Of a stretch of 64,000 nt of DNA, positions 1-64,000 are shown piece after piece. How positions within the stretch are numbered: position 1 is the stretch's first letter; every line of letters starts with the position of its first letter. This stretch comes from Desulfoferula mesophila (GTDB taxonomy: Bacteria > Desulfobacterota > Desulfarculia > Desulfarculales > Desulfarculaceae). The stretch is taken from assembly GCF_037076455.1 (NCBI RefSeq), contig NZ_AP028679.1, forward strand, positions 511,501 to 575,500, given 5' to 3'. The translations under genes and the position numbers were made by a program. Below the pieces are notes generated by a model. It saw only the letters and a program-made list of their open reading frames with translations, was not told the DNA's origin and did not search any database.

Positions 1-1773
1 TGGGCCAAGAAAAACGGCCTGAAGGTGACCTTGGTCGACAAGGCCGCTTTTGACCGCTCCGGCGCCGTGGCCATGGGCCTGAGCGCCATCAACGAGTACA
101 TCGGCTACGCTGCCGGCGACAACAGCCTCGCCGACTACGTGAACTACGTCAAGCAGGACCTGATGGGCATCGCCCGTGACGACTTGGTGTACAACATCGC
201 CCGTCACGTCGACAGCTCCGTGCACCTGTTTGAAAAATGGGGTCTGCCCATCTGGACCGACGAGAACGGCAAGTACGTTCGCGAGGGTCGTTGGCAGATC
301 ATGATCAACGGCGAGTCCTACAAGGTCATCGTGGCCGAGGCCGCCAAAAACGCCATGAACGAGGCCGGCTTCGAGATTCTCGAGCGCGTGTTCATCGTGG
401 GCCCGATCATGGACGGCGAGCGCGTGGCTGGCGCCTACGGCTTCAGCACCCGCGAGAACAAGTTCTACGTGTTCAAGGCCAAGGCCGTCTGCGCCATGAT
501 GGGCGGCGCCGTGCACGTGTTCCGTCCCCGGAGCGTCGGCGAAGGTCTGGGCCGTTCCTGGTATCCGCCCTTCAACAGCGGTTCCAGCGCCTACTTCACC
601 ATCCAGGCGGGCGCCGAGATGACCTGCCAGGAGATCCGCTTCATCCCCGTGCGCTTCAAGGACGCCTATGGTCCTGTGGGCGCCTGGTTCCTGCTCTTCA
701 AGAGCCGTGCGACCAGCGCGACCGGCGGCGAGTACATGGTGGAGCGCAAGGCCGAGCTGCAGAACTGGGCTCCCTATGGCCTGGTGAAGCCGATCCCGGC
801 CAACCTGCGTAACTACCTGGGCATGCTCGACACCGACGCCGGCCTGGGTCCGTTGTACATGGAGACCGCCGAGGCCATCCAGAAGCTGGCCGCCGCGGCT
901 CCCGACGAGAAGGCCTTCAAGAAGAAGATGAAGTCTCTGGAGGCCGAGGCTTGGGAGGACTTCCTGGACATGACCGTGAGCCAGGCTATCCTCTGGGCCG
1001 CCAGCAACATCTACCCTGAGAAGAGCCGCTCCGAGATCGCCGCTTGCGAGCCCTACTTCATCGGTTCCCACTCCGGTGGCTCCGGTGCCTGGGTTTCCGG
1101 CCCCGAAGATCTCGAGACCCCCTACAAGTGGGGCTACGGCAACATGACCACGGTGCAGGGCCTGTTCTCCGCCGGTGACGGCACGGGCGCCAGCAGCCAC
1201 AAGTTCTCCAGCGGTTCTCACGCCGAGGGCCGTTACGCCGCCAAGCAGGCCGTCCGGTTCATCCTGGACAACAACAGCCAGCCCAGCGTGGGCGACGTGG
1301 ATGCCCTCAAGGCCAAGTGCATGGCTCCCATGGACCGCTTCGAGCAGTTCAAGGGCATGACCACCGACCCGGAGATCAACCCCAACTACATCCGTCCCAT
1401 GAGCTTCATGTTCCGTTTGCAGAAGATCATGGACGAGTACGCTGGTGGCGTGGTCAGCGCGTTCAAGACCTCCAAGGCCCTGTTGGAGCGCGGCATCGAG
1501 CTGCTCGACATGCTGAAGGAAGACGCCGAGAAACTGGCGGCCGAGGACAGCTACGAGCTGGAGCGCTGCTGGGAGAACACCCACCGCATGTGGCAGGCTG
1601 AGGCCCACGTGCGCACCATCCTCTTCCGCGAGGAGACCCGTTGGCCCGGCTACTACTTCCGCGCCGACACTCCCAAGATGGACGAGGCCAATTGGAAGTG
1701 CTTCGTGAACTGCACTTTCAAGGACGGTGAGTGGAAGTTCGAGAAGAAGGAAGTCGTCGACCTGCTCGGCTAA
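1..1773 (+). CDS. aprA: Adenylylsulfate (APS) reductase alpha subunit, 5' end missing
   Basis: The reading frame is open from the first base, so the gene starts upstream of the window; 590 residues remain and roughly 60-80 N-terminal residues, including the FAD-binding start, are missing. The visible part begins in the first Rossmann strand and carries the AprA signature DRSGAVAMGLSAIN, then long stretches typical of AprA (RFKDAYGPVGAW, GSHSGGSGAWVSGPEDL, NMTTVQGLFSAGDGTGASSHKFSSGSHAEGR split by short linkers). The enzyme is a cytoplasmic flavoprotein that reduces APS to sulfite and AMP in dissimilatory sulfate reduction, working with the ferredoxin-like AprB, expected just upstream. A strong terminator follows, so the qmo genes form a separate downstream unit. 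The direction of sulfur metabolism cannot be read from this fragment alone, but the Qmo/Hdr neighbours fit a reducer. Confidence 0.97.
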   Translation, partial: WAKKNGLKVTLVDKAAFDRSGAVAMGLSAINEYIGYAAGDNSLADYVNYVKQDLMGIARDDLVYNIARHVDSSVHLFEKWGLPIWTDENGKYVREGRWQIMINGESYKVIVAEAAKNAMNEAGFEILERVFIVGPIMDGERVAGAYGFSTRENKFYVFKAKAVCAMMGGAVHVFRPRSVGEGLGRSWYPPFNSGSSAYFTIQAGAEMTCQEIRFIPVRFKDAYGPVGAWFLLFKSRATSATGGEYMVERKAELQNWAPYGLVKPIPANLRNYLGMLDTDAGLGPLYMETAEAIQKLAAAAPDEKAFKKKMKSLEAEAWEDFLDMTVSQAILWAASNIYPEKSRSEIAACEPYFIGSHSGGSGAWVSGPEDLETPYKWGYGNMTTVQGLFSAGDGTGASSHKFSSGSHAEGRYAAKQAVRFILDNNSQPSVGDVDALKAKCMAPMDRFEQFKGMTTDPEINPNYIRPMSFMFRLQKIMDEYAGGVVSAFKTSKALLERGIELLDMLKEDAEKLAAEDSYELERCWENTHRMWQAEAHVRTILFREETRWPGYYFRADTPKMDEANWKCFVNCTFKDGEWKFEKKEVVDLLG

Positions 1774-1796
1774 CTTCCATGTTTTGACCTGATAGC

Positions 1797-1833
1797 AACT
1801 CCAGGCGCCGCCCATGGGCGCCTGGAGTTTTTT
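1797..1833 (+). terminator. Rho-independent terminator after aprA
   Basis: A perfect 13-bp stem (AACTCCAGGCGCC paired with GGCGCCTGGAGTT) with a 7-nt loop runs into six T residues, 24 nt after the aprA stop codon. Confidence 0.93.
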
Positions 1834-2152
1834 GCCCGTATCGGGCCCCGGAGGCCCGAAACGGACAAAAGACCCCGCTCGGCGAGGCCCTGGCCCCGCC
1901 GCCGGGAAGTTGCCGTGCTGATTGGCCAAAATGACTTCCGTTCAGGGAAGAGTTTTTCTGGACTGGGGCGGCGCGGCCATAGTATATTCGGTGATCGATT
2001 ATCCGCCGGTTTCCCTAATAGGCCCGGCAAACCGCTCGGCGAAATGCGCTGGGGATCAACCAGGGGCTTGGCCCCCGGGCCCCGCCCGCCCGGCGGAACA
2101 GATTTGTTTTAGTTAGGTCAACAGCTATATCCCTTGCGAGGAGGACAGCACG
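1834..2152 (+). other. aprA-qmoA intergenic region
   Basis: This stretch holds no gene I can support. It contains GC-rich inverted segments (around 1845-1865 and 2065-2095) and a TATATT-like AT patch near 1981 that could be a -10 element, but no convincing -35 box accompanies it. The qmoA ribosome binding site GAGGAGG lies at its right end (about 2138-2144). Confidence 0.4.
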
Positions 2153-3391
2153 ATGGGCCAATCCATACTGGTCGTCGGCGGGGGCATGAGCGGCGTCAGC
2201 GCGGCGCTGGAAGCTGCCGAAGCCGGCTACGATGTAGTGCTGGTGGAGAAAAATCCTTATCTCGGCGGCCGCGTGGCCCAGCTCCACCAATACTTCCCCA
2301 AACTGTGCCCGCCCTATTGCGGACTGGAAATCAACTTCAAGCGCATAAAGTCCAACCCGCGCATCAAGCTCTACACCATGAGCGAGGTCACGGGCATCGA
2401 GGGCCAGGCGGGCGACTACAAGGTGACCATCGCCCAACAGCCCCGCTACGTCAACGAGCGCTGCACCGTCTGCGGCAAGTGCGCCGAAGCGGTCGAGGCC
2501 ACCATCCCCAGCCCCTTCGACTACGGCCTGGGCGAGATCAAGGCGGCCTACCTGCCCCACGAGCTGGCCTATCCCTACCGCTACGTCATCGATCCCAGCA
2601 TCGTGGAGACCGAAGACGGGGCCAAGGCCAAGGAGGCCTGCCCCTACGACGCGGTGGTGCTCGATGACGCCGCCAAGGAGATCACCGAGGAGGCCGGGGC
2701 CATCGTGTGGGCCGCCGGCTGGACCCCCTACGACGTCTCCAAGGTGGAGTACTACAACGTAGACAGCAGCCCGGACATCATCACCAACGTGCAGATGGAG
2801 CGCCTGGCGGCGGCAAACGGCCCCACCGGCGGCAAGATCGTCAAGCTGAGCAACGGCGAAGCCCCCAAGAAGGTGGCCTTCGTGCAGTGCGCCGGCAGCC
2901 GCGACGTGAACCACCTGCCCTTCTGTTCCACCATTTGCTGTCTGGCCAGCCTCAAGCAGGCCACCTACGTCCGCGAGCAGCTCAAGGACGCCGAGGTGAC
3001 CATCTACTTCATCGACATCCGGGCCATGGACCGCAACGAGGACTTCTACACCAAGGTGAAGGCCGACGAGAAGATCAGCTTTGTGAAAAGCAAGGTCGGC
3101 CTTATCGAGCCCGGCGAAAACGGCATGCTGGTGCTGAACGGCGAGAACACCACCACCGGCGAGCGCTTCAAGGCCGAGCACGACCTGGTCGTGTTGGCCG
3201 CGGGCATGCAACCCAACACCGATCTGAGCAAGATTCCGGCCGATATGGTCTATGACGAGTACGGCTTCGTGCAGAGCGCCGAGGGCATCTTCGGCGCGGG
3301 CACGGTTCGCCGGCCCGGCGAGGTGCACGTCAGCGTGCAGGACGGGACGTCGGCGGCGCTCAAGGCCATCCAAGTAGTGGCCGGGAGGTAG
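2153..3391 (+). CDS. qmoA: Quinone-interacting membrane-bound oxidoreductase subunit A
   Basis: This 412-residue HdrA-like flavoprotein opens with the FAD dinucleotide-binding motif VVGGGMSG (residues 7-14). It has a CxxCxxC segment (CTVCGKCAEAVE) near residue 104 and the HdrA-type region CAGSRDVNHLPFCSTICC near residue 245, ending with the FAD-binding GAGTVRRPGE segment. QmoA, with QmoB, passes electrons between the quinone pool and APS reductase on the cytoplasmic face of the membrane. The ATG at 2153 has a GAGGAGG ribosome site 9 nt upstream. qmoB follows at once, with its ribosome site inside the end of qmoA. Gene order after aprA is diagnostic and the assignment is firm. Confidence 0.96.
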   Translation: MGQSILVVGGGMSGVSAALEAAEAGYDVVLVEKNPYLGGRVAQLHQYFPKLCPPYCGLEINFKRIKSNPRIKLYTMSEVTGIEGQAGDYKVTIAQQPRYVNERCTVCGKCAEAVEATIPSPFDYGLGEIKAAYLPHELAYPYRYVIDPSIVETEDGAKAKEACPYDAVVLDDAAKEITEEAGAIVWAAGWTPYDVSKVEYYNVDSSPDIITNVQMERLAAANGPTGGKIVKLSNGEAPKKVAFVQCAGSRDVNHLPFCSTICCLASLKQATYVREQLKDAEVTIYFIDIRAMDRNEDFYTKVKADEKISFVKSKVGLIEPGENGMLVLNGENTTTGERFKAEHDLVVLAAGMQPNTDLSKIPADMVYDEYGFVQSAEGIFGAGTVRRPGEVHVSVQDGTSAALKAIQVVAGR

Positions 3392-3396
3392 TGATC

Positions 3397-5625
3397 ATGG
3401 ATAAGAACCAAGCGTGCTATCTCTGCAAAGGTTGCGGCCTCGGCGAGGCCCTGGATTTTGATAACCTGCAGGAGGTCGTGGAAGAGGCCGGCATCGGCGA
3501 GGTCAAGTTCCACGACGCCCTGTGCTCTCCCGACGGCGTAGCCCTAATCCAGGGCGACGTGGACGGCGGGGTCAACGCGGTGCTCATCGGCGCCTGCTCC
3601 TCGCGGGTCAAAAACGACGAGTTCAACTTCGGGCCCCAGGTCATCGTGGAGCGGGCCAGCCTGCGCGAGCAGGCCCTGCTGTGCTCCGAGGCCGAGTACG
3701 AGGGCGAGGAAGAGGCCGGCGAGGACCGCCAGATGCTGGCGGCCGACTATCTGCGCATGAGCGCGGTGAAGCTGGCCAAGTCCAACGTGCCCGTGCCCTT
3801 CCAGCTGGAGCTGGAGCCCGAGACCGCCCTCATGGTGGTGGGCGGCGGCGTGGCCGGCATCAACGCGGCCCTGGCCGCGGCCAAGACCGGCACCCAGGTC
3901 TACCTGGTGGAAAAGGAAGGCGCCCTGGGCGGCTTCCTGGGCAAGATGGCCAAGCTGGCCCCGGAGAACCCGCCCTATCAGGAGCTGGAAGACCCCGGCC
4001 TGGAGGCCCTGGTGGCCCAGGTGGAGGCCGACGAGAAGATCAAGGTCTACACCGGCACCACCGTGGACAAGACCGAAGGCGCCCCGGGCAACTTCACCGT
4101 GACCCTCACGGGCGGCGACAGCTTCCGCTGCGGGGCCATCGTGCAGGCCACCGGTTGGCTGCCCTACGAGCCCGAGAAGCTGGCCGACGAGCTGGCCTAC
4201 GGCACCAGCCCCAATATCATCACCAACGTGGACATGGAAGCCAAAGCCAAGGGCGGCGACCTGGGCGGCCTGGGCGCGGTGGCTTTTATCCAGTGCGCGG
4301 GCAGCCGCGACCAGAACCACCTGCCCTACTGCTCGGCGGTGTGCTGTACCGTGAGCCTCAAGCAGGCCATGCTGGTCAAGGAGGCCAACCCCGAGGCGGC
4401 GGTCTACGTCATCTACAAGGACATCCGCACCCCCGGCCAGAGCGAGGAAGTCTATCGCGAGGCCCAGCGCAAGGGCGTGGTGTTCATCCGCCGCGACGAG
4501 GACTACCCCAAGATCAGCGAATCCGGCGGCAAGCTGGCCATCGAAACCAAGGACATGACCCTCAACGACACCGTTGAGATCGACGAACTGGACCTGGTGG
4601 TGCTGGCCACCGGCATGAAGCCCAACAACCCCAAGGTGGTGGACGCGCCTCTGGTGGCCCTGGGCATGGACCAGGAAGCGGCCAAGAAGCTGGCCGCGGA
4701 GGCCAAGGCGGCCTGCGACTCCTGGTCGGTGCTCAATCTGCAGTACCGCCAGGGCCCCAACCTGCCCACCCTGAAGTATGCCTACCCGGACAGCCACTTC
4801 ATCTGCTTCCCCTACGAGACCCGGCGCACCGGCATCTACGCGGCGGGGACCGTGCGGCGGCCCATGCGGGTCACCCAGGCGGTGGAAGACGCCACCGGCG
4901 CGGCGCTCAAGGCCATCCAGGCGGCCCGCGCGGCGGCCGAGGGCGTGGCGGTGCATCCGCGCAGCGGCGACATGAGCTTCCCCGAGTTCGCCATGCAACG
5001 CTGCACCCAGTGCAAGCGCTGCACCGAGGAATGTCCCTTCGGGGCCATCAACGAGGACGAGAAGGCCAACCCGCTGCCCAACCCCACCCGCTGCCGTCGC
5101 TGCGGCGTGTGCATGGGCGCCTGCCCCGAGCGCATCATCAGCTTCAAGAACTACTCCGTGGACATGATCGGTTCGATGATCAAGTCCATCGAGGTGCCCG
5201 AGGAAGACGAGGAGAAGCCACGGGTGGTGGTCTTGGCCTGCGAGAACGACGCCCTGCCGGCCATCGACATGGCCGCGCGCAAGGGCCACAAGTGGAGCCC
5301 CTACGTGCGCTTCATCCCGGTGCGCTGCCTGGGTTCCATCAACCTGGTGTGGATCGCCGACGCGTTGTCTTCGGGCATCGACGGCGTGATGCTCTTCGGC
5401 TGCCGCCACGGGGACGATTATCAGTGCCACTTCATCAAGGGCTCTGAGCTGGCCAACGTGCGCATGTCCAAGATCTCCGAGACCTTGGACCGCCTGGTGC
5501 TGGAAAGCGACCGGGTGCGGGTGGAAGAGATCAGCTTCAACGAAGTGGACCGCATTCCCGAGATCATCAGCGAGTTCATGGAAACCATCGAGGAAGTCGG
5601 ACCCAACCCCTATAAGGGATTCTAG
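3397..5625 (+). CDS. qmoB: Quinone-interacting membrane-bound oxidoreductase subunit B
   Basis: QmoB here is 742 residues, the usual length. In order: a short N-terminal Cys-containing segment (CYLCKGCGLGEAL), an HdrA-like FAD domain (VVGGGVAGINAA near residue 146, CAGSRDQNHLPYCSAVCC near 300), two [4Fe-4S] motifs (CTQCKRCTEECP and CRRCGVCMGACPE, about 535-570) and a C-terminal MvhD-like domain from about residue 608 (VVVLACENDA, GCRHGDDYQCHFIKG). It is a partner of QmoA in electron transfer to or from AprBA. A GTG overlapping the qmoA stop at 3391 is possible, but the ATG at 3397 sits 8 nt from GGAGG and is preferred. In Desulfovibrio the next gene is the fused membrane subunit qmoC; here it is followed by separate hdrC and hdrB. 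Confidence 0.96.
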   Translation: MDKNQACYLCKGCGLGEALDFDNLQEVVEEAGIGEVKFHDALCSPDGVALIQGDVDGGVNAVLIGACSSRVKNDEFNFGPQVIVERASLREQALLCSEAEYEGEEEAGEDRQMLAADYLRMSAVKLAKSNVPVPFQLELEPETALMVVGGGVAGINAALAAAKTGTQVYLVEKEGALGGFLGKMAKLAPENPPYQELEDPGLEALVAQVEADEKIKVYTGTTVDKTEGAPGNFTVTLTGGDSFRCGAIVQATGWLPYEPEKLADELAYGTSPNIITNVDMEAKAKGGDLGGLGAVAFIQCAGSRDQNHLPYCSAVCCTVSLKQAMLVKEANPEAAVYVIYKDIRTPGQSEEVYREAQRKGVVFIRRDEDYPKISESGGKLAIETKDMTLNDTVEIDELDLVVLATGMKPNNPKVVDAPLVALGMDQEAAKKLAAEAKAACDSWSVLNLQYRQGPNLPTLKYAYPDSHFICFPYETRRTGIYAAGTVRRPMRVTQAVEDATGAALKAIQAARAAAEGVAVHPRSGDMSFPEFAMQRCTQCKRCTEECPFGAINEDEKANPLPNPTRCRRCGVCMGACPERIISFKNYSVDMIGSMIKSIEVPEEDEEKPRVVVLACENDALPAIDMAARKGHKWSPYVRFIPVRCLGSINLVWIADALSSGIDGVMLFGCRHGDDYQCHFIKGSELANVRMSKISETLDRLVLESDRVRVEEISFNEVDRIPEIISEFMETIEEVGPNPYKGF

Positions 5626-5632
5626 CCTGATA

Positions 5633-5662
5633 AAGGGGGCCCGCCGCCAGGTGGGCCCCCTT
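5633..5662 (+). terminator. Hairpin between qmoB and hdrC
   Basis: A 12-bp stem (AAGGGGGCCC pairing with GGGCCCCCTT, extended by one G-U and one C-G pair) with a 6-nt loop lies 8 nt after the qmoB stop. No T-run follows, so it may attenuate transcription or stabilise the upstream mRNA more than end it. Confidence 0.55.
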
Positions 5663-5717
5663 CACCTTGTCGGGGTTTGACAATATTTCGTTTAACCGCT
5701 TTGCAGTGAGGATGGCT

Positions 5718-6320
5718 ATGGCCACCAAGGCCTATGACAAAAGCTTCCGCGAAGAGGTGTATCAGAATGTGGATTCGGGAGAGGACGTCAAGCTGTGCAT
5801 GCAGTGCGGCGTCTGCGGCATCACCTGTCCCCTGCGGGACGAGATGACCCACGGCCCCCGCCAGCTCTGGTCGCTGATTCGCGCCGGAAAACGCGACGAG
5901 GTGATGAACAGCCCGGACATCATGTTGTGCACCTCTTGTTATAGCTGCAAGGTTCGTTGCCCCCGCGGGGTCAAGGTCATCGACGTGATGCACGGCCTGG
6001 CCCATTACGCCTTGGAGCAGGGCATCGTTCCGCGCAAGGAAACCTCCAAGTTCGGCAAGGCCTTCTGGGACAGCATCTACAAGACCGGCCGGGTGGACGA
6101 GACCGAAGTGCCCATGCGCTACACCATGATGGCCGGTCCCATCCACGGCATCTTCAACATGCTGGAGATGATGGACATCGGCCGCGCCTTGCTCTCCCAC
6201 AAGCGCATGAAGTTCAAGATCGGCCCCGGCCTGCCTCCCTCCAAGAAGATCAAGGGCATGAAGGGCCTCAAGAAGATGCTGGACAAGGCCAAGGCCATGA
6301 GCCCGGGAAAGGAGGGTTAG
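5718..6320 (+). CDS. hdrC: HdrC-like [4Fe-4S] protein of the Qmo locus
   Basis: This 200-residue soluble protein has two classic [4Fe-4S] motifs, C27xxC30xxC33xxxC37P and C71xxC74xxC77xxxC81P, in the spacing of heterodisulfide reductase subunit C, and a basic Lys-rich C-terminus. There are no transmembrane helices, unlike QmoC, which fuses an HdrC domain to a cytochrome-b-like membrane domain. The chosen ATG at 5718 has GAGGA 5 nt upstream; an ATG at 5712 and a TTG at 5667 are weaker. The stop codon is one base from the hdrB start, so the two are co-translated. It should carry electrons between QmoAB and HdrB; this role is inferred from position and from Gram-positive sulfate reducers known to have hdrC-hdrB in place of qmoC. 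Confidence 0.9.
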   Translation: MATKAYDKSFREEVYQNVDSGEDVKLCMQCGVCGITCPLRDEMTHGPRQLWSLIRAGKRDEVMNSPDIMLCTSCYSCKVRCPRGVKVIDVMHGLAHYALEQGIVPRKETSKFGKAFWDSIYKTGRVDETEVPMRYTMMAGPIHGIFNMLEMMDIGRALLSHKRMKFKIGPGLPPSKKIKGMKGLKKMLDKAKAMSPGKEG

Positions 6321-6321
6321 G

Positions 6322-7200
6322 ATGACTTATTTCCTCTACCCTGGATGCTCCCTGGAAGCCGGCGGCTCTCCCTATATGGTCAGCGTGGAGGCGGTGGCCA
6401 AGGCTCTGGGCCTCACCCTCAAGGAGATCGACGACTGGAACTGCTGCGGCGCTTCCATTCACTACGTGGGCGGCACCGAGCTGCAGACCAAGACCCTCAA
6501 CGCCCGCAACCTGGCCCTGGCCCAGAAGCAGGGCGGCTATGACATCGTCGCCCCTTGCTCCTCCTGCTACATCCAGATGGTCAAGGCCGCCCACGAGTTT
6601 GATGAAGAGCCCGAGCTGGCCAAGGAGCTCAACGAGATCCTGGCCGAGGGCGGCCTCAACTACACCGGCGGGGTCAAGGTGCGCCACGTGTTGGACGTGC
6701 TCTACCACGACCTGGGCGTGGAGCGCATCGCCGCGGCGGTGAAAAAGCCCCTCGCCGGGCTCAAGGTGGCCTCCTACTACGGCTGCCAGACCACCCGCCC
6801 CTATGGCGAGTACGACTCGGTGGAAGACCCCCACACCATGGACGAGATCCTGACGGCCCTGGGGGCCGAGGTGGTGCCCTTTGAGCACAAGGCCAAGTGC
6901 TGCGGCTCGGGCATCTTCTTCACCGAGATGGAAACTTGCGCTCCCCTTGCCGGAGGCATCCTGGGCGAGGCCGAGGAAAAACAGGCGGACATGATCGTCA
7001 CCGCCTGCCCCATGTGCCAGATGAACCTGGAAATCTACCAGCCCCGGCTCAATAAGATATTGAAAACAGAGTACAATATGCCGGTGGTCTACGTGACCCA
7101 GCTCATGGCTCTGGCCTTTGGCGGCGACTACAAAAAAGACGCCGCCCTGGACCGCAACATCGTTTCGGCCGCCGAGGCGTTGAAAAACCTCGTCGCGTGA
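6322..7200 (+). CDS. hdrB: HdrB-like CCG-domain protein of the Qmo locus
   Basis: This 292-residue protein has two cysteine-rich CCG domains. The first has GC9S, C41C42G and PCSSC; the second has GCQ, CCGSG and ACPMCQ. In HdrB such domains bind non-cubane [4Fe-4S] clusters at the disulfide-reducing site. It is co-translated with hdrC and ends the qmoA-qmoB-hdrC-hdrB unit at a strong terminator. The natural partner (a disulfide such as DsrC trisulfide, or menaquinol through another protein) cannot be read from the sequence. The family assignment is secure; the physiological substrate is open. Confidence 0.92.
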   Translation: MTYFLYPGCSLEAGGSPYMVSVEAVAKALGLTLKEIDDWNCCGASIHYVGGTELQTKTLNARNLALAQKQGGYDIVAPCSSCYIQMVKAAHEFDEEPELAKELNEILAEGGLNYTGGVKVRHVLDVLYHDLGVERIAAAVKKPLAGLKVASYYGCQTTRPYGEYDSVEDPHTMDEILTALGAEVVPFEHKAKCCGSGIFFTEMETCAPLAGGILGEAEEKQADMIVTACPMCQMNLEIYQPRLNKILKTEYNMPVVYVTQLMALAFGGDYKKDAALDRNIVSAAEALKNLVA

Positions 7201-7226
7201 TTAACTTCTAAGGCAGGACGTAATCG

Positions 7227-7262
7227 CCCGCGCCTGGGCCCAGCGCCCGGGCGCGGGTTTTT
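7227..7262 (+). terminator. Rho-independent terminator after hdrB
   Basis: A 13-bp stem with one G-U pair (7227-7239 with 7245-7257), a 5-nt loop and a TTTTT tail. It closes the qmo-hdr transcription unit. Confidence 0.92.
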
Positions 7263-7292
7263 CAACTCTGCCAACTTGCCAAGGAGTGCATC

Positions 7293-7568
7293 ATGGCCGA
7301 TTTCGACGAAGCCAAGACCATTTGCCCGCACTGCGGCCAGCATATGGAGAAGTGGGTCTCCCCGGCGGTGAATAGCTGGGGCGGCGAGTGCCTTTATATT
7401 TGCTTCAACGACGAGTGCGGTTATTACCAGCGGGGCTGGGACCACACCTTCAAGAAAATAGGTATCAAGGCCAGCTACCGTCATCGCTACGATCCCAACA
7501 CCGGTCAGTGCGGGCCCTTCCCGGTCAACACCCCGGACGCGGGTCGCGACTGCATCGTAGCCGAGTAA
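7293..7568 (+). CDS. Small zinc-ribbon protein (ogr/Delta-like)
   Basis: This 91-residue protein has a zinc-ribbon arrangement, C11xxC14 and C37xxxxC42 with an extra Cys33, embedded in an aromatic-rich segment (GGECLYICFNDECGYYQRGW). The pattern resembles the ogr/Delta-like zinc-finger family found next to energy genes in sulfate reducers. A good AAGGAG ribosome site precedes the ATG. It stands between the qmo-hdr terminator and the SEC-C gene, and its function is unknown; a role linked to the qmo genes is only a neighbourhood guess. Confidence 0.75.
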   Translation: MADFDEAKTICPHCGQHMEKWVSPAVNSWGGECLYICFNDECGYYQRGWDHTFKKIGIKASYRHRYDPNTGQCGPFPVNTPDAGRDCIVAE

Positions 7569-7606
7569 ACCAACCTAAACCGGGCGGATTTGGCCGCGGG
7601 TGACAC

Positions 7607-8356
7607 ATGGACCTATCCAACATCGGACGCAACGACCCCTGCCCCTGCGGAAGCGGCAAAAAGTTCAAGCGGTGCCACATGGGACGCGAAAATGAGATGG
7701 TAACCGACCGCTTGAACCAGGACCCAGGCCAAATCGCCCTGGCCATAACCAAGCTCCCGGCCTGCGAACATCCCCGGGCCGAGGAAATCGTCGCCGGCTT
7801 TTCCCTTACTTCGCCGGCGGGCAAGACCATCGGCATCAAGCTGGTGGATTTGGCCGCCTACGCCAAGCTGCAGGTGGGGGCAACAGACGCCCCCCGGGCC
7901 ACCTCGGGCGGGGTGCTCATCAACCCCCACAAGACCCGGGTGCTGGACCCCACCCACCTCTACCTGGCCCTGAGCCCCGACGCCGACGACTCCATCATCA
8001 TCCACGAACTGGCCCACGCCACGGATTTGATCTGCGGCTCCTCGCTGCCCCCGGGCAAGGCCGCGGCCCTGGCCCGGGAGACCCAGCTGCCGGTGGAGCT
8101 CCTGGAGCATCCCCAGGAGTTCGGCGACCAGCTCTTGGAGCTGGCCGAGCGCTTCGGGGTGGAGCTGGACGCCGACGACGAGATCGTGGCCTTTCTCACC
8201 CGCCGCCAGATGCTCCTGCCCGCCCGCCTGATCGCGGCGGGCAACGGGGCCGAGCTGGTGGCGGCCGGGGAGAAGACCATGCGCCTCATGCAGGATTCCA
8301 GGGACGAGATCGACGCGCGCATCAAAAACCGCAAGGGCTACACCGGCGGCAAATAG
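7607..8356 (+). CDS. SEC-C domain protein with an HExxH motif
   Basis: The 249-residue protein starts with a SEC-C zinc-binding motif ([16 protein letters not shown]; Cys12, Cys14, Cys23, His24), like the SecA tail. A zincin-type HExxH follows (H133-E-L-A-H137, in [11 protein letters not shown]), which marks a possible zinc hydrolase or peptidase active site. The C-terminal third is helical and charged. I do not recognise a named family for the whole protein. It lies 38 nt downstream of the zinc-ribbon gene and may be cotranscribed. A third metal ligand (a Glu or His downstream of HELAH) is plausible but not identifiable by eye. Activity is inference. Confidence 0.75.
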
Positions 8357-8383
8357 GCGCGGCGCCAATCACGGCTGCGGCGA

Positions 8384-8412
8384 GGGCGGGGTTTGACCCC
8401 GCCCTTAGCTTT
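8384..8412 (+). terminator. Terminator after the SEC-C gene
   Basis: The 8-bp stem GGGCGGGG/CCCCGCCC has a TTTGA loop and a TTAGCTTT tail. A near-identical element follows the next gene at 9202-9230. Confidence 0.8.
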
Positions 8413-8509
8413 GGCGCCCCAATACATTTATAATTTAGCAAGAGGCTCTATGGCCCCCATTTGATCGCGGCGCGCCGCCGCGCAACCCTTGCCGGAGACG
8501 ACCAGGAGC

Positions 8510-9169
8510 ATGAGCGCCGACAAGCCCAAACCCCAAGTCATTCCTCTGCCCAACGGCCCATATTACTACTTCACCGACTTCACTCCCCAACCGGTGCCGG
8601 GCCTGCGCGGCGAAGAGGGCCAGACCTACGCCAACCCCAAGGGCGCGGCCCTGTGCCGTTGCGGCGGCTCGGACAACAAGCCCCTTTGCGACGGTTCCCA
8701 CGGCGAGAACCATTTCAACGACCGCAAGGAGAGCGACGGCCACCTGGATCGGCGCAAGAGCTACCAGGGCGCCAAGATCGTCATCCACGACAACCGCCAC
8801 ATCTGCTCCCATGCGGGTTATTGCGTCAACGAATTGCCGGGGGTGTTCGACCGCTGCGCCCGCCCCTGGGTCAATCCGGACGGGGCCGAGGTGGCGGCCA
8901 TCATCGCCACCATCGAAAAATGCCCCTCCGGGGCCCTGAGCTACAGCATCGAGGGGTTGGAGCACCGCGACCTGGAGCGGGAGCCCGAGGTGATCGTCAC
9001 CCAGGACGGCCCCTATTGCCTGGTGGGAGGGATAGAGGTGGTGGGGCACGAGCCCCGCGCCCAGGAGGTGTCCCAAGAGCACTGCACCCTGTGCCGCTGC
9101 GGCAGCTCGCGCAACAAGCCCTTTTGCGACGGCAACCACGCCGAGATCGGCTTCAAGGACCCGAAATAG
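8510..9169 (+). CDS. Double CDGSH iron-sulfur protein with a central 4Fe-4S-like domain
   Basis: The 219-residue protein has three metal modules. The N-terminal CDGSH motif is LCRCGGSDNKPLCDGSH (ligands Cys49, Cys51, Cys60, His64) and the C-terminal one is LCRCGSSRNKPFCDGNH (Cys195, Cys197, Cys206, His210); each should hold a [2Fe-2S] cluster in the 3Cys-1His mode. Between them Cys99, Cys105, Cys116 and Cys138 form a divergent mono-cluster ferredoxin-like domain (Fer4_19 type). Proteins of this layout are known in bacteria, but their partners are not. The start ATG at 8510 is chosen over an in-frame TTG at 8489. It is a single-gene unit, bracketed by two copies of the same terminator. Confidence 0.88.
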   Translation: MSADKPKPQVIPLPNGPYYYFTDFTPQPVPGLRGEEGQTYANPKGAALCRCGGSDNKPLCDGSHGENHFNDRKESDGHLDRRKSYQGAKIVIHDNRHICSHAGYCVNELPGVFDRCARPWVNPDGAEVAAIIATIEKCPSGALSYSIEGLEHRDLEREPEVIVTQDGPYCLVGGIEVVGHEPRAQEVSQEHCTLCRCGSSRNKPFCDGNHAEIGFKDPK

Positions 9170-9201
9170 GGCCTCACCGAAAGGCGCGGTATGCAAGGCG
9201 A

Positions 9202-9230
9202 GGGCGGGGTTTGTCCCCGCCCTTAGCTTT
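9202..9230. terminator. Terminator between convergent genes, duplicate of 8384-8412
   Basis: The stem GGGCGGGG/CCCCGCCC with loop TTTGT and tail TTAGCTTT is the same as at 8384-8412 apart from one loop base, and the flanking GGCGA and GGCG are also shared. It lies between the CDGSH gene (+) and the DUF1638 gene (-). Confidence 0.8.
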
Positions 9231-9237
9231 GGCGGGT

Positions 9238-9816
9238 CTAGGCCAGCAGTTGCCGCACGGTGGCTTGGAAATGGTCGAGGTCGATGTTGGTCACCTCGAT
9301 GGGCACCTGCACCAGATCGAAGAACTCCAGGATTTCTTCGTCGCTCAGGGGGTTGATGCCCGGATCGATCACCAGGATGCGGTCGTAGCGGCCCAGGCCG
9401 GTGCGGAAATCCACCGGGTCCCAGCCGGAGAGGCGCCGCGCGTTGTTGGGCCAGTAGCGGACCCAGGATGGGGTCATGAGGATGGTGTTGCCCTGCTCCA
9501 GTTCCCGAACCTTGTCCTCGCCCACAAAGGCGGAAATGCAGTTGAAGGTGGGGCAAAGGGGCAGGCCTTTCTCGCGCAGCAGCTCATCCATGTGGGGCAG
9601 GCAGCCCCGGCCGAAAAACACCCGGACCTGGTCCGGGGCCTGGGATTGGGCCTCGTCTATGGCGGCCCGCAGTTCCTTTTCCAGCAGCTTGAGGTCCAGG
9701 TGCAGGGCGGCGTCCAGCCACACCACTTGGGGACGGTCGGCCTCGTCCTCCCGCTCCAGCAGGGTGGTGAGCTCTTCCTCGAAGATTTTGCAGGCGATCA
9801 AGACCTTTTGGGACAT
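9238..9816 (-). CDS. DUF1638 family protein
   Basis: This 192-residue cytoplasmic protein fits DUF1638: N-terminal VLIACKIFEEEL, then VWLDAALH, FGRGCLP, an invariant-looking NCISAF with the Cys-Ile-Ser core, and a PSWVRYWP segment. DUF1638 members often occur near corrinoid methyltransferases in anaerobes, and some are suspected of one-carbon roles; nothing here fixes the function. The start at 9816 is preferred to one ten codons upstream because the homology begins there. It is followed at its 3' end by a convergent terminator. Confidence 0.8.
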   Translation of the reverse strand: MSQKVLIACKIFEEELTTLLEREDEADRPQVVWLDAALHLDLKLLEKELRAAIDEAQSQAPDQVRVFFGRGCLPHMDELLREKGLPLCPTFNCISAFVGEDKVRELEQGNTILMTPSWVRYWPNNARRLSGWDPVDFRTGLGRYDRILVIDPGINPLSDEEILEFFDLVQVPIEVTNIDLDHFQATVRQLLA

Positions 9817-9826
9817 GGCCGCTACT

Positions 9827-10360
9827 CTACCTTGGGCTTGGAGCAAGGCTCTCCCGGTTTTGGGGGCTTCCTCCCAAGTATAACCGCCCGTTCCCCTTGG
9901 GCCAGTAGCTGCCGATCTCCAGGCCCAGGTGATCGCGCACCTCGATGCGCAACGAGCGCAGGGCCTGGTGCACGTCGGCCAGGAAAAATCCCAAGCTGAT
10001 CATCAGGCAGGCCAGCGAACAGGTGAACAGCACCTCCACCAAGTCGGGGATCCACACCCCCAGGGTGTAGGTGGCGAAAAAGGCCAGGATGATCATGGCC
10101 ACCGCGAAGATGGACAGGGCGGCGAAAATCACCGACAGGCGCAGCAGGTGGCAGCGCCGGTAGAGAATCTTGATCTCGTGGCTGATAACGCTTTTTTCGT
10201 CCTCGGGCAGACGGGAAAACCCGGCGCACAACTCGCGCACCCGGTCGATGGGCCGCCCCAGGCGGTTGGTGAGGGCCAGCAGCACCAGCCCCACCCCGGA
10301 GATGAGCACGCAGGGGGCGATGGAGGCTTGCAATATGGTGCCTAAACTAGTGGGACTCAA
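9827..10360 (-). CDS. DUF2721 family membrane protein
   Basis: The 177-residue protein has three or four hydrophobic segments (ILQASIAPCVLISGVGLVLL; LRLSVIFAALSIFAVAMIIL; VLFTCSLACLMISLGFF) and the RLGRPIDRVREL motif typical of DUF2721. The most likely start is a TTG at 10360, with AAGGAG 7 nt upstream; the longer ATG start at 10417 has no ribosome site. It lies 10 nt upstream of the DUF1638 gene and is probably cotranscribed with it. Function unknown; inner membrane location is predicted. Confidence 0.82.
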   Translation of the reverse strand: MSPTSLGTILQASIAPCVLISGVGLVLLALTNRLGRPIDRVRELCAGFSRLPEDEKSVISHEIKILYRRCHLLRLSVIFAALSIFAVAMIILAFFATYTLGVWIPDLVEVLFTCSLACLMISLGFFLADVHQALRSLRIEVRDHLGLEIGSYWPKGNGRLYLGGSPQNRESLAPSPR

Positions 10361-10532
10361 AACGAAGCTCCTTTGCGGTTCAGGGTCTCTAAAATACTTC
10401 AGCCAAGGACCGCTCACGGGATACGGCGCGAAGGGCTCGTCTCCCGGCGGGGTCCTTGGCTTTACGAGTCAGTGGGTTTACCCCCGGCGGGCGGTTTTGT
10501 CACCAGCAAATTTTGCCGCCACCGCCCGCCAA

Positions 10533-10564
10533 GAAAAAACCGGCCCTCCCTGGGGAGAGCCGGT
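10533..10564 (-). terminator. Terminator of the QueG-like gene
   Basis: On the minus strand an ACCGGC...GCCGGT stem with inner CTCCC/GGGAG pairing runs into TTTTTTC, 30 nt past the stop of the gene at 10594. Confidence 0.85.
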
Positions 10565-10593
10565 CTTGTGTTTTCAGGGTAGCGTGCTTGCGG

Positions 10594-11502
10594 CTAATGC
10601 AGGCGCTCAGGTGGCAGCTCGCCGCGCTCCAGGGCCTCGCGGGCCTTTTTCACCGGGATGCCGCTCTCGCAGGGCACCCCCACCTGGCACAGGCCGCAGC
10701 CGTAGCCCGCGAATCCATAATGCTCGGGCACGTATTTGCGGCTGACCAGCAGATGCTCGCGGCATTTGACCTTGTCGTGGCCGGCCGGCGACAGGGCCCG
10801 CACCGGGCAGCGGTCGATGCACTTGCCGCATGTGCCCTCGGCGTAGAACAGGCAATAGGCATGGTGGTCGGAATAGGGCCGGGGCTTGGTGGGCACCTTT
10901 ATCCGGGCCACCACCGAGCCGGCCCGGATGGCCTTGCCCCGGGCGGTGATGAGCCCGTCGCACAGGCCGAAGGTTCCCAGCCCGGCGGCGTAGGCCGCGT
11001 GGCGCTCGGACCAGGAGGAGGCGTAGACAAAGCGCTGGGACTCAACCCGCGCCCAGCCGGGGAGCAGCACCGGGGCCACCGCGTCGTGTCCGGCTTGGCT
11101 AAGCGACTTGGCCACGTGGGCGCGCAGGGCCTCGTTGCACTCCTCGCCGTAGATGCGGGTGCGGGCCCACTCCTCGGCCGGGTATTTCTTGGCCCGGCGG
11201 TTGGCTTGGCGCACCGCTTCGCGCTGGGGCAGCACCCAGGAGACGACCGTGAGCTCCTCGGCGGTCACCGGGCTGCCGGGGTGGTACTGGTTGAACACCT
11301 CCCAGGGGGTCCAGTGGAAAGGCCCCACGTATTCCTTGTACTGCTGCCAGATGGGGTCGGAGCCGGCGGTAAAGCCCACCAGGGCGTCGTCCCAGGCCCG
11401 GTCGCCGGCCTGGTTTTGCATGCTGTTGGTGGGCGAGGAGGCCAGAAAGTCGTTGATCAGCTTGGTGATCCAAGCGCCTGGATCGGCGATTTTTTTAGGC
11501 AT
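10594..11502 (-). CDS. QueG-like double [4Fe-4S] protein (epoxyqueuosine reductase family)
   Basis: This 302-residue protein has the QueG-type core: a central YAAGLGTFGLCDGLIT segment and two [4Fe-4S] motifs near the C-terminus (CGKCIDRCP and CGLCQVGVPCESGIP). The family reduces epoxyqueuosine in tRNA modification, using cobalamin plus Fe-S clusters; here the N-terminal half is divergent and the C-terminal HEAT-like repeats of true QueG are absent. A related redox role is therefore as likely as queuosine synthesis. The ATG at 11502 has GAGGAG 6 nt upstream; longer starts are not supported. Single-gene unit with its own terminator. Confidence 0.75.
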   Translation of the reverse strand: MPKKIADPGAWITKLINDFLASSPTNSMQNQAGDRAWDDALVGFTAGSDPIWQQYKEYVGPFHWTPWEVFNQYHPGSPVTAEELTVVSWVLPQREAVRQANRRAKKYPAEEWARTRIYGEECNEALRAHVAKSLSQAGHDAVAPVLLPGWARVESQRFVYASSWSERHAAYAAGLGTFGLCDGLITARGKAIRAGSVVARIKVPTKPRPYSDHHAYCLFYAEGTCGKCIDRCPVRALSPAGHDKVKCREHLLVSRKYVPEHYGFAGYGCGLCQVGVPCESGIPVKKAREALERGELPPERLH

Positions 11503-11691
11503 GGAGTCTCCTCGCTTTTTTGCTTCGCACAAACCGCGTGGGGCCGCTGAACAATAGCTTACCGGCTTGGGGACGGTACCGGCGGTAGCGTTGGCTACAT
11601 CCGAACCTACATGATGCCCAGCGCCGGAAAAGAAGCTACTTACAATAACGGTCCCCACCCCCGGCTTGTCAAGCAGGGGTCGTCCGGAGGC

Positions 11692-12450
11692 TCAGCCCTG
11701 CTTGAGGCGCAGGGTGGGCTCGCCGAACAGGGAGAAGCGCAGCCAGTCAAAGGCGAACTTGAGCAGCTGGGACTCGTTGCTCTGGATCAGCTCCAGCCGG
11801 GTGGGCTCCAGGTCGATGATCTGGGTCAGGCGGCTCTGGGTCACGAACTGCTTGAACTGGTCCAGGTTGTAGCAGGCCATGAAGAACATCTGCATCTTCT
11901 TCTGGGCCTCGGCCGCGCTGGCCGCCGGGGCCTGGCGGGTCACCAAGGGCAGGAAAAGGTCGTTGGAGGCGTTGTAGGCGGTGAGCCCCTGGTCCTGGGT
12001 CCATTCCTGGGGGCTCCAGCAGCGGCCTTGTTCAAAGCCCCGGCAGTGGGGCTCCTTGACCAAAAACCAGCTCTCCTGGGAGGGCCCGCCTTCCCCGCCG
12101 CCCTTGGTGGCCCGGCCCAGGGGATAGGTGCGGCAGGCGCCGGGCCGGTCGGGGTATACGGTGCAGCCCTGGGGGGAGAGGAAGGGGCAGGTCTGCTCGT
12201 CGTTGTCGGCCATGGCCAGGCGGGGCAGGGGCCAGCCGTTCTGGCCGCTCTCCACCACGGTGTGGCGCTCGATGAACTCCTCGGAGCTCAGGCCCAGGTG
12301 GTTCTTCAGGCGCAACACGTCGTAGGGAGTAAGCACCAGGTTGAGGCGGCGGCAGCACTCGTTAAAGCAGGGCACCTCGGGATGGCAGGCAAAGGTGAAG
12401 CCCTCCGGCCCCAGCTCGTTGAAGCGCGGGTCCTCGATGTCGGGCAGCAC
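11692..12450 (-). CDS. YkgJ-family cysteine-cluster protein, copy 2
   Basis: The 252-residue protein belongs to the YkgJ (CxxCxxCC-type) family of putative Fe-S or zinc proteins: ACHPEVPCFNECCRRLN, then CPFLSPQGCTVYPDRPGACRTYPLG and a later CRGF. It is paralogous to the gene just upstream (TPYDVLR, SSEEFIE, RFSLFGEPTLRLK). The GTG start at 12450 shares its first base with the stop codon of the upstream gene, so translation is probably coupled. The biochemical role is unknown. Confidence 0.82.
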   Translation of the reverse strand: MLPDIEDPRFNELGPEGFTFACHPEVPCFNECCRRLNLVLTPYDVLRLKNHLGLSSEEFIERHTVVESGQNGWPLPRLAMADNDEQTCPFLSPQGCTVYPDRPGACRTYPLGRATKGGGEGGPSQESWFLVKEPHCRGFEQGRCWSPQEWTQDQGLTAYNASNDLFLPLVTRQAPAASAAEAQKKMQMFFMACYNLDQFKQFVTQSRLTQIIDLEPTRLELIQSNESQLLKFAFDWLRFSLFGEPTLRLKQG

Positions 12451-13193
12451 TACTGGCCGTCCCCGGGCTGCTCTTTTAGCTTCAGGGTCTTTTGGCCGAA
12501 CAGGCCGAAGCGCACCCAGGCGTAGCCCAAGTCCATCAGGGCCACGTCGTCGGTCTTGACCGCGAAGATGGTGTCCTCGTCCAGGTCGAAACGGTCCAGG
12601 AACGAAGAGTTGAGGATGAACTCGCGGAAGCGGTCCAGATCGTACAGGGCCAGGATGATCATCTGCTGGACCTTGGGGTTGTCCAGCTCGCCCAGCTTGT
12701 TGATCCACTCGTGGCTCACCAAGGATTCGTAGGAGCCGTCCATCTCCTTGGACTGGGTGGCTCCCTGGTCCTTGAGCCATTCGCGCACCTTCCAGGGATC
12801 GCCCTTGGCCAGGCCGTGACAGCGCTGGGGGGATACCGCCACCTGGAAGCCGCCCTGGGCGTGCTCGTCCAGGGGGAACATGCGGCAGGCCCAGGGACGG
12901 TGCTCGTAGATGGCGCAGCCGCCGGGGCCCACGAAATAGCAGCGTTTGTTGTTCTCCTCGTTCATGCGGAACTGCACCAGGGGCACCGCCTTGCCCGGCA
13001 CTTGCACCAGGTGGGTGTATTTCTCCAAAAACTCGCTGGAGGTGAGCCCCAGGGCCTTTTTCATGCGCAGCACGTCATAGGGCGTAAGCATTATGTTCAC
13101 GTCGCCGCAGCAGGAGGTGTAGCACTCCAGGCCTTTGTGGCAGGCGAAGGTGAAGTCGTCGTCAAGCTGCAGCTTGGGGCGGTCGTCGCTCAT
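12450..13193 (-). CDS. YkgJ-family cysteine-cluster protein, copy 1
   Basis: The 247-residue protein has the same layout as its downstream paralogue: CHKGLECYTSCCGDVN, TPYDVLRMKKALGL, CYFVGPGGCAIYEHRPWACRMFPLD, then CHGLAKGDPW and a C-terminal YAWVRFGLFGQKTLKLK. The conserved Cys spacing suggests a bound metal or Fe-S cluster. The ATG at 13193 has GAGGA 5 nt upstream. It is the first gene of a two-gene unit, a tandem duplication that has diverged strongly. Confidence 0.82.
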   Translation of the reverse strand: MSDDRPKLQLDDDFTFACHKGLECYTSCCGDVNIMLTPYDVLRMKKALGLTSSEFLEKYTHLVQVPGKAVPLVQFRMNEENNKRCYFVGPGGCAIYEHRPWACRMFPLDEHAQGGFQVAVSPQRCHGLAKGDPWKVREWLKDQGATQSKEMDGSYESLVSHEWINKLGELDNPKVQQMIILALYDLDRFREFILNSSFLDRFDLDEDTIFAVKTDDVALMDLGYAWVRFGLFGQKTLKLKEQPGDGQ

Positions 13194-13406
13194 GGTTTTC
13201 CTCGCCAAAACCCGGCCGAGGTGGGCCGGGCCATTATGCGGCAGATGCCGAATTTTTCAGTGGTGCTGATTATGTACCAGGTGTAACAAGCGGGGTCAAC
13301 GAGGATTTCACGACCCGGGCGGCGCCGGGCGCGGCGAGCCCGGCCCCTGGGGGCGGGGCCTGGGCGAAGGGGCCGATGAAAAGGCGCGAGGCGGCGTTGG
13401 CGGGCC

Positions 13407-13757
13407 TCAGTTGTCTTCGCGGGGCGCCGGGGCCAGGCGCTCGGGGCTTATATTGGCCGGCTGGGAGGGCCGCTGGCAGCGCGCCCCCGGAGACACGGCG
13501 GCGCCGGGCTCGGGCTCGCCCAGGCTGATGGCAAAGTCCGGGCAAAGCATTTCGCACAGGCCGCAGCTGGTGCAGCGGTCCGGCCGAGCCAGGAAGGGAT
13601 AGCCCCACTCGTCGGTGGCCAGGGCGTCGCGGGGGCAGAAAGAGGAGCAGTTGCCGCAGCGCTTGCACCAGGCGGGGTAAAAGCTGACCTTGTGCTGCTC
13701 GGGCTGGATCGCGGCGGGGGCCGCCTTGGCCTCCGCCTTTTTCTTCCTGGGGGTCAT
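13407..13757 (-). CDS. 2[4Fe-4S] ferredoxin
   Basis: The 116-residue protein has two complete motifs: C31xxC34xxC37xxxC41P (WCKRCGNCSSFCPRDAL) and CTSCGLCEMLCPDF. It has a Lys/Ala-rich N-terminus and a Pro-rich tail. The spacing and the AWCKRCG start match the delta subunits of 2-oxoacid:ferredoxin oxidoreductases (KorD/OorD-like), though no catalytic subunits lie next to it. Its ATG overlaps the TGA of the thioesterase gene (ATGA), so the two are cotranslated. Confidence 0.85.
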   Translation of the reverse strand: MTPRKKKAEAKAAPAAIQPEQHKVSFYPAWCKRCGNCSSFCPRDALATDEWGYPFLARPDRCTSCGLCEMLCPDFAISLGEPEPGAAVSPGARCQRPSQPANISPERLAPAPREDN

Positions 13758-14161
13758 ACCTCGCTCCTTTTCGCCGCTTTTTGGGTCACGCCCTGGAAAA
13801 AACGTTCGTGCTCCACCACGAAGCGCACGTGCCTCCCCCGGGCCACCTGCTCCACCCCGTCGTGGGCGCTTACCGCGAACACCAGCTTGGGCCCCTTGAC
13901 CTCGAGCAACTCGGCCGTGGCGGTGACCGTGAAGCTAGCCGGGGTGGGGGCCAGGTGATCCATCTCCATGCGCGCCCCCACGGTCATTTGCCCCGGTTCC
14001 AGGCCTCCCTCGATGGCCCTGAGGCACGAACCTTCCAGCAGGGTCATCAGGGTCATGGAAGAGAGCACGTCAACCCCGGGGTTGCCGTAGGCGCTGGCCA
14101 AATCGGCCGTTTCCACCAGCTTGCCCAGCTGGCCCTTGAGTCCGGGGGTGAGTTGAGACAT
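13754..14161 (-). CDS. Hotdog-fold thioesterase, FlK (fluoroacetyl-CoA thioesterase)-like
   Basis: The 135-residue single hotdog domain matches the FlK family: MTLMTLLEGSCLRAIEGGLEPGQMTVG, then HLAPTPASFTVTATAEL and the HDGVEQVARGRHVRFVV end, each read in short blocks. FlK uses a Thr/Glu/His set; Glu in LLEGS and His in MDHLAPTP are present. It probably hydrolyses an acyl-CoA in the cytoplasm; fluoroacetyl-CoA itself is unlikely to be the substrate. It is overlapped by a ferredoxin gene, which suggests a redox-linked acyl-CoA step. Confidence 0.82.
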   Translation of the reverse strand: MSQLTPGLKGQLGKLVETADLASAYGNPGVDVLSSMTLMTLLEGSCLRAIEGGLEPGQMTVGARMEMDHLAPTPASFTVTATAELLEVKGPKLVFAVSAHDGVEQVARGRHVRFVVEHERFFQGVTQKAAKRSEV

Positions 14162-14286
14162 GTTCCCTCGTCATCGCGCTCGGGGGTAATCAACGGTATC
14201 GCCGCGTTGTTAGGCACTATTTGAATTTAACCGGAAACGGCGCGCCGCACAAGGGTCGTGTAATGATGGGATTGCTTCGGCTTATC

Positions 14287-14315
14287 TTGACACTCCACCC
14301 CTTGCATGGTAAAAA
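14287..14315 (+). promoter_or_regulatory. Probable promoter of the tRNA-Lys/tRNA-Glu unit
   Basis: A perfect TTGACA (14287-14292) is followed after 17 nt by TAAAAA (14310-14315), 19 nt before the tRNA-Lys 5' end. The -35 is consensus; the -10 is weaker. Confidence 0.65.
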
Positions 14316-14333
14316 ACCATCCTCTGTAAAAAC

Positions 14334-14409
14334 GGGCCGTTAACTCAGTTGGTAGAGTATCTGCCTTTTAAGCAGAGAGTCGCGTGTTCGAATCACGCAC
14401 GGCCCACCA
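14334..14409 (+). tRNA. tRNA-Lys (anticodon TTT)
   Basis: A 76-nt cloverleaf: acceptor stem GGGCCGT/ACGGCCC, D-stem ACTC/GAGT, anticodon stem TCTGC/GCAGA with loop CTTTTAA (anticodon TTT), T-loop TTCGAAT, encoded CCA end. Confidence 0.97.
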
Positions 14410-14423
14410 GTTTTGGTGGAAAC

Positions 14424-14501
<78 letters not shown>

Positions 14502-14511
14502 TAGCATATCG

Positions 14512-14547
14512 CGGGGTTCAGCCATATGGCTGGGCCCCGTTTTGTTT
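14512..14547 (+). terminator. tRNA terminator, copy A
   Basis: A 12-bp stem CGGGGTTCAGCC/GGCTGGGCCCCG (two G-U pairs), loop ATAT, then TTTTGTTT. This is the natural terminator of the tRNA-Lys/tRNA-Glu unit and the parent of copies B, C and D. Confidence 0.92.
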
Positions 14548-14676
14548 AGGTGAAGCAGGAGGTGAAGTCGATTTTGATGAGTTAGGTTATATAGGTCGTC
14601 GGTTTGAGGGATACACAGAACTTTAGGGGATCATCGAACCCACCCCGTCGAGCGGCAGATTAGGTTCCGGCTAGTT

Positions 14677-15465
14677 CTAGCTCTGCGTTTGAGTCAGCAT
14701 CTGAGCCAGTACCGCTTGGTTGGGCGCAATAAAAGGTTTCGTAGCCGGAACTAAAGCTAGCGTGGCCAGGAGCTTTGCGGTCATTTCCGATGCCGGCGGC
14801 AGGTGGGCCGACAATATGCCTTTCGGGGCAAGTTGGCGGAGAGTGTCGAGTTGCCGCGCAAACACATCCGGCGGAATCGCGTGAACCCAGGGACAATCTC
14901 CGCTGGCCCAACTGATCATCCCTTGAGCCAGTTCGTCCTCTTTCAGAGCATCGGCATCTTGCGCCAAAGTGGGGATGATGGCCCCGAAACAATCGGCGGA
15001 GAAAAAAACATCCGACTTGTCGTCGTAAATGCCGATGGTTGTCGGATTGTCGAACAGAGGCGGTCTGATCGCGGTCAACTTGCGGTCTCCCACCGATATG
15101 CTATCGCCGTGGTTAAGCCAATACACGCGATCCATGGGCACCGGCCAGGTGGCATTCATCCGCATCACCGCCAGCGCATTGGCCGCGAGCCGCGCCTTGG
15201 GGGCGGCTTCCATAATTTTCTGAATGCTTCCGGTGTGGTCCGAGTCATCGTGGGTAATCCACACCCACTTTAGGTCCTGTGGATCCACGACCATCCTCAG
15301 CGTTTTCATGAAATCATCACTATCTCTTCCCGTTCCCGTATCAACAAGGACTGGGTCCTCTGCCTTGATGACAAAGGCATTAACTGGGAGATACCCCATT
15401 CCGGGAAGTGGGACATGAGAGGGGAGGACCTCGATATCCGGCGTAAACGCAAAGGCCTTCTCCAT
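14677..15465 (-). CDS. MBL-fold oxygen-binding-diiron-type protein, copy 1
   Basis: The 262-residue metallo-beta-lactamase-fold protein has the metal motif H72-D-D74-S-D76-H77 in WITHDDSDHTG. The second position of the usual HxHxDH is Asp, recalling flavodiiron and ODP-type diiron sites, where an acidic residue takes this place, and not zinc hydrolases. Further ligands are likely in FSADCFGAI and in SAHLPP. No flavodoxin domain is fused, so it is closer to stand-alone ODP oxygen/NO sensors or scavengers. The ATG at 15465 has AAGAGG 7 nt upstream and matches the start of the paralogue at 35700. It lies alone beside the tRNA, pointing towards it. Confidence 0.85.
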   Translation of the reverse strand: MEKAFAFTPDIEVLPSHVPLPGMGYLPVNAFVIKAEDPVLVDTGTGRDSDDFMKTLRMVVDPQDLKWVWITHDDSDHTGSIQKIMEAAPKARLAANALAVMRMNATWPVPMDRVYWLNHGDSISVGDRKLTAIRPPLFDNPTTIGIYDDKSDVFFSADCFGAIIPTLAQDADALKEDELAQGMISWASGDCPWVHAIPPDVFARQLDTLRQLAPKGILSAHLPPASEMTAKLLATLALVPATKPFIAPNQAVLAQMLTQTQS

Positions 15466-15637
15466 CGCTAATCCTCTTGGTTTGAGTTCCATGAACGGCA
15501 CCTTCTTCACGATAAGCACCATGCAGTTACATCGTCAAGAAAAGCGATCTGGGTACTTGGGAATTAAAGTAGAACCTTGTTGTTAGGTTTTGGTCCGGAA
15601 ATCTGCTTTTGGGTGGAACGGAAGCCAATTATAGGAG

Positions 15638-16684
15638 CTAGTGACCTGTCCCCAGAGTACTCAACATCCCCACCGTATCCCGCAGATCACTCGATATGCG
15701 CTGGACGTACCGCTCAGTAACCTGCAAACTCTGATGCCGCAGGAGACCCTGTATTGCCTTGATAGAGACATTACCTGAATCTGCCAAGTAAGACGCAACA
15801 TGACGCCGGAGGGCATGGAACCCAAACACCTTGACTCCAGCCCGTTCGCACAAGTCGCGCATAAACTTCCTGCGCACCCGAAAAGGCTTTCCGTACCAAG
15901 GACCGCCGTGGTCGCAGATGAAGACGTGAGATTTGTCCTTGAACTTGCGCTCCTCCCAATCCCTCCACCACAACAGAGATGAATACAATTCATCGCTCAT
16001 GGGCAGAATGTCTCTACGGGGTGCTCCGTTTCTTGTTTTGTGAGTGGTCAGGGCGATGGTCTTGCGGTCAAAGTCCAGATCGCTCCATTTCAAGCGGAAT
16101 ATCTCGGACCTTCTTGCCCCAGTTTGCAAGTAGCAGTTGAGCAGGACTCGCTCCTGTGGGGTTGCTGCTCCCATGACCTTCAACACGTCTTTTCTACAGG
16201 GGGTGTAGATGGGCTTTCTGGCATGGGGGAGTGGATCGATGCGGGCAATGGGGTTGAAGGGGACCTCTAGGAAGCGGTGACCCCAATTAAACATCGCGAG
16301 TAGGTGCTTCCTGTCCTTGTTGCTTGCGTTGTTGGATTGCTCCTTGGCCCGCTGATTGAGATAGGTCGAGACTAGGGCTGGGGTAATTTGGTCTAAGTGC
16401 AAATCTCCCCACGCAGGTCGTAGGTCATCCAGCACTTTCAGTTTTTCGTTATAGGTCTTGGTGGAGAGTCTTGGCTTGGAGTAGGTGAGGTAGGATTTAC
16501 ATAGTGCATGAAAACTTAAAATAGGAGAGTCGGGGGTTGGGGTCTCTAGCTCTTTTCTCTTTGCAGCTTCCCACTCCACAGCTTGCTTCTTGGTGGAGCA
16601 GAGCTTCTGGTGACGAGTGCCCTGCCAAATCACTTGAGCGACATACTTGACCTTTCCACTGACGCACTTGCGCTTGTAGGGCAT
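15638..16684 (-). CDS. int: Tyrosine recombinase / phage-type integrase
   Basis: The 348-residue site-specific recombinase has an N-terminal arm-binding AP2-like part (about 1-50), a SAM-like core-binding domain (about 55-155) and a catalytic domain with Arg191 (TGARRSE), H290xxR293 (FHALRRH), His317 (LLRHQS) and the nucleophile Tyr326 (TERYV). All catalytic residues are present, so it looks functional. It lies 1.1 kb from tRNA-Glu with one gene between them, and very probably drove the integration there. Confidence 0.93.
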   Translation of the reverse strand: MPYKRKCVSGKVKYVAQVIWQGTRHQKLCSTKKQAVEWEAAKRKELETPTPDSPILSFHALCKSYLTYSKPRLSTKTYNEKLKVLDDLRPAWGDLHLDQITPALVSTYLNQRAKEQSNNASNKDRKHLLAMFNWGHRFLEVPFNPIARIDPLPHARKPIYTPCRKDVLKVMGAATPQERVLLNCYLQTGARRSEIFRLKWSDLDFDRKTIALTTHKTRNGAPRRDILPMSDELYSSLLWWRDWEERKFKDKSHVFICDHGGPWYGKPFRVRRKFMRDLCERAGVKVFGFHALRRHVASYLADSGNVSIKAIQGLLRHQSLQVTERYVQRISSDLRDTVGMLSTLGTGH

Positions 16685-16689
16685 CTCAA

Positions 16690-16859
16690 CATCCAGCCAC
16701 AGGGTCTGTTGTCTGTGTGCTGGACCTTTGGGCTGATGTCAATCGGATAGGTGGCGCGTGTAGGGGTGATGATGTATTAAGATGAGATGAGTGTGGTCAT
16801 CCCCCCGCTTTGGGACAATGGTCTTGGGTACTTAGAGACCATTAAAGGGAGGGTTGACC
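16690..16859 (+). ncRNA. Possible bridge-RNA region of the IS110-type element
   Basis: The 170-nt non-coding stretch directly before the transposase is where IS110-group elements encode their bridge RNA (known for IS621 and relatives). It holds an 8-bp hairpin, AATGGTCT (16817-16824) with AGACCATT (16836-16843), and the loop TGGGTACTTAG. I could not define target- and donor-binding loops by eye, nor the exact element end. Confidence 0.4.
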
Positions 16860-17894
16860 ATGATTTATGTTGGCATGGACATTCACAAGAAGACCACGAC
16901 TTTTTGCGCTTTGGATCAGGAGGGCAAAGTCATCCACCGGGGTACGGTTCCCAGCGGTGAAACTGGATGGCTTGATGCAATCCATCGTTGGCCCAAAGAC
17001 GAAATAGCGGTTGCTCTTGAAACTGGCTCCATGACCTGGTGGGTGGTGGATGTGTTGCGTGAGGCTGGAATTGAGCCCATCGTGGTCGACGCCCGTCAAT
17101 TCAAAATGATCGCCGACAGTAAGAAGAAGAGCGACCGCCACGATGCCCGGGCCCTTGCCGATGGGCTGCGAGGTGGCTTGGCTGAGCGAATCGCGGTCAA
17201 TGTGCCTAGAGAAAAAGCACGTCGGGCCCGCTCTTTGATGCAGACTCGGCAGCAAATTCTCAAGCAGCGCAATATGACGGTAAACGCAGTAAAGGCCATG
17301 CTGCGTTCGGTTGGGGTGGAGATGAAAAAGGCCCAATGGCCCAAGGATAGCCACTGGGAAAAAGTCCTTGATAATCCGGCGGTGCCCATTTGGATGAAGC
17401 CATTCCTGATCACCCAACGCAGCATCTGGGACCACTTGGAGCAGCAAAGGCAGGAGTTTGATGCCTTGGTCCATGAGGAGTTGAGCTGTTGGCCTGAGGC
17501 GCAACTGCTTCTGGAGATGCCCGGTTTCGGCCCCATCGTCACCCTGGGCATTCTCAGCGGCATAGATGACATAAAGCGTTTCAGGCGCTCAAATCAGCTG
17601 GCCAGTTATGCCGGTCTGATCCCCTCGTCCCGTGACAGCGGAGCGGTGCAACGCCGGGGAGGGATAACCCGCCAGGGACGAAGTCTGATGCGCTATTTCG
17701 CGGTGCAGGCCGCCTGGGCGGCCATGCGCAGTAAGAATCTCACGATCCCTTTGCGTAAATGGTCCCGCAGGCTGATTGTGAAGCGGGGAAAGAAGGTGGC
17801 TGCAGTTGCCTTGGCCAGAAGACTTCTAGTCCTGGCCCACAAGCTATTGACCACCGGAGAAGTTTATAACTCCAAATACCCAGTCGTGGCCTGA
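16860..17894 (+). CDS. IS110-family DEDD transposase
   Basis: The 344-residue recombinase has the N-terminal RuvC-like DEDD domain (Asp7 in GMDIHKK, Glu54 in ALETG, Asp92 and Asp95 in KSDRHDARALAD) and the C-terminal Transposase_20 domain (PGFGPIVTLGILSGIDDI, SYAGLIPSSRDSG). The gene looks complete. Start at 16860 (ATG), with GGGAGGG 7 nt upstream; a TTG at 16854 is too close to it. It inserts by a bridge-RNA-guided mechanism in characterised relatives. It sits head-to-head with the integrase gene inside the island. Confidence 0.93.
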   Translation: MIYVGMDIHKKTTTFCALDQEGKVIHRGTVPSGETGWLDAIHRWPKDEIAVALETGSMTWWVVDVLREAGIEPIVVDARQFKMIADSKKKSDRHDARALADGLRGGLAERIAVNVPREKARRARSLMQTRQQILKQRNMTVNAVKAMLRSVGVEMKKAQWPKDSHWEKVLDNPAVPIWMKPFLITQRSIWDHLEQQRQEFDALVHEELSCWPEAQLLLEMPGFGPIVTLGILSGIDDIKRFRRSNQLASYAGLIPSSRDSGAVQRRGGITRQGRSLMRYFAVQAAWAAMRSKNLTIPLRKWSRRLIVKRGKKVAAVALARRLLVLAHKLLTTGEVYNSKYPVVA

Positions 17895-18564
17895 GCAAAA
17901 AGGAGATTGTTGGCCTAAAAAAAGCGAACGCGCTATTCGAGGATTGGCGTCGAACCTGAAATACTTGCTTGTGGCCGGGACCACGTTGCTAAGATGAGGG
18001 GCGCCAATTCTCGATCCACATCCATGCGCCGGGTCTTAACTGAGCGCGAAGAGAAGCTTGAAAGCGCGATCGCCCTTAAACTGGCTTTGTCCGGAAAAAA
18101 GGAAAAGGCCTATTGATAAATTTTGCCCTTGACCAGAATGACCACACTCAGAGAAGCAACCTTTACTGTTCGAGACATGCCAATGGGCAAAGCTTATAAT
18201 TCCTATCTTAATACCTCACTGGCCATCCCACGCACCAGCCCATGCCCCATGGATATCTTCTTTGCCCTCCCTTGCTTTCCAGTTGCCGGATTGGCACTCA
18301 TATACCAACCAATGCCCCCGAGGCCAACGGAAACCAAGGAAAAAGCCGGAGACATATTCCCGTAATGGGGTCTCAGGGGGAGAATTGACACAGGCCACAG
18401 GCGATATGTTACCGGCGGAAACAATGGGGGCATGGTGGCATCCCCTAAGGTCAAGCGGTATGCCTTGCCTCCAGTCGCCTTGGGCATTGGCCTATCCGCC
18501 TGCCCCTTGACACCTAAGTCAATCTTGTGCGGCCAACGCCAGTCCAGCGCCCATTTTCCTTTCC
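17895..18564. other. Gene-poor remnant between transposase and resolvase
   Basis: No complete gene is supported in these 670 nt. A 40-codon open frame (17994-18116, Lys/Glu-rich end, tandem TGA-TAA stop) could be the tail of a lost gene. The stretch 18123-18365 is open on the plus strand, but its product has no recognisable domain and its composition is poor. The right end of the IS110-type element must lie near 17.9-18.0 kb. Confidence 0.4.
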
Positions 18565-19236
18565 TTAGCTCACCATCCTCATGATCTGGACCGGGTGGAA
18601 TAGCTTGCCGTTGCGGTTCAGGTGGCCCCTGGCCTTCAGTCGCTTGGCGATGGCCCGGTAGGTGAGCCCCTTGACCCTGAACTCATTCGCCATGGCCATC
18701 ACCCTTTGCTCCTGCTCCTGTGGCTCCAGGTGCACTCCATCCTCGGCCAACCTGAACCCATAGGGAACGTGGCCTACGCGTTCCCCCCTGGCCTGCTTGG
18801 CCTGCAGTGCCGCCTTGGTCCTGGCCCCGATCACCAGCCGCTCGTATTCGGCGAAGGCGTCCACGATCCGCCGCATTAGCACGTGGGTGGGGTCCTCGCC
18901 CTCGGTGCCCTCGCCGGCGGCCGACACCACCTTGGCCTTCTTGCGCTGGACCGCCGCCTCGATCATGGCGACCACGATGGGATCACGACCTAGCCGATCT
19001 CGCTTGGCCACCACCAACACGTCGCCCTGAGCCAACTGGCCTATGGCCTCCAACAGGGCAGGGCGCTTGTCCAAGCCTGAGGCGCCGCTGACCACATCCT
19101 GGCCGACGTCGGCCACCTCCCAGCCGTTTGCCTCACAGAACCTGTCAATGGCCGCCTGCTGAGCCTCAAGGCCCAGGCCGCTCTGCCCCTGCTCCTCGGT
19201 GCTCACCCTAAGATACCCGATAGCCTTTCCAAACAT
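18565..19236 (-). CDS. Serine recombinase (resolvase/invertase type)
   Basis: The 223-residue protein has a full resolvase catalytic domain: nucleophile Ser12 in YLRVSTEEQ, AKRDRLGRD with the catalytic arginines near residue 80, and an E-helix region around FAEYERLVIGARTKAAL. A short recombinase-type DNA-binding segment with a predicted helix-turn-helix (LTYRAIAKRLKARGH) follows. It is a stand-alone DNA-invertase-like recombinase, not a large serine integrase. It lies between the IS110 remnant and the P-type ATPase gene and is probably part of the island's mobile history. Confidence 0.9.
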   Translation of the reverse strand: MFGKAIGYLRVSTEEQGQSGLGLEAQQAAIDRFCEANGWEVADVGQDVVSGASGLDKRPALLEAIGQLAQGDVLVVAKRDRLGRDPIVVAMIEAAVQRKKAKVVSAAGEGTEGEDPTHVLMRRIVDAFAEYERLVIGARTKAALQAKQARGERVGHVPYGFRLAEDGVHLEPQEQEQRVMAMANEFRVKGLTYRAIAKRLKARGHLNRNGKLFHPVQIMRMVS

Positions 19237-19451
19237 TTGATATTACTCCAGGTTTCACAATGGTCCCTGTGTAACACCAAAAAAGCATGGAAAAGGCCAT
19301 TAAAACAATTTCTTGAGACAGGTAGGATATTTGGAAGTCCATATCCATAAATGGTACCTTGATAAGGGCCAGTTCACCTGACGCCCGGAGTTAACTCGCT
19401 CTACCCCCTGGAGCCTTCGCTGATACATTCAATCCACCGAGGAAACCAGTC

Positions 19452-22214
19452 GTGCCCAGCGTGAAGCCTTTTCAAATGGATGTGGAACAGGCCCTGCAAT
19501 CCCTGGATAGCATCGTCAAGGGGCTCTCCCAGAGCGAGGCGGACAAGCGCCTGAAGCATTATGGTAAAAACGAACTTCAGACCAAGGTCCGCTTGCCGGT
19601 GTGGCTGGTGTTCCTGTCGCAGTTCAAGGAACTGCTCATCTTCATCTTGATCCTGGGCGGCCTCATTTCCTTTTTCATCGGCAATTTCCGCGACGGATCC
19701 ATCATTTTCATCATCGTCCTGGTAAACGCCATCATCGGCTTTTTGCATGAACGCAAGGCCGGCAAGATCATAGACAAGCTCAAGACCCTGATAAAGTCGC
19801 CCGCCAAGGTGGTTCGGGACGGCAAGCTGATGGAGATATCCCAAGAAAACCTCGTGCCCGGCGACATCGTGCAGATCGAAGCCGGGGACAAGTTGCCCGC
19901 CGACTTGCGCCTCATCACGGTCAACGGCCTCAAAACCAATGACTTCGCCTTGACCGGGGAGTCCGTGCCCCAGGAAAAGACCCTGGAGGCTATTGCCGGC
20001 GACCCACCGCTGGGAGACCGCACCAATATGGCCTATACGGGCACCACCGTGGCCTCGGGCAGCGCCACGGGGGTGGTCGTCTCCACGGGAATGAAGACCG
20101 AAACCGGCCGTATCGCGGAACTGACCGATGAGGCCGGCGAAACCCAGACCCCATTGCAAAAGGAGTTGGGGCGCCTGGCCAACCAACTGACCATCGCCGT
20201 GGCCATCATCAGCGTGGGGCTTTTCGTCCTGGGCATCATGCAGGAGTTTTCCTTGTACATGAGCCTGGTCTACGCCCTGGGCGTGGCCATGGCCATGGTG
20301 CCCCAGGCCCTTCCCGCCCAAGTTACGGTGGCCCTGACCACGGGCAGCAACCTGCTGGCCGACCACCAGGCGGTGGTCAAGGACTTGCCCTCGGTGGAGA
20401 CCCTGGGCTCCACCACGGTGATCTGCACGGACAAGACCGGCACGCTGACCAAGAACGAGATGACCGTGCAGTCGGTGTGGTTCAACGGCAGGAAATACCA
20501 GGTCACCGGCATAGGCTACGAGCCCAAGGGCGAGGTGCTCGATGACCAGGGCAACAAACTCACCGATCAGCACATTGACCAGGTCGAAGTGATCATGGAT
20601 GCGGCCACCATGGCTTCCAACGCGGAAATACACGAGCCTGACGACGAGCATGATTTCTGGTATTCGGTGGGAGACCCCACCGAGGCCGCCCTTGTCGCCC
20701 TGTCCACCAAGCTGGGCACCCGCTCGCCCCAAGAGGACCAGGAGAACCCGGAGCTTCAGGAATTCTCTTTCAACTCCGAGCTAATGAGGATGAGTTCGGT
20801 AAGGCGATTCGGCGAGGAGTTGAGGCTGGCGGTCAAGGGCTCGACCGCCAGTATTCTGGCCATCAGCAACCGTATTTACCGGGACGGTGAGCAGGCGCCG
20901 CTCACGCAGGCGGACAAGGAACACATCACCGCCTTGAACAAGGAATACTCCCAAAACGGCATGCGGGTGTTGGCCATCGGCTACCGGGAGTTGGGCAACG
21001 GAGATAAGGAATTCACCAGGGAAGAAGTTGAAAAGGAAATAGTATTCCTGGGCCTGATGGCCATGATCGATCCGCCCAAGGAGGGGGTCGGGGAGGCCAT
21101 CGCCGACGCCCAAAACGCACATATAAGGGTGTTCATCCTCACCGGCGACCATCCGGACACGGCCTTGGCCGTGGGACGGGAAGTGGGGCTGCACGACCCC
21201 AGCCAGGATGCCTCCGTGGTCATCGGCACCGAGCTGAAGCAGATGGACGACGATGCTCTTAAGAGGCTGCTGACCGAGAAGCATTCGGCCATCTTTGCCC
21301 GGGTGGATCCGGAGGACAAGCTGCGCATTGTGGAGTTATTAGAGCAGCAGGGCGAGATTGTAGCCGTTACCGGCGACGGGGTGAACGACGCGCCCGCCCT
21401 CAAACGGGCTCACATCGGGGTGGCCATGGGCCAGAGAGGCAATGACGTGGCCAAGGAAGCCGCCCGGCTGGTGTTGCTGGACGACAATTTCTCCACCCTG
21501 TTTCACGCGGTGGAGGAGGGAAGGACTATTTACAGCAACCTCAAGAAGACCATCTTCGCATCTCTGACCACCAACATTGGCGAGCTGATCCTGGTGCTTT
21601 TGGGCCTGTTGGCGGCTGCGGTGTGGGGCTACCCCATACCCATTCTGGCTGGCCAAATCCTGGCCGTGGACCTCTTGGCGGAGATCGCGCCGCTGACGTT
21701 TCTTACCTTCGATCCGCCGGACAAGGACGTGATGACCATGCGGCCCAGGAGGCCGGGGGAGTACATGCTAAATCTCCGGGGCGGGTTGGAAATCACCCTG
21801 CTAGGCTCACTAATCGGCTGTTTGGCGTTTTTCAATTTCGTCTATTACATGCAGCGGAAGGGCATCTCACTGGACATGGGCAGCGTAGATAGCATGGACT
21901 ATTTCATGGCTACTACCTTGAGCTACGCCACCATCGTGTATTGCCAGTTCCTAAATATCCTGCAGAGAAGATCAGAGCGCAGTTCTTTGTTTAACCGCAA
22001 CTTCTTCAGCAACAAGATACTACTTAACTCGATTCTGGTGTCCATCGTCTTGGTGTCCTTGGCCATTTATGGTCCTTATATCAGTCAGTTTTTAAGTTTT
22101 GGTCCCATTGGCGTGCAGGACTGGGCCTGCATCTTGGGAGCAACGGGAATTTATTTGTTGACCTTCGAAGCGATTAAATTTTTCAAGCGCCACAAGCACG
22201 CTACTCAAGGTTGA
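19452..22214 (+). CDS. P-type cation-transporting ATPase (Ca2+/Na+ ATPase-like)
   Basis: The 920-residue P2-type ATPase has an N-terminal cation-ATPase domain (LSQSEADKRLKHYGKNEL), the actuator motif TGES, the phosphorylation site D327KTGT, KGS in the nucleotide domain, TGD, and the hinge TGDGVNDAPAL, followed by the six-helix C-terminal domain. In the ion-binding helix M4 the usual PEGLP of Ca2+ pumps reads P284-Q-A-L-P, so the ligand glutamate is a glutamine and the ion is uncertain. The GTG start at 19452 has GAGGA 8 nt upstream. It is a single gene with no regulator beside it, located in the island. Confidence 0.92.
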   Translation: MPSVKPFQMDVEQALQSLDSIVKGLSQSEADKRLKHYGKNELQTKVRLPVWLVFLSQFKELLIFILILGGLISFFIGNFRDGSIIFIIVLVNAIIGFLHERKAGKIIDKLKTLIKSPAKVVRDGKLMEISQENLVPGDIVQIEAGDKLPADLRLITVNGLKTNDFALTGESVPQEKTLEAIAGDPPLGDRTNMAYTGTTVASGSATGVVVSTGMKTETGRIAELTDEAGETQTPLQKELGRLANQLTIAVAIISVGLFVLGIMQEFSLYMSLVYALGVAMAMVPQALPAQVTVALTTGSNLLADHQAVVKDLPSVETLGSTTVICTDKTGTLTKNEMTVQSVWFNGRKYQVTGIGYEPKGEVLDDQGNKLTDQHIDQVEVIMDAATMASNAEIHEPDDEHDFWYSVGDPTEAALVALSTKLGTRSPQEDQENPELQEFSFNSELMRMSSVRRFGEELRLAVKGSTASILAISNRIYRDGEQAPLTQADKEHITALNKEYSQNGMRVLAIGYRELGNGDKEFTREEVEKEIVFLGLMAMIDPPKEGVGEAIADAQNAHIRVFILTGDHPDTALAVGREVGLHDPSQDASVVIGTELKQMDDDALKRLLTEKHSAIFARVDPEDKLRIVELLEQQGEIVAVTGDGVNDAPALKRAHIGVAMGQRGNDVAKEAARLVLLDDNFSTLFHAVEEGRTIYSNLKKTIFASLTTNIGELILVLLGLLAAAVWGYPIPILAGQILAVDLLAEIAPLTFLTFDPPDKDVMTMRPRRPGEYMLNLRGGLEITLLGSLIGCLAFFNFVYYMQRKGISLDMGSVDSMDYFMATTLSYATIVYCQFLNILQRRSERSSLFNRNFFSNKILLNSILVSIVLVSLAIYGPYISQFLSFGPIGVQDWACILGATGIYLLTFEAIKFFKRHKHATQG

Positions 22215-22244
22215 TATCCACAATCTTCCACAATGGGGCGTTAC

Positions 22245-22311
22245 TGGGTGACCTTACGAATGTGAAAGTTCAATCTTTGAAGTGACGCACCGATCTGAGG
22301 CGGGTCACCCA
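22245..22311. repeat. Inverted repeat after the ATPase gene
   Basis: A perfect 9-bp pair, TGGGTGACC (22245-22253) and GGTCACCCA (22303-22311), encloses 49 nt. It lacks a T-run, so a simple terminator is unlikely; a remnant element end is possible. Confidence 0.5.
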
Positions 22312-22479
22312 CGGCGAAAGATTCAGGCTTCCACCTGCACGAAATACTTTCACAGATAACTAATCAATCCCTTTCGAAGCTTGCCTATGTTCTGCTAGGC
22401 TGACCAGTGCTTCCTGGCCACGGTAGGCATTCCTTTCTAAGCCCAAAATGTTAACTTGAAATTTGGACCGCTTTTAGGT

Positions 22480-22524
22480 AGGCAGGTCATGCGGCCAAGC
22501 TCTTATGGCCAAGTTGACCTGCCT
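22480..22524. repeat. 45-nt two-step palindrome
   Basis: The outer arms AGGCAGGTCA and TGACCTGCCT are perfect 10-mers, the inner arms GGCCA and TGGCC pair too, and the tip is AGCTCTTA. It sits about 50 nt upstream of the GntR gene promoter. It could be a structured RNA, a regulator site or a small mobile repeat. The rest of 22215-22571 shows nothing else. Confidence 0.6.
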
Positions 22525-22571
22525 GAATTGTTGCCGAATGGTTTCGTTCGATTTTATATAGGAAATCTCAA

Positions 22572-22600
22572 TTGACATCTTTTTACACCAGGTGTTAATA
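22572..22600 (+). promoter_or_regulatory. Promoter of the GntR-led catabolic cluster
   Basis: Consensus TTGACA (22572-22577), a 17-nt spacer, then TTAATA (22595-22600). The spacer holds the perfect palindrome ACACCAGGTGT (22585-22595), a possible operator. Confidence 0.6.
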
Positions 22601-22611
22601 GTGAGACGTAA

Positions 22612-22629
22612 CATCTAATATCTTAGATG
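22612..22629. promoter_or_regulatory. Candidate GntR operator
   Basis: A perfect inverted repeat, CATCTAA-TATC-TTAGATG, lies between the promoter and the regulator's start codon, 7 nt before the ATG. Position and dyad symmetry fit an autoregulatory site of the dimeric repressor encoded next to it. Confidence 0.6.
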
Positions 22630-22636
22630 GCACATT

Positions 22637-23317
22637 ATGCAACACATGGAAGATGAAATCCTCGCTGCCGTGAAGACCCCACCGTCCCTGAGGGAGATGG
22701 CCTTTGAGGCCATCAAGGAAGGGATCATGGGTAACACCCTCAAGTCGGGGCATACCTACAGCGAACACTCTTTGGCCAAGCAACTGGGTATGTCCAAAAC
22801 CCCGGTCCACGAGGCGCTGTTAGATCTGGCCCTGCGAGGCTTCGTTACCCTGTTGCCGCGCAAGGGAGTGGTCATCAAAACACTAACTATTGACGAGATC
22901 AAAGACCTCTACGATTTCCGCCTAGTGTTGGAAGTGGCTGTGATGCGCAAAGTGGCCGGGCATATCTCTCCCCCACAAATAGAGCGGCTGTGGGCTATAC
23001 ACAACGCCTGCGTGGCGGCCACCGAGATAGACGATCACGTCGGCTACATCAAAAACGACCGCATATACCACTCCTATATGGCCTCACTGGCGGGCAACAG
23101 CTACTTGGTCGAAGCCTTGGAGAACGTACGCGACCTAATCGACTGGATGGGGGTTCGCGCCATGGTCCGTCCCGGCCGGCTGCCGGAGGTAGACATTGAG
23201 CACGCGCTGGTAATCGAAAAACTTGCTGGAAACAACGCTGAGGAGGCAGCCAAGGCCATGGAGGCCCATGTAAGAGCAACCGAACATAACTCGCTTTCTT
23301 GGTGTGACCGTCCTTAA
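22637..23317 (+). CDS. GntR-family regulator, FadR/FCD type
   Basis: The 226-residue regulator has an N-terminal winged helix-turn-helix (about 20-85, with YSEHSLAKQLGMSKTPVHEAL) and an all-helical FCD effector domain (about 90-215, DFRLVLEVAV, DRIYHSYMASLAGN, EHALVIEKLAGNNAEEAAKAMEAH). The His and Asp residues of the FCD metal site are recognisable (NDRIYH, EHALV, EAHV). Such regulators sense organic acids and usually repress the neighbouring catabolic genes. It is the first gene of the cluster that runs to about 34.1 kb. No strong ribosome site precedes the ATG, and the start is the most upstream sensible one. Confidence 0.9.
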   Translation: MQHMEDEILAAVKTPPSLREMAFEAIKEGIMGNTLKSGHTYSEHSLAKQLGMSKTPVHEALLDLALRGFVTLLPRKGVVIKTLTIDEIKDLYDFRLVLEVAVMRKVAGHISPPQIERLWAIHNACVAATEIDDHVGYIKNDRIYHSYMASLAGNSYLVEALENVRDLIDWMGVRAMVRPGRLPEVDIEHALVIEKLAGNNAEEAAKAMEAHVRATEHNSLSWCDRP

Positions 23318-23331
23318 GAGGGGAATGAGGC

Positions 23332-24129
23332 TTGAATCCAAAGGAAATAGCCGCCTTGGCCCAAAAAGCCAAAGTTTACGACCTGGGCATGGATTATTTC
23401 GTGGGTATGCCCCATTTCCCCACTCATCCACCCTTCACTTTTTCCCTGGGGCGCATCCACGGTGACCTACCCTATGCGGACGGTTTGACCTCTGCCAATT
23501 GCGTCTTCTCCACTGGCGGCCACACCGGTACCCACATTGACGCGCTTGGTCATATAAGCGTCAACCGCCAAGTTCACAAAGTCGGGGACATCACCCCTTA
23601 CCAGAGCTATTCGGGGCTGCAAAAGGGCGGCATCGAGGAAGTGGAGCCCATTTTCTGCCGAGGGCACCTGTTGGATTTAGCCGGCTACGCGGGAGTTGAA
23701 TGCCTGGATAGCGGCTACCGCATAGACGCCCCAGCTCTTGAGGGCGCGGCGCAGGCATGCGGCGCCGAGCTGGGGCAAGGCGATGTCGTGCTCATCCGCA
23801 CCGGATGGATTCAACACTTTTCCGATCCTCTCAAATACATCGCCCATGAGCACGGTGCACCGGGCCTTGTGGAAGACGGGGCCCGCTGGCTCGCCGGGAA
23901 AGGCGTCAAATTCGTGGGCAGTGACACCGTGGCGCTTGAAAAGACACCTTCACCAGGGTTGCCGGTTCACGGCATCCTGCTGGTGGAAAACGGCATACAC
24001 ATCATGGAAGTGCTTAACTTGGAGAAACTTGCTGCCGACAGGGTCACCGGTTTCTTGTTTATCGCTCTACCTCTGAAAATAAAGGGCGGCACGGGATCGC
24101 CCATCCGCCCCATCGCAGTTGTCCTGTAG
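23332..24129 (+). CDS. Cyclase-family metal-dependent hydrolase (KynB-like)
   Basis: The 265-residue protein has the cyclase-family metal motif H64-T-G-T-H68-I-D70-A-L-G-H74 and later the typical GSDTVALEKTPSPGLPVHG. Known members open amide or lactam bonds (kynurenine formamidase, isatin hydrolase) or act on cyclic substrates in the cytoplasm. It starts with TTG at 23332, close behind a GAGG site and 14 nt after the GntR gene, so they are cotranscribed. In this setting it most likely hydrolyses the compound taken up by the adjoining ABC transporter, or an intermediate of it. Confidence 0.85.
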   Translation: MNPKEIAALAQKAKVYDLGMDYFVGMPHFPTHPPFTFSLGRIHGDLPYADGLTSANCVFSTGGHTGTHIDALGHISVNRQVHKVGDITPYQSYSGLQKGGIEEVEPIFCRGHLLDLAGYAGVECLDSGYRIDAPALEGAAQACGAELGQGDVVLIRTGWIQHFSDPLKYIAHEHGAPGLVEDGARWLAGKGVKFVGSDTVALEKTPSPGLPVHGILLVENGIHIMEVLNLEKLAADRVTGFLFIALPLKIKGGTGSPIRPIAVVL

Positions 24130-24287
24130 GTGAATTTGTGCCTGCCCAATAGACGAGGCCGGGGATATTCATTGCTTGCGGCCCCCGTGGGAGTCGTCAC
24201 CAAGCGTCTGCCGGCGCTCATAGGGTCTTTTGCCAAATATTGGCGGCACAGATTTAGAGGATAAAAGCAGAATAAGGAGGCATTGCA

Positions 24288-25499
24288 ATGTGCGTATCTA
24301 CCAAAACCTTGAGTAGGGCCCTCAGGCTGCTGGGCCTCATGGCCATGGCTGGTTTGCTGCTGGTCTCCCCGGCCTTGACAGGGACCGGGACGGCCGAAAC
24401 CAAAACCATCAAAATTCTCTCCAACAACCCCTTCTCGGGCAAGGCTGCCTCCTGGGGATTCTCACAGGACCGCGGTGTCGGCTTGGCAGTGGAACAGGTC
24501 AACAAGGCCGGTGGGATCAAGATCGGCGGCGAGACCTACATGTGGGAAAAAATTCAGTGCGACAACCGCTACATCCCGGCGGATGCGGTCTCTTGTCTTA
24601 AACGCGGCGTGGCTCAAGGGATCAAGTTCATGTGCACCCTCGGCGGTGCGGTAACCAAGCCGCAGATCCCACTGATCAACAAGGACAAGATCGTAACCCT
24701 CGCCGCCATCGCCGGCGGGGCCGACTTCACCAATGCTAACAACAAGTATCTGTTCCGCACCATGCCTTCGGCCGACCTGACCATGGCCATTGAGGGCATT
24801 AAAATCTACAAGAAGCTCGGCGTCAAAAGGCTGGTGCTGCTCACCGCCGACAATGTCCTGGGGCACAGCGATGCCAAGACCTTGGAGAACGCCCTCAAGG
24901 TCAACAACATGAGCAACATCCTGGTGGCCGAGGAGTTCGTGCCCATTGACACCGGCGACTTCACCCCGGCTCTTACCCGGGTTCTGGCCAAGAACCCGGA
25001 CCACATCGAGGGCGGCGCTTGGCCCGCGGCGGGCCTGGCCCTTTTGATCAAGCAGGCGCGCGAATTGGGTTACAAGGGGACCATCACCAACCTCACCGGG
25101 GCCCCCAAGGTGGACCCGTTGGTCAAGATCGGCGGCAAGAAGAACGTAGAAGGCGTGATCATGCTGCGCCTGTGGCCGCCGGACCAGCTTCCCACCCAGG
25201 CCTTCAAGGATTACTGGGCGGAGTACCGCAAGCGCTACAACCAGGATCCCGGAGCCAACAGTTGGGAAGGCTACATGGCTTTCATGCACCTGTCGGCCGC
25301 GGTTGCAAAGGCCCAGAGCCTGGACCCGGACAAGATCGTTGCCACCATGCGCGACCTAAAGATCGAGTCCCTGCTAGGCGAGCTAAAGCTCATCGGCAAA
25401 GACAACCCCCTGCTGCCCGGCTACGGCATAAACAACCAGTACACCTCGCCCCTGCCGGTCACCGTGCTCAAGGATGGCAAGCCGGCTATCTACAAGTAG
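24288..25499 (+). CDS. ABC transporter substrate-binding protein, branched-chain amino-acid type
   Basis: The 403-residue periplasmic protein has a signal peptide (hydrophobic about 12-30, cleavage expected near ALTGTGTAET) and a Peripla_BP_6 (LivK-like) fold: ILSNNPFSGKAASWGFSQ, CDNRYIPADAV, GGAVTKPQIP, NWEGY-type C-terminal segment (NSWEGYMAF). LivK-like proteins bind amino acids, amides, aromatics or urea, so the ligand cannot be named. AAGGAGG precedes the ATG. It is separated from the permease gene by a strong hairpin, as is common where the binding protein is made in excess. Confidence 0.9.
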   Translation: MCVSTKTLSRALRLLGLMAMAGLLLVSPALTGTGTAETKTIKILSNNPFSGKAASWGFSQDRGVGLAVEQVNKAGGIKIGGETYMWEKIQCDNRYIPADAVSCLKRGVAQGIKFMCTLGGAVTKPQIPLINKDKIVTLAAIAGGADFTNANNKYLFRTMPSADLTMAIEGIKIYKKLGVKRLVLLTADNVLGHSDAKTLENALKVNNMSNILVAEEFVPIDTGDFTPALTRVLAKNPDHIEGGAWPAAGLALLIKQARELGYKGTITNLTGAPKVDPLVKIGGKKNVEGVIMLRLWPPDQLPTQAFKDYWAEYRKRYNQDPGANSWEGYMAFMHLSAAVAKAQSLDPDKIVATMRDLKIESLLGELKLIGKDNPLLPGYGINNQYTSPLPVTVLKDGKPAIYK

Positions 25500-25535
25500 T
25501 TGCCTGAGGGCTATCTACGCTGCTTCAGCGTGTTG

Positions 25536-25569
25536 TCGGCCGGCGCCCCTTCGCCGGGGCGCCGGCCGA
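25536..25569 (+). terminator. Hairpin after the binding-protein gene
   Basis: A perfect 14-bp stem, TCGGCCGGCGCCCC with GGGGCGCCGGCCGA, loop TTCGCC and no T-run. It probably acts as a partial terminator or mRNA stabiliser that lowers expression of the downstream transporter genes relative to the binding protein. Confidence 0.7.
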
Positions 25570-25606
25570 TTCGAATCCCTGACCTCAAGGGTAAGCGGTT
25601 GACAAC

Positions 25607-26470
25607 TTGACGACACAGATGTTCATGCAGATGGCGGTGACCGGCCTGGTGCTGGGCTCCATCTATATGTTGGTGGCATCGGGGCTAACCCTGATCTACG
25701 GCATCATGCACCAGGTGAACATGGCACACGGCGTGTTCTTCATGCTGGGGGCCATGGCAACCTATTACGCCACTGAAATATTGGGGCTGCCCTATTTCGC
25801 AGCTCTCCTTTTGCTGGTGTTGATTTTTCCCTTCATCGGGGCGGCGTTTGAGCGGGCCATATTCCGCAACATCCGCCACATATGGTTAGCGGGCTACATG
25901 GCCACGGTGGGCGTGTGGATGCTCATGGAGGGCCTGGGCTGGCAGGTTTTCGGCACCGAACAAAAATCTGTTTCCTTCCCCGTGACCGGCCTGATCAAAT
26001 TGCCGGGTGGGGCGGTGCTGCCGGCCAATAAGATGTGGGTATGCCTGATCGCCATAGCCATCATGATAGGAGTCTACTATCTGGTGGGGCGCACCGCCTT
26101 GGGCCGGCAGCTGAGGGCGGTGGAGCAGAACCCGCGCGCCGCCCAACTGATGGGCATCAACTCCGACCGCGCCGTGTCCAAGGGTTTCGCCCTGGGGGTG
26201 ACCCTGGCCGCCCTGGCGGGCGGGCTGGTCAGCACCTTGTACTCGGTGGACCCCTCTTGCGGCTCCACCCCCATGCTCAAGGCATTCATTGTCATCATCC
26301 TGGGAGGGCTGGGCAACGTCACCGGATCGGTGATAGCCGCCTATATCCTGGGATTAATCGATTCCTTCGGGGGCAGTTTGTTGGGGGCCCAGGCCGGCCA
26401 CTTCATGGGTTTCGGGCTGGTGATCCTGATTCTCATTTTCAAACCGGCCGGGATCATGGGCGATGAATAG
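25607..26470 (+). CDS. ABC transporter permease, LivH type
   Basis: The 287-residue inner-membrane permease has about eight hydrophobic helices and the LivH signatures GLTLIYGIMHQVNMAHG near the N-terminus and GGLGNVTGSVIAAYILG near residue 230. The start is uncertain: TTG at 25607 or ATG at 25619, neither with a clear ribosome site. Its end overlaps the start of the next permease gene (8 nt). It forms the membrane channel with the LivM-type partner. Confidence 0.92.
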   Translation: MTTQMFMQMAVTGLVLGSIYMLVASGLTLIYGIMHQVNMAHGVFFMLGAMATYYATEILGLPYFAALLLLVLIFPFIGAAFERAIFRNIRHIWLAGYMATVGVWMLMEGLGWQVFGTEQKSVSFPVTGLIKLPGGAVLPANKMWVCLIAIAIMIGVYYLVGRTALGRQLRAVEQNPRAAQLMGINSDRAVSKGFALGVTLAALAGGLVSTLYSVDPSCGSTPMLKAFIVIILGGLGNVTGSVIAAYILGLIDSFGGSLLGAQAGHFMGFGLVILILIFKPAGIMGDE

Positions 26471-27461
26471 CAAACTGACTCCATATTTGGTCGCGCTGGG
26501 AGTAATGGCCCTGTTGGCCTTGTTCCCGTTGCTGGTCAAGTTGGTTGCGCCGGAAATGTGGGAACTCACTGCCCACATAGGCATCAAGATCCTGCTCAAC
26601 GTAGGCTTTGGCCTTTGCCTCTGGCTGATGCTCCAGGCGGGGGAGTTGAGCTTGGGCCAAGGCGGTTTCATCACCATCGGGGCTTATACCACCGGCATCT
26701 TGGTGGCCAAGTACAAGCTGATAAGCATCGTATGGCTGGGCTATTTGGCCGGGGCGGTAGCGGCGGCGATTCTGGCCTTAATGCTGGGCTACCTCATCGT
26801 TCACCTAAAGCGCATCTTTTTTTTGTTAGTCACCTGGTCCTTTGCGGAGATGCTGCACCCTGTGCTCACATCTTTTGACCACCCCTTCGGCGGGGCCATG
26901 GGAATAATCGACATCCCGGGCCCGGAAGGCCTATCCCTGTTCAGCGAGACTTGGACCGGCTATTACTACATTGCCCTGGTCTACGGCTTCGCGGTGTTGT
27001 GGATAGTCTGGCGGCTGGCCGGTTCCAAAATCGGCCTAATCAACAAATCTATAGGTCAAAACGATACCCTGGTCACCTTCTGCGGCCTCCACGTTCGCAA
27101 GTACAAGGTGATGGTTTTTGTGGTGGGTTGCTTTATCACCGGTATTGGCGGTGGCATCCTGGCCAGCTATCTCTCGGCCATATCGCCCGAGACTTTCACC
27201 TTTTTCACCTCGTTGGATATCATCATGTTCAACCTTATCGGCGGCATGGGGACTATGGCCGGCCCCATAGTGGGCGCGGTGATCTTGTCGGGCCTCAACG
27301 AATACCTGTTCGCAGTAGGCTACTGGCGCATGGTGGTCTACGGCCTGATCATCATCTTCTTTATCACCTTGCTACCCGGCGGCATGGTCTCCCTACCCGC
27401 GGTGGTGCGCGCCAGGTTCAGCCGCAAAGTCGAGAAACAGGAGGCTGCCCACCATGGCTAA
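26463..27461 (+). CDS. ABC transporter permease, LivM type
   Basis: The 332-residue inner-membrane protein has about nine to ten hydrophobic segments and LivM-type features: LSLGQGGFITIGAYTTGI (the conserved loop) and LIGGMGTMAGPIVGAVIL. It is translationally coupled to the LivH-type gene upstream and overlaps the ATPase gene downstream by 8 nt. Together the two permeases carry the substrate delivered by the binding protein at 24.3 kb. Confidence 0.92.
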   Translation: MNSKLTPYLVALGVMALLALFPLLVKLVAPEMWELTAHIGIKILLNVGFGLCLWLMLQAGELSLGQGGFITIGAYTTGILVAKYKLISIVWLGYLAGAVAAAILALMLGYLIVHLKRIFFLLVTWSFAEMLHPVLTSFDHPFGGAMGIIDIPGPEGLSLFSETWTGYYYIALVYGFAVLWIVWRLAGSKIGLINKSIGQNDTLVTFCGLHVRKYKVMVFVVGCFITGIGGGILASYLSAISPETFTFFTSLDIIMFNLIGGMGTMAGPIVGAVILSGLNEYLFAVGYWRMVVYGLIIIFFITLLPGGMVSLPAVVRARFSRKVEKQEAAHHG

Positions 27462-28218
27462 CGGCGACATCCTGCGGGTGAACAAGGTAAGCAAGAACTT
27501 CGGCGGCCTAGTGGCTTTGTCCGAGGTGAGTTTCCGGGTTAAACAAGGGGAGTTCCTGGGGCTCATCGGGCCCAATGGGGCGGGCAAGTCGGTGATGGTT
27601 AATCTGATCAGCGGCATGTACAAGCCCAACAAGGGTAACATCGAGTTCGACGGCTTGGTCATCACCGGCATGCGCCCCGACCGGATCATCAGGATGGGCC
27701 TGAGTCGCACTTTCCAGCACTCCACCTTGTTTTTCGATCTCACGGTCCGGGAAAACATAATGATGGGCGTGCGGGAGATCGGGGACATAGGGTTGGCCCA
27801 AGCCATCCTGCAATCCGCCGGCGCCCGGGCAAAGGACCAGGTCATAGGCCAACGTGCCAAGGAAGTAATGCAGCTATTGGAACTGGAGGGACAGGCCGAG
27901 GAGAAGGCGGCCAATCTGCCCTACGGCCTGCAAAAGGTGGTGGCCATCGGCATCGCCATCGCGCCCCGGCCCAAGGTGCTAATCCTGGACGAACCCCTCA
28001 CCGGCCTGGTGGCTGCGGAGGTGAATCAGGTCATGCACCACATAGCGGGCTTGAACCGACAAGGCATGACGATCTTTATCATCGAGCACAACATGCGGGC
28101 GGTGATGAGCTATTGCGCCCGTATCATGGTGTTGAGCTTTGGGAACAAGATCGCGGAGGGCACGCCCTCGGAAATCCAGAAAAACCCCGACGTAATAAAT
28201 TCATATCTGGGGAAATAA
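27454..28218 (+). CDS. ABC transporter ATP-binding protein, LivG type
   Basis: The 254-residue ATPase has Walker A GPNGAGKS (about 37-44), the LivG-type signature LPYGLQK in place of LSGGQ, Walker B VLILDEPLTGL and a switch His in IIEHN. It sits at the cytoplasmic face of the membrane in the LivHM complex. The start overlaps the LivM-type gene, and two bases separate its stop from the LivF-type GTG start. Confidence 0.93.
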   Translation: MANGDILRVNKVSKNFGGLVALSEVSFRVKQGEFLGLIGPNGAGKSVMVNLISGMYKPNKGNIEFDGLVITGMRPDRIIRMGLSRTFQHSTLFFDLTVRENIMMGVREIGDIGLAQAILQSAGARAKDQVIGQRAKEVMQLLELEGQAEEKAANLPYGLQKVVAIGIAIAPRPKVLILDEPLTGLVAAEVNQVMHHIAGLNRQGMTIFIIEHNMRAVMSYCARIMVLSFGNKIAEGTPSEIQKNPDVINSYLGK

Positions 28219-28220
28219 GC

Positions 28221-28937
28221 GTGGCCTTGCTGGAGTTGAAAGGTGTTGTGGCGGGCTACGGCCCTGCCGTGGCTCTGCATAAGATCAACCTCTCCCTTGA
28301 ACAGGGGCAACGCGTTTCCTTGTTGGGCGCCAACGGAGCGGGCAAGAGTTCCATCGTCAACGTGATAAGCGGCCTGTTGCCCATTCGCTCTGGCGAGGTT
28401 TGGTTTGAAGGCGAAAGGATCGACGGGCGCCCCGCTTACCGGGTGGTGGAACGGGGCATAGCCCAGATACCTGAGGGCCGCCTGATTTTTCCCAAGATGA
28501 GCGTCTGGGAAAATCTGGAACTGGGCTCTACCGCCTTGCGGGACAAGGAGGTCAAGGACGTCCTGCTCAAGCAGGTGTTCGATCTATTTCCCAGGTTGGC
28601 CGAGAGGCGCAAACAGCTTGCCGGAACCATGAGCGGGGGGGAGCAGCAGATGCTGGCCGTGGGCCGCGCCATGATGTCCCGGCCCAAGCTTATCCTTTCC
28701 GATGAAATTTCCATGGGTCTGGCCCCTCTGGTGGTGCGCGATATCTACGACACCCTGCTTAGGATCAACCAGGAGTGGGGGGTGACCCTGCTCATGGTCG
28801 AGCAGGAGGCCAGGCTGGCCCTGGAGGTGGCCGACACCTGTTACCTCCTGGAATCGGGGACCATCGTGGCCTCGGGGCCGGCCGAAGAAATGGCCCGAAG
28901 CGAAGTGGTGCGCAAGGTTTATTTGGCTGAGGACTAG
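28221..28937 (+). CDS. ABC transporter ATP-binding protein, LivF type
   Basis: The 238-residue ATPase starts with GTG at 28221 (VALLELKGVVAGYG); an upstream extension of the frame overlaps the LivG-type gene and is not supported. It has Walker A GANGAGKSS, signature MSGGEQQM, Walker B LILSDEISMGLAP (Ser replacing the usual Leu before the Asp, harmless) and VEQEA in place of the switch His. It pairs with the LivG-type subunit to form the two-ATPase motor. Confidence 0.93.
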   Translation: MALLELKGVVAGYGPAVALHKINLSLEQGQRVSLLGANGAGKSSIVNVISGLLPIRSGEVWFEGERIDGRPAYRVVERGIAQIPEGRLIFPKMSVWENLELGSTALRDKEVKDVLLKQVFDLFPRLAERRKQLAGTMSGGEQQMLAVGRAMMSRPKLILSDEISMGLAPLVVRDIYDTLLRINQEWGVTLLMVEQEARLALEVADTCYLLESGTIVASGPAEEMARSEVVRKVYLAED

Positions 28938-28985
28938 GACTTACCTAGCCTTTTGAACGGGCTCGGTTGCAGGGGAGTATCTGAA

Positions 28986-30314
28986 ATGCCTGGGGCAAAG
29001 AGTTCGGTTTTTTCCCGTCGCCTCGGCCAGCCGCTGCCGGTGGCTGTCTCCAGCGAGGGCGTTTGGATCGTCGATGCCGAAGGGAAGCGCTACCTGGACG
29101 CCTCCGGCGGGGCGGTGGTGGTCAACCTGGGCCACGGCAGGGCCGAGATAGCCAGGGCCGTGGCCGAGCAGTTGGGCAAGCTTTCCTACGCCCACCCCAC
29201 CATGTTCACCAGCCCGCCGGTGGAGGATCTGGCCACTGCCTTGTCCGTCCACACCCCCGGAGACCTGAACCGCTTTTACTTCATGACCTCCGGATCGGAG
29301 GCCAACGAGACCGCCCTGAAGTTGGCCCGGCAAATCCACCAGGCCCGGGGCGAGCATGACCGATCCGTTCTCATATCTCGGTGGCGCTCCTACCACGGCT
29401 TGACCATGGGGGCCCTGGCGGCGGCCGGGCGCCCGGCCTTCCGCGTTCCCTTCATGCCCATGCTCCACGACGCGGTGCACATACCTCCACCCTATTGCCT
29501 GCGCTGCTCCTACGGCTTGGAGCATCCCTCATGCGGGTTGCGCTGCGCCCTGGCCCTGGACGAAACCATCCAGAACCTGGGCCCCAAGGTGGTCTCGGCC
29601 TTTCTTGTCGAGCCGGTCAGCGGGGCTACCCTGGCTGCGTGGCCGCCACCCGAAGGCTATTTGCAACTGGTACGGGAAATCTGCAGCCGACACGGGGTGC
29701 TCTTGATCTTCGACGAGGTCATGACCGGCATGGGGCGCACCGGCGACTGGTTCGCCGGTTGCCGCTATGGGGTGACCCCAGACATTATGACCCTGGGCAA
29801 GGGGCTCACCGGCGGCTACCTGGCCTTGTCGGCCGTAGCGGTGACCCAGGAGCATTATGCGGCGGTGGAGCAAGGCCTGGGCGCCTTCAGCCATGGCGGC
29901 ACCTACAGCCATCACCCGGTGGGCTGCGCCGCCGGCTTGGCCGCGGTGCGCATCCTGGAGCAAGAGAAGCTCGTCGAGCGGGCCGAGGCCATGGGGCGCT
30001 TCCTGGGCCAACAGCTGCGGGAGCACCTAGCCGACTCTCCCTTCGTGGGCGACGTGAGGGGGGTGGGCCTGCTATGGGGTGTAGAGTTGGTGGCCGACAA
30101 GAAAACTCTACGCCCCTTTGCCCGGAGCGAAAAGGTGGCCGAACGTCTTTGGCAACACCTTTTCGAGCAGGGAGTCATCTTGTACAAGGCGGTAGGTTTG
30201 GCCGGCGTGGATGGAGACGCCTTGGTAGTGTCGCCGCCGTTTATCATCAACCAGGAACAAATCACCCTGGTGGCCGCCGCCATTAAGGAGGCCATCAGCG
30301 AGGTGCTGGGTTAA
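28986..30314 (+). CDS. Class III (omega-amino acid type) aminotransferase
   Basis: The 442-residue PLP enzyme has the class III signature with Asp in LLIFDEVMTGMGRTG and the Schiff-base lysine in MTLGKGLTGGYL. Upstream are the SGSEANETALKLARQ phosphate-binding loop and the RWRSYHG segment. Class III enzymes move amino groups from omega-amino acids, GABA or beta-amino acids. Start at 28986 (ATG) with GGGGAG 9 nt upstream. Placed between the ABC transporter and the pxp genes, it would fit a step that removes the amino group released by opening a lactam. Confidence 0.9.
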   Translation: MPGAKSSVFSRRLGQPLPVAVSSEGVWIVDAEGKRYLDASGGAVVVNLGHGRAEIARAVAEQLGKLSYAHPTMFTSPPVEDLATALSVHTPGDLNRFYFMTSGSEANETALKLARQIHQARGEHDRSVLISRWRSYHGLTMGALAAAGRPAFRVPFMPMLHDAVHIPPPYCLRCSYGLEHPSCGLRCALALDETIQNLGPKVVSAFLVEPVSGATLAAWPPPEGYLQLVREICSRHGVLLIFDEVMTGMGRTGDWFAGCRYGVTPDIMTLGKGLTGGYLALSAVAVTQEHYAAVEQGLGAFSHGGTYSHHPVGCAAGLAAVRILEQEKLVERAEAMGRFLGQQLREHLADSPFVGDVRGVGLLWGVELVADKKTLRPFARSEKVAERLWQHLFEQGVILYKAVGLAGVDGDALVVSPPFIINQEQITLVAAAIKEAISEVLG

Positions 30315-30324
30315 TCGATCGAGC

Positions 30325-31065
30325 ATGCTATACCCGAAACCCCAACTAAAGCCATCCGGGGACCGAGCCCTGCGCATCACCTTCGGGGACGAGCGCAGCC
30401 TGGAGGTCAATCGGCCGGTGCGCGCCTTGAGTGCCATGCTCGAGTCGCAACCCATTCCGGGCTTGCGGGAGATGGTCCCCACCTACGCCTCCTTGACCGT
30501 GCTCTACGACCCGGACGCTGTCGCTTTCCAGGAGCTGAAGTCGCGCCTGGCACAGATGGCCGAAGACGCCATGCGCCACCAGGACGCGGAAAACGCGGGG
30601 CGCCTGCTGCGTATCCCGGTTTGCTACCAGGGGCCTTGTGCGCCGGACATGGAATATATTTGCGGCTATACCGGCCTAGGCCCCCAGGAAGTGATCAGCC
30701 TGCACACCCAGGAGGCCTATTTCGTGTTTCAGCTCGGCTTCACCCCCGGCTGCCCCTTTATAGGCCCTTTGCAAGAGCAACTGCACGTGCCCCTGATGCA
30801 GTCGCCGCGCACCAACACCCCCAAGGGGGCGGTGGCCATCAGCGTGGGGCAAACCGTGATCTATCCCCGGGCCACCCCGGGGGGCATGCGCATAGCGGGC
30901 AGCACCCCGGTGCAGCTGTTCCAACTCGATCATTCTGACCTTACCCTGTTCAAGCCGGGGGATCGGGTGCAGTTCGCCGCGGTGGACGAAACTGAGTACC
31001 GGGCTATCCAGGCGCGGGCCGTGAATCTGTACGATGGGGTGGAGATCGTGAAAGATGACCGATAA
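30325..31065 (+). CDS. pxpB: 5-oxoprolinase subunit B (KipI family)
   Basis: The 246-residue protein has the KipI/carboxyltransferase subdomain C signatures: GDRALRITFGD, IPGLREMVPTYASLTVLYDP, FQLGFTPGCPF (the conserved pyroglutamyl-binding block) and RTNTPKGAVAI. PxpABC cleaves 5-oxoproline with ATP to give glutamate; B and C form the kinase-like half. Its end overlaps pxpC by 11 nt. The N-terminal 95 residues are typical of the stand-alone subunit. Its specificity for 5-oxoproline versus another lactam is unproven. Confidence 0.92.
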   Translation: MLYPKPQLKPSGDRALRITFGDERSLEVNRPVRALSAMLESQPIPGLREMVPTYASLTVLYDPDAVAFQELKSRLAQMAEDAMRHQDAENAGRLLRIPVCYQGPCAPDMEYICGYTGLGPQEVISLHTQEAYFVFQLGFTPGCPFIGPLQEQLHVPLMQSPRTNTPKGAVAISVGQTVIYPRATPGGMRIAGSTPVQLFQLDHSDLTLFKPGDRVQFAAVDETEYRAIQARAVNLYDGVEIVKDDR

Positions 31066-32029
31066 TCCACCCGTCACCTACCTCACGGTCCTGCGGCCCG
31101 GGGCCCTGAGTTCGGTGCAGGACCTGGGAAGGCCGGGTTATCAGAGACTGGGCATCGCCGAGTCCGGCGCCATGGACACTTATAGCCTGGTACAGGCCAA
31201 TCGCCTTTTGGGCAATCCCGATGGCGTGGCGGTCCTGGAAATGACCTTGGTGGGCCCCAAGCTGCGCTTCGAACGGGAGGGGGTTTTCGCTCTCACTGGG
31301 TCCGACCTGTCCGCCCAACTGGACGATGAAACGCTCGTGCCTGGCCGGGCCCACCGCGCCGCGGCGGGCCAAATACTTAGGTTCGGCCCCCGGCGCAACG
31401 GCATGCGCGCCTACCTGGCGGTCCCCGGCGGTTTTGCCGCCCCTTTGGTGCTGGGGAGCCGCTCCACCTATATCTACGCCGGTTTCGGGGGACCAGAGGG
31501 CCGGGCCCTGCAAAAGGGCGACCAACTTAAATGCCTGGCCGATCCCGCCTGCGCCGCGGCCTCGCCGGAGCCCCTGCCCGGAAATTTGCGCTTGCCACCG
31601 GACGGCCCCCGCGTCCTGCGTGTGATCATGGGTCCCCATGAGGACCGCTTCACCAGCCGGGGCCTGGAGACCTTCCTCAACTCCAGCTTCCGCGTCACCA
31701 CCGAGTCCAACCGCATGGGCTACCGGCTGCAAGGGCCGCCCATAGAACACTCCAACGGCCCCATAGTGGTGAGCGAGGCCACCCCCCTGGGAGCCATACA
31801 GGTCCCGGGTCAGGGGCATCCGGTGCTGTTGCTCCGGGAACGCGGCACCACCGGAGGCTACACCAAAATCGCCTGCATCGTTTCGGCGGACATCGACACG
31901 ATTTGTCAGGTGCCGCCGGGCGGCGAACTTACTTTTAAAACCGTGGGACTGGAACAGGCGCAGCAGGCCGAGCGGGACCGCTGGCGGGCCCTGGACGCCT
32001 GGCGCCCACCTCTGAAGCGAGGCGTTTGA
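31055..32029 (+). CDS. pxpC: 5-oxoprolinase subunit C (KipA / biotin-dependent carboxyltransferase family)
   Basis: The 324-residue protein has the family hallmarks RPGALSSVQDLGRPGY near residue 13, SGAMDTYS, LRVIMGPHEDRF and SNRMGYRLQGP. It partners PxpB in ATP-dependent lactam opening. It overlaps pxpB and ends 1 nt before the pxpA start, so the three genes are one translational unit in the order pxpB-pxpC-pxpA. Confidence 0.92.
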   Translation: MTDNPPVTYLTVLRPGALSSVQDLGRPGYQRLGIAESGAMDTYSLVQANRLLGNPDGVAVLEMTLVGPKLRFEREGVFALTGSDLSAQLDDETLVPGRAHRAAAGQILRFGPRRNGMRAYLAVPGGFAAPLVLGSRSTYIYAGFGGPEGRALQKGDQLKCLADPACAAASPEPLPGNLRLPPDGPRVLRVIMGPHEDRFTSRGLETFLNSSFRVTTESNRMGYRLQGPPIEHSNGPIVVSEATPLGAIQVPGQGHPVLLLRERGTTGGYTKIACIVSADIDTICQVPPGGELTFKTVGLEQAQQAERDRWRALDAWRPPLKRGV

Positions 32030-32030
32030 A

Positions 32031-32810
32031 ATGAGCGTGATAGATCTCAACTGCGACCTGGGTGAAAGTTTCGGGCCCTACCGCATGGGTTACGACCAAC
32101 AGGTGATGCAGCACATCACCTCGGCCAACATCGCCTGCGGCTGGCACGCCGGAGACCCCGTGGTTATGGACCGAACCGTGGCCATGGCGGTGGAGCTGGG
32201 CGTCAGCGTGGGGGCGCACCCCGGCTATCCCGACCTCATGGGCTTCGGACGGCGCCACATGGAGTGCTCATCGGCGGAGTTGCGCAACTACGTAATATAT
32301 CAGGTGGGAGCCCTGGAGGCCTTTTGCCGCCTACACGGGGTGGGGCTCAGCCATGTAAAACCGCACGGCAAGCTGTACCTGGACTGTCTGGACCGTGAGG
32401 AGCAGGCCATGGTAATCGCCCAGGCAGTGTACGATTACAACCCCGAGCTCATATATGTGGCCTTTGCGGGTCAGCGGGGCGAGGTGATGCGCAAGGTGGC
32501 CGCCGAAGTGGGCCTCAAGGTGGCTTTCGAGGCCTTCCCCGACCGGTCCTACACCCCCGATGGCAGGCTGACTACTCGCGATACCCCCGGCGCGGTGGTC
32601 ACTGATCCGGACCAGGTGGCGGAAATCGCCTTGCGCGTGGCCACGGAACAAAAGATGATCACCATCGACGGCAGTGCGATCGACCTGGAGGCGCAGACCC
32701 TCTGTGTGCACGGGGACACGCCCACCGCTTTGGATCTGGTCAAATCCATCCGTAAGAAGCTGACCTCGGCGGGTGTGACGGTAGCTCCCATGTCACGCTT
32801 TCTGAAATAA
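32031..32810 (+). CDS. pxpA: 5-oxoprolinase subunit A (LamB/YcsF family)
   Basis: The 259-residue protein opens with the LamB/YcsF signature DLNCDLGESFG and has ITSANIACGWHAGD, GAHPGYPD and HVKPHGKLY. PxpA is the hydrolase half of the 5-oxoprolinase complex. In the middle, AFAGQRGEVMRKVA and EAFPDRSYTPDG are as expected for the family. It is the last gene in the tight pxpBCA block; a 164-nt gap with GC-rich inverted segments separates it from the flavin reductase gene. Confidence 0.93.
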   Translation: MSVIDLNCDLGESFGPYRMGYDQQVMQHITSANIACGWHAGDPVVMDRTVAMAVELGVSVGAHPGYPDLMGFGRRHMECSSAELRNYVIYQVGALEAFCRLHGVGLSHVKPHGKLYLDCLDREEQAMVIAQAVYDYNPELIYVAFAGQRGEVMRKVAAEVGLKVAFEAFPDRSYTPDGRLTTRDTPGAVVTDPDQVAEIALRVATEQKMITIDGSAIDLEAQTLCVHGDTPTALDLVKSIRKKLTSAGVTVAPMSRFLK

Positions 32811-32974
32811 CTGGACCAGTTGAACAGAGCCGAGTTGAAACCCGGGCCCTTCGACCGGGCTCCGGCCGGGCCTGGTCCGGCCAAAGCGGAGGTGGAACCC
32901 GGAAACGCCGTAGCCTTGCCCTGGCTGACCGTGTCCCCAACCCAATGCAAAGCCAATTCTAATGTGTAGATGTA

Positions 32975-34084
32975 ATGAGCGGAATAAATAAACTGTTCAG
33001 TCCCTGGCATCTTGGTGGGCTGGTGCTCCCGAACCGCCTAGTGCGTAGCGCTACCTGGGAAGGTATGGCGGATGCCCATGGCATACCTGGCACCCGGCTG
33101 GGAGATTTGTGGGCCGACTTGGCCTACGGCGGAGTGGGCTTGATCGTTGGCGGTTATATGCATGTCTTACCGGAAGGACAGGGTCTACCGGGCCAGACCG
33201 GCATCTTCGACGATCAGCATGTTGAGCCTCTGGCCAAGTTGGTGGAAAGAGTGCACCAGGCCGGAGGCCTCATTGCTGCCCAACTGGCTCACGCCGGGAG
33301 ACACACCCATGCCAACTGGATCGGTCGCCAGCCTCTGGGTCCAAGTGGAGGCTACAACCAAGCGCTGAAGGAAGAAATTCGAGAAATGGACTCGGACTAT
33401 ATAAAAAAGGCGATACAGGCCTTCGGCCAGGGCGCTCGCCGGGCCAAGGAAGCTGGCTTCGATGCGGTGCAGTTACATGCGGCTCACGGCTATCTGATTA
33501 ACCAGTTCCTCAGCCCGGCCTTCAATCAGCGCCAGGACGAATATGGCGGCAGTTTGGAAAACCGGGCCCGCTTTTGCGTAGAGGCTTACCAGGCGGTCCG
33601 CGCCGAGGTGGGCCGGGAGTACCCGGTTTTCATCAAAATGAACAGCGATGATGGCGTGCCCAGGGGATTCACCGTGGACCAGGCAGTGAAAGTAGCTCAG
33701 GAACTGGCCAATAAGGGAATGAACGCCATCGAGGTGAGCGGTGGGGTTGCCGGTGGTGGTAAGGCCCACCGCAACGGCCCGGGACGGGTGGTGGGTGGCC
33801 CCGAAGAGGAGGGCTATTTTTTGGACAATGCCTTGGTGATCAAGGAAAAGGTGAAGGTGCCGGTGATCAGCGTGGGAGGCTGGCGGAGTGTGGGGCGCAT
33901 AACCGAAGCCCTGAACCGGCTGGATGCCATCGCCATGAGCCGGCCCTTGATAAAGCAGCCCGACCTGCCCGCTCTCTGGCGGGCAGGCGATGAGTCTCCG
34001 GCCAGTTGCGTCTCCTGTGGCAAGTGCCTGGCCACCGGACAGCAGGGAGGAATTTACTGCGCAAAGGGGCACGAGATACCTTAA
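32975..34084 (+). CDS. NADH:flavin oxidoreductase, Old Yellow Enzyme family
   Basis: The 369-residue FMN TIM-barrel protein has PNRLVRSATWEGMAD, QLAHAGRHT, the catalytic/substrate segment HAAHGYLINQFLSP and the family's NQRQDEYGGSLENRARF. The C-terminus has CVSCGKCLATGQQGGIYC, resembling the short Cys motif at the end of the single-domain FMN members. No second FAD/NAD domain follows, so it is shorter than 2,4-dienoyl-CoA reductase. Likely role: NADH-dependent reduction of a C=C bond in the same degradation route; the link is by position. Confidence 0.9.
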   Translation: MSGINKLFSPWHLGGLVLPNRLVRSATWEGMADAHGIPGTRLGDLWADLAYGGVGLIVGGYMHVLPEGQGLPGQTGIFDDQHVEPLAKLVERVHQAGGLIAAQLAHAGRHTHANWIGRQPLGPSGGYNQALKEEIREMDSDYIKKAIQAFGQGARRAKEAGFDAVQLHAAHGYLINQFLSPAFNQRQDEYGGSLENRARFCVEAYQAVRAEVGREYPVFIKMNSDDGVPRGFTVDQAVKVAQELANKGMNAIEVSGGVAGGGKAHRNGPGRVVGGPEEEGYFLDNALVIKEKVKVPVISVGGWRSVGRITEALNRLDAIAMSRPLIKQPDLPALWRAGDESPASCVSCGKCLATGQQGGIYCAKGHEIP

Positions 34085-34244
34085 CAGCCGGCTTTTCAAC
34101 ACCGCTCGGCGCCGAGGCTTCAGCTGAGGTTGTGGATTATCGGCCGAGTAGTTGACCTGCTACACTTCTAACCCTGGTCTTGATTTCAAGTCAGGAGTTG
34201 GGCTTGGGGAGAGATTTCGACGATGGCTACGGGTATCGGCAGGG

Positions 34245-34619
34245 CTAATTGGACAGCTTAGGCTCCATTGATTTGATTTCTTCCATCGTGCTGAGGGACT
34301 TTTCGGCCATTTCCCGGAACGGTGAGTACCCGTTCCACAGGTTGGCATATGGGTAGGTAGCCTGAAACGGGTCGATGCTGCTCAGATCCTTGGCCACCAG
34401 GAAGCAGTAGGGCCGGGCGATCCCGTCAGCCGGCTGGGCAATGCCGTGGCCCTTGGCCGCCATCTCATGGGATAACATCACCTTTTCTCGGTCTAAGAGC
34501 GGGAATATTTGCCTTTCTGCTTCTTCCCGGTTAGCTTCCACCCAGAAACAGTCTATGGGCTCGGCATTCCAACGCCGCTCCCTGTAAGTGCATCCGGGCC
34601 AGTACCACCTGATCAACAA
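34245..34619 (-). CDS. Hypothetical protein, 124 residues
   Basis: I do not recognise this protein. It has an N-terminal RWYWPGCTYRERRW patch, then FWVEANREEAERQIFPLLDREKVML, a Pro/Tyr-rich middle and a charged helical end. The TTG start has AAAGGGA 7 nt upstream, and the composition looks coding. It is isolated between the flavin reductase gene and tRNA-terminator copy B, so it lies at an island junction. Not a shadow of another frame. Confidence 0.55.
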   Translation of the reverse strand: MLIRWYWPGCTYRERRWNAEPIDCFWVEANREEAERQIFPLLDREKVMLSHEMAAKGHGIAQPADGIARPYCFLVAKDLSSIDPFQATYPYANLWNGYSPFREMAEKSLSTMEEIKSMEPKLSN

Positions 34620-34710
34620 GGCATATTCCCTTTAAGTTCAATTAATTATATCATGCCTGCCTTAGGCCACTTTAAGTTCAGCCGTCGCCCACAGCGGTTC
34701 ATTCCCGGTA

Positions 34711-34772
34711 CCCGTTGGGGACGCCATAGAATATCGCGGGGTTCAGCCATTGGGCTGGGCCCCGTTTTGTTT
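34711..34772 (+). repeat. tRNA-Glu 3' fragment and terminator, copy B
   Basis: Bases 34711-34726 equal the last 16 nt of tRNA-Glu (CCCGTTGGGGACGCCA). The terminator hairpin follows: CGGGGTTCAGCC (34737-34748), loop ATTG, GGCTGGGCCCCG (34753-34764), then TTTTGTTT. Upstream similarity to the tRNA stops at once. Confidence 0.9.
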
Positions 34773-35790
34773 TGGTGAAGCAGGTGGTGAAGTAGGGTTA
34801 GATGCGTGGGGTTGTATAAGTCGTCGAGGTCATCTGTTTGAGCGATGCACGAGAACTTTAGGGGATCATCAAACTCACCCCGTCGACCGGCAGATTAGGT
34901 TCTGGCTGGTTCTAGTTCTCCGTTTGACCCATCATTTGATCCAATACCGCCTGGTTGGGGGCTATAAAAGGTTTCGAAGCCGGAACTAAAGCCAGCGTGT
35001 CCAGGAATTTTGCGGTCATCCTCGATGCCGGTGGCAAGTGGGCCGACAATATGCTCTTCGGTGCAAGTTGGCGGAGAGTGTCGAGTTGCCGCGCAAACAC
35101 CTCCGGAGGAATCGCGTGAACCCAGGGACAATCTCCGCTGGCCCAACTGAGCATCCCTTGCGCCAGTGCGTCCTCTTTCAGGTCATCGGCATCTTGCGCC
35201 AAGGTGGGGATGATGGCCCCAAAACAGTCGGCGGAGAAAAAAACATCCGACTTGTCGTCGTAAATACCGATGGTAGTCGGGTTGTCAAACAGGGGCGGTC
35301 TGATCGCGGTCAACTTGCGGTCTCCCGCCGATATGCCATCGCCGTGGTTAAGCCAATACACGCGATCCATGGGGACCGGCCAAGCAGCATTCATACGCAT
35401 CACCGCGAGCGCGTTGGCCGCGAGTCGGGCCTTGGGTGCGGCTTCAAGAATTTTCTGAATGCTTCCGGTGTGGTCCGAGTCATCATGGGTAATCCACACC
35501 CACTTTAGCTCCTGTGGATCCACGACCATCCGCAGCGTTTTCATGAACTCATCACTATCTCTTCCCGTTCCCGTATCAACCAGGACCGGCTCATCGGCCT
35601 TGATGATAAAGGCGTTGACTGGGAGATACCCCATTCCGGGTAGTGGGACGTGAGAGGGGAGGACCTCGATATCCGGCGTAAATTCAAAAGCCTTGTCCAT
35701 CTCTAATCCTCTTGGTTTGAGTTCCGTGAATTATCCCTTATTCGCGATAAGCACCATGCCGTTTCATCGTGAATGGAGGTGATCCGGGCG
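34723..35790. repeat. 1 kb direct repeat, copy 2 (first copy 14498-15560)
   Basis: It matches the segment right of tRNA-Glu from the end of the tRNA through the diiron MBL-fold gene and part of its upstream region, in the same orientation. The two genes differ at scattered, mostly third-position and conservative sites, which indicates an old duplication or two related insertions. Confidence 0.85.
34912..35700 (-). CDS. MBL-fold oxygen-binding-diiron-type protein, copy 2
   Basis: The 262-residue paralogue of the protein at 14677-15465 has the same length and the same H72-x-D74-x-D76-H77 motif (WITHDDSDHTG), and only conservative changes over most of its length (for example MDKAFEF for MEKAFAF). 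Both copies are intact, so both are probably under selection. It points towards terminator copy B, as copy 1 points towards the tRNA. Confidence 0.85.
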   Translation of the reverse strand: MDKAFEFTPDIEVLPSHVPLPGMGYLPVNAFIIKADEPVLVDTGTGRDSDEFMKTLRMVVDPQELKWVWITHDDSDHTGSIQKILEAAPKARLAANALAVMRMNAAWPVPMDRVYWLNHGDGISAGDRKLTAIRPPLFDNPTTIGIYDDKSDVFFSADCFGAIIPTLAQDADDLKEDALAQGMLSWASGDCPWVHAIPPEVFARQLDTLRQLAPKSILSAHLPPASRMTAKFLDTLALVPASKPFIAPNQAVLDQMMGQTEN

Positions 35791-35945
35791 CTTGGGAACA
35801 GCCGATACCCTATGGCGATCATTGGGGACAGCTTGTGCCCGCTTGGACGCGAAGCGGGCAGCGCCTCGGGAGGAAATGGAGCCCAAAGAGCGCAGCCTTT
35901 CAACTCCGTTCCCTCCGGTTAATCACTTGTCCTGGTCCGCATCTT

Positions 35946-37571
35946 TCACTTCACCAACTCGATCTCGCCCGCCCGCCAAGCCTTGCTGAAGAAGGTTTCC
36001 TCCGGCCCGTACAGGCGCAGGACGGTAAACCAACCCTTGCCTGGCACCGACTGAACCCAGTTGCCCCGGGCCACGCCCTTGGGTTGCTGGGGAGCGATGT
36101 AGATCGTCGTGGAGCCATCGGAGCCCGCCTGAGCTGCAGGTGAGGGGTAGGTCTGGCTGCCGGCGCGAGGGAAACGCTGGGGTGTGTCGAGCATGGAGCG
36201 CGACTGGTTGTCGTAGAGTGTCAGAGACCAGAAGTTGGCGGCCGGAATGCCCTTGGGCAACTTCAACCGGTAGGTCTTGGTTCCATCGAGCAGCCGGCCC
36301 GCGGAGTCGGTGAAGCCCACGAGGTATTGCGAGCCCATCCTGGGTATGCGCATTATCATGCCGGGCGAGTCGAAGGTGTAGGCGTAATAGAACGCGGTGC
36401 GCGAATCGAGCGTGCGGGCTCCTGTCGGGGGATACGGCTTGAACATCCCCTCCTTGGTGTACTCCGGCGGCGGGGTTTCGAAGAACGCGCCGCCCTCGAA
36501 CATCATGTTCATCCACATCGAATTCCGGTAGTACGTCCACTCCGGATGCATGAGTGCGTAGCGCCAGTTGAGGGTGCGCCCCGCCGCGTTGCCCACCGCC
36601 GCGGCGTCGGTGAGGATTTTTTTCATCCGCGCGTCGGGCTTGAAGGGCTTGCCGTGCACGATGCCGATGGCGGCAAGTTGCCCCGCGAGTTCCACGTCGT
36701 AGCTGGTGGCCGGCTCGCTCTGAAAATTCTCGTTGATCATCTCGAAGAAGCCGTAGCCGCTGGGCGGAATGGTGTTGAAGGCCTTGCCGCTGCCTTCGAT
36801 GAACTTGGTTTCGAGAATCGGCGGGTTGCCGCTCAGACGAACCTTGCCCTCCAACGCGGTGGCGATGCTGGTTCCCATGCCGCCGGGCTGATAGGGGTAA
36901 ATCTTGAGGTGCTTTTTGACGTTGGCCACGGCGGGGGCCGGGTCGCTGTTCACCAGGACGGAACGCGCCATGTAAATCACGCGGTTGGTCTTGGTGTGGG
37001 CAATGTAGTATCCGCCTTCGGGCAACGGGCCGGTGTAGCCGGGCGGCACGAGCAGGTACTTGCCGCCTTGCCCGCGATCCGGTCCGGGGCCGCCGATGTC
37101 GATAATCCAGCTGAACCACATGTCGTTGATCGTGCCCAGGCCCATGGGCGGCTGTTCGATCACCATCGGCCCCTGGGACAGGTTGACGATCGACATGTAA
37201 TAAAGGGTGTCGCAGTTGCCCGTGAGGAACAGCGATTTGCTGTCCATCAGTTTGGAAAAGATGGTGACACTGTTGTCCGGGGCTCCGATGCTTTGCAACC
37301 CCTTGGCAATACCGTACGCCGAGGCGCCGCGAAAACTGTTGTTGTACACGGCCAGGGCGTTGTTGAAAGCGAGCGCGTCACGCACCTTCTCGGCGGTCGC
37401 CATGCTTGGCGCGCCGTCTTGGAACTCCAAGAGGCCGATGCTCGACTGCGTTTTATCCGGGGTGATCAACTCAGGAGGTATCACGGTGGCCGTCTGAGCC
37501 GCGACAGAGCCTGGCATGGCCAGTGCGAAAAAAAAGACCAGTAGCGCCAAAGGCCTAATAATTTTTGCCAT
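35946..37571 (-). CDS. Exported DUF1254/DUF1214 protein, copy 1
   Basis: The 541-residue protein has a clear signal peptide (MAKIIRPLALLVFFFALAMPGSVAAQ), then a DUF1254 domain (about 60-190, with NCDTLYYMSIVNLSQGP and GKYLLVPPGYTGPLP) and a C-terminal DUF1214 domain (about 400-530, ANFWSLTLYDNQSRSML, GNWVQSVPGKGWFTVLRLYGPEETFF in pieces). These domains often occur together in secreted proteins of unknown function. A diverged paralogue lies at 58111-59625, beside an arylsulfatase. It sits between terminator copies B and C, so it may be island cargo. Confidence 0.88.
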   Translation of the reverse strand: MAKIIRPLALLVFFFALAMPGSVAAQTATVIPPELITPDKTQSSIGLLEFQDGAPSMATAEKVRDALAFNNALAVYNNSFRGASAYGIAKGLQSIGAPDNSVTIFSKLMDSKSLFLTGNCDTLYYMSIVNLSQGPMVIEQPPMGLGTINDMWFSWIIDIGGPGPDRGQGGKYLLVPPGYTGPLPEGGYYIAHTKTNRVIYMARSVLVNSDPAPAVANVKKHLKIYPYQPGGMGTSIATALEGKVRLSGNPPILETKFIEGSGKAFNTIPPSGYGFFEMINENFQSEPATSYDVELAGQLAAIGIVHGKPFKPDARMKKILTDAAAVGNAAGRTLNWRYALMHPEWTYYRNSMWMNMMFEGGAFFETPPPEYTKEGMFKPYPPTGARTLDSRTAFYYAYTFDSPGMIMRIPRMGSQYLVGFTDSAGRLLDGTKTYRLKLPKGIPAANFWSLTLYDNQSRSMLDTPQRFPRAGSQTYPSPAAQAGSDGSTTIYIAPQQPKGVARGNWVQSVPGKGWFTVLRLYGPEETFFSKAWRAGEIELVK

Positions 37572-37842
37572 TGGTCTCTCTCCTTCTATGGAGGTTTTTA
37601 AGGGAGCCTTAACGCCTCATAGCTAAAAGTGATCTTGCGCGTGAGTCACAGACAGGTTGTTAAGCCAGCATCTTAGGTTGGAAGGCCATCGCCCTAACTT
37701 ACACACTACATTTTTTTCGGGAATTTTTGCGGGAAATCGTGTTGCTGCATTATTGCGGGTCGTAACGAGGTAAAGATCTGAAATAAATATAATTATTTGA
37801 TGGGGCGTCATGCTCCTGGTCAGATGCGCGGCCCCTCCCACT

Positions 37843-37922
37843 GGCGACACGGGTTCAAATCCCGTTGGGCACGCCATAGCATATCGCGGGGTCCGGCCAA
37901 AGGGCTGGGCCCCGTTTTGTTC
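37843..37922 (+). repeat. tRNA-Glu 3' fragment (attachment-site remnant) and terminator, copy C
   Basis: Bases 37843-37876 equal the last 34 nt of tRNA-Glu with one change (GGGG to GGGC), covering the T-arm and the 3' acceptor strand. The terminator follows: CGGGGTCCGGCC (37887-37898), loop AAAG, GGCTGGGCCCCG, TTTTGTTC. The base changes keep the pairing through G-U pairs. The rest of the gap 37572-38059 has only a TATAAT-like box near 37980. Confidence 0.92.
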
Positions 37923-38059
37923 TGGGGAGGCGGGTTTGCTAAAAATCAAAAAACCTACCACCGCGGGCGGCAATTTCCGTATAATATAAGTAGGAATAAT
38001 TACCAGTAGAAGTAAGCGCCCTAGAACCCTTCCGCACACTATTATGTGAGGAGAGAGCC

Positions 38060-38227
38060 ATGGCTGAACCAACGAAAACCGACTGGAATTATGTTTGGGT
38101 GAAGGACAAGGCCGGCAACGAGTTCATCTGCAAGATTGGCGACCTCAAGGATCCCGCCAAGGCCTCCAAGGAGGAACTCGCCAAATGCCTTGACGATGCC
38201 AAGGCCGGTGTGCCCCTGGGCGACTAG
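38060..38227 (+). CDS. Small conserved-looking protein, 55 residues
   Basis: The short reading frame MAEPTKTDWNYVWVKDKAGN... ends in PLGD and has a GAGGAG ribosome site 6 nt before its ATG. The product is acidic and hydrophilic, with two Cys residues (FICKIGDLKD and LAKCLDDAK), and looks like a folded small protein, not noise. Function unknown. It is the first gene after terminator copy C and upstream of the lipocalin gene. Confidence 0.65.
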   Translation: MAEPTKTDWNYVWVKDKAGNEFICKIGDLKDPAKASKEELAKCLDDAKAGVPLGD

Positions 38228-38317
38228 CCGCCAAATCCTACCGATGCGCTGTGATGAGAGGCAGGTTCATCAACCTGCCTTTCATCGCGTGATAGACATT
38301 TTGGAGACCGAGATTTC

Positions 38318-38848
38318 ATGGTCAAAACCTTCCTGGCTTTCCTTTTGTTGTTACCTCTAATGGTGTCATGCGCGGACAGAGCGCCTGTTGACGGTCATAC
38401 GGTCTCCAAGGTCGATCTGCAGCGATACAGCGGCAAATGGTACGAGATCGCTTCTCTGCCGAATTCTTTTCAAAAAGACTGCTTTTGCACCTCGGCCGAG
38501 TACTCTTTGGAAGATGGTTATGTCAAAGTAGTCAATCGCTGCCGCAGAGGATATGTCCATGGTCAAGAGGACGAAGCGGTCGGTAAGGCTTGGCCGGTGA
38601 AGGGAAGCAACAACTCACGCTTGGAGGTAAGTTTTTTTTGGCCTTTTAAGGGAGATTATTGGGTCATTGGTTTAGATGAGGATTACCAGTGGGCCATAGT
38701 CGGTCACCCGGATAAGAAATATCTTTGGATCCTTGCGCGCAAGCCTCATATCTCTCCGGCTTTATATAAAGAGCTGATAGAAAAAGTAAAGGACATGGGG
38801 TACCAAACGGAAAATTTAAATAAAACGGTTCAGGCCTGTGGGGAATAA
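38318..38848 (+). CDS. blc: Lipocalin-family lipoprotein (Blc-like)
   Basis: The 176-residue protein has a lipoprotein signal (LLPLMVSC, lipidated Cys18) and the lipocalin motifs: VDLQRYSGKWYEIASLPNSFQK (GxW block, read in parts), DEAVGKAWP, and the YWVIGLDEDYQWAIVGHPDKKYLWILARKP block typical of bacterial Blc, ending with a helix. Blc-type lipocalins bind lysophospholipids or fatty acids in the outer membrane. It lies between terminator copies C and D, so it may have come in with a small insertion. Confidence 0.92.
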   Translation: MVKTFLAFLLLLPLMVSCADRAPVDGHTVSKVDLQRYSGKWYEIASLPNSFQKDCFCTSAEYSLEDGYVKVVNRCRRGYVHGQEDEAVGKAWPVKGSNNSRLEVSFFWPFKGDYWVIGLDEDYQWAIVGHPDKKYLWILARKPHISPALYKELIEKVKDMGYQTENLNKTVQACGE

Positions 38849-39166
38849 TATTTTATATTCACTTCATTTGAACGGGGCCATAATTGCCAAGTCGCTTGCA
38901 TTGACTGGTTACGCTGCCACCATTTGATCCGCCGGGGCGTGTACCGGTTAAAGTGGCCAGGCGGCCCAGGACTGCGGAGAGAGACTGAAAATCGCGGGGC
39001 ACAGCCATTGGGCTGGGCCCCGTTTTGTTTTAGTGAAGCGGCTGCAAGCAAAACGGGCTTTTCTCAGGGCAGTGCGGGGCGAGGAAATTTAATGGTCGTA
39101 AATAGGTTTGGGCAATGTACAACGTTTATAATAATTAAATAAACCTATGGGAAGGAGAGAGTAAAC
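38849..39166 (+). other. Gap with terminator copy D and a TATAAT box
   Basis: The gap holds the fourth copy of the tRNA-terminator hairpin: CGGGGCACAGCC (38995-39006), loop ATTG, GGCTGGGCCCCG (39011-39022), TTTTGTTTT. No recognisable tRNA sequence precedes this copy. A perfect TATAAT (39127-39132) precedes the MerB-like gene without a good -35 box. Its ribosome site AAGGAG is near 39153. Confidence 0.75.
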
Positions 39167-39865
39167 ATGCCCACGCCGCAACAGCTGGAATTGGCCCACA
39201 ATTTTATCCTGCGCCATTTGATGGGGAAAGGATATGCGCCCTTTTACACCGAGGTGGCCGCCCAATTGGGAGTGAGCATGGAGGAGGGGCGTCAGCTTGT
39301 CCACGAACTCATCAAGGCCGGGGTGCCGGGTTTTCTGTTCCCCGAGACCGACCACATCGTAGCCATGCCCCCTTTCAGCAGCCTGCCCACCCACAACCGC
39401 ATAAGCATCGAAGGCAAGCCGGGATGGTACGCCCAGTGAGGCTTCGAAGCGCTGGCGGTCTGCTGGCTATATCCCGGAAAAAAAGTCCAGATCGACACCT
39501 TCTGCCTGGATTGCGGTGAGCCGATCCATCTGGAGATGAAAGACGGCAAGATACTGAATTGCGATCCCGCCGAGGGGATAGTGGGTTACACCTGCCTGCC
39601 GTTCAAACAGTGGTTCGACAACATGTCCTACGCCTGAAGCACCATGAACCTCTTCCGGTCGGAAGAGCACGCCAAGAACTGGAAGGGCTACAAGGACAAC
39701 ACCGAGGCTGGCATCGTCCCGGTGGAAAACCTGGCCCAGGCCTTTGGCATTAGCCTTTTCACCCGCCGCCTGGACCCTGATTACGTCGCCAAGCTGGGCG
39801 AGTATGTGCAGGAGCTAGTGCAAACGGTCTCGGGCATGGGGCCGTTTTGGCAGATGGGAACCTAG
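39167..39865 (+). CDS. MerB-like (organomercurial lyase family) double-selenocysteine protein
   Basis: The frame is continuous over 232 residues if the TGA codons at 39437 (residue 91) and 39635 (residue 157) are read as selenocysteine. The N-terminal 80 residues form a winged-helix-like domain, as in MerB. Then WYAQ-U91-GFEAL aligns with MerB YAW-C96-ALDTL, and U157 lies 15 residues before the conserved W of EDW/KNW, exactly as MerB Cys159 does; MerB Asp99 corresponds to Glu94. Downstream homology resumes after each TGA (FCLDCGEPIHLEM; the AFGIS block near the end), which a decaying gene would not need. Each TGA has a SECIS-like hairpin. Family members cut carbon-mercury bonds; selenolates bind mercury more tightly than thiolates, but the true substrate is unknown. 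Confidence 0.85.
39451..39467 (+). promoter_or_regulatory. SECIS-like hairpin 1 (for Sec91)
   Basis: Six base pairs (two of them G-U), GCTGGC with GCTGGC, close a GGTCT loop. The loop begins 17 nt after the TGA, close to the 18 nt of Escherichia coli fdhF, whose SECIS has the same GGUCU apical loop. Confidence 0.75.
39650..39667 (+). promoter_or_regulatory. SECIS-like hairpin 2 (for Sec157)
   Basis: A perfect 7-bp stem, CTCTTCC with GGAAGAG, closes a GGTC loop that begins 19 nt after the second TGA. Confidence 0.8.
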
Positions 39866-39942
39866 GCGGACTGTCCCTCCCCGCTGGTCAAGTTTTAGGC
39901 TCGGGTTAGGGCGCAGCCGACCACGGCCTAGCCGCCAACGAT

Positions 39943-39978
39943 AAAGGGCCTGCCGCAACTCATGCGGCAGGCCCTTTT
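39943..39978. terminator. Bidirectional terminator
   Basis: A perfect 15-bp stem, AAAGGGCCTGCCGCA with TGCGGCAGGCCCTTT, loop ACTCA, T-run on the plus side and A-run (T-run on the minus strand) on the other. It serves the MerB-like gene (+) and the Mla/Pqi operon (-). Confidence 0.95.
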
Positions 39979-40002
39979 AGCGCCAAAGGTCTGGGGCCTA
40001 AT

Positions 40003-40605
40003 CTACGGCAGGGTTTCCTGCAGGGAGGTCGCAATGCGGCGGCTCAGGTCGGCCAGGGCCTCGCTGTGGGCGGTTACCAGATCCTTGGGCGAGGAGCCGG
40101 GCACGTCGATGATGATCCGGCAGCCCTGGAACAAAAGCAGCTTGTGGTTGTCGCCGCCCAGGACCGACCAGCGGGCTGTCAGCCCGAACTTCCCGCCCGG
40201 CGCGCCGTCCAGCCGGGTCACCTGCACTATGAGCTGGTAGTTGGATTGCTTGAACTCGTTCCATTTGAAGAAGGTGTAACCCTTTTTCCCCAAAAGCTCG
40301 TTCAGGTTGTCCTGCAAGGTCAAGATGACGGCTTTATCGACCGGCTCCGCCCAGCGGTTGAATTCCAGCAGGCGCAACTCCTCCGGACTGACCCGTTCCA
40401 CCATCTGGGGACGATTGACGTAGGCCGGGACGGTAACCGGGCCGATGCTGATCATCTTGCCGCCAAGGTCCGCCTTGTATTGGCTGGTGGCGTCCTTGGG
40501 GGCAATCGGGTTGAGCATGTAGAACTTGCTCGGGGGGCTGGAGGCGCAGCCTGCGAGGATCAACACGGAGAACAAGGCTAGGGCCCCGATGGTTTTTTTG
40601 TTCAT
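40003..40605 (-). CDS. pqiC: PqiC-family lipoprotein of lipid transport
   Basis: The 200-residue lipoprotein has a signal with lipobox LILAGC and then SSPPSKFYMLNP, the usual start of the DUF330/PqiC family, followed by ISIGPVTVPAYVNRPQMV. It is an outer-membrane auxiliary subunit of MCE-type lipid transporters. Start at 40605 (ATG), four codons inside the longest frame, with GGAG upstream. It is the last gene of the mlaE-mlaF-mlaD-pqiC operon and ends at a strong terminator. Confidence 0.9.
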   Translation of the reverse strand: MNKKTIGALALFSVLILAGCASSPPSKFYMLNPIAPKDATSQYKADLGGKMISIGPVTVPAYVNRPQMVERVSPEELRLLEFNRWAEPVDKAVILTLQDNLNELLGKKGYTFFKWNEFKQSNYQLIVQVTRLDGAPGGKFGLTARWSVLGGDNHKLLLFQGCRIIIDVPGSSPKDLVTAHSEALADLSRRIATSLQETLP

Positions 40606-40620
40606 GGCCGTCTCCACGGT

Positions 40621-41652
40621 TTATTTCTTGCCTTCGATCAAGGCCTCTGGGTGGCGTTCCAGATAGGCGGCCAGGTCCCTTATGGAGCTTGCGGCCGCGG
40701 CCAACTCTTCCAGGGCGTTGTTGATCTGGTACCTGAAGTGAGAGTCCTTGCCCAACATGTTGTCAGCCTGTTCCAGGGCCTTCTTGGCGGCCAGCAGTGT
40801 GTCCGTGGCGGTATTGGAGGCCGTGTTCAGGCTGGCGACCAAGGGCCCCAGGCCGTTGTCGGTCTTTTGCAAAATGGCTTCGGCGCTGTTGGACAGCCGG
40901 GCCACCCTTTCATTGGTCTGGTTGACCAGCTTGCGCGTATCGGTCACCGTGCCCACCACCTCGTCGGCCAGGGGTTGTGCCCGCGACTCGACGATCGACA
41001 TGGTGCTTTTGGTCTTCTGCATGATCGTTTGCAGATCCTTGAGCGAGGCCTTCAGCTCCGGCGCGTTGACCAGCTTGGCCAGGCCCTCCAGCACGGCGGA
41101 GGTCTGGGTGGCGATTTCGTCCAGGTTGATGCGCTTGAGCGTATCGCTCAGCTGGTCCAGGGCCGAGGGGATGGTGGGTATTTCAATCACGGGTCCATCC
41201 GGGTTCACCAGCTTTACCGGGGTGTCCGGAAAGAAGTCCAGGGCCACCACCAGTTGGCCGGTGATCAAGCTCTGGGTTTGCAGCTGGGCCCGCAAACCAT
41301 GGGCTATGAGGTCTTTGGTCCTTTTGCGCTGCGCTTCCAGGGTCTTGGGCGCTTCGCCTCCTATTATGGAAAAGCTGCTGGGGTTCAGGGCGATGTATAC
41401 CGGGATGTCCACCGTCAGCTTGCTGGGGTCGTAGTTGACGACGATGTTGCTGACCGTGCCCACCTTGACCCCTTTGAGCAGCACCGGCGAACCGATGGTG
41501 AGTCCCTTGATGGCGCCCTGGAAGTGCATAACCCGCGTCTCGGTCTTTTCAAAGAACGTTCCCGAGCCGAAGATCATGACCCCCACCACCAACAAGGCCA
41601 AGGCGGTTACCAAAAACCCGCCGACCATCTTGTTGTTGACTTGTTTGCTCAT
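40621..41652 (-). CDS. mlaD: MlaD-type MCE-domain lipid transport protein
   Basis: The 343-residue protein has one N-terminal transmembrane helix (about 10-30), a single MCE domain (about 38-120, with FQGAIKGLTIGSPVLLKGVKVGTV) and a long helical, coiled-coil-like C-terminal part to the end. MCE proteins form the periplasmic hexameric channel for phospholipids. It overlaps the ATPase gene by 4 nt. The length and the helical tail are closer to the MlaD of deltaproteobacteria than to the shorter enteric form. Confidence 0.92.
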   Translation of the reverse strand: MSKQVNNKMVGGFLVTALALLVVGVMIFGSGTFFEKTETRVMHFQGAIKGLTIGSPVLLKGVKVGTVSNIVVNYDPSKLTVDIPVYIALNPSSFSIIGGEAPKTLEAQRKRTKDLIAHGLRAQLQTQSLITGQLVVALDFFPDTPVKLVNPDGPVIEIPTIPSALDQLSDTLKRINLDEIATQTSAVLEGLAKLVNAPELKASLKDLQTIMQKTKSTMSIVESRAQPLADEVVGTVTDTRKLVNQTNERVARLSNSAEAILQKTDNGLGPLVASLNTASNTATDTLLAAKKALEQADNMLGKDSHFRYQINNALEELAAAASSIRDLAAYLERHPEALIEGKK

Positions 41653-42461
41653 TGTCCGTCCCTCTCCGCCGCCGGGCCGGCGGGTGAACTTACCGGTTTG
41701 GTGCCATCGTCCAGCCCGCGAGTCAGGAACCTGCGCACCTTGGGATCGCGCGATTGTTTCAGCAACATATTGGGATCGCCGCCGGCAATCATGGTTTTGC
41801 TCTCGGGGTCCAGAAAAACCGAGTTGTTGCCTATGGCGAAGATGCTGGCCAGCTCATGGGTGACCACCACGATGGTGGTGCCCAGGCTGTCGCGAAGCTC
41901 CAGAATCAACTCGTCGAGCAGATGGGCGCTCACCGGGTCCAGCCCCGCCGAGGGCTCGTCGAAGAATAGTATCTTCGGGTCCAGGGCCATGGCCCGGGCC
42001 AGTCCCGCCCGTTTTTGCATGCCGCCGCTGATCTCGGAGGGGTAGTAGTCCTCGAAGCCGGACAGGCCCACCAGGGCCAGCTTCAGGGAAGCCATCTCCT
42101 GGATCTCCGATTTGGTCAGATCGGTGTATTCATTGAGGGGCAGGGCGATGTTCTCGGCCAGGGTCATGGAACTCCACAGGGCCCCGCTCTGGTAAAGGAC
42201 CCCCACCTTGCGCATGATGGCCTCGCGCTCGGCCACCGTCGCTTTCCAGAAGTTGACCTTGCCGTACCAGACGTCGCCGGTAGCTGGCTCCTTGAGCCCG
42301 GTGAGGTGGTGCATGAGGGTGCTTTTGCCGCAGCCGCTGCCCCCCATGATGATGAAGATGTCGCCCTGGTTCACGGTGAAGGTGAGGTCCCGTTGCACCA
42401 CGAAGCTGCCATAGGCCATGGTCAAATCCTTGACCACTATGCTGGGTTCAGGTGTGGCCAT
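41649..42461 (-). CDS. mlaF: ABC ATPase of the lipid transporter, MlaF type
   Basis: The 270-residue ATPase has Walker A GGSGCGKST (about 40-48), signature ISGGMQKRAGLARAMA, Walker B ILFFDEPSAGLDPV and the switch His in VVTHEL. The SGGMQKR signature is the one typical of MlaF. It powers the MlaE permease from the cytoplasmic side. Co-translated with mlaD (4-nt overlap). Confidence 0.94.
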   Translation of the reverse strand: MATPEPSIVVKDLTMAYGSFVVQRDLTFTVNQGDIFIIMGGSGCGKSTLMHHLTGLKEPATGDVWYGKVNFWKATVAEREAIMRKVGVLYQSGALWSSMTLAENIALPLNEYTDLTKSEIQEMASLKLALVGLSGFEDYYPSEISGGMQKRAGLARAMALDPKILFFDEPSAGLDPVSAHLLDELILELRDSLGTTIVVVTHELASIFAIGNNSVFLDPESKTMIAGGDPNMLLKQSRDPKVRRFLTRGLDDGTKPVSSPAGPAAERDGQ

Positions 42462-42464
42462 GGT

Positions 42465-43598
42465 TTATATCCCCAGGACGTTGCACATCAGGGTGATCAG
42501 GGCGGTGGCCACGATGATGCTCACGATGGAGGTAACCACCGCCGAGGTGGCCGCGTTGCCCACCGCCGAGGCGCTGCGTCCGCATTGCATGCCCCGCATG
42601 CATCCGGCCACCGCCACCAGCACTCCGAAAACCGCCGCCTGCAAAATGCCGATGGCGAAATCGGCCAGGCTCACCGAGAGCACCGTCTGGTTATAGTATT
42701 CGACCACTCCTATGTTCAGCATGCCCACGCCCACGATAAGCCCGCCCAATACCCCCAACAGGTCGGCGTACACGCAAAGCAGGGGCATCATCAGGGCCAG
42801 GGAAAACACCCGGGGCAGGACCAGAAACTCCATGGGCGGTATGCCCATGGTTCTCAGGGCGTCGATTTCCTCGTTTACCTGCATGGTGCCCAGTTGGGCG
42901 GCAAAGGCGGCGCCCGTGCGGCCGGCCATGATGATGCCGGTCATGATGGCGCCCATGACCCGGATCATGGCCACGCCCACCAGGGAGGCCACGTAGATCT
43001 GGGCCCCGAACATCTGCAGCTGCACGGCCCCCACGAAGCCCAGGATCAGGCCCACCAGGAGGCTTATCAGCGAGACGATGGGCAGGGCCTGCACGCTGCA
43101 TTCCTGGGCGATGGCCAGCATGTCCGAGACGCGCAGCTTGGAGTGCCCCTTGATCAGCTTGAGCGAGGAGATGGACACCGCCCCGATGAAGTCCAGCATC
43201 TCTCCGGCGGAATGTTGGAAGGCGCGGGCTTCCAGGCCAACCCTCTCCAAGAACGACTCCTGTTGGAACTTGCGCCGCGCGCCCTTGCGCTCGGGCACCG
43301 CCGCCGCCAAATCCAACAATCGCACCGCGCCGTCGGGCAGGCTTTTGACGGTAAAGGGCAGCTTTTTTTCAGAGCACACCTCGCGCAAATGCTGCACGAA
43401 GATCAAAAGCGTGCTGTCCCAGGAGGTGATGCCCTCGGCCTCCAGGTCCACTGCGGTCACCGACGGACCGGCGTCCAGCTCTTGTCGCAATAAAGCGGCG
43501 CTGGGGCGTTCCACGGTCCGCAGCCAGTCGCCCGCCAAGTGGACCGCCAGGAGTTGGGGTGAAGGCCTGGTCAGGTTAATGCTGCAAGCGGCGCTCAT
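42465..43598 (-). CDS. mlaE: MlaE-type permease with N-terminal STAS-like domain
   Basis: The 377-residue protein has an N-terminal cytoplasmic part of about 110 residues resembling a STAS domain (MlaB role) and a C-terminal MlaE permease domain with five or six membrane helices: GRTGAAFAAQLGTMQVNEEIDALRTMGI is the conserved cytoplasmic helix, read in pieces. Fusion of MlaB- and MlaE-like parts replaces the separate mlaB gene. Start at 43598 (ATG), with GAGAGAG 10 nt upstream; the longest frame is 30 codons longer and less likely. It is the first gene of the operon. Confidence 0.92.
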   Translation of the reverse strand: MSAACSINLTRPSPQLLAVHLAGDWLRTVERPSAALLRQELDAGPSVTAVDLEAEGITSWDSTLLIFVQHLREVCSEKKLPFTVKSLPDGAVRLLDLAAAVPERKGARRKFQQESFLERVGLEARAFQHSAGEMLDFIGAVSISSLKLIKGHSKLRVSDMLAIAQECSVQALPIVSLISLLVGLILGFVGAVQLQMFGAQIYVASLVGVAMIRVMGAIMTGIIMAGRTGAAFAAQLGTMQVNEEIDALRTMGIPPMEFLVLPRVFSLALMMPLLCVYADLLGVLGGLIVGVGMLNIGVVEYYNQTVLSVSLADFAIGILQAAVFGVLVAVAGCMRGMQCGRSASAVGNAATSAVVTSIVSIIVATALITLMCNVLGI

Positions 43599-43728
43599 TT
43601 TGGCAAAACTCTCTCGCTGCTCCAAGGGCGGCCATGCCCCATTGGGGCCGTAAAGGGGCCGGCAAAAGGGCGAACGGATTCGCGCCAAGCCGTGCTTGCC
43701 TTATTGTACTACCTTGGCGCGAGTCAAG

Positions 43729-44085
43729 TTAGCGCAGGCCGACCCGGTTGACGGGCCCGCCAAGGTTTACGGGCGCGACGCCGGGGCCGGGCATGACGCC
43801 CACGCCCGGCGCTCCCACGCCCACCCCGGGCCTGACGCTCACGCCCGGAGCCCCCACCCCTACGCCCGGCATGACACCGACCCCCGGGGCCCCCACGCCC
43901 ACGGTGGAGCGCCGCGCCACGCCCGCATAGCTCACCGGGGTCATCGGCCGGCCGACAACCGCCTCCGCTGTGTTGGAAAAACCGCCGCCCAGGCTGGCCA
44001 GAAGATCGCCATGCCACGCCAACCAACCGGCGGCGACCACCAGCAGCACCAACAGACTCTTCCTCGTGGTGGTAAAGGTCATCAC
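43729..44085 (-). CDS. Exported Val-Gly-Pro repeat protein
   Basis: The 118-residue protein has a signal anchor ([17 protein letters not shown]), then [20 protein letters not shown] and a low-complexity region with a degenerate repeat of about ten residues ([13 protein letters not shown]), built from a GC-rich nucleotide repeat at 43780-43910. The start (GTG at 44085, or the next ATG) overlaps the stop of the DUF2092 gene, so they are coupled, as for a small exported protein gene after DUF2092 at 62-63 kb. Function unknown. Confidence 0.7.
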
Positions 44086-44891
44086 TTTTTTGCTCCTTGG
44101 GGGCGCTGGTTGGGCAACTCATCCAGCTCGATGAGGGCCTCCGGCTCCAGTTGGGTGGCTCCGGCCGGCGGGACGAAAGTAAAGGCGCCCGCCTTGGGCT
44201 TGACCCCGCCCTTGAACGACTTGACGTGAATCGTATGTTGCGGCGCGCAGTTCATGGTCTTGCTGGTTATAACCAGCTTGCGCGGTATAGGCTGGTCGCC
44301 GGCCTGCACCCACAATTGCCAATCCGTATCAAAGTTGCGGAAGGCCAGATGCTCGCAGGACACCCCGTCGACGATCCCGGTGCCCAGGTATTTGGCTTCC
44401 AGCACCCCGGCCGCCAAGGCCGCGTAGGGATCGGCCACCAACAGATCCGCCCCCGGCAGGGCCACGCCCCGGCCCGCCCTCAAGGAGGCGATCAACTGAT
44501 CCAGGGTCCCCCCGAATGCGAACTGGGCGTAACCGTTGGCGCGCTTGCCGTAGACGGTTACGGTCTTACCGTCCACGAACATGGTCACGTCCGCGTGACC
44601 CGAGACCCGGTGGGCCCACAGGCGGTTGGGCCGGCTGAGCAGCAACTCGCCGGAGCTGTTGAACTGTATCTTCTCCAGCTGGGGGGTGATGATCTCTATG
44701 GAGCTGTCAAAAGTCAGCTCGATGGTCTTCAACTTGCTCATGTAATCCGACATGGCCTGCAAGATGCTCTTGGCGGCGTCTTCTTGCGGCTGGGCCAGGG
44801 CCGCCGGGACGCTGCAGAGCAGGCCCAGGCACAACAGGCAGGCCGCGAAAATCACCCTGGCGCCCTTGGTCGGTTTTTTTGAGGACAACAT
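44082..44891 (-). CDS. Exported DUF2092 protein, copy 1
   Basis: The 269-residue protein has a signal peptide ([21 protein letters not shown]) and a DUF2092 body: [44 protein letters not shown] and [12 protein letters not shown]. The fold is expected to be LolA-like (an open beta-barrel that binds lipid), so a periplasmic lipid-carrier role is a fair guess. A GGGGAG ribosome site precedes the ATG. A paralogue lies at 62985-63770. Confidence 0.85.
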
Positions 44892-45001
44892 GGGGAACTC
44901 CCCTTCAACTTCTGGGTTGCGTTGCGCGATCGCCGGCCCGGCCTGGCACCGCTTGGCCCGCGATCAAAGCGCGGTTATCGTTTTCCGCCCCGATTGCTCT
45001 G

Positions 45002-45946
45002 CTACGGCTTGGGGTTGACGATATACATCTTCCGCAGAGTCTCTTGCTGGGCGGGGCCGATGCCCAGGCCCTCGGAGAAGTATTTTTCGATCGAGCCGTA
45101 TTGCTTGTCCATCTGGTCAAAAGAGGCTTGCAGATACTCGGGCTTCACGCCGAAGATCGCCAGGGCGATGGAGCGGTCGCCGCCGGCCGCCGCGAAGGCG
45201 TCGATGGCCCGTTGAAACTGCGGGAGGGTGTACTGGTTGGTGCGCATGTAATCCGCCATGACCGTCTGTCTGGGCACCCCCAGCAGGGTGAGCAGGGCGG
45301 CGGCGGCCCAGCCGGTGCGGTCCTTGCCGGTGGTGCAATGAAACACCGCGGGCAGCTTGCCGGGCTCGGCCAGGGACAAAAAGAGCTGGCGATAGGACTG
45401 GCGGGCGCTGGGCAGCGTAATGAACTCGCGGTAGGCCCCTTGGAACAGGGCCTCTATGCGTCCGTTTCCGAGCACCACGTTGGCCTTCTTCGGCTCGTGC
45501 ATCAGCGCTTCCAGTTCCGCCGGCGCGGCCGATTTGGCGTCGGCCAGCACGTTCAACAGGTGGTAATGCACGCCGGGCGGAATTTGGTCGGGTCTGGCCT
45601 TTACCTCCGAGGTGGTGCGCAGGTCATAGTCGTTCTTCAACTCCAGGCGCTCGAGCTTCTTGATGTCTTCGGCGCTCATCGGGTTGAAGGTGTCCGAGCG
45701 ATAAGCCAGCCCGCGCGCGACAATGGCGCCTTGGCTGGTCTTGTAGCCGCCCACGTCGCGCAGGTTGGGCACCGGGGGGATGCCCAGGGCCAGGCCCAGG
45801 CTTTGGCCGGGCGCCAATATAGGCAAGGAGCCGTCCGGCGCTTTGGCCCAGCCGGCGGTGCCGGTCAAAGCGAGGGCGGCCAAACCCACCGCGGCCACGA
45901 GGGCGAATCTTCGCGCGTTTTTGGTCCACGATATCCGGTGACCCAT
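45002..45946 (-). CDS. Exported tyrosine-type protein phosphatase
   Basis: The 314-residue protein has an N-terminal signal or anchor (about 11-34) and a Y_phosphatase3 domain with the catalytic loop H203-C204-TTGKDR210-TG (HCx5R) and the family's NLRDVGGY and RSD motifs near residues 61-84. Members dephosphorylate phosphotyrosine or phosphoinositides; with export signal, an extracytoplasmic substrate is implied. The ATG at 45946 has AAAGGA close upstream; a GTG five codons earlier is possible. Confidence 0.88.
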   Translation of the reverse strand: MGHRISWTKNARRFALVAAVGLAALALTGTAGWAKAPDGSLPILAPGQSLGLALGIPPVPNLRDVGGYKTSQGAIVARGLAYRSDTFNPMSAEDIKKLERLELKNDYDLRTTSEVKARPDQIPPGVHYHLLNVLADAKSAAPAELEALMHEPKKANVVLGNGRIEALFQGAYREFITLPSARQSYRQLFLSLAEPGKLPAVFHCTTGKDRTGWAAAALLTLLGVPRQTVMADYMRTNQYTLPQFQRAIDAFAAAGGDRSIALAIFGVKPEYLQASFDQMDKQYGSIEKYFSEGLGIGPAQQETLRKMYIVNPKP

Positions 45947-46075
45947 GAAGTCCTTTTGCACTTTGCTGCCTCCCTTTGGCCCGGAGCAAGCCTCCGAGTC
46001 TGTCCCGCGTACACGGGGGAGCTGGTTATTTCAGCGGCCTCAGGGTGAGTCGCCTCACCGTTGCCGCCGTTCCGG

Positions 46076-46780
46076 CTATTGCCAGGCCTTGGCCACGGCC
46101 TCTTCCAGGATCGCCCGGAGCTTTTTGGCCGCGGCCAGCTTGCCGCCGGGATGGGCCAGCACGGTCTCCATCTTTTCCTTGCCGTAGGCCGCCTGGTTCA
46201 TGGACTGGGCCGGGCTCAGGGACATGTTCTGGAAGGCGGTGCCCAGATAGGCGCCGCTGGAGGTTGAGACGGTCAAAACCTCCAGGCCTTCGCCGACGTT
46301 CCCGCTGCCCGAAGATCTCACGCCCCAATCACCCAGGGCAAAGCCGCCCATCCCGCCGAACTTGCTCACCCCCTTGATGAGCTCGTCCACCGCCTTGTCG
46401 GTCATGATAAGCATGAGCACCTGGGAACTGGAGGCTCCCGCCTGCAGGCCCAGGGTGATCTGGCTGGTCTTCAAAAACACCGGGTCGCTCCAGACCTTGC
46501 CGTGACGCCGGAGCAAGAGGCCTTGGCCGCGCTCGTAGCCCACGATGAGGCTGCCCATATCCTCGCTGGGCACCAGGTAGACCGCCCGGACTCCGCCCAG
46601 CATGTTGCGGATGGCCTGGGCCTGCTTTTGTTTCAGGAAATCGTCCAGCATCTTGGCGGACTGCTCGGTGAGCTTGGCGTAGGCCGGCTCCTTCTCGGCG
46701 GCCTGGGCCGGGACGGCCGACAGGCAGGTGACGAGCCAAAGCAAGGCCAGGGTCAGCATCAAGGCGGGTTTGAACTTCAT
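46076..46780 (-). CDS. Exported SYLF (YSC84) domain lipid-binding protein
   Basis: The 234-residue protein has a signal peptide (MKFKPALMLTLALLWLVTCLSAVPAQA, read in halves) and a SYLF/YSC84 domain: VRAVYLVPSEDMGSLIVGYERGQG, GVWSDPVF-like KVWSDPVF, LGLQAGASSSQVLML and KFGGMGGFALGDWGV. SYLF domains bind phosphoinositides in eukaryotes and are found in periplasmic proteins of Gram-negative bacteria. Start ATG at 46780; the frame is open upstream but has no signal or homology there. Confidence 0.88.
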   Translation of the reverse strand: MKFKPALMLTLALLWLVTCLSAVPAQAAEKEPAYAKLTEQSAKMLDDFLKQKQAQAIRNMLGGVRAVYLVPSEDMGSLIVGYERGQGLLLRRHGKVWSDPVFLKTSQITLGLQAGASSSQVLMLIMTDKAVDELIKGVSKFGGMGGFALGDWGVRSSGSGNVGEGLEVLTVSTSSGAYLGTAFQNMSLSPAQSMNQAAYGKEKMETVLAHPGGKLAAAKKLRAILEEAVAKAWQ

Positions 46781-47671
46781 TTGCCGTTTCTCTGGTCCAA
46801 AAGTTGTCGTTGCGGGCCTTTCCCCGGGCTTGGTTTCTTCCCCGTGGCCGAACCACCCCGCGGCCTTTCTTGCTGGCCGGGGGAGATCAGCATTCTTGTA
46901 CGGGAGAAAATGCTGCCCTTGGGGCAAGACCGCCTCCGCGCTCCATCGGCAAACGCGGGCCAATTCTGATTGGGCTTTAATCAGCGAAAAGCGTGCCAAT
47001 ATCCCCTTTGCGGGACATACCACACGATTAATAATAATATTGCATGGTTATCTGTAAGGGTCCAGACGCGGCGCGCCGAAGGGAGCCTGGGTGGTGCCTA
47101 AATATAGTCACCAGTGCCTATCGTGCGTCATTAGAGGCCGGTGAGAAGAACCCGCGGGTCATACCGCTGCCATGGGCCGGCCATCACGGCGCCGGCGGCG
47201 GACCACGGGCCGGGCCCGCCCATGGCCGCCCCGGGCGTCCTGGTCTGCCCTTGGCCGATAGGCCCAAGGAGGCCCCCGGCTAAACCACCATTGAAATTAG
47301 CGATTTGACTGGGGGAGTTGATTCTCATTTAATATCAGCAGCAAAACTTGAAACAATGGTGTGCGCCATGTCCCAATTTTTCGGCTTTACTTGAGAGCCT
47401 ACTGATCATGCTGCCCGGGCAAGGTAGTCAGGGAAAGCCGGTGAACCTCTCTCTCCGCTTACTTCCTTAAAAACCGATAAAAATCCCTGCTCCCACCGGG
47501 TTGATCATAGCTTCGGACGGGTCCGTCTGGTGCGCGTATTTCATCGGGAGGTGAGGGGATGGCCCGCTGTTTGCCCCTGCAACCCCAGCCTACCCGCGAG
47601 GGGGGCGAGCCTTGGAGGGCAGGGCGCTGCCTCCGCCTTTTTGCGGCCACATCAATGGCCAAGGAGTAGTT
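46781..47671. other. Long intergenic region before hdrA
   Basis: About 890 nt with no gene that I can support. It is GC-rich with inverted segments between 47165 and 47280 (for example CCATGGGC at 47170 and GCCCATGG at 47218) and has an AT-rich patch at 47300-47400 where the hdrA promoter could lie. The two units on either side are divergent, so promoters for both must be in it. AAGGAG near 47660 is the hdrA ribosome site. Confidence 0.5.
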
Positions 47672-50600
47672 ATGGCAACCCAGTTCAATGCGCATAAACC
47701 GGTGGGAGCGGTGATGGTGGTGGGTGGCGGCGTGGCCGCTATCCAGGCCTCGCTGGATCTGGCCGACACCGGCTACCTGGTCTACCTGGTGGAAAAAACC
47801 CCGGCCATCGGCGGGGTCATGTCCCAGTTGGACAAGACCTTCCCTACCAACGACTGCTCCATGTGCATTCTCTCGCCCAAGTTGGTGGAGTGCGGCCGTC
47901 ACCCCAACATCCAGATACTCACCAACACTCAGGTCATGGGCGTGGAGGGGTCGGTAGGCGCCTTCCGGGTGAGCCTGCACCAGAAGGCCCGCTATATCGA
48001 CCTGAGCAAGTGCATCGCCTGCGGGGCCTGCGCCGAAAAGTGCCCCAAACGGGTGCCCGACCTGTTCAACTGCGGGCTGAACCAACGCCGGGCGGCCCAT
48101 GTGAAGTATCCCCAGGCCGTGCCCCTGAAGTACTCCATCGACTCGGACAACTGCATCTATTTCCAGAAGGGCAAGTGCCGGGCCTGCGAGAAGTTCTGTC
48201 CGGCCGGCGCGGTGGATTTCACCCAGCAGGACCAGGATCTGACCCTGGACGTGGGCGCGGTGGTGCTCTCGGCCGGGTTCAAGCCCTTTGATCCCACCCC
48301 CTTTGCCCAGTATTCCTACACCAACTTCCCCAACGTGGTCACCGCCCTGGAGTTCGAGCGCATCCTGAGCGCCAGCGGCCCCTGGATGGGCCACCTGGTG
48401 CGCCCCAGCGACGAGGGCGAGCCCAAACGCATCGCCTGGTTGCAGTGCGTGGGCTCGCGCGACGTGAACAACTGCGACCACGGCTACTGTTCCAGCGTGT
48501 GCTGCATGTACGCCATCAAGGAGGCGGTGATCGCCAAGGAGCACTCCCACGGCGGCCTGGACACCACCATCTTCTTCATGGACATGCGCACCTTCGGCAA
48601 GGACTTCGAGCGCACCTACGAGGGGGCCAAGGACAAGGGGGTGCGCTTCGTGCGCAGCCGCATCCACTCCATCAGCGAGCTGCCCAACCACGACCTGCGC
48701 CTGGAGTATGTGGACGAAAAGGGCCGGGCCCACAGCGAGGAATACGACCTGGTGGTGCTCAGCCAGGGCCTGGAGATGGACCGCGACACCGCCGACATGT
48801 GCCGCGGGCTGGGCCTGGAGCTGGCGGAGTCGGGCTTCGTGGCCAGCGGCTCCTTCACCCCGGTGGCCAGCAGCCGCCCGGGCATCTACGTGTGCGGGGC
48901 CCTGGCCGGACCCAAGGACATACCCCTGAGCGTCATGGAGGCCTCCGCCGCGGCCTGCGCCGCCTCGGGCGACCTGTCCGTGGCCCGGGGCAGCCTGGTC
49001 GCGCCGCCGGTGGAGATTCCCCAGCGCAACGTGGCCGGCGACTCCCCCCGGGTGGGAGTCTTCGTCTGCTCCTGCGGCATCAACATCGCCGGGGTGGTGG
49101 ACGTGCAGGCGGTCATGGACTACGCCGCCACCCTGCCCAACGTGGCCTACGTGGAGAACAACCTGTTCACCTGCTCCCAAGACACCCAGGACAAGATGGC
49201 CCAGGTCATCCGCGACCAGGGGCTCAACCGCATGGTGGTGGCGGCCTGCAGCCCGCGCACCCACGAGCCCCTGTTCCAGGAGACCCTGCAGGCGGCCGGG
49301 CTCAACAAGTATCTGTTCGACATGGCCAACATCCGCAACCAGACCTCCTGGGTGCACGCCGACGACCCGGTCAAGGCCACCGAGCGGGCCAAGGACCAGG
49401 TGCGCATGGCCGTGGCCAAGGCCAGCCTGCTGGAGCCTTTGAACGAGGCCAAGCTTTCCATCCTGCCCAGCGCCCTGGTCATCGGCGGGGGCCTGGCCGG
49501 CATGAACGCGGCCCTGGAGCTGGCCAAGCAGGGCTACCCCACCCACCTGGTGGAGCGCGACACCCAACTGGGGGGTAACGCCCGCCTGCTACGCATCACC
49601 GCCAAGGGCGACGAGGTGGCCCCCTATCTGGCCGAGCTGGTGCAGCGGGTGGAGGACGATTCCAACATCACGGTGCACCTGGGCACCACCATCCACAAGG
49701 TGGACGGCTTCGTGGGCAACTTCAACACCACCCTGGCCGGCGAGGGCGGCGATCAGGTGGTGCAGCACGGGGTGGCCATCATCGCCACCGGAGCCGGGGA
49801 ATACCGGCCCACCGAATACCTCATGGACCAGCACCCGGCGGTGAAGACCCACCTGGAGATGGACGCGGCCATCGCCTCCGGCGAGGTGGACCCGGCCAAG
49901 GTCAACTGCGCGGTGTTCATCCAGTGCGTGGGTTCCCGCGAGCCGGATCGCCCCTACTGCTCCAAGGTCTGCTGCACCCATTCGGTGGAGAGCGCCCTGT
50001 GGCTCAAGGAGCACAACCCCGAGAGCCAGGTGACCATCCTTTACCGCGACATGCGCACCTTTGGCGAGCGGGAGCTGCTCTACAAGAAGGCCCGCAAGGC
50101 CGGGGTGCTGTTCGTGCGCTACGACCCGGAGAACAAGCCCCGGGTGGAGGCGGCGGGCGAGCAGGTCTCGGTGGTGATCAAGGACAACATCCTGGACCGC
50201 GACCTGGTCTTCAACGCCGACCTGTTGGTGCTGGCCAGCGCGGTGGTCAGCCACCGCGACGAGGCCCTGGCCCAGATGTTCAAGATCTCCCTGGACCAGG
50301 ACGGCTGGTTCCTGGAGGCCCACGTCAAGCTGCGTCCGGTGGACTTTGCCACCGACGGGGTGTTCATGGCCGGTCTGGCCCACTATCCCAAGCCCATGGA
50401 AGAGGCGGTGGCCCAGGCCCAGGCCGCGGTGTCGCGGGCGGTGACCGTGCTCTCCAAGGGCGAGATGTGGCTGCCGGGCACCGTGGCGGTGATCGACCAG
50501 AACAAGTGCGTGGGCTGCGGGGTGTGCTGGACGGTATGCCCCTTCAAGGCCATCGACCAGGACGAAAACGGCCTGGCCGTGGTGAACGAGGCCCTGTGCA

Positions 50601-50707
50601 AGGGCTGCGGCACCTGCGTGGCCTCCTGCCGCTCGGGCGCGCCCAACCTGCGCGGCTTCTCCAATCAAGACGTACTGGCCCAAATCAGCACCATGCTGCT
50701 GGGCTGA
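47672..50707 (+). CDS. hdrA: Large HdrA-like iron-sulfur flavoprotein (two HdrA modules)
   Basis: The 1011-residue protein is a tandem of two HdrA-type modules. The first has an FAD motif (VVGGGVAAIQ, about 15), the HdrA Cys block CSMCILSPKLVECGRHPNI, and [4Fe-4S] motifs near residues 114 and 172. The second begins with VFVCSCGINIAG near 465 and CSPRTHEPLFQETL, has its own FAD motif (VIGGGLAGMNAA, about 603), CVGSREPDRPYCSKVCC and two C-terminal [4Fe-4S] motifs (CVGCGVCWTVCP, CKGCGTCVASC). HdrA is the electron-bifurcating core of Hdr complexes. Start ATG at 47672, with AAGGAG upstream. flxD follows 16 nt later, but no hdrB or hdrC is in this operon. Confidence 0.93.
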   Translation: MATQFNAHKPVGAVMVVGGGVAAIQASLDLADTGYLVYLVEKTPAIGGVMSQLDKTFPTNDCSMCILSPKLVECGRHPNIQILTNTQVMGVEGSVGAFRVSLHQKARYIDLSKCIACGACAEKCPKRVPDLFNCGLNQRRAAHVKYPQAVPLKYSIDSDNCIYFQKGKCRACEKFCPAGAVDFTQQDQDLTLDVGAVVLSAGFKPFDPTPFAQYSYTNFPNVVTALEFERILSASGPWMGHLVRPSDEGEPKRIAWLQCVGSRDVNNCDHGYCSSVCCMYAIKEAVIAKEHSHGGLDTTIFFMDMRTFGKDFERTYEGAKDKGVRFVRSRIHSISELPNHDLRLEYVDEKGRAHSEEYDLVVLSQGLEMDRDTADMCRGLGLELAESGFVASGSFTPVASSRPGIYVCGALAGPKDIPLSVMEASAAACAASGDLSVARGSLVAPPVEIPQRNVAGDSPRVGVFVCSCGINIAGVVDVQAVMDYAATLPNVAYVENNLFTCSQDTQDKMAQVIRDQGLNRMVVAACSPRTHEPLFQETLQAAGLNKYLFDMANIRNQTSWVHADDPVKATERAKDQVRMAVAKASLLEPLNEAKLSILPSALVIGGGLAGMNAALELAKQGYPTHLVERDTQLGGNARLLRITAKGDEVAPYLAELVQRVEDDSNITVHLGTTIHKVDGFVGNFNTTLAGEGGDQVVQHGVAIIATGAGEYRPTEYLMDQHPAVKTHLEMDAAIASGEVDPAKVNCAVFIQCVGSREPDRPYCSKVCCTHSVESALWLKEHNPESQVTILYRDMRTFGERELLYKKARKAGVLFVRYDPENKPRVEAAGEQVSVVIKDNILDRDLVFNADLLVLASAVVSHRDEALAQMFKISLDQDGWFLEAHVKLRPVDFATDGVFMAGLAHYPKPMEEAVAQAQAAVSRAVTVLSKGEMWLPGTVAVIDQNKCVGCGVCWTVCPFKAIDQDENGLAVVNEALCKGCGTCVASCRSGAPNLRGFSNQDVLAQISTMLLG

Positions 50708-50723
50708 CGGGAGCGGTAATACG

Positions 50724-51164
50724 ATGAGTCCCAACGAAAGCTTCGAGCCGCGCATCGCGGCCTTCTTCTGCAACTGGTGCACCTATGGCGGCGCCGACCT
50801 GGCCGGGGTGAGCCGCCTGCAATATCCTCCCAACATCCGCGCCATCCGCATCCCCTGCACCGGCCGCCTCAGCCCCAGCTTCGTGCTGCAGGCCTTTCGC
50901 CAAGGGGCCGACGGCGTGTGGATCAGCGGCTGCCACCCCGGCGACTGCCATTACATCGAGGGCAACCTCTATGCCCGCCGCCGTTTCACCGTGCTCAAGA
51001 ACCTGCTGGAGTACGTGGGCCTGGAGCCCGGCCGCCTGCACTTCTCCTGGATCTCGTCGGCCGAGGCCACCAAGTTCCAGCAAACGGTCATCGAGGTGAC
51101 CGAGGCGGTCAAGGCCCTGGGGCCCAACCAATTCCTGCGCAAAGACATAGGCATAGTGGCCTGA
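50724..51164 (+). CDS. flxD: MvhD/FlxD-like [2Fe-2S] electron-transfer subunit
   Basis: The 146-residue protein matches the MvhD family: FFCNWCTYGGADLAGVSR near the N-terminus, ISGCHPGDCHYIEGN in the middle and a C-terminal ISSAEATKFQQTVIE block. MvhD/FlxD passes electrons into HdrA. In some archaea the Cys of GCHPGDC is selenocysteine; here it is encoded as Cys. The stop overlaps the start of the next gene (TGATG). Confidence 0.93.
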   Translation: MSPNESFEPRIAAFFCNWCTYGGADLAGVSRLQYPPNIRAIRIPCTGRLSPSFVLQAFRQGADGVWISGCHPGDCHYIEGNLYARRRFTVLKNLLEYVGLEPGRLHFSWISSAEATKFQQTVIEVTEAVKALGPNQFLRKDIGIVA

Positions 51165-52135
51165 TGGACAACAAAGACATTGCCCAAGCCATCCGCGAGG
51201 CGGCCTCCCGCCTCCTGGCCGAGGGGGCGGTCGATTGCGTGATCGGCTACGAGGCAGGGACCCTGCCCATGCGCGAGCGCCCCTTTTTCGCCTACACCCC
51301 GGAGGAGGCCCAGCGCCTCACCTGGACCGGCTTCTGCTGTAACAACCTGGCCAATTTCCTGGTGCGCCGGCCCCAGGGCGAGGCGGGCAAGGTGGCCGTG
51401 GTGGCCCAGGGCTGCGTCAGCCGCAGCATCGTGGGGCTCATCAAGGAGCACCAGATCACCCGCGAGCAGGTGCACGTCATCGGGGTGGCCAGCCCCGGCA
51501 TGCTGGACCGGGACAAGGTGCAGGCCCTGGTGGGCCCGGAAAAGGTGATCACCGCGGTGAGCGAGGAGGGCGAGGACCTCTTGGTGGAGGGCCCCGGCTG
51601 GCAGGAGCGCCTGCCGCGCAAAAAGGTGATGCGCGACAACTGCTACACCTGCGTGCAGCGCAACCCGGTGATCCACGACGACATGATCGGCGAGGAAAGC
51701 GAGCCCACCCACGGCGGGCAAATCGACAAGGTGGCCGCGCCCTGGGAAAAGCTCGACACCGCCGGGCGTCTGGCCGCCTTTGCCGAAAACTACCAGGACT
51801 GTATCCGCTGCTACGCCTGCCGCGATGCCTGCCCGTTGTGCTATTGCCACGTGTGCTTCGTGGACGAGTCCCAGCCCCAGTGGTGCGGCAAAACCCAGGA
51901 CGGCTCCGACGTGCTCACCTATCATCTGCTCCGGGCCTTTCACTGCGCCGGCCGCTGTACTGATTGCGGGGCCTGTGAGAGCGCCTGCCCCCAGGGCATC
52001 AAGGTGCGCCGCCTGACCAGCAAGATAGAAAAGGACGTGCGCGAGCTCTACGGCTACGCCCCAGGCCTGGATGAAAAGTCAGTGCCTCCGCTCAGCGCCC
52101 ACAAGCCGGACGACCCTCAGGGGTTTATCAAGTAA
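51164..52135 (+). CDS. flxC: FlxC-like iron-sulfur subunit
   Basis: The 323-residue protein has an FrhB/FdhB-like N-terminal and middle part (CVIGYEAGTLP, GFCCNNLANFL, VAQGCVSRSIVGL, DNCYTCVQRNP) and a C-terminal pair of [4Fe-4S] motifs (CIRCYACRDACPLCYC and CTDCGACESACP). Its true start is the ATG at 51164; the frame is open further upstream but overlaps flxD. In the Flx set it should pass electrons between FlxAB and FlxD-HdrA. Homology to FlxC is by order and layout; naming is moderately sure. Confidence 0.8.
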   Translation: MDNKDIAQAIREAASRLLAEGAVDCVIGYEAGTLPMRERPFFAYTPEEAQRLTWTGFCCNNLANFLVRRPQGEAGKVAVVAQGCVSRSIVGLIKEHQITREQVHVIGVASPGMLDRDKVQALVGPEKVITAVSEEGEDLLVEGPGWQERLPRKKVMRDNCYTCVQRNPVIHDDMIGEESEPTHGGQIDKVAAPWEKLDTAGRLAAFAENYQDCIRCYACRDACPLCYCHVCFVDESQPQWCGKTQDGSDVLTYHLLRAFHCAGRCTDCGACESACPQGIKVRRLTSKIEKDVRELYGYAPGLDEKSVPPLSAHKPDDPQGFIK

Positions 52136-52147
52136 AAGGAGCCAGCC

Positions 52148-53176
52148 ATGTCCGACAAGATACTCAACAAGGACCAGGCCGCCTCCTTTTTGGCCGAGTT
52201 GGGCCGGGAACGCGACCTCTTCGCCCCGGCCGTGAGCCAGGGCAAGGTGGTCTGGGCCCCCCTGGAGCCCGGCCAAGAGCCGCTCTGGCGGTTCAGCAAC
52301 ACCGCCCTGAGCCCCAAGGAGTTTTTCTTCCCCCAGACCGAGTGCCTGATGCGCTTCAAGAACCGCCAAGACGGCGAGGAGGGCATGATCATGCACCCGG
52401 AGCCCGAGCTGGCCCGGGAGCGGGCGCTGGTCAACATGCGCCCCTGCGACGCCAAGGCCTTTGGCGTGCTGGATCTGATCTTCTGCCAGGACCAGATGAC
52501 CGACGATCCCTATTGGCGCGACAAGCGCGAGAAGTCGCTGATCGTGGCCCTGGCCTGCAACGATCCCTGTCCCACCTGCTTTTGCACCTCCATGAACTGC
52601 GGGCCCCACGCCGAAGCCGGGGCCGACGTGCTCCTGGTGGATCTGGGCGAGAGGCTGCTGGCCAAGGGGGTGAGCGACAAGGGCCGGGAGGCCATCGCCG
52701 CCCTGCCCGAGGCGGACGAGGCAGACCTGGCCGCCGCGGAGGGGGCCAAGCAAAAGGCCGAGGCGGCCATCACCACCCAGGTGGCCATGGATAACATCGG
52801 GGGGCGCGAGGTGATGGAGCTCTACGAGGCCAAGCACTGGGACCGGGTGCATGAGTCCTGCCTCAACTGCGGCACCTGCACCTTTTTCTGCCCCACCTGC
52901 CACTGCTTCGACATCCAGGACGAGACCCAGGGTGAGCAGGGCCGCCGGGTGCGCAACTGGGACTATTGCATGAGTTGGCTGTTTACCCAGCACGGCAGCG
53001 GGCACAACCCGCGCGGCGCCAAGAAGGACCGGGTGCGCCAGCGCTTCATGCACAAGTTCTCCTACATCCCACTCAAGCGCGGCGGCGAGATCGGCTGCGT
53101 GGGTTGCGGCCGCTGCGTGCAGCAGTGCCCGGTGAACATCGACGTGCGCGAAGTCGTGCGCGATATGAACGCTTGA
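52148..53176 (+). CDS. flxB: FlxB-like iron-sulfur subunit (4Fe-4S dicluster)
   Basis: The 342-residue protein has the Fer4_22-type domain seen in FlxB, HydB and sulfhydrogenase beta subunits: an N-terminal part with MRPCDAKAFGVLD and CNDPCPTCFCTSMNCGPHA, and a C-terminal pair of motifs, CLNCGTCTFFCPTCHC and CVGCGRCVQQCPVNIDV. It pairs with the FAD/NAD-binding FlxA. AAGGAG lies 5 nt before the ATG, and the gene is 12 nt after flxC. Confidence 0.88.
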   Translation: MSDKILNKDQAASFLAELGRERDLFAPAVSQGKVVWAPLEPGQEPLWRFSNTALSPKEFFFPQTECLMRFKNRQDGEEGMIMHPEPELARERALVNMRPCDAKAFGVLDLIFCQDQMTDDPYWRDKREKSLIVALACNDPCPTCFCTSMNCGPHAEAGADVLLVDLGERLLAKGVSDKGREAIAALPEADEADLAAAEGAKQKAEAAITTQVAMDNIGGREVMELYEAKHWDRVHESCLNCGTCTFFCPTCHCFDIQDETQGEQGRRVRNWDYCMSWLFTQHGSGHNPRGAKKDRVRQRFMHKFSYIPLKRGGEIGCVGCGRCVQQCPVNIDVREVVRDMNA

Positions 53177-53205
53177 GGCCGTCCCGGCGAAAGAAAGGCT
53201 CGACC

Positions 53206-54045
53206 ATGCCTAATCCATACGTCCCTTATCCGGTCAAGATCAGCGAAAGCTTGGTGGAGACCGAGGACAAGCAACTCAAATCCTTTTGGCTGGATTTTCT
53301 GGACCCGGACCATGCCCAGGCCTTTGACTACACCCCCGGCCAGTTCGCCGAACTGAGCGTCTCGGGCTACGGCGAAATCCCCATCGGCATCGCCTCCAGC
53401 CCCACCGAGGGCGACACCCTGCTGTTCACGGTGAACAAGGTGGGGGTGGTTAGCAACCGGCTCCACCAGATGGCCCAGGGTGACATCATGGGAGTGCGCG
53501 GCCCCCTGGGCAACAGCTACCCCCTGGAGGAGATGCGGGGCAAGAACATCGTCATCGTGGCCGGCGGCTTCGCGGTGACCACCTTGCGGGCCACGGTGAC
53601 CTGGCTGTTGGACCCGGCCCATCGCGGCGACTACGGCGACATCGACTTCATCTACGGCGCGCGCACCCCCGGCCTACTGCTCTACGAGCCGCAGTGGCGT
53701 GATTGGCAGCAGCGCGACGACATCAACTGCCACGTAACCATCGACCGCGAGGCACAGGGCTGGGACGGCATGGTGGGCTTCGTGCCCTCGGTGTGCGAGC
53801 AGGTGGCCCCCTCGCCGGACAACGCGGTGGCCCTCATCTGCGGCCCGCCGGTGATGATCCGCTTCACCCAGCCGGTGTTCGACAAGCTGGGCTGGCAGTC
53901 CGAGCAGATCGTGATGAGCCTGGAGAACCGCATGAAGTGCGGCATCGGCATCTGCGGACGCTGCAACGTAGGGCCCGAGTACGTGTGCAAGGACGGCCCG
54001 GTGTTCACCAAGGCCCAACTGGAGCGCCTGCCGGCCGAGTACTAG
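53206..54045 (+). CDS. flxA: FlxA-like FAD/NAD(P)-binding subunit
   Basis: The 279-residue protein belongs to the ferredoxin-NADP reductase superfamily: an FAD-binding barrel (YTPGQFAELSVSGYGEIPIGIASSP in pieces), an NAD(P)-binding fold (IVIVAGGFAVTTLRATV, FIYGARTPGLLLY) and a C-terminal Cys motif for [2Fe-2S] (MKCGIGICGRCNVGPEYVC). It should oxidise NADH and feed FlxB. Last gene of hdrA-flxDCBA; the RBS is AAAGAAAGG-like. The set is known as an NADH-linked Hdr-Flx complex in Desulfovibrio, there with hdrBC. Confidence 0.92.
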   Translation: MPNPYVPYPVKISESLVETEDKQLKSFWLDFLDPDHAQAFDYTPGQFAELSVSGYGEIPIGIASSPTEGDTLLFTVNKVGVVSNRLHQMAQGDIMGVRGPLGNSYPLEEMRGKNIVIVAGGFAVTTLRATVTWLLDPAHRGDYGDIDFIYGARTPGLLLYEPQWRDWQQRDDINCHVTIDREAQGWDGMVGFVPSVCEQVAPSPDNAVALICGPPVMIRFTQPVFDKLGWQSEQIVMSLENRMKCGIGICGRCNVGPEYVCKDGPVFTKAQLERLPAEY

Positions 54046-54110
54046 GCCGCCCGGCGCCGGAGCGGAGTGGTGTGTGCTAACCTGGGGCCAAACCCCCGCG
54101 GGAGAGAGCC

Positions 54111-55241
54111 ATGCGCCCCTTGTACTTTGACTACAACGCCACCACTCCCATACTGCCCCGGGTCTACGAGGCCATGCGGCCCTACCTGACCGAGCATTTC
54201 GGCAACCCCGGCTCGGGCCATCTCTGGGGGCTCAAGGCCAAGCGGGGGGCGGAGCTGGCCAGGGAGCAGGTGGCCGGGCTGATCAACTGCGCGCCCGGCG
54301 AGGTGTATTTCACCTCCTGCGCCACCGAGAGCGACAACTGGGCTCTGTTGGGCCTGGGCCTGGCCCGCCCCGGAGCTCATGTGGTCATCAGCGCCATCGA
54401 GCACCCGGCCATCGTGGAATGCGCCGCCTACCTGGAACGCTGCGGCGCGCGGGTGAGCCGGGTGGGGGTGGACGAGCAGGGCCTGGTGGACCCGGCGGCG
54501 GTACGGGCGGCCTGCGCCTCGGGGGCGGACCTCATCTCCGTCATGCTGGCCAACAACGAGACCGGGGCCCTGCAGCCGGTGGCCGAGATCGCGGCCTGGG
54601 CCCGCAAGCAGGGCATTCCGGTGCACAGCGACGCGGCCCAGGCGGTGGGCAAGGTGCCGGTGGACGTGGCGGCCCTGGGGGTGGACCTGTTGACCATCGC
54701 CGGGCACAAGCTCTACGCGCCCAAGGGGGTGGGAGCCCTCTACGTGCGCCAGGGCCTGGAGCTTGCGCCCCTGCTCTGGGGCGGGGGCCAGGAGAGGGGC
54801 CGGCGCTCGGGCACGGAAAACGTGCCCTACATGGTGGCCCTGGGCGAGGCCTGCGCCCTGGCGGCCGAGGACCTGCCCGGCGAGATGGCCCGCCAGCGCG
54901 AGTTGGGGCGCGTCTTCCTGGAGGGGTTGGGCGCCCTGGACGTGGATTGGCGGCTGTATTCGGAGCGGGCCCCCCGCCTGCCGGGCACCGCGGCCGTGGG
55001 CTTCAAGGGCCTGAACGCCGGGGACATCATCTCCGGCCTGGTGGTCCTGGACGTGGGGGTGAGCGCCGGGGCGGCCTGCCACGGCGACACCACCGTCGTG
55101 TCCCACGTGCTGGCGGCCATGGGAGTGCCCCTGGAATATGCCCAGGGCACCATCCGCTTTTCCTGGGGGCGGCCCACCAGCCAAGACGACGTCCGGGAAC
55201 TGGTGCGCCGCCTGGGTCAGGCGCTGGGGGCCCTGGCCTAA
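54111..55241 (+). CDS. Cysteine desulfurase (NifS/IscS family)
   Basis: The 376-residue PLP enzyme of the class V aminotransferase fold has YFDYNATTPILP at the N-terminus, ATESDNWALLG, the HSDAAQAVGKV PLP segment, the lysine in TIAGHKLYAPKGVGALY and RSGTENVPYMV. The region of the catalytic cysteine reads SAGAACHGD, in place of the SSGSAC of IscS, so a group II-like enzyme with a Cys at a similar place is likely. It supplies sulfur for Fe-S clusters. No iscU or iscR lies beside it. Its position after the Fe-S-rich hdrA-flx genes suggests support for their assembly. Confidence 0.92.
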   Translation: MRPLYFDYNATTPILPRVYEAMRPYLTEHFGNPGSGHLWGLKAKRGAELAREQVAGLINCAPGEVYFTSCATESDNWALLGLGLARPGAHVVISAIEHPAIVECAAYLERCGARVSRVGVDEQGLVDPAAVRAACASGADLISVMLANNETGALQPVAEIAAWARKQGIPVHSDAAQAVGKVPVDVAALGVDLLTIAGHKLYAPKGVGALYVRQGLELAPLLWGGGQERGRRSGTENVPYMVALGEACALAAEDLPGEMARQRELGRVFLEGLGALDVDWRLYSERAPRLPGTAAVGFKGLNAGDIISGLVVLDVGVSAGAACHGDTTVVSHVLAAMGVPLEYAQGTIRFSWGRPTSQDDVRELVRRLGQALGALA

Positions 55242-55339
55242 GCCGCCTCGGCCGCGTCCTTACACCGGCAGCCACGGCCCAAGCGACCCGCTTCATCCCC
55301 GCCGATTGGGCAGTCGATCGGGCCCGCTTCAAACGGGCG

Positions 55340-55645
55340 TCACGCCCACTTCTTGCCCAGCGCTTCCAAACCTGCCTTTTGCAGATCCGCGGGAGACATG
55401 ATGACCCTGAATTTGCAATCCGCCTCGAATTGGAGAAAGAACGGCTCCGCGAAAAAGGGCACGTCGGAGGAGGATTGCAGGTTGACGACGAAAATGGCGC
55501 CGCGCTTGCCGTTCTGCTCGGTGAAGTAGGCGGTCTCGGGCTTGATGGTTTCCAGGATGCTCCCCAGGACAGCGCCGATCTTGCCTTCCCTGACCAGGGA
55601 ATTGAAAGGCTCGGGGGGGAATTCGACCGTTAGCAGCATTTTCAT
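55340..55645 (-). CDS. Small protein of about 100 residues, uncharacterised alpha/beta family
   Basis: The 101-residue protein begins MKMLLTVEFPPEPFN and has SILETIKPETAYFTEQNGKRGAIFVVNL and VPFFAEPFFLQF (in pieces). This pattern is found in a common family of small proteins sometimes mis-annotated as pantothenate synthetase. It probably forms a ferredoxin-like dimer. AAGGAGG precedes the ATG at 55645. It is convergent with the cysteine desulfurase gene and its function is unknown. Confidence 0.75.
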   Translation of the reverse strand: MKMLLTVEFPPEPFNSLVREGKIGAVLGSILETIKPETAYFTEQNGKRGAIFVVNLQSSSDVPFFAEPFFLQFEADCKFRVIMSPADLQKAGLEALGKKWA

Positions 55646-55994
55646 GTTCAGCCTCCTTGCGGGCGGCCAAGCGCCGCCCATATCCGATTAATTATCTCGG
55701 TATTTCAAGTATGCTCCTTGGAAAACTCCCTCGGCAACCGGCAGCCCGAGGCGCGTAAGGCTCCCTGATGGTGGCGGCGGAGTTGCGGGCCGGACTCCCG
55801 TATTGCCCCCATGCGTTTGCGTGGGGCGGCCCCTCGGGGCGGTGCAAAAGTATTGCGGGGTTAAGCCGGACGGCTGGGCGTCGATATTGTTTGGTGGAAG
55901 GAGTGGGAAACTCGACTACAATTGGGCCAAAAATTTCCGGCCCCGCACCCACTCCCGGCGACTTCGGTCCCGGCATGCCCGACAGGAGTACAAC
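55646..55994. other. Intergenic region before the alkylsulfatase gene
   Basis: About 350 nt between divergent genes. It holds a small hairpin, CCCCATGC/GCGTGGGG with loop GTTT (55807-55826), a GC-rich inverted segment after it, and a stretch (55854-55900) distantly like the tRNA-Glu terminator. No gene or clear promoter could be identified. Confidence 0.4.
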
Positions 55995-57317
55995 ATGCCC
56001 TCGAGCCCCAAGGCCTTCTCGCCCCTGGAGGCGATGAAAGAACACGCCAAGATCATGTTCGCTAAAGACGTTCTCGAAGTGACCGAGGGGGTCCATGTCG
56101 CGGTGGGCTACGCGCCCTCAAACTCCGCCATGCTAATCGGCGACGACGGCGTGATCATCATCGACACCGGCCAGAGCACCGGATCGGCCCAGGACATCCT
56201 GGCCGAGTTCCGCAAGGTCACGGACAAGCCCATCAAGGCGATCATTTACACCCACGGCCACCGCGATCACGTGAGCGGAGCCAAGGTGTTCGTGGACGAG
56301 GGCTCCAACCCCGAGATTTACGCCCGCGACAACCTGGACAACCCGTTGGACGACGCCAATCTGGAGCGCGTGGGTCCCTACAAAATTTTGCAGAAGCGCA
56401 CGGTGCGGCAATACGGAATCGGGGTGCTGGAGCCCCACAGCGAAAAGGTCAGCATGGGCTTGGGCCCGGCAACGTTCAACGCCCAAGGGCTGGGCCAGGG
56501 ATTCATCCCGCCCACCCAGACCTTTAGCGGCGAAAAAATGGGGCTGAGCGCGGTGGGGATCGAGCTTGAGCTGTACAAGGCCCCCGGCGAGACCGATGAC
56601 CAACTCTTCGTTTGGTATCCCGCCAAAAAGGCCTTGTTCTGCGGCGATAATTTTTATCAGGCTTTCCCCAACCTCTACGCCATCCGGGGCACGGTCTACC
56701 GCGATTTCAACCTGTGGGCCGACAGCTTGGATCAAATGACGCGTTTTCCCATCGAACACTTGGTGCCCGGGCATACCCGCCCCCTGTCCGGCCCCCAAGC
56801 GCTGGAGGCCCTGGCCGACTACCGCGACGCCATCCGCCTGGTCATCGCCAAGACCGCCGAGGGCATGAACCTGGGCCTGACCCCGGACGAACTGGTCGAT
56901 TACGTGAAGCTGCCGGAGGAGTTGGCCGGCAAGTACTATTTGCAGGAATTTCTGGGGACCGTGCCCTGGTCGGTGCGCGCCTATTTCGCCGGAACCCTGG
57001 GCTGGTTCGACGGAAACCCCACCAACCTTTTCCCCTGCTCCCCGCGCCAACGGGCCGAGCGCACGGCTCAGCTGGCCGGCGGCGAGGAGGCCCTTTTCGC
57101 CCAATTGCAAAAGGCGTCCGCTGGCGGCGAGCACCAGTGGGCCTTGGAACTGGCGGACATGATAATCGCCCTGGGGGTGCGCGAGAGGCCGGCCAAGGAG
57201 ATAAAGGCCGCCGCCTTGATCGCCCTGGCGGATCGGCAGACCAGCGCCATCGCACGCAATTATTACCTGGCCTATGCCAAGGAGCTAAAGGCGCAAACCG
57301 CCGAGGGAACAACCTAG
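55995..57317 (+). CDS. Alkylsulfatase of the BDS1/SdsA MBL family, without the C-terminal domain
   Basis: The 440-residue protein has the MBL zinc motif H87-G-H89-R-D91-H92 (YTHGHRDHVSG), GDNFYQAFPNLYAIRG, HLVPGHTRPLSG and the alkyl-sulfatase dimerisation region LGWFDGNPTNLFP. This matches SdsA1/BDS1-type enzymes that cleave alkyl sulfate esters. SdsA1 is about 650 residues; the SCP2-like C-terminal substrate domain is missing here, and there is no signal peptide, so a cytoplasmic form is likely. The ATG at 55995 has AGGAG 7 nt upstream. Confidence 0.88.
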   Translation: MPSSPKAFSPLEAMKEHAKIMFAKDVLEVTEGVHVAVGYAPSNSAMLIGDDGVIIIDTGQSTGSAQDILAEFRKVTDKPIKAIIYTHGHRDHVSGAKVFVDEGSNPEIYARDNLDNPLDDANLERVGPYKILQKRTVRQYGIGVLEPHSEKVSMGLGPATFNAQGLGQGFIPPTQTFSGEKMGLSAVGIELELYKAPGETDDQLFVWYPAKKALFCGDNFYQAFPNLYAIRGTVYRDFNLWADSLDQMTRFPIEHLVPGHTRPLSGPQALEALADYRDAIRLVIAKTAEGMNLGLTPDELVDYVKLPEELAGKYYLQEFLGTVPWSVRAYFAGTLGWFDGNPTNLFPCSPRQRAERTAQLAGGEEALFAQLQKASAGGEHQWALELADMIIALGVRERPAKEIKAAALIALADRQTSAIARNYYLAYAKELKAQTAEGTT

Positions 57318-57402
57318 GCAACGCCTGCCGGAGCGCCCGCGCCTTGCCGGGCTGGCCCAGGTTTGCCGGGCGGGCAAAAGATTTACGAGGCCTGAAAAGC
57401 TT

Positions 57403-57445
57403 GAGCGGTGGAGGGTCCGGGACAGCCCCGGACCCTCCACCGCTC
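57403..57445. terminator. Large hairpin between convergent genes
   Basis: A perfect 18-bp stem, GAGCGGTGGAGGGTCCGG with CCGGACCCTCCACCGCTC, and a 7-nt loop. No T-run follows, but the position between two convergent genes fits transcription end or mRNA protection for both. Confidence 0.75.
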
Positions 57446-57491
57446 GCTATCTATACTGCTCGGCCTAGGGGACCGAGCCCGTGGCGCTTGT

Positions 57492-58058
57492 TTACGGCTT
57501 GGTCACGTTGATGGCCATGGCCTGGGTGTAGCGCACCACCACGTCGTCGCCCTTTTTCACCTTGTCGAAGTTCTTGGCCTGGGGCGGGATCTTCAGGGTG
57601 TGCACGTTGCCCTGGGGGCCCTTGAGCGATACGGTGCGCGCCTTGTAATCGATGGCCACCACCTGGGCCCGGATCTCCATCACGTCGGCCACCATGCCGC
57701 CGGGCATGGCGCCCTTGGGAGCCAGCTTCACCACCTGGGCGCCACCGGCGGCCGGGCCGCCCTCGGGCTTGGTCACGAACAGGGCCAGGGACTCGACGAA
57801 GTCGGCCACCACGATATCGCCCACCTTGACCTGCTCCAGGTTGCGGGCGTTCTTGGCGTTGAGCATCACGGTCCGGCCGCCCTCGCCCTTGATGGTCACG
57901 GTGCGGGCCTTCATGTCCAGGGCGGTCACGGTGCCCTTGAGCTGCAGCGTGTCAACGGCCACCACTCCGCCCAAAACGCCGTCGCCGGCGGCAAAAGCCA
58001 TGGGCGCCGCGCTCAGCACAAGCAACGCGGACAAAAGTACCAAAAGCAATTTTTTCAT
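57492..58058 (-). CDS. Exported protein with two DUF5666-like repeats
   Basis: The 188-residue protein has a signal peptide (LLLVLLSALLVLSAAPMAFA) and two copies of a 60-residue beta-rich unit: GTVTALDMKARTVTIKG...SLALFVTKP and AQVVAIDYKARTVSLKG...AMAINVTKP. The core pattern (VxAxDxKARTVxxKGxxG) is repeated clearly, an internal duplication. The start ATG at 58058 has GAGGAG 6 nt upstream. Downstream of the DUF1254 gene on the same strand. Probably a small periplasmic binding or scaffold protein. Confidence 0.8.
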   Translation of the reverse strand: MKKLLLVLLSALLVLSAAPMAFAAGDGVLGGVVAVDTLQLKGTVTALDMKARTVTIKGEGGRTVMLNAKNARNLEQVKVGDIVVADFVESLALFVTKPEGGPAAGGAQVVKLAPKGAMPGGMVADVMEIRAQVVAIDYKARTVSLKGPQGNVHTLKIPPQAKNFDKVKKGDDVVVRYTQAMAINVTKP

Positions 58059-58110
58059 GACGTTCTCCTCTAACTTATCGTTGTTCACGGTTATCAGGCT
58101 TGTCGCCGGA

Positions 58111-59625
58111 TTAGGGTAGCGGCTCGATGGCAGCCGGCTTCCAGGTTTGGTTGAACCAGGGCTCCAGCGGCCCGTACAGCCGCAGGATCATGAACCAGCC
58201 CTTGCCGGGTATGGTCTGCACCCAGTTGTTGGCCTTGCCCTGGGGAGGCTTGGGACCAAAGTAGACGTCGACCGAGCCGTCCTGGTTGATCATGAGGTTC
58301 TTGTTCTGGCTGCTGACGCTGGGGAAACGCTGGTCGGTCTGGATCATGGAACGCGTCTGGTTGTCATAGACGATGACCGACCAGAAGTCCTTGACCGGCA
58401 CGTTGGGCGGCAGGTGCAGCTTGTAGTTCTTGGCGCCGTCGAAGGGGTTGCCCTTGGCGTCCTGGGCGCACCAGGGATACTGCGAGCCCTTGCCCACCAT
58501 TTTCTCGGCCATGGCCGGCGTCACGCCGGTGGCGATGTAGTAGAAGAATATGGCCCCGTCCAGGTTGGCCACGCCGGGGGCCGCCTCGAACTTGTAGCCC
58601 CCGAAGAAGGGCAGGCGCCAGGGGCTGTTGGGATAGAAGAAGGCGTTTTTGTCGCGAATCCGGAAGGCGATGGCCCTGGCGGTCACGCTGCCGATCTTGG
58701 CGGCGTCGGTCAGGATCTTTTTCATGCGCCCGTCGGGGTTGAAGGGCTTGCCCTTCTCGATTCCGATGGAGGCGAACAGGCCCAGGGTGGTGGGGTCGCT
58801 GCCCGCGCTGGGCTCCTCCTGAATGACCTGGTTGAGCATGCCCCAGAAGGCGTAGTCGCTGGGCGGCACGAAGTTGGCGGGAATGCCGGAGGCATTGACG
58901 AACTTCATCTTGGGCGGATTGTCCTTGTCGGCCAGCTGATAGATCTTCAGGTGTTTCTTGACCGCCTCGACGCCGGGCTTGGTGGAGCCCTTGACCAAGA
59001 AGGAGCGGAAGGGCATCCAGGAGCCGTAGGTGCTGGGGCGCACCACGAAGTAGCCCTGGGGTATCTCGCCCTGGTAGCCCGGAGGCAGGATCAGGTACTT
59101 GCCGCCCTTGCCGTGGTCCGGGCCGGTAATGCCCACGTCGGCGACCCATTTGTACCAAAAGTCGTCGATGAGCCCCAGGACCATGGGCGGGATCTCTACC
59201 ACCAGCGGGCCCTTCTTGGTGTCGAGCCAGATGAAGCTGTAGATGGTGTTGTCGTTGGCGGTAAGCTCCACAGTCTTGGAGTCCACCAGGTCTTCCCAGA
59301 TCACGTCGGTCTGGTTCACCGGGCCGAATTTGCTGAGCGTGTCGCGCATGCCCACCTGGTTGACGATGGGAATGGCCAGCAGGTAGGCCTGTAGCGCGCG
59401 GGAGGCGTCCAGGTTGTCGTAGACCTTCTGGGTGGTGGCGTCGTCGGGGTAGCCGTAGTGCAGATTCAGGGCGCCGATGGAAGTCTCGACCTTGTCCGGC
59501 ACCATGACCCCCGGCGCGATGGGGGTGGTCATTTTCATCTGGGGCGCATCGGCCCAGGCCGGCAGGGCCAGGCCGAGGCAGAGCGCCAGCGTAAGGGCCA
59601 GCTTTCCAAAGATTGCTTTGGGCAC
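58111..59625 (-). CDS. Exported DUF1254/DUF1214 protein, copy 2
   Basis: The 504-residue protein has a signal peptide (LALTLALCLGLALPAWA), a DUF1254 part (about 50-180, NDNTIYSFIWLDTKKGP, GKYLILPPGYQGEIP) and a DUF1214 part (about 385-495, DFWSVIVYDNQTRSMI, NWVQTIPGKGWFMILRLYGP). It is a diverged homologue of the gene at 35946-37571; this copy lies beside the arylsulfatase, on the same strand, after a 118-nt gap. Role unknown; an accessory exported protein of the sulfatase locus is a guess by position. Confidence 0.88.
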   Translation of the reverse strand: MPKAIFGKLALTLALCLGLALPAWADAPQMKMTTPIAPGVMVPDKVETSIGALNLHYGYPDDATTQKVYDNLDASRALQAYLLAIPIVNQVGMRDTLSKFGPVNQTDVIWEDLVDSKTVELTANDNTIYSFIWLDTKKGPLVVEIPPMVLGLIDDFWYKWVADVGITGPDHGKGGKYLILPPGYQGEIPQGYFVVRPSTYGSWMPFRSFLVKGSTKPGVEAVKKHLKIYQLADKDNPPKMKFVNASGIPANFVPPSDYAFWGMLNQVIQEEPSAGSDPTTLGLFASIGIEKGKPFNPDGRMKKILTDAAKIGSVTARAIAFRIRDKNAFFYPNSPWRLPFFGGYKFEAAPGVANLDGAIFFYYIATGVTPAMAEKMVGKGSQYPWCAQDAKGNPFDGAKNYKLHLPPNVPVKDFWSVIVYDNQTRSMIQTDQRFPSVSSQNKNLMINQDGSVDVYFGPKPPQGKANNWVQTIPGKGWFMILRLYGPLEPWFNQTWKPAAIEPLP

Positions 59626-59743
59626 GGTCTCAAGTCCTTTCGTTTCGTCTCGTCGGGTCTGGGCAAAGGCCTAAGGTTGGGACCGGTCACCATCGATGAT
59701 GATGACCGGTCCTAGCGTTACTTTTGGTTAAATCGTTGTCGCT

Positions 59744-62284
59744 CTAGCCCGGCCCAGGCTGCACCCGGCGCAGGGGAGTTCCGTCCAGCGCCTCGGCCAT
59801 GCTCTTTTCCAGCTTTTTGATATCCTCGGGAGTAAGCTGAGGCCTATCAACCTTTATGGTGAGCTTGTCGAGCTTGGCGGTCAAGGTGAATGGCGGCTTG
59901 TAGTCGGCGTCGTTGACCCCGGTCAGGGTGTCGGAGCCGATGTCGAAGCTTTCATCCCACTGCAGGATCATGGGCATGGTGCGCTTCATGGTGATGCTCT
60001 GCACCGCCTTGCCGTCCACCTTGAGTGTGCCCACGCCGCTGCGGCCCAGGCCGCTCATGTTGTTGAAGGCCAGCGTACCCAAGCCCAGGCCGTCGTACTT
60101 GAAGTCGAACTCCAGGGTGTGCTTGCCCGGGGTCAGTGCTTCCGGGCCTTCCCACTTGATGCGCTTGAGGTCCACCAGGTTCCACAGGAACACCGGCTTG
60201 CCCTTGAGCAGGTAGAAGCCGTAGCCGCCGAAGCGACCGCCGGAGGTAAGGATCATGCCCTCGCCGCCGCCCTCGGGCACCGTCACCTCCGCGGTGATGG
60301 TGTAGGAGCTGTCCAGCAGGAAAGGCGAGTCGCCCTGGGGCAGGCCCACCATGGGCGTGGTGTAGACGAACTCGGTGCGGCCGGCGGTGATGTTGGGCCG
60401 CGGGGCCACGACGCGGGCGGCCACCGAGGCGTCCATCGGGAACACCTGGTACTTCTTGGCCTCGGCCACGAACTTGGCGCGCAGCTCCTTGACCTTGTCC
60501 GGGTGTTGGGCCGCGATGTCGTGGGCCTGGCTGAAGTCCTTGGTCAGGTCGTATAGCTGGAACACCTGGTTGTTCAAGGGGTCGGGGTTGGCCGCCCCAA
60601 AGGCCTGCCAGGGGGCGCGGTTCACCTTGGTGCTGAGCAGCCAGCCCTGGTCGTACAGGGCCCATTGGCCCATCATCTCGAAGTACTGGGTCTTGTGGCG
60701 CGAGGGGGCCTTGGCGTTCTTGGCGTCGAAGGTATACAGGAAGCTGGTGCCCTCGATGGGCTTCTGCTTGATGCCGTCCACCACCTCGGGCGCCGAGATG
60801 CCGGTGGCCTCCAGGATGGTGGGCACCACGTCGATCACGTGGATGAACTGCTGGCGCAGGGCCCCCTTGTCCTTGATGTGCGCCGGCCAGGACACCACCA
60901 TGTTCTGGTTGATGCCGCCCAGGCGCGAAGCGTTCTGCTTGAACCAGTCGAAGGGCGTGTCAAAGGCCCAGGACCAGCCGGCCGACATGTGGTTGTAGGT
61001 ATGCTCGGTGCCCCAGACGTCGTACCACTTCATCTGCACGTCCACGGGGATCTCGTTGATGCCGTTGAAGAAGGCCACCTCGTTGGGGGTGCCCAAGGGG
61101 CCGCCCTCGGCGCTGGTGCCGTTGTCGCCGTTGATGTAGATGATCAGGGTGTCGTCCAGCCGGCCCAGGTCCTCGAAGGCCTTGATGACGCGGCCGATCT
61201 CGTGGTCGCTGTAGGCGGCGTAGGCGGCGAACACCTCAACCTGGCGGATGAAGAGCTTCTTGGCCTCGGGGCTCAGCTCGTCCCAGGGCTTGAGCACCTC
61301 GTTGGGCCAGGGGGTCAGCTTGGCGTCCTTGTCGATCACGCCCAGGCGCTTCTGGTTTTCGTAGATGCGCTCGCGCAGCTTGTTGTAGCCGTCGTCGAAC
61401 AGGTGCATGGCGTGGATCTTGTCCACCCACTCCTTGGTGGGGTGGTGCGGAGCGTGGGTGGCCCCAGGCGCGTACTTGATGAAGATGGGCTTGCTGGGGT
61501 CGGTCTGGTGCATGCGGTTGATGTAGGCGATGGCGTCGTCGGCCATGCCGGTGATGAGGTTCCAGCCCGGCTTACCCTCGAAGGGATAGATCTGGGTGGT
61601 GTTTCGGAACAGGTTGGGCTGCCACTGGTTGGAGTCGCCGCCCACGAAGCCGTAGAAATACTCGAAACCCATGCCGGTGGGCCACTGGTCGAAGGGCCCG
61701 ACCTGGCTGGCGGCAAAGGCGGGGGTGTTGTGATCCTTGCCGAACCAGGAGGTGCAGTAGCCGTTGTCCAACAGGATGCGGCCGATGGTGGCCTTGTCCT
61801 TGCCGATGATGCTGTTATATCCGGGGAAGCCCGTGGACTGTTCGGAGATGACCCCGAAGCCCACCGAGTGGTGGTTGCGCCCGGTGATCAGCGCCGCCCG
61901 GGTGGGGGAGCACAGGGCGGTGGAGAACACGCGGTTGTAGCGCAGGCCCGCGTTGGCGATCTTGTCCATGGTCGGGGTGGGGATCACCCCGCCAAAGGTG
62001 CTGGGAACCCCGAAGCCCGCGTCGTCGGTGATGATCAGCAGGATGTTGGGCGCCTTTTTGGGCGGCACGATGCGCGGCGCCCACCAGGGCTTGGAAGTGA
62101 GCGCGTCATGCTTGATCACCCCGCCGAACTTGGGGGCGGGAGCCGGCAGTTGCTTGCCGCTGATGGTGGTGGTTGCATCCGGCGCTCCGGGGGTGCCGGT
62201 GGTCTCCAGGGCCATGGCCGAGGAGCCCACCAATCCCATGGCGATCAGCGCCAGGTAGATAAATGATTTCTTGATGCGGTTCAT
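59744..62284 (-). CDS. Exported arylsulfatase, Cys-type (type I)
   Basis: The 846-residue protein has a signal peptide (SFIYLALIAMGLVGSSAMA), metal-binding D87-D88 in LIITDDAGFG and the sulfatase signature C125-S-P-T-R129-AALITGR; Cys125 is to become formylglycine. Further family blocks are GKDHN, HAPHHPTKEW and INGDNGTSAEGG. The C-terminal 150 residues form a beta-sandwich-like extension. In an anaerobe the cysteine would need an anSME-type radical-SAM maturase, not found in this window. The ATG at 62284 has AGGAG 8 nt upstream. Released sulfate can be used by the Apr-Qmo pathway of the same cell. Confidence 0.94.
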   Translation of the reverse strand: MNRIKKSFIYLALIAMGLVGSSAMALETTGTPGAPDATTTISGKQLPAPAPKFGGVIKHDALTSKPWWAPRIVPPKKAPNILLIITDDAGFGVPSTFGGVIPTPTMDKIANAGLRYNRVFSTALCSPTRAALITGRNHHSVGFGVISEQSTGFPGYNSIIGKDKATIGRILLDNGYCTSWFGKDHNTPAFAASQVGPFDQWPTGMGFEYFYGFVGGDSNQWQPNLFRNTTQIYPFEGKPGWNLITGMADDAIAYINRMHQTDPSKPIFIKYAPGATHAPHHPTKEWVDKIHAMHLFDDGYNKLRERIYENQKRLGVIDKDAKLTPWPNEVLKPWDELSPEAKKLFIRQVEVFAAYAAYSDHEIGRVIKAFEDLGRLDDTLIIYINGDNGTSAEGGPLGTPNEVAFFNGINEIPVDVQMKWYDVWGTEHTYNHMSAGWSWAFDTPFDWFKQNASRLGGINQNMVVSWPAHIKDKGALRQQFIHVIDVVPTILEATGISAPEVVDGIKQKPIEGTSFLYTFDAKNAKAPSRHKTQYFEMMGQWALYDQGWLLSTKVNRAPWQAFGAANPDPLNNQVFQLYDLTKDFSQAHDIAAQHPDKVKELRAKFVAEAKKYQVFPMDASVAARVVAPRPNITAGRTEFVYTTPMVGLPQGDSPFLLDSSYTITAEVTVPEGGGEGMILTSGGRFGGYGFYLLKGKPVFLWNLVDLKRIKWEGPEALTPGKHTLEFDFKYDGLGLGTLAFNNMSGLGRSGVGTLKVDGKAVQSITMKRTMPMILQWDESFDIGSDTLTGVNDADYKPPFTLTAKLDKLTIKVDRPQLTPEDIKKLEKSMAEALDGTPLRRVQPGPG

Positions 62285-62461
62285 CTCTCTTCTCCTTGGG
62301 GTCATTTTCAAACGCTTTTGGCAAAGGCTTGGACGGGTAGTGCCGATGCGAGTTGATGGCGCGGCTCCGGCCTGCTTGCCTTCCAGGCGCTTGCTCTTTT
62401 CACCTTGGGCAGGGTAGGGCGAAAAAGGGCTCGCCTTTTATTTCGTCGGGGCGGGCTCCAA

Positions 62462-62965
62462 TTAGGGCTTCGTGGTCACGTAGACCAAGCTGTTGCCCTG
62501 GAACACCGCCCGGTAATAGTTGCCGCCACAGTGGTAGTATTCGATGCCGTTGATCGCTTGCGCGGCGCATCCCGGGGGAAGCGCCGACACCACCGAGCCC
62601 AACGGAAGGGTCGCGCCCGCCGGGGGCGGTGGGGGCGTCGGCGCCGCGGCGGGCGCGGGGGCCGGAGCCGCGGCGGGCGCCGCCGCCTGCTGCCTGGCCG
62701 CCGCCGCCTGTTGCTCGGCCGCCGCCGCCTGTTGCTGGGCCGTCACGGCCTGCTGTTGGGCCACCGCCGCCCGGTTGTTGGCCGCGGCCACCTCGGCCGA
62801 GGCCGCGCCGCCCACTATGACCGCAGTTCTAAAGGCGGTCCGGCGCCGGACGCCGAAGATGGCCTGGGCGTCGGGCACCAGTTGCATGGGTAAAAGCGGT
62901 ATGTCGGCCAGCAGCATCGCCAGCAGGGCCGCGCTTATCGAAAAAATCTTTATCGTCGCCTTCAT
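62462..62965 (-). CDS. Exported Ala/Gln-rich coiled-coil protein with C-terminal YHCGGNYY motif
   Basis: The 167-residue protein has an N-terminal hydrophobic signal (ISAALLAMLLADIPLLPM), a basic patch GVRRRTAFRTAVIVGG, an Ala/Gln-rich heptad region (AVAQQQAVTAQQQAAAAEQQ), an Ala/Pro linker and a C-terminal domain with GIEYYHCGGNYYRAVFQGNSLVYV. The end resembles short periplasmic modules that follow DUF2092 genes. AAGGAAGC precedes the ATG. It lies 19 nt after the DUF2092 gene and is likely cotranscribed. Confidence 0.82.
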   Translation of the reverse strand: MKATIKIFSISAALLAMLLADIPLLPMQLVPDAQAIFGVRRRTAFRTAVIVGGAASAEVAAANNRAAVAQQQAVTAQQQAAAAEQQAAAARQQAAAPAAAPAPAPAAAPTPPPPPAGATLPLGSVVSALPPGCAAQAINGIEYYHCGGNYYRAVFQGNSLVYVTTKP

Positions 62966-62984
62966 GGCCTGCTTCCTTTCGTCC

Positions 62985-63770
62985 TCAGCGGCCGGCCCCG
63001 CCGGTGGTGTTGACGGGCATGAAATCTATCTTCTTGACGCCCTTGGGCGCGCTGAAGCCGAACCGGACCTTCTTCAGGTTCGGCTTGGTGTTCCACCCGA
63101 TCATGTAGGTGGTGAAGCTCATCAGCGCGGGGGAGCTGGTGTCGGTCACCACATACTTGTAAGGCAGCGGGTCGCCCTTGTCGGCGATCCACACCTGGAA
63201 GTCCACTCCCGGGCGGCTGAACAGCAGATGGTCGCAACTGACGCCGTTGATCACCGTCTTGCCGAGGTCCGCGGCCATGGTCACGCCCTGCATCAACAAA
63301 TTGAAGTTGTTTTGGTAGATCAGGTCTGAGGCGGGGATGGTGATCCCCAGGGTTTGCTGCGCGAAACCCAGCGCGGTCTCGATGGTGCCCGGCAGGGCTT
63401 CCACCGCGTAGACCTTGTCGGCGGGGTTGTAGAGGGTCAGCGTCTTACCGTTGTAGGTGAAGACCTGGTCGGTCCGGCGGCTGCCCTTGCGCTCGGCCCG
63501 GAGCATGTTGGGCCGCTTGATGATCACGTCCGCCGAAACGTCGATATCGACCTTGTGCCCGGAGGGCAGCAGGTCTTCCATGGTGTTTTGGGTGCGCACG
63601 CTAAACGCCTGCAAATGGTTCATGAAATCCGTCAGCTTTTTCAGCTTCTGGATCGCGACGGGATTCATCTGCGCATTGAACGGCGCCGCCTGGGCGTCGA
63701 TGAACGACACCAACAGCAGCGCCGCCAGCGCGATGATCGTTGCGCCCATAGCCCCCTTCAGTAGCTTCAT
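62985..63770 (-). CDS. Exported DUF2092 protein, copy 2
   Basis: The 261-residue protein has a signal peptide (ATIIALAALLLVSFIDAQA) and DUF2092 blocks: MNHLQAFSVRTQNTMEDLL, RPNMLRAERKGSRR, YNGKTLTLYNPADKVYA, GVSCDHLLFSRPGVDFQVWIADKGDPLPYKYVVT in pieces and VKKIDFMPV. It should be a LolA-like periplasmic lipid-binding protein. AGGAGG lies 7 nt before the ATG. As at 44 kb, a small exported low-complexity protein gene follows at once. Confidence 0.87.
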   Translation of the reverse strand: MKLLKGAMGATIIALAALLLVSFIDAQAAPFNAQMNPVAIQKLKKLTDFMNHLQAFSVRTQNTMEDLLPSGHKVDIDVSADVIIKRPNMLRAERKGSRRTDQVFTYNGKTLTLYNPADKVYAVEALPGTIETALGFAQQTLGITIPASDLIYQNNFNLLMQGVTMAADLGKTVINGVSCDHLLFSRPGVDFQVWIADKGDPLPYKYVVTDTSSPALMSFTTYMIGWNTKPNLKKVRFGFSAPKGVKKIDFMPVNTTGGAGR

Positions 63771-63809
63771 CCCGATACCTCCTTTCGGGTGTTCACGTAG
63801 AGCCCGAGA

Positions 63810-64000
63810 TTAAAAGTAGAAAGTCAGACCCAGCCAAGGTCCCTGAAGGGTGCCGTCAAAGGCAAAGGCATCGGGTCCGGAAGTGTCGTTGTTGTAGTCG
63901 GTGTAGTACCACTGGTAGCCGAGCTTGAGAGAAGCCCAGTCCACGAAGAGCCAGTCCACCCCCGCGGCTATCTGCCAGCTGAGATCCGCGCAGTTGCTGA
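63810..64000 (-). CDS. C-terminal end of an outer-membrane beta-barrel protein
   Basis: The minus-strand frame enters at the right edge of the window and ends at a TAA (63810-63812). The 62 visible residues have alternating hydrophobic strands (WQIAAGVDWLFVDWASLKLGYQWYY in pieces) and end in GPWLGLTFYF, with the terminal Phe that marks bacterial outer-membrane barrels. The start lies outside the window, so the function is not readable. Confidence 0.85.
   Translation of the reverse strand, partial: SNCADLSWQIAAGVDWLFVDWASLKLGYQWYYTDYNNDTSGPDAFAFDGTLQGPWLGLTFYF

Follow-up and report, generated by a model that had tools for sequence, protein, structure and literature searches.

Positions 39167..39865 (+) of the window, the 64,000 nucleotide stretch of Desulfoferula mesophila DNA analyzed here, contain a coding sequence of the MerB superfamily that yields a 232 amino acid protein when TGA is read as selenocysteine (Sec), the TAG stop codon being included in these coordinates. 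The frame opens with an ATG at 39167, is preceded by a Shine-Dalgarno-like AAGGAG (39152..39157, +), passes through in-frame TGA codons at residues 91 and 157 and ends with the TAG at 39865; the coordinates, frame and residue numbers given in a preliminary description of this DNA were exact. The gene is present in a single copy in the genome, which consists of one 4.48 Mb contig. Upstream lies a lipocalin gene (38318-38848, +), and downstream a convergent gene encodes an ABC-transport auxiliary lipoprotein (40003-40617, -). Between the two-Sec gene and this convergent neighbor, a perfect inverted repeat of 11 bp with TTTT after it (39946..39978, no strand assigned) resembles a terminator; a promoter and terminator scan listed nothing for the two-Sec gene, omitting this repeat because its T run is short.

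The gene stands alone in the window, outside any mer-type operon and surrounded by genes for lipocalin, Mla-type and DUF1254 proteins, and its neighbors vary among lineages. In several Syntrophaceae it is followed by genes encoding a CCG-domain protein, a C_GCAxxG_C_C redox protein and an FAD-linked oxidase, varying subsets of which are found at L049, L050, L051, L055, L063, L081 and L090. Beyond this arrangement in some Syntrophaceae, a search for a conserved operon partner identified none common to most loci.

Conserved TGA codons, hairpins and selenocysteine machinery

A search of 395 sampled genomes of the same phylum identified homologues in about two dozen other genomes, mostly with 40-54% protein identity, and nearly all of these are open through exactly two in-frame TGAs. 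As the homologous frame is kept in this way by so many other genomes, the two TGAs of the window gene are not a product of chance. A scan of named genomes, using patterns drawn from between the TGA sites and including neither of them, confirmed 157 loci, and 80 were retained. Codon statistics were calculated from 74 intact aligned genes, the window gene and 73 named loci. Codon 157 (39635..39637, +) is TGA in all 74. At codon 91 (39437..39439, +), 73 genes have TGA and a single gene, L127 from Nitrospinae, has TGC; across the family the two positions lie 65, 66 or 68 codons apart. Damaged or cut copies occur at a few loci (L041, L059, L071, L075 and L116). The contig names of carriers include Desulfobacterota groups, Dehalococcoidia, Poribacteria, Nitrospinae, Lambdaproteobacteria, Abyssobacteria, Acidimicrobiia and Spirochaetes; since these genomes are metagenome bins, isolated carriers in odd phyla may be binning errors. 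The two-Sec gene is conserved in dozens of relatives across several phyla, a spread of the two-Sec form that the preliminary description, made from the window sequence, could not know.

Each UGA is shortly followed by a hairpin resembling a bacterial SECIS element, GCUGGC-GGUCU-GCUGGC for the first (39451..39467, +) and CUCUUCC-GGUC-GGAAGAG for the second (39650..39667, +), with the first paired base 14-15 nt past the UGA in both. The GGUC(U) loop is of the same type as that of the E. coli fdhF SECIS. Hairpins with a GGUC loop (at least 5 pairs, +12 to +34) follow only six of the 1749 TGAs on both strands of the window, and both TGAs of this gene are among the six. The second loop is GGTC in 70 of 70 genes and the first is (G/A)GT(C/T) in 69 of 69. 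Across the 74-gene alignment, synonymous codons are frozen precisely at codons 95-98 and 163-166, the latter reading TTC (74/74), CGG (73/73), TCG (74/74) and GAA (70/74). Mean excess codon identity is 0.55 at positions 94-101 and 0.63 at positions 161-168, compared with 0.07 (sd 0.13) elsewhere (Mann-Whitney p 2e-4 and 0.014, respectively). Pair 15/32 of the second hairpin alternates between C-G and T-A; covariation is weak because the stems hardly vary. Single-sequence folding z-scores against shuffled sequences are unremarkable (0.98 and -0.34 for the first and second hairpins), so that folding energy alone is no evidence for these structures and the case for them is made by loop, position and codon conservation.

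The genome encodes the machinery for Sec insertion, including a tRNA-Sec (71.8 bits, gathering threshold 47; ARAGORN anticodon TCA), SelB (393 bits, cut-off 242) and SelA (612 bits, cut-off 268). SelA is over its cut-off in all 24 carriers of the phylum and in eight of nine carriers from other phyla, the ninth having a SelA fragment at a contig edge. Bacterial selenoproteins are recognized by a hairpin immediately 3′ of the UGA whose apical loop contains G, seen here at both UGAs; by an in-frame UGA kept across species opposite Cys in homologues, also the case here; and by selA, selB and tRNA-Sec in the genome, all three of which are present. The preliminary description had proposed Sec at both positions and named orthologue comparison and the Sec machinery as checks; both bear it out, with TGA, rarely TGC, kept at the two positions in orthologues and Cys at both in remoter homologues. 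Taken from these comparisons, codons 91 and 157 are almost certainly both read as Sec. Genome-wide recoding of TGA was rejected, as TGA terminates 13 of the window's 45 long mechanical ORFs, and is also disfavored by the confinement of the family TGAs to two fixed columns. A pseudogene or sequencing error, to which two in-frame TGAs and the few damaged copies elsewhere (L041, L071 and L116) could point, is refuted by the conservation of TGAs and hairpins, the identical TGA pair and frozen hairpins recurring in more than 70 species-level genomes, and its probability is close to nil.

Relationship to MerB and SaoL

MerB is the enzyme that degrades methylmercury; two of its thiolates grip the organomercurial while Asp99 helps to deliver the proton to carbon. 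The essential MerB residues are Cys96, Asp99 and Cys159, and Cys117 is buried (PMC8261052). The only Pfam match of the window protein is MerB (PF03243), at 74.7 bits against a cut-off of 27 (E=8.1e-21). A profile built from 57 family members matches MerB2 (5c17) at 7.4e-14, and its matches to canonical MerB range from 3e-5 to 2e-4. The structure predicted with Cys substituted for Sec has a mean pLDDT of 96 and a pTM of 0.90, and its Foldseek matches at E < 0.001 are all MerB. The best solved structural match is Hg-bound MerB2 (5c17; Z 17.2, 3.6 Å over 191 residues), well above the next rows, which are winged-helix proteins. Both the Pfam gathering cut-off and the fold thus place the protein in the MerB superfamily. 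Its scores fall below the NCBIfam cut-offs for canonical MerB (42.2 against 193 for NF009710 and 36 against 200 for NF033555).

Alignment with MerB places Sec91 opposite Cys96, Glu94 (39446..39448, +) at the position of Asp99, Cys113 opposite Cys117 and Sec157 opposite Cys159; the wild-type MerB alignment may slip by one residue beside Cys160, and the MerB2 and C160S rows settle the register. The MerB-like reading of the preliminary description, with its pairing of both Sec residues and Glu94, is thereby upheld by domain, fold and alignment. Among the 57 family sequences the invariant residues include Q90, F93, E94, C113, C116, Sec157, M160, F163, S165, E166 and R201, and Sec91 is kept throughout with the exception of one Cys. 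Cys113 and the additional Cys116 lie in a CLDCG motif (39503..39517, +). The protein resembles MerB (PF03243; 1s6l, 3f0o, 3f2f and 5c17) in its winged-helix N-terminus and MerB domain, and shares both metal-binding positions, the acidic position and the Cys117 equivalent. It differs in having Sec in place of both canonical Cys96 and Cys159, an invariant Glu, the putative proton donor, in place of Asp99 (a position that is Ser in MerB2), an extra CxxC and only about 20% identity; its carriers, moreover, mostly lack MerA.

Among the 119 prokaryotic selenoprotein families tabulated in a 2026 review, SaoL (NF040728, motif CU, one Sec) is the single MerB-like entry; several others have two Sec residues, and none of those is MerB-like (PMC13188914). 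The preliminary description knew of no MerB-family selenoprotein with two Sec residues, and none is listed; that a MerB-like protein with one Sec had already been recorded lay beyond what it could know. SaoL, of the SAO system and known here from the review table and an NCBIfam model, is likewise a MerB-superfamily selenoprotein, but the window protein scores 43.7 against the NF040728 cut-off of 140, carries two Sec residues in QU and AU/SU contexts rather than one in CU, and is encoded by a gene that stands alone beside lipocalin, Mla-type and DUF1254 genes. No model in NCBIfam 20.0 names a two-Sec MerB-like family, neither PMC2398784 nor PMC5029168 mentions MerB in its main text, and a literature search with partial coverage of subscription papers found no two-Sec MerB, leaving room for an earlier description. 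The gene therefore belongs to a real two-Sec branch of the known MerB superfamily that seems to have gone unlisted; going by these sources, no MerB relative carrying Sec at the two metal-binding positions would have been reported earlier.

Proposed function and alternatives

The residue correspondence and predicted fold suggest that this protein is probably a diselenolate organometal lyase acting by MerB-like protonolysis. SelA, SelB and tRNA-Sec would decode each UGA, aided by the hairpin just 3′ of it. The selenolates of Sec91 and Sec157 would then grip the metal of an organometal, most probably methylmercury or another organomercurial, filling the role of the MerB thiolates while being deprotonated at neutral pH and binding soft metals more strongly. 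Glu94, which occupies the Asp99 position, would donate a proton, breaking the carbon-metal bond; the hydrocarbon would be released and the metal ion would stay on the two seleniums, from which this tightly held product would eventually have to exit. Methylmercury leads as the candidate natural substrate.

The genome also encodes HgcA, the corrinoid protein of mercury methylation, over its cut-off (421 bits; 4022835-4023812, outside the window). Across the phylum sample hgcA is over its cut-off in 113 of 395 genomes, comprising 17 of 24 carriers of the two-Sec gene and 96 of 371 non-carriers (Fisher p ~1e-5, in counts that ignore lineage). Within the genus, hgcA is found in all five sampled members and the two-Sec gene in two of the five, and three of the six carriers in family f9 have hgcA. 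The association is a lead and not a proof. MerA is over its cut-off in two of the 24 carriers but not in the D. mesophila genome; as most carriers lack it, the canonical route of Hg(II) removal is missing.

The weak points of the lyase reading are this missing MerA and the release of product from two selenolates, which should be slow; the exchange of Asp99 for Glu and the lack of a mer-type operon also stand against it. In an unlikely alternative, the protein would scavenge or carry a soft metal, whether Hg(II), Cd, Cu or an organometal, binding or storing it without cleaving a carbon-metal bond. Two selenolates are expected to hold Hg(II) very tightly, as a scavenger would, and the absence of MerA from most carriers, the extra conserved CxxC and the loss of Asp99 would all suit such a role; however, an invariant Glu94 with the spacing of a proton donor and a retained MerB catalytic domain would be needless for storage.

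A redox enzyme built on the MerB fold, with a diselenide between Sec91 and Sec157 that serves thiol or selenol oxidoreduction or the handling of selenium or sulfur compounds, is rather improbable. Uncharacterized selenoproteins are mostly thought to be redox enzymes (PMC13188914), which lends this reading some general support, as do the CCG-domain, C_GCAxxG_C_C and FAD-linked oxidase genes that adjoin some Syntrophaceae loci. Against it, the fold is not thioredoxin-like, the Sec residues form no UxxC or CxxU motif, and redox neighbors are missing from the window and from most lineages. It is more improbable again that the enzyme cleaves an organoarsenic, organotin or organolead compound, or a metabolite of a corrinoid enzyme, instead of an organomercurial. 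The substrate range of MerB-like variants, the 99Ser form among them, may extend to further organic metal compounds (PMC8261052), and the active site is altered here in having Glu where MerB has Asp and Sec where it has Cys, but hgcA is over-represented among carriers, again in counts that ignore lineage.

Returning to the diselenolate lyase, the analysis suggests a previously unlisted selenium-based enzyme for organometal cleavage in anaerobes. Since many carriers are anaerobes with hgcA, the family is a concrete and testable candidate for demethylation without a mer operon. Standard gene callers stop at codon 91, and the gene has therefore probably been missed in surveys of merB and methylmercury degradation. 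A broader proposal, that diselenolate organomercurial lyases form a widespread family with which anaerobes, many of them with hgcA, degrade methylmercury without a mer operon, is tentative and somewhat doubtful; if true, these lyases would be an unrecognized genetic basis of demethylation in anoxic habitats.

Cysteine-containing relatives

MerB-like homologues with Cys at both Sec positions are found in the same phylum (L043-L047). These proteins, of about 300 amino acids, have Glu at the position of Glu94, and differ from the two-Sec family in lacking Sec and in having a longer C-terminus. A search of 400 genomes from the phylum of one Dehalococcoidia carrier identified, besides two-Sec and Cys/Cys members, a distinct one-Sec subfamily in Chloroflexota (L134, L135, L137, L138, L139, L140, L142, L144, L145, L146, L148, L150 and L152). 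This subfamily has TGA at site 2 only, followed by the same TCTTCCGGTCGGAAG hairpin (CUCUUCC-GGUC-GGAAGAG type), and thus resembles the two-Sec family in its second Sec and hairpin type; it differs at site 1, where it has Cys and, as in canonical MerB, the Asp of a CxxD motif. No NCBIfam model was over its cut-off for the members scanned.

In the tree, L127 and L133, which have TGC at site 1, fall within a single group of Sec/Sec members (100/98), and the Cys/Sec subfamily forms a separate group (98/91). The simplest, though unproven, reading is that the older state of both subfamilies had Sec with its hairpin at site 2, and that Sec at site 1 was added, with later reversions to Cys. The Cys/Cys, Cys/Sec and Sec/Sec proteins make up a natural series on one fold that would allow a direct test of the contribution of selenium. 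L101 (Lambdaproteobacteria) and L127 (Nitrospinae) are sisters, and the latter, with TGC at site 1, is a natural Cys/Sec form for comparison.
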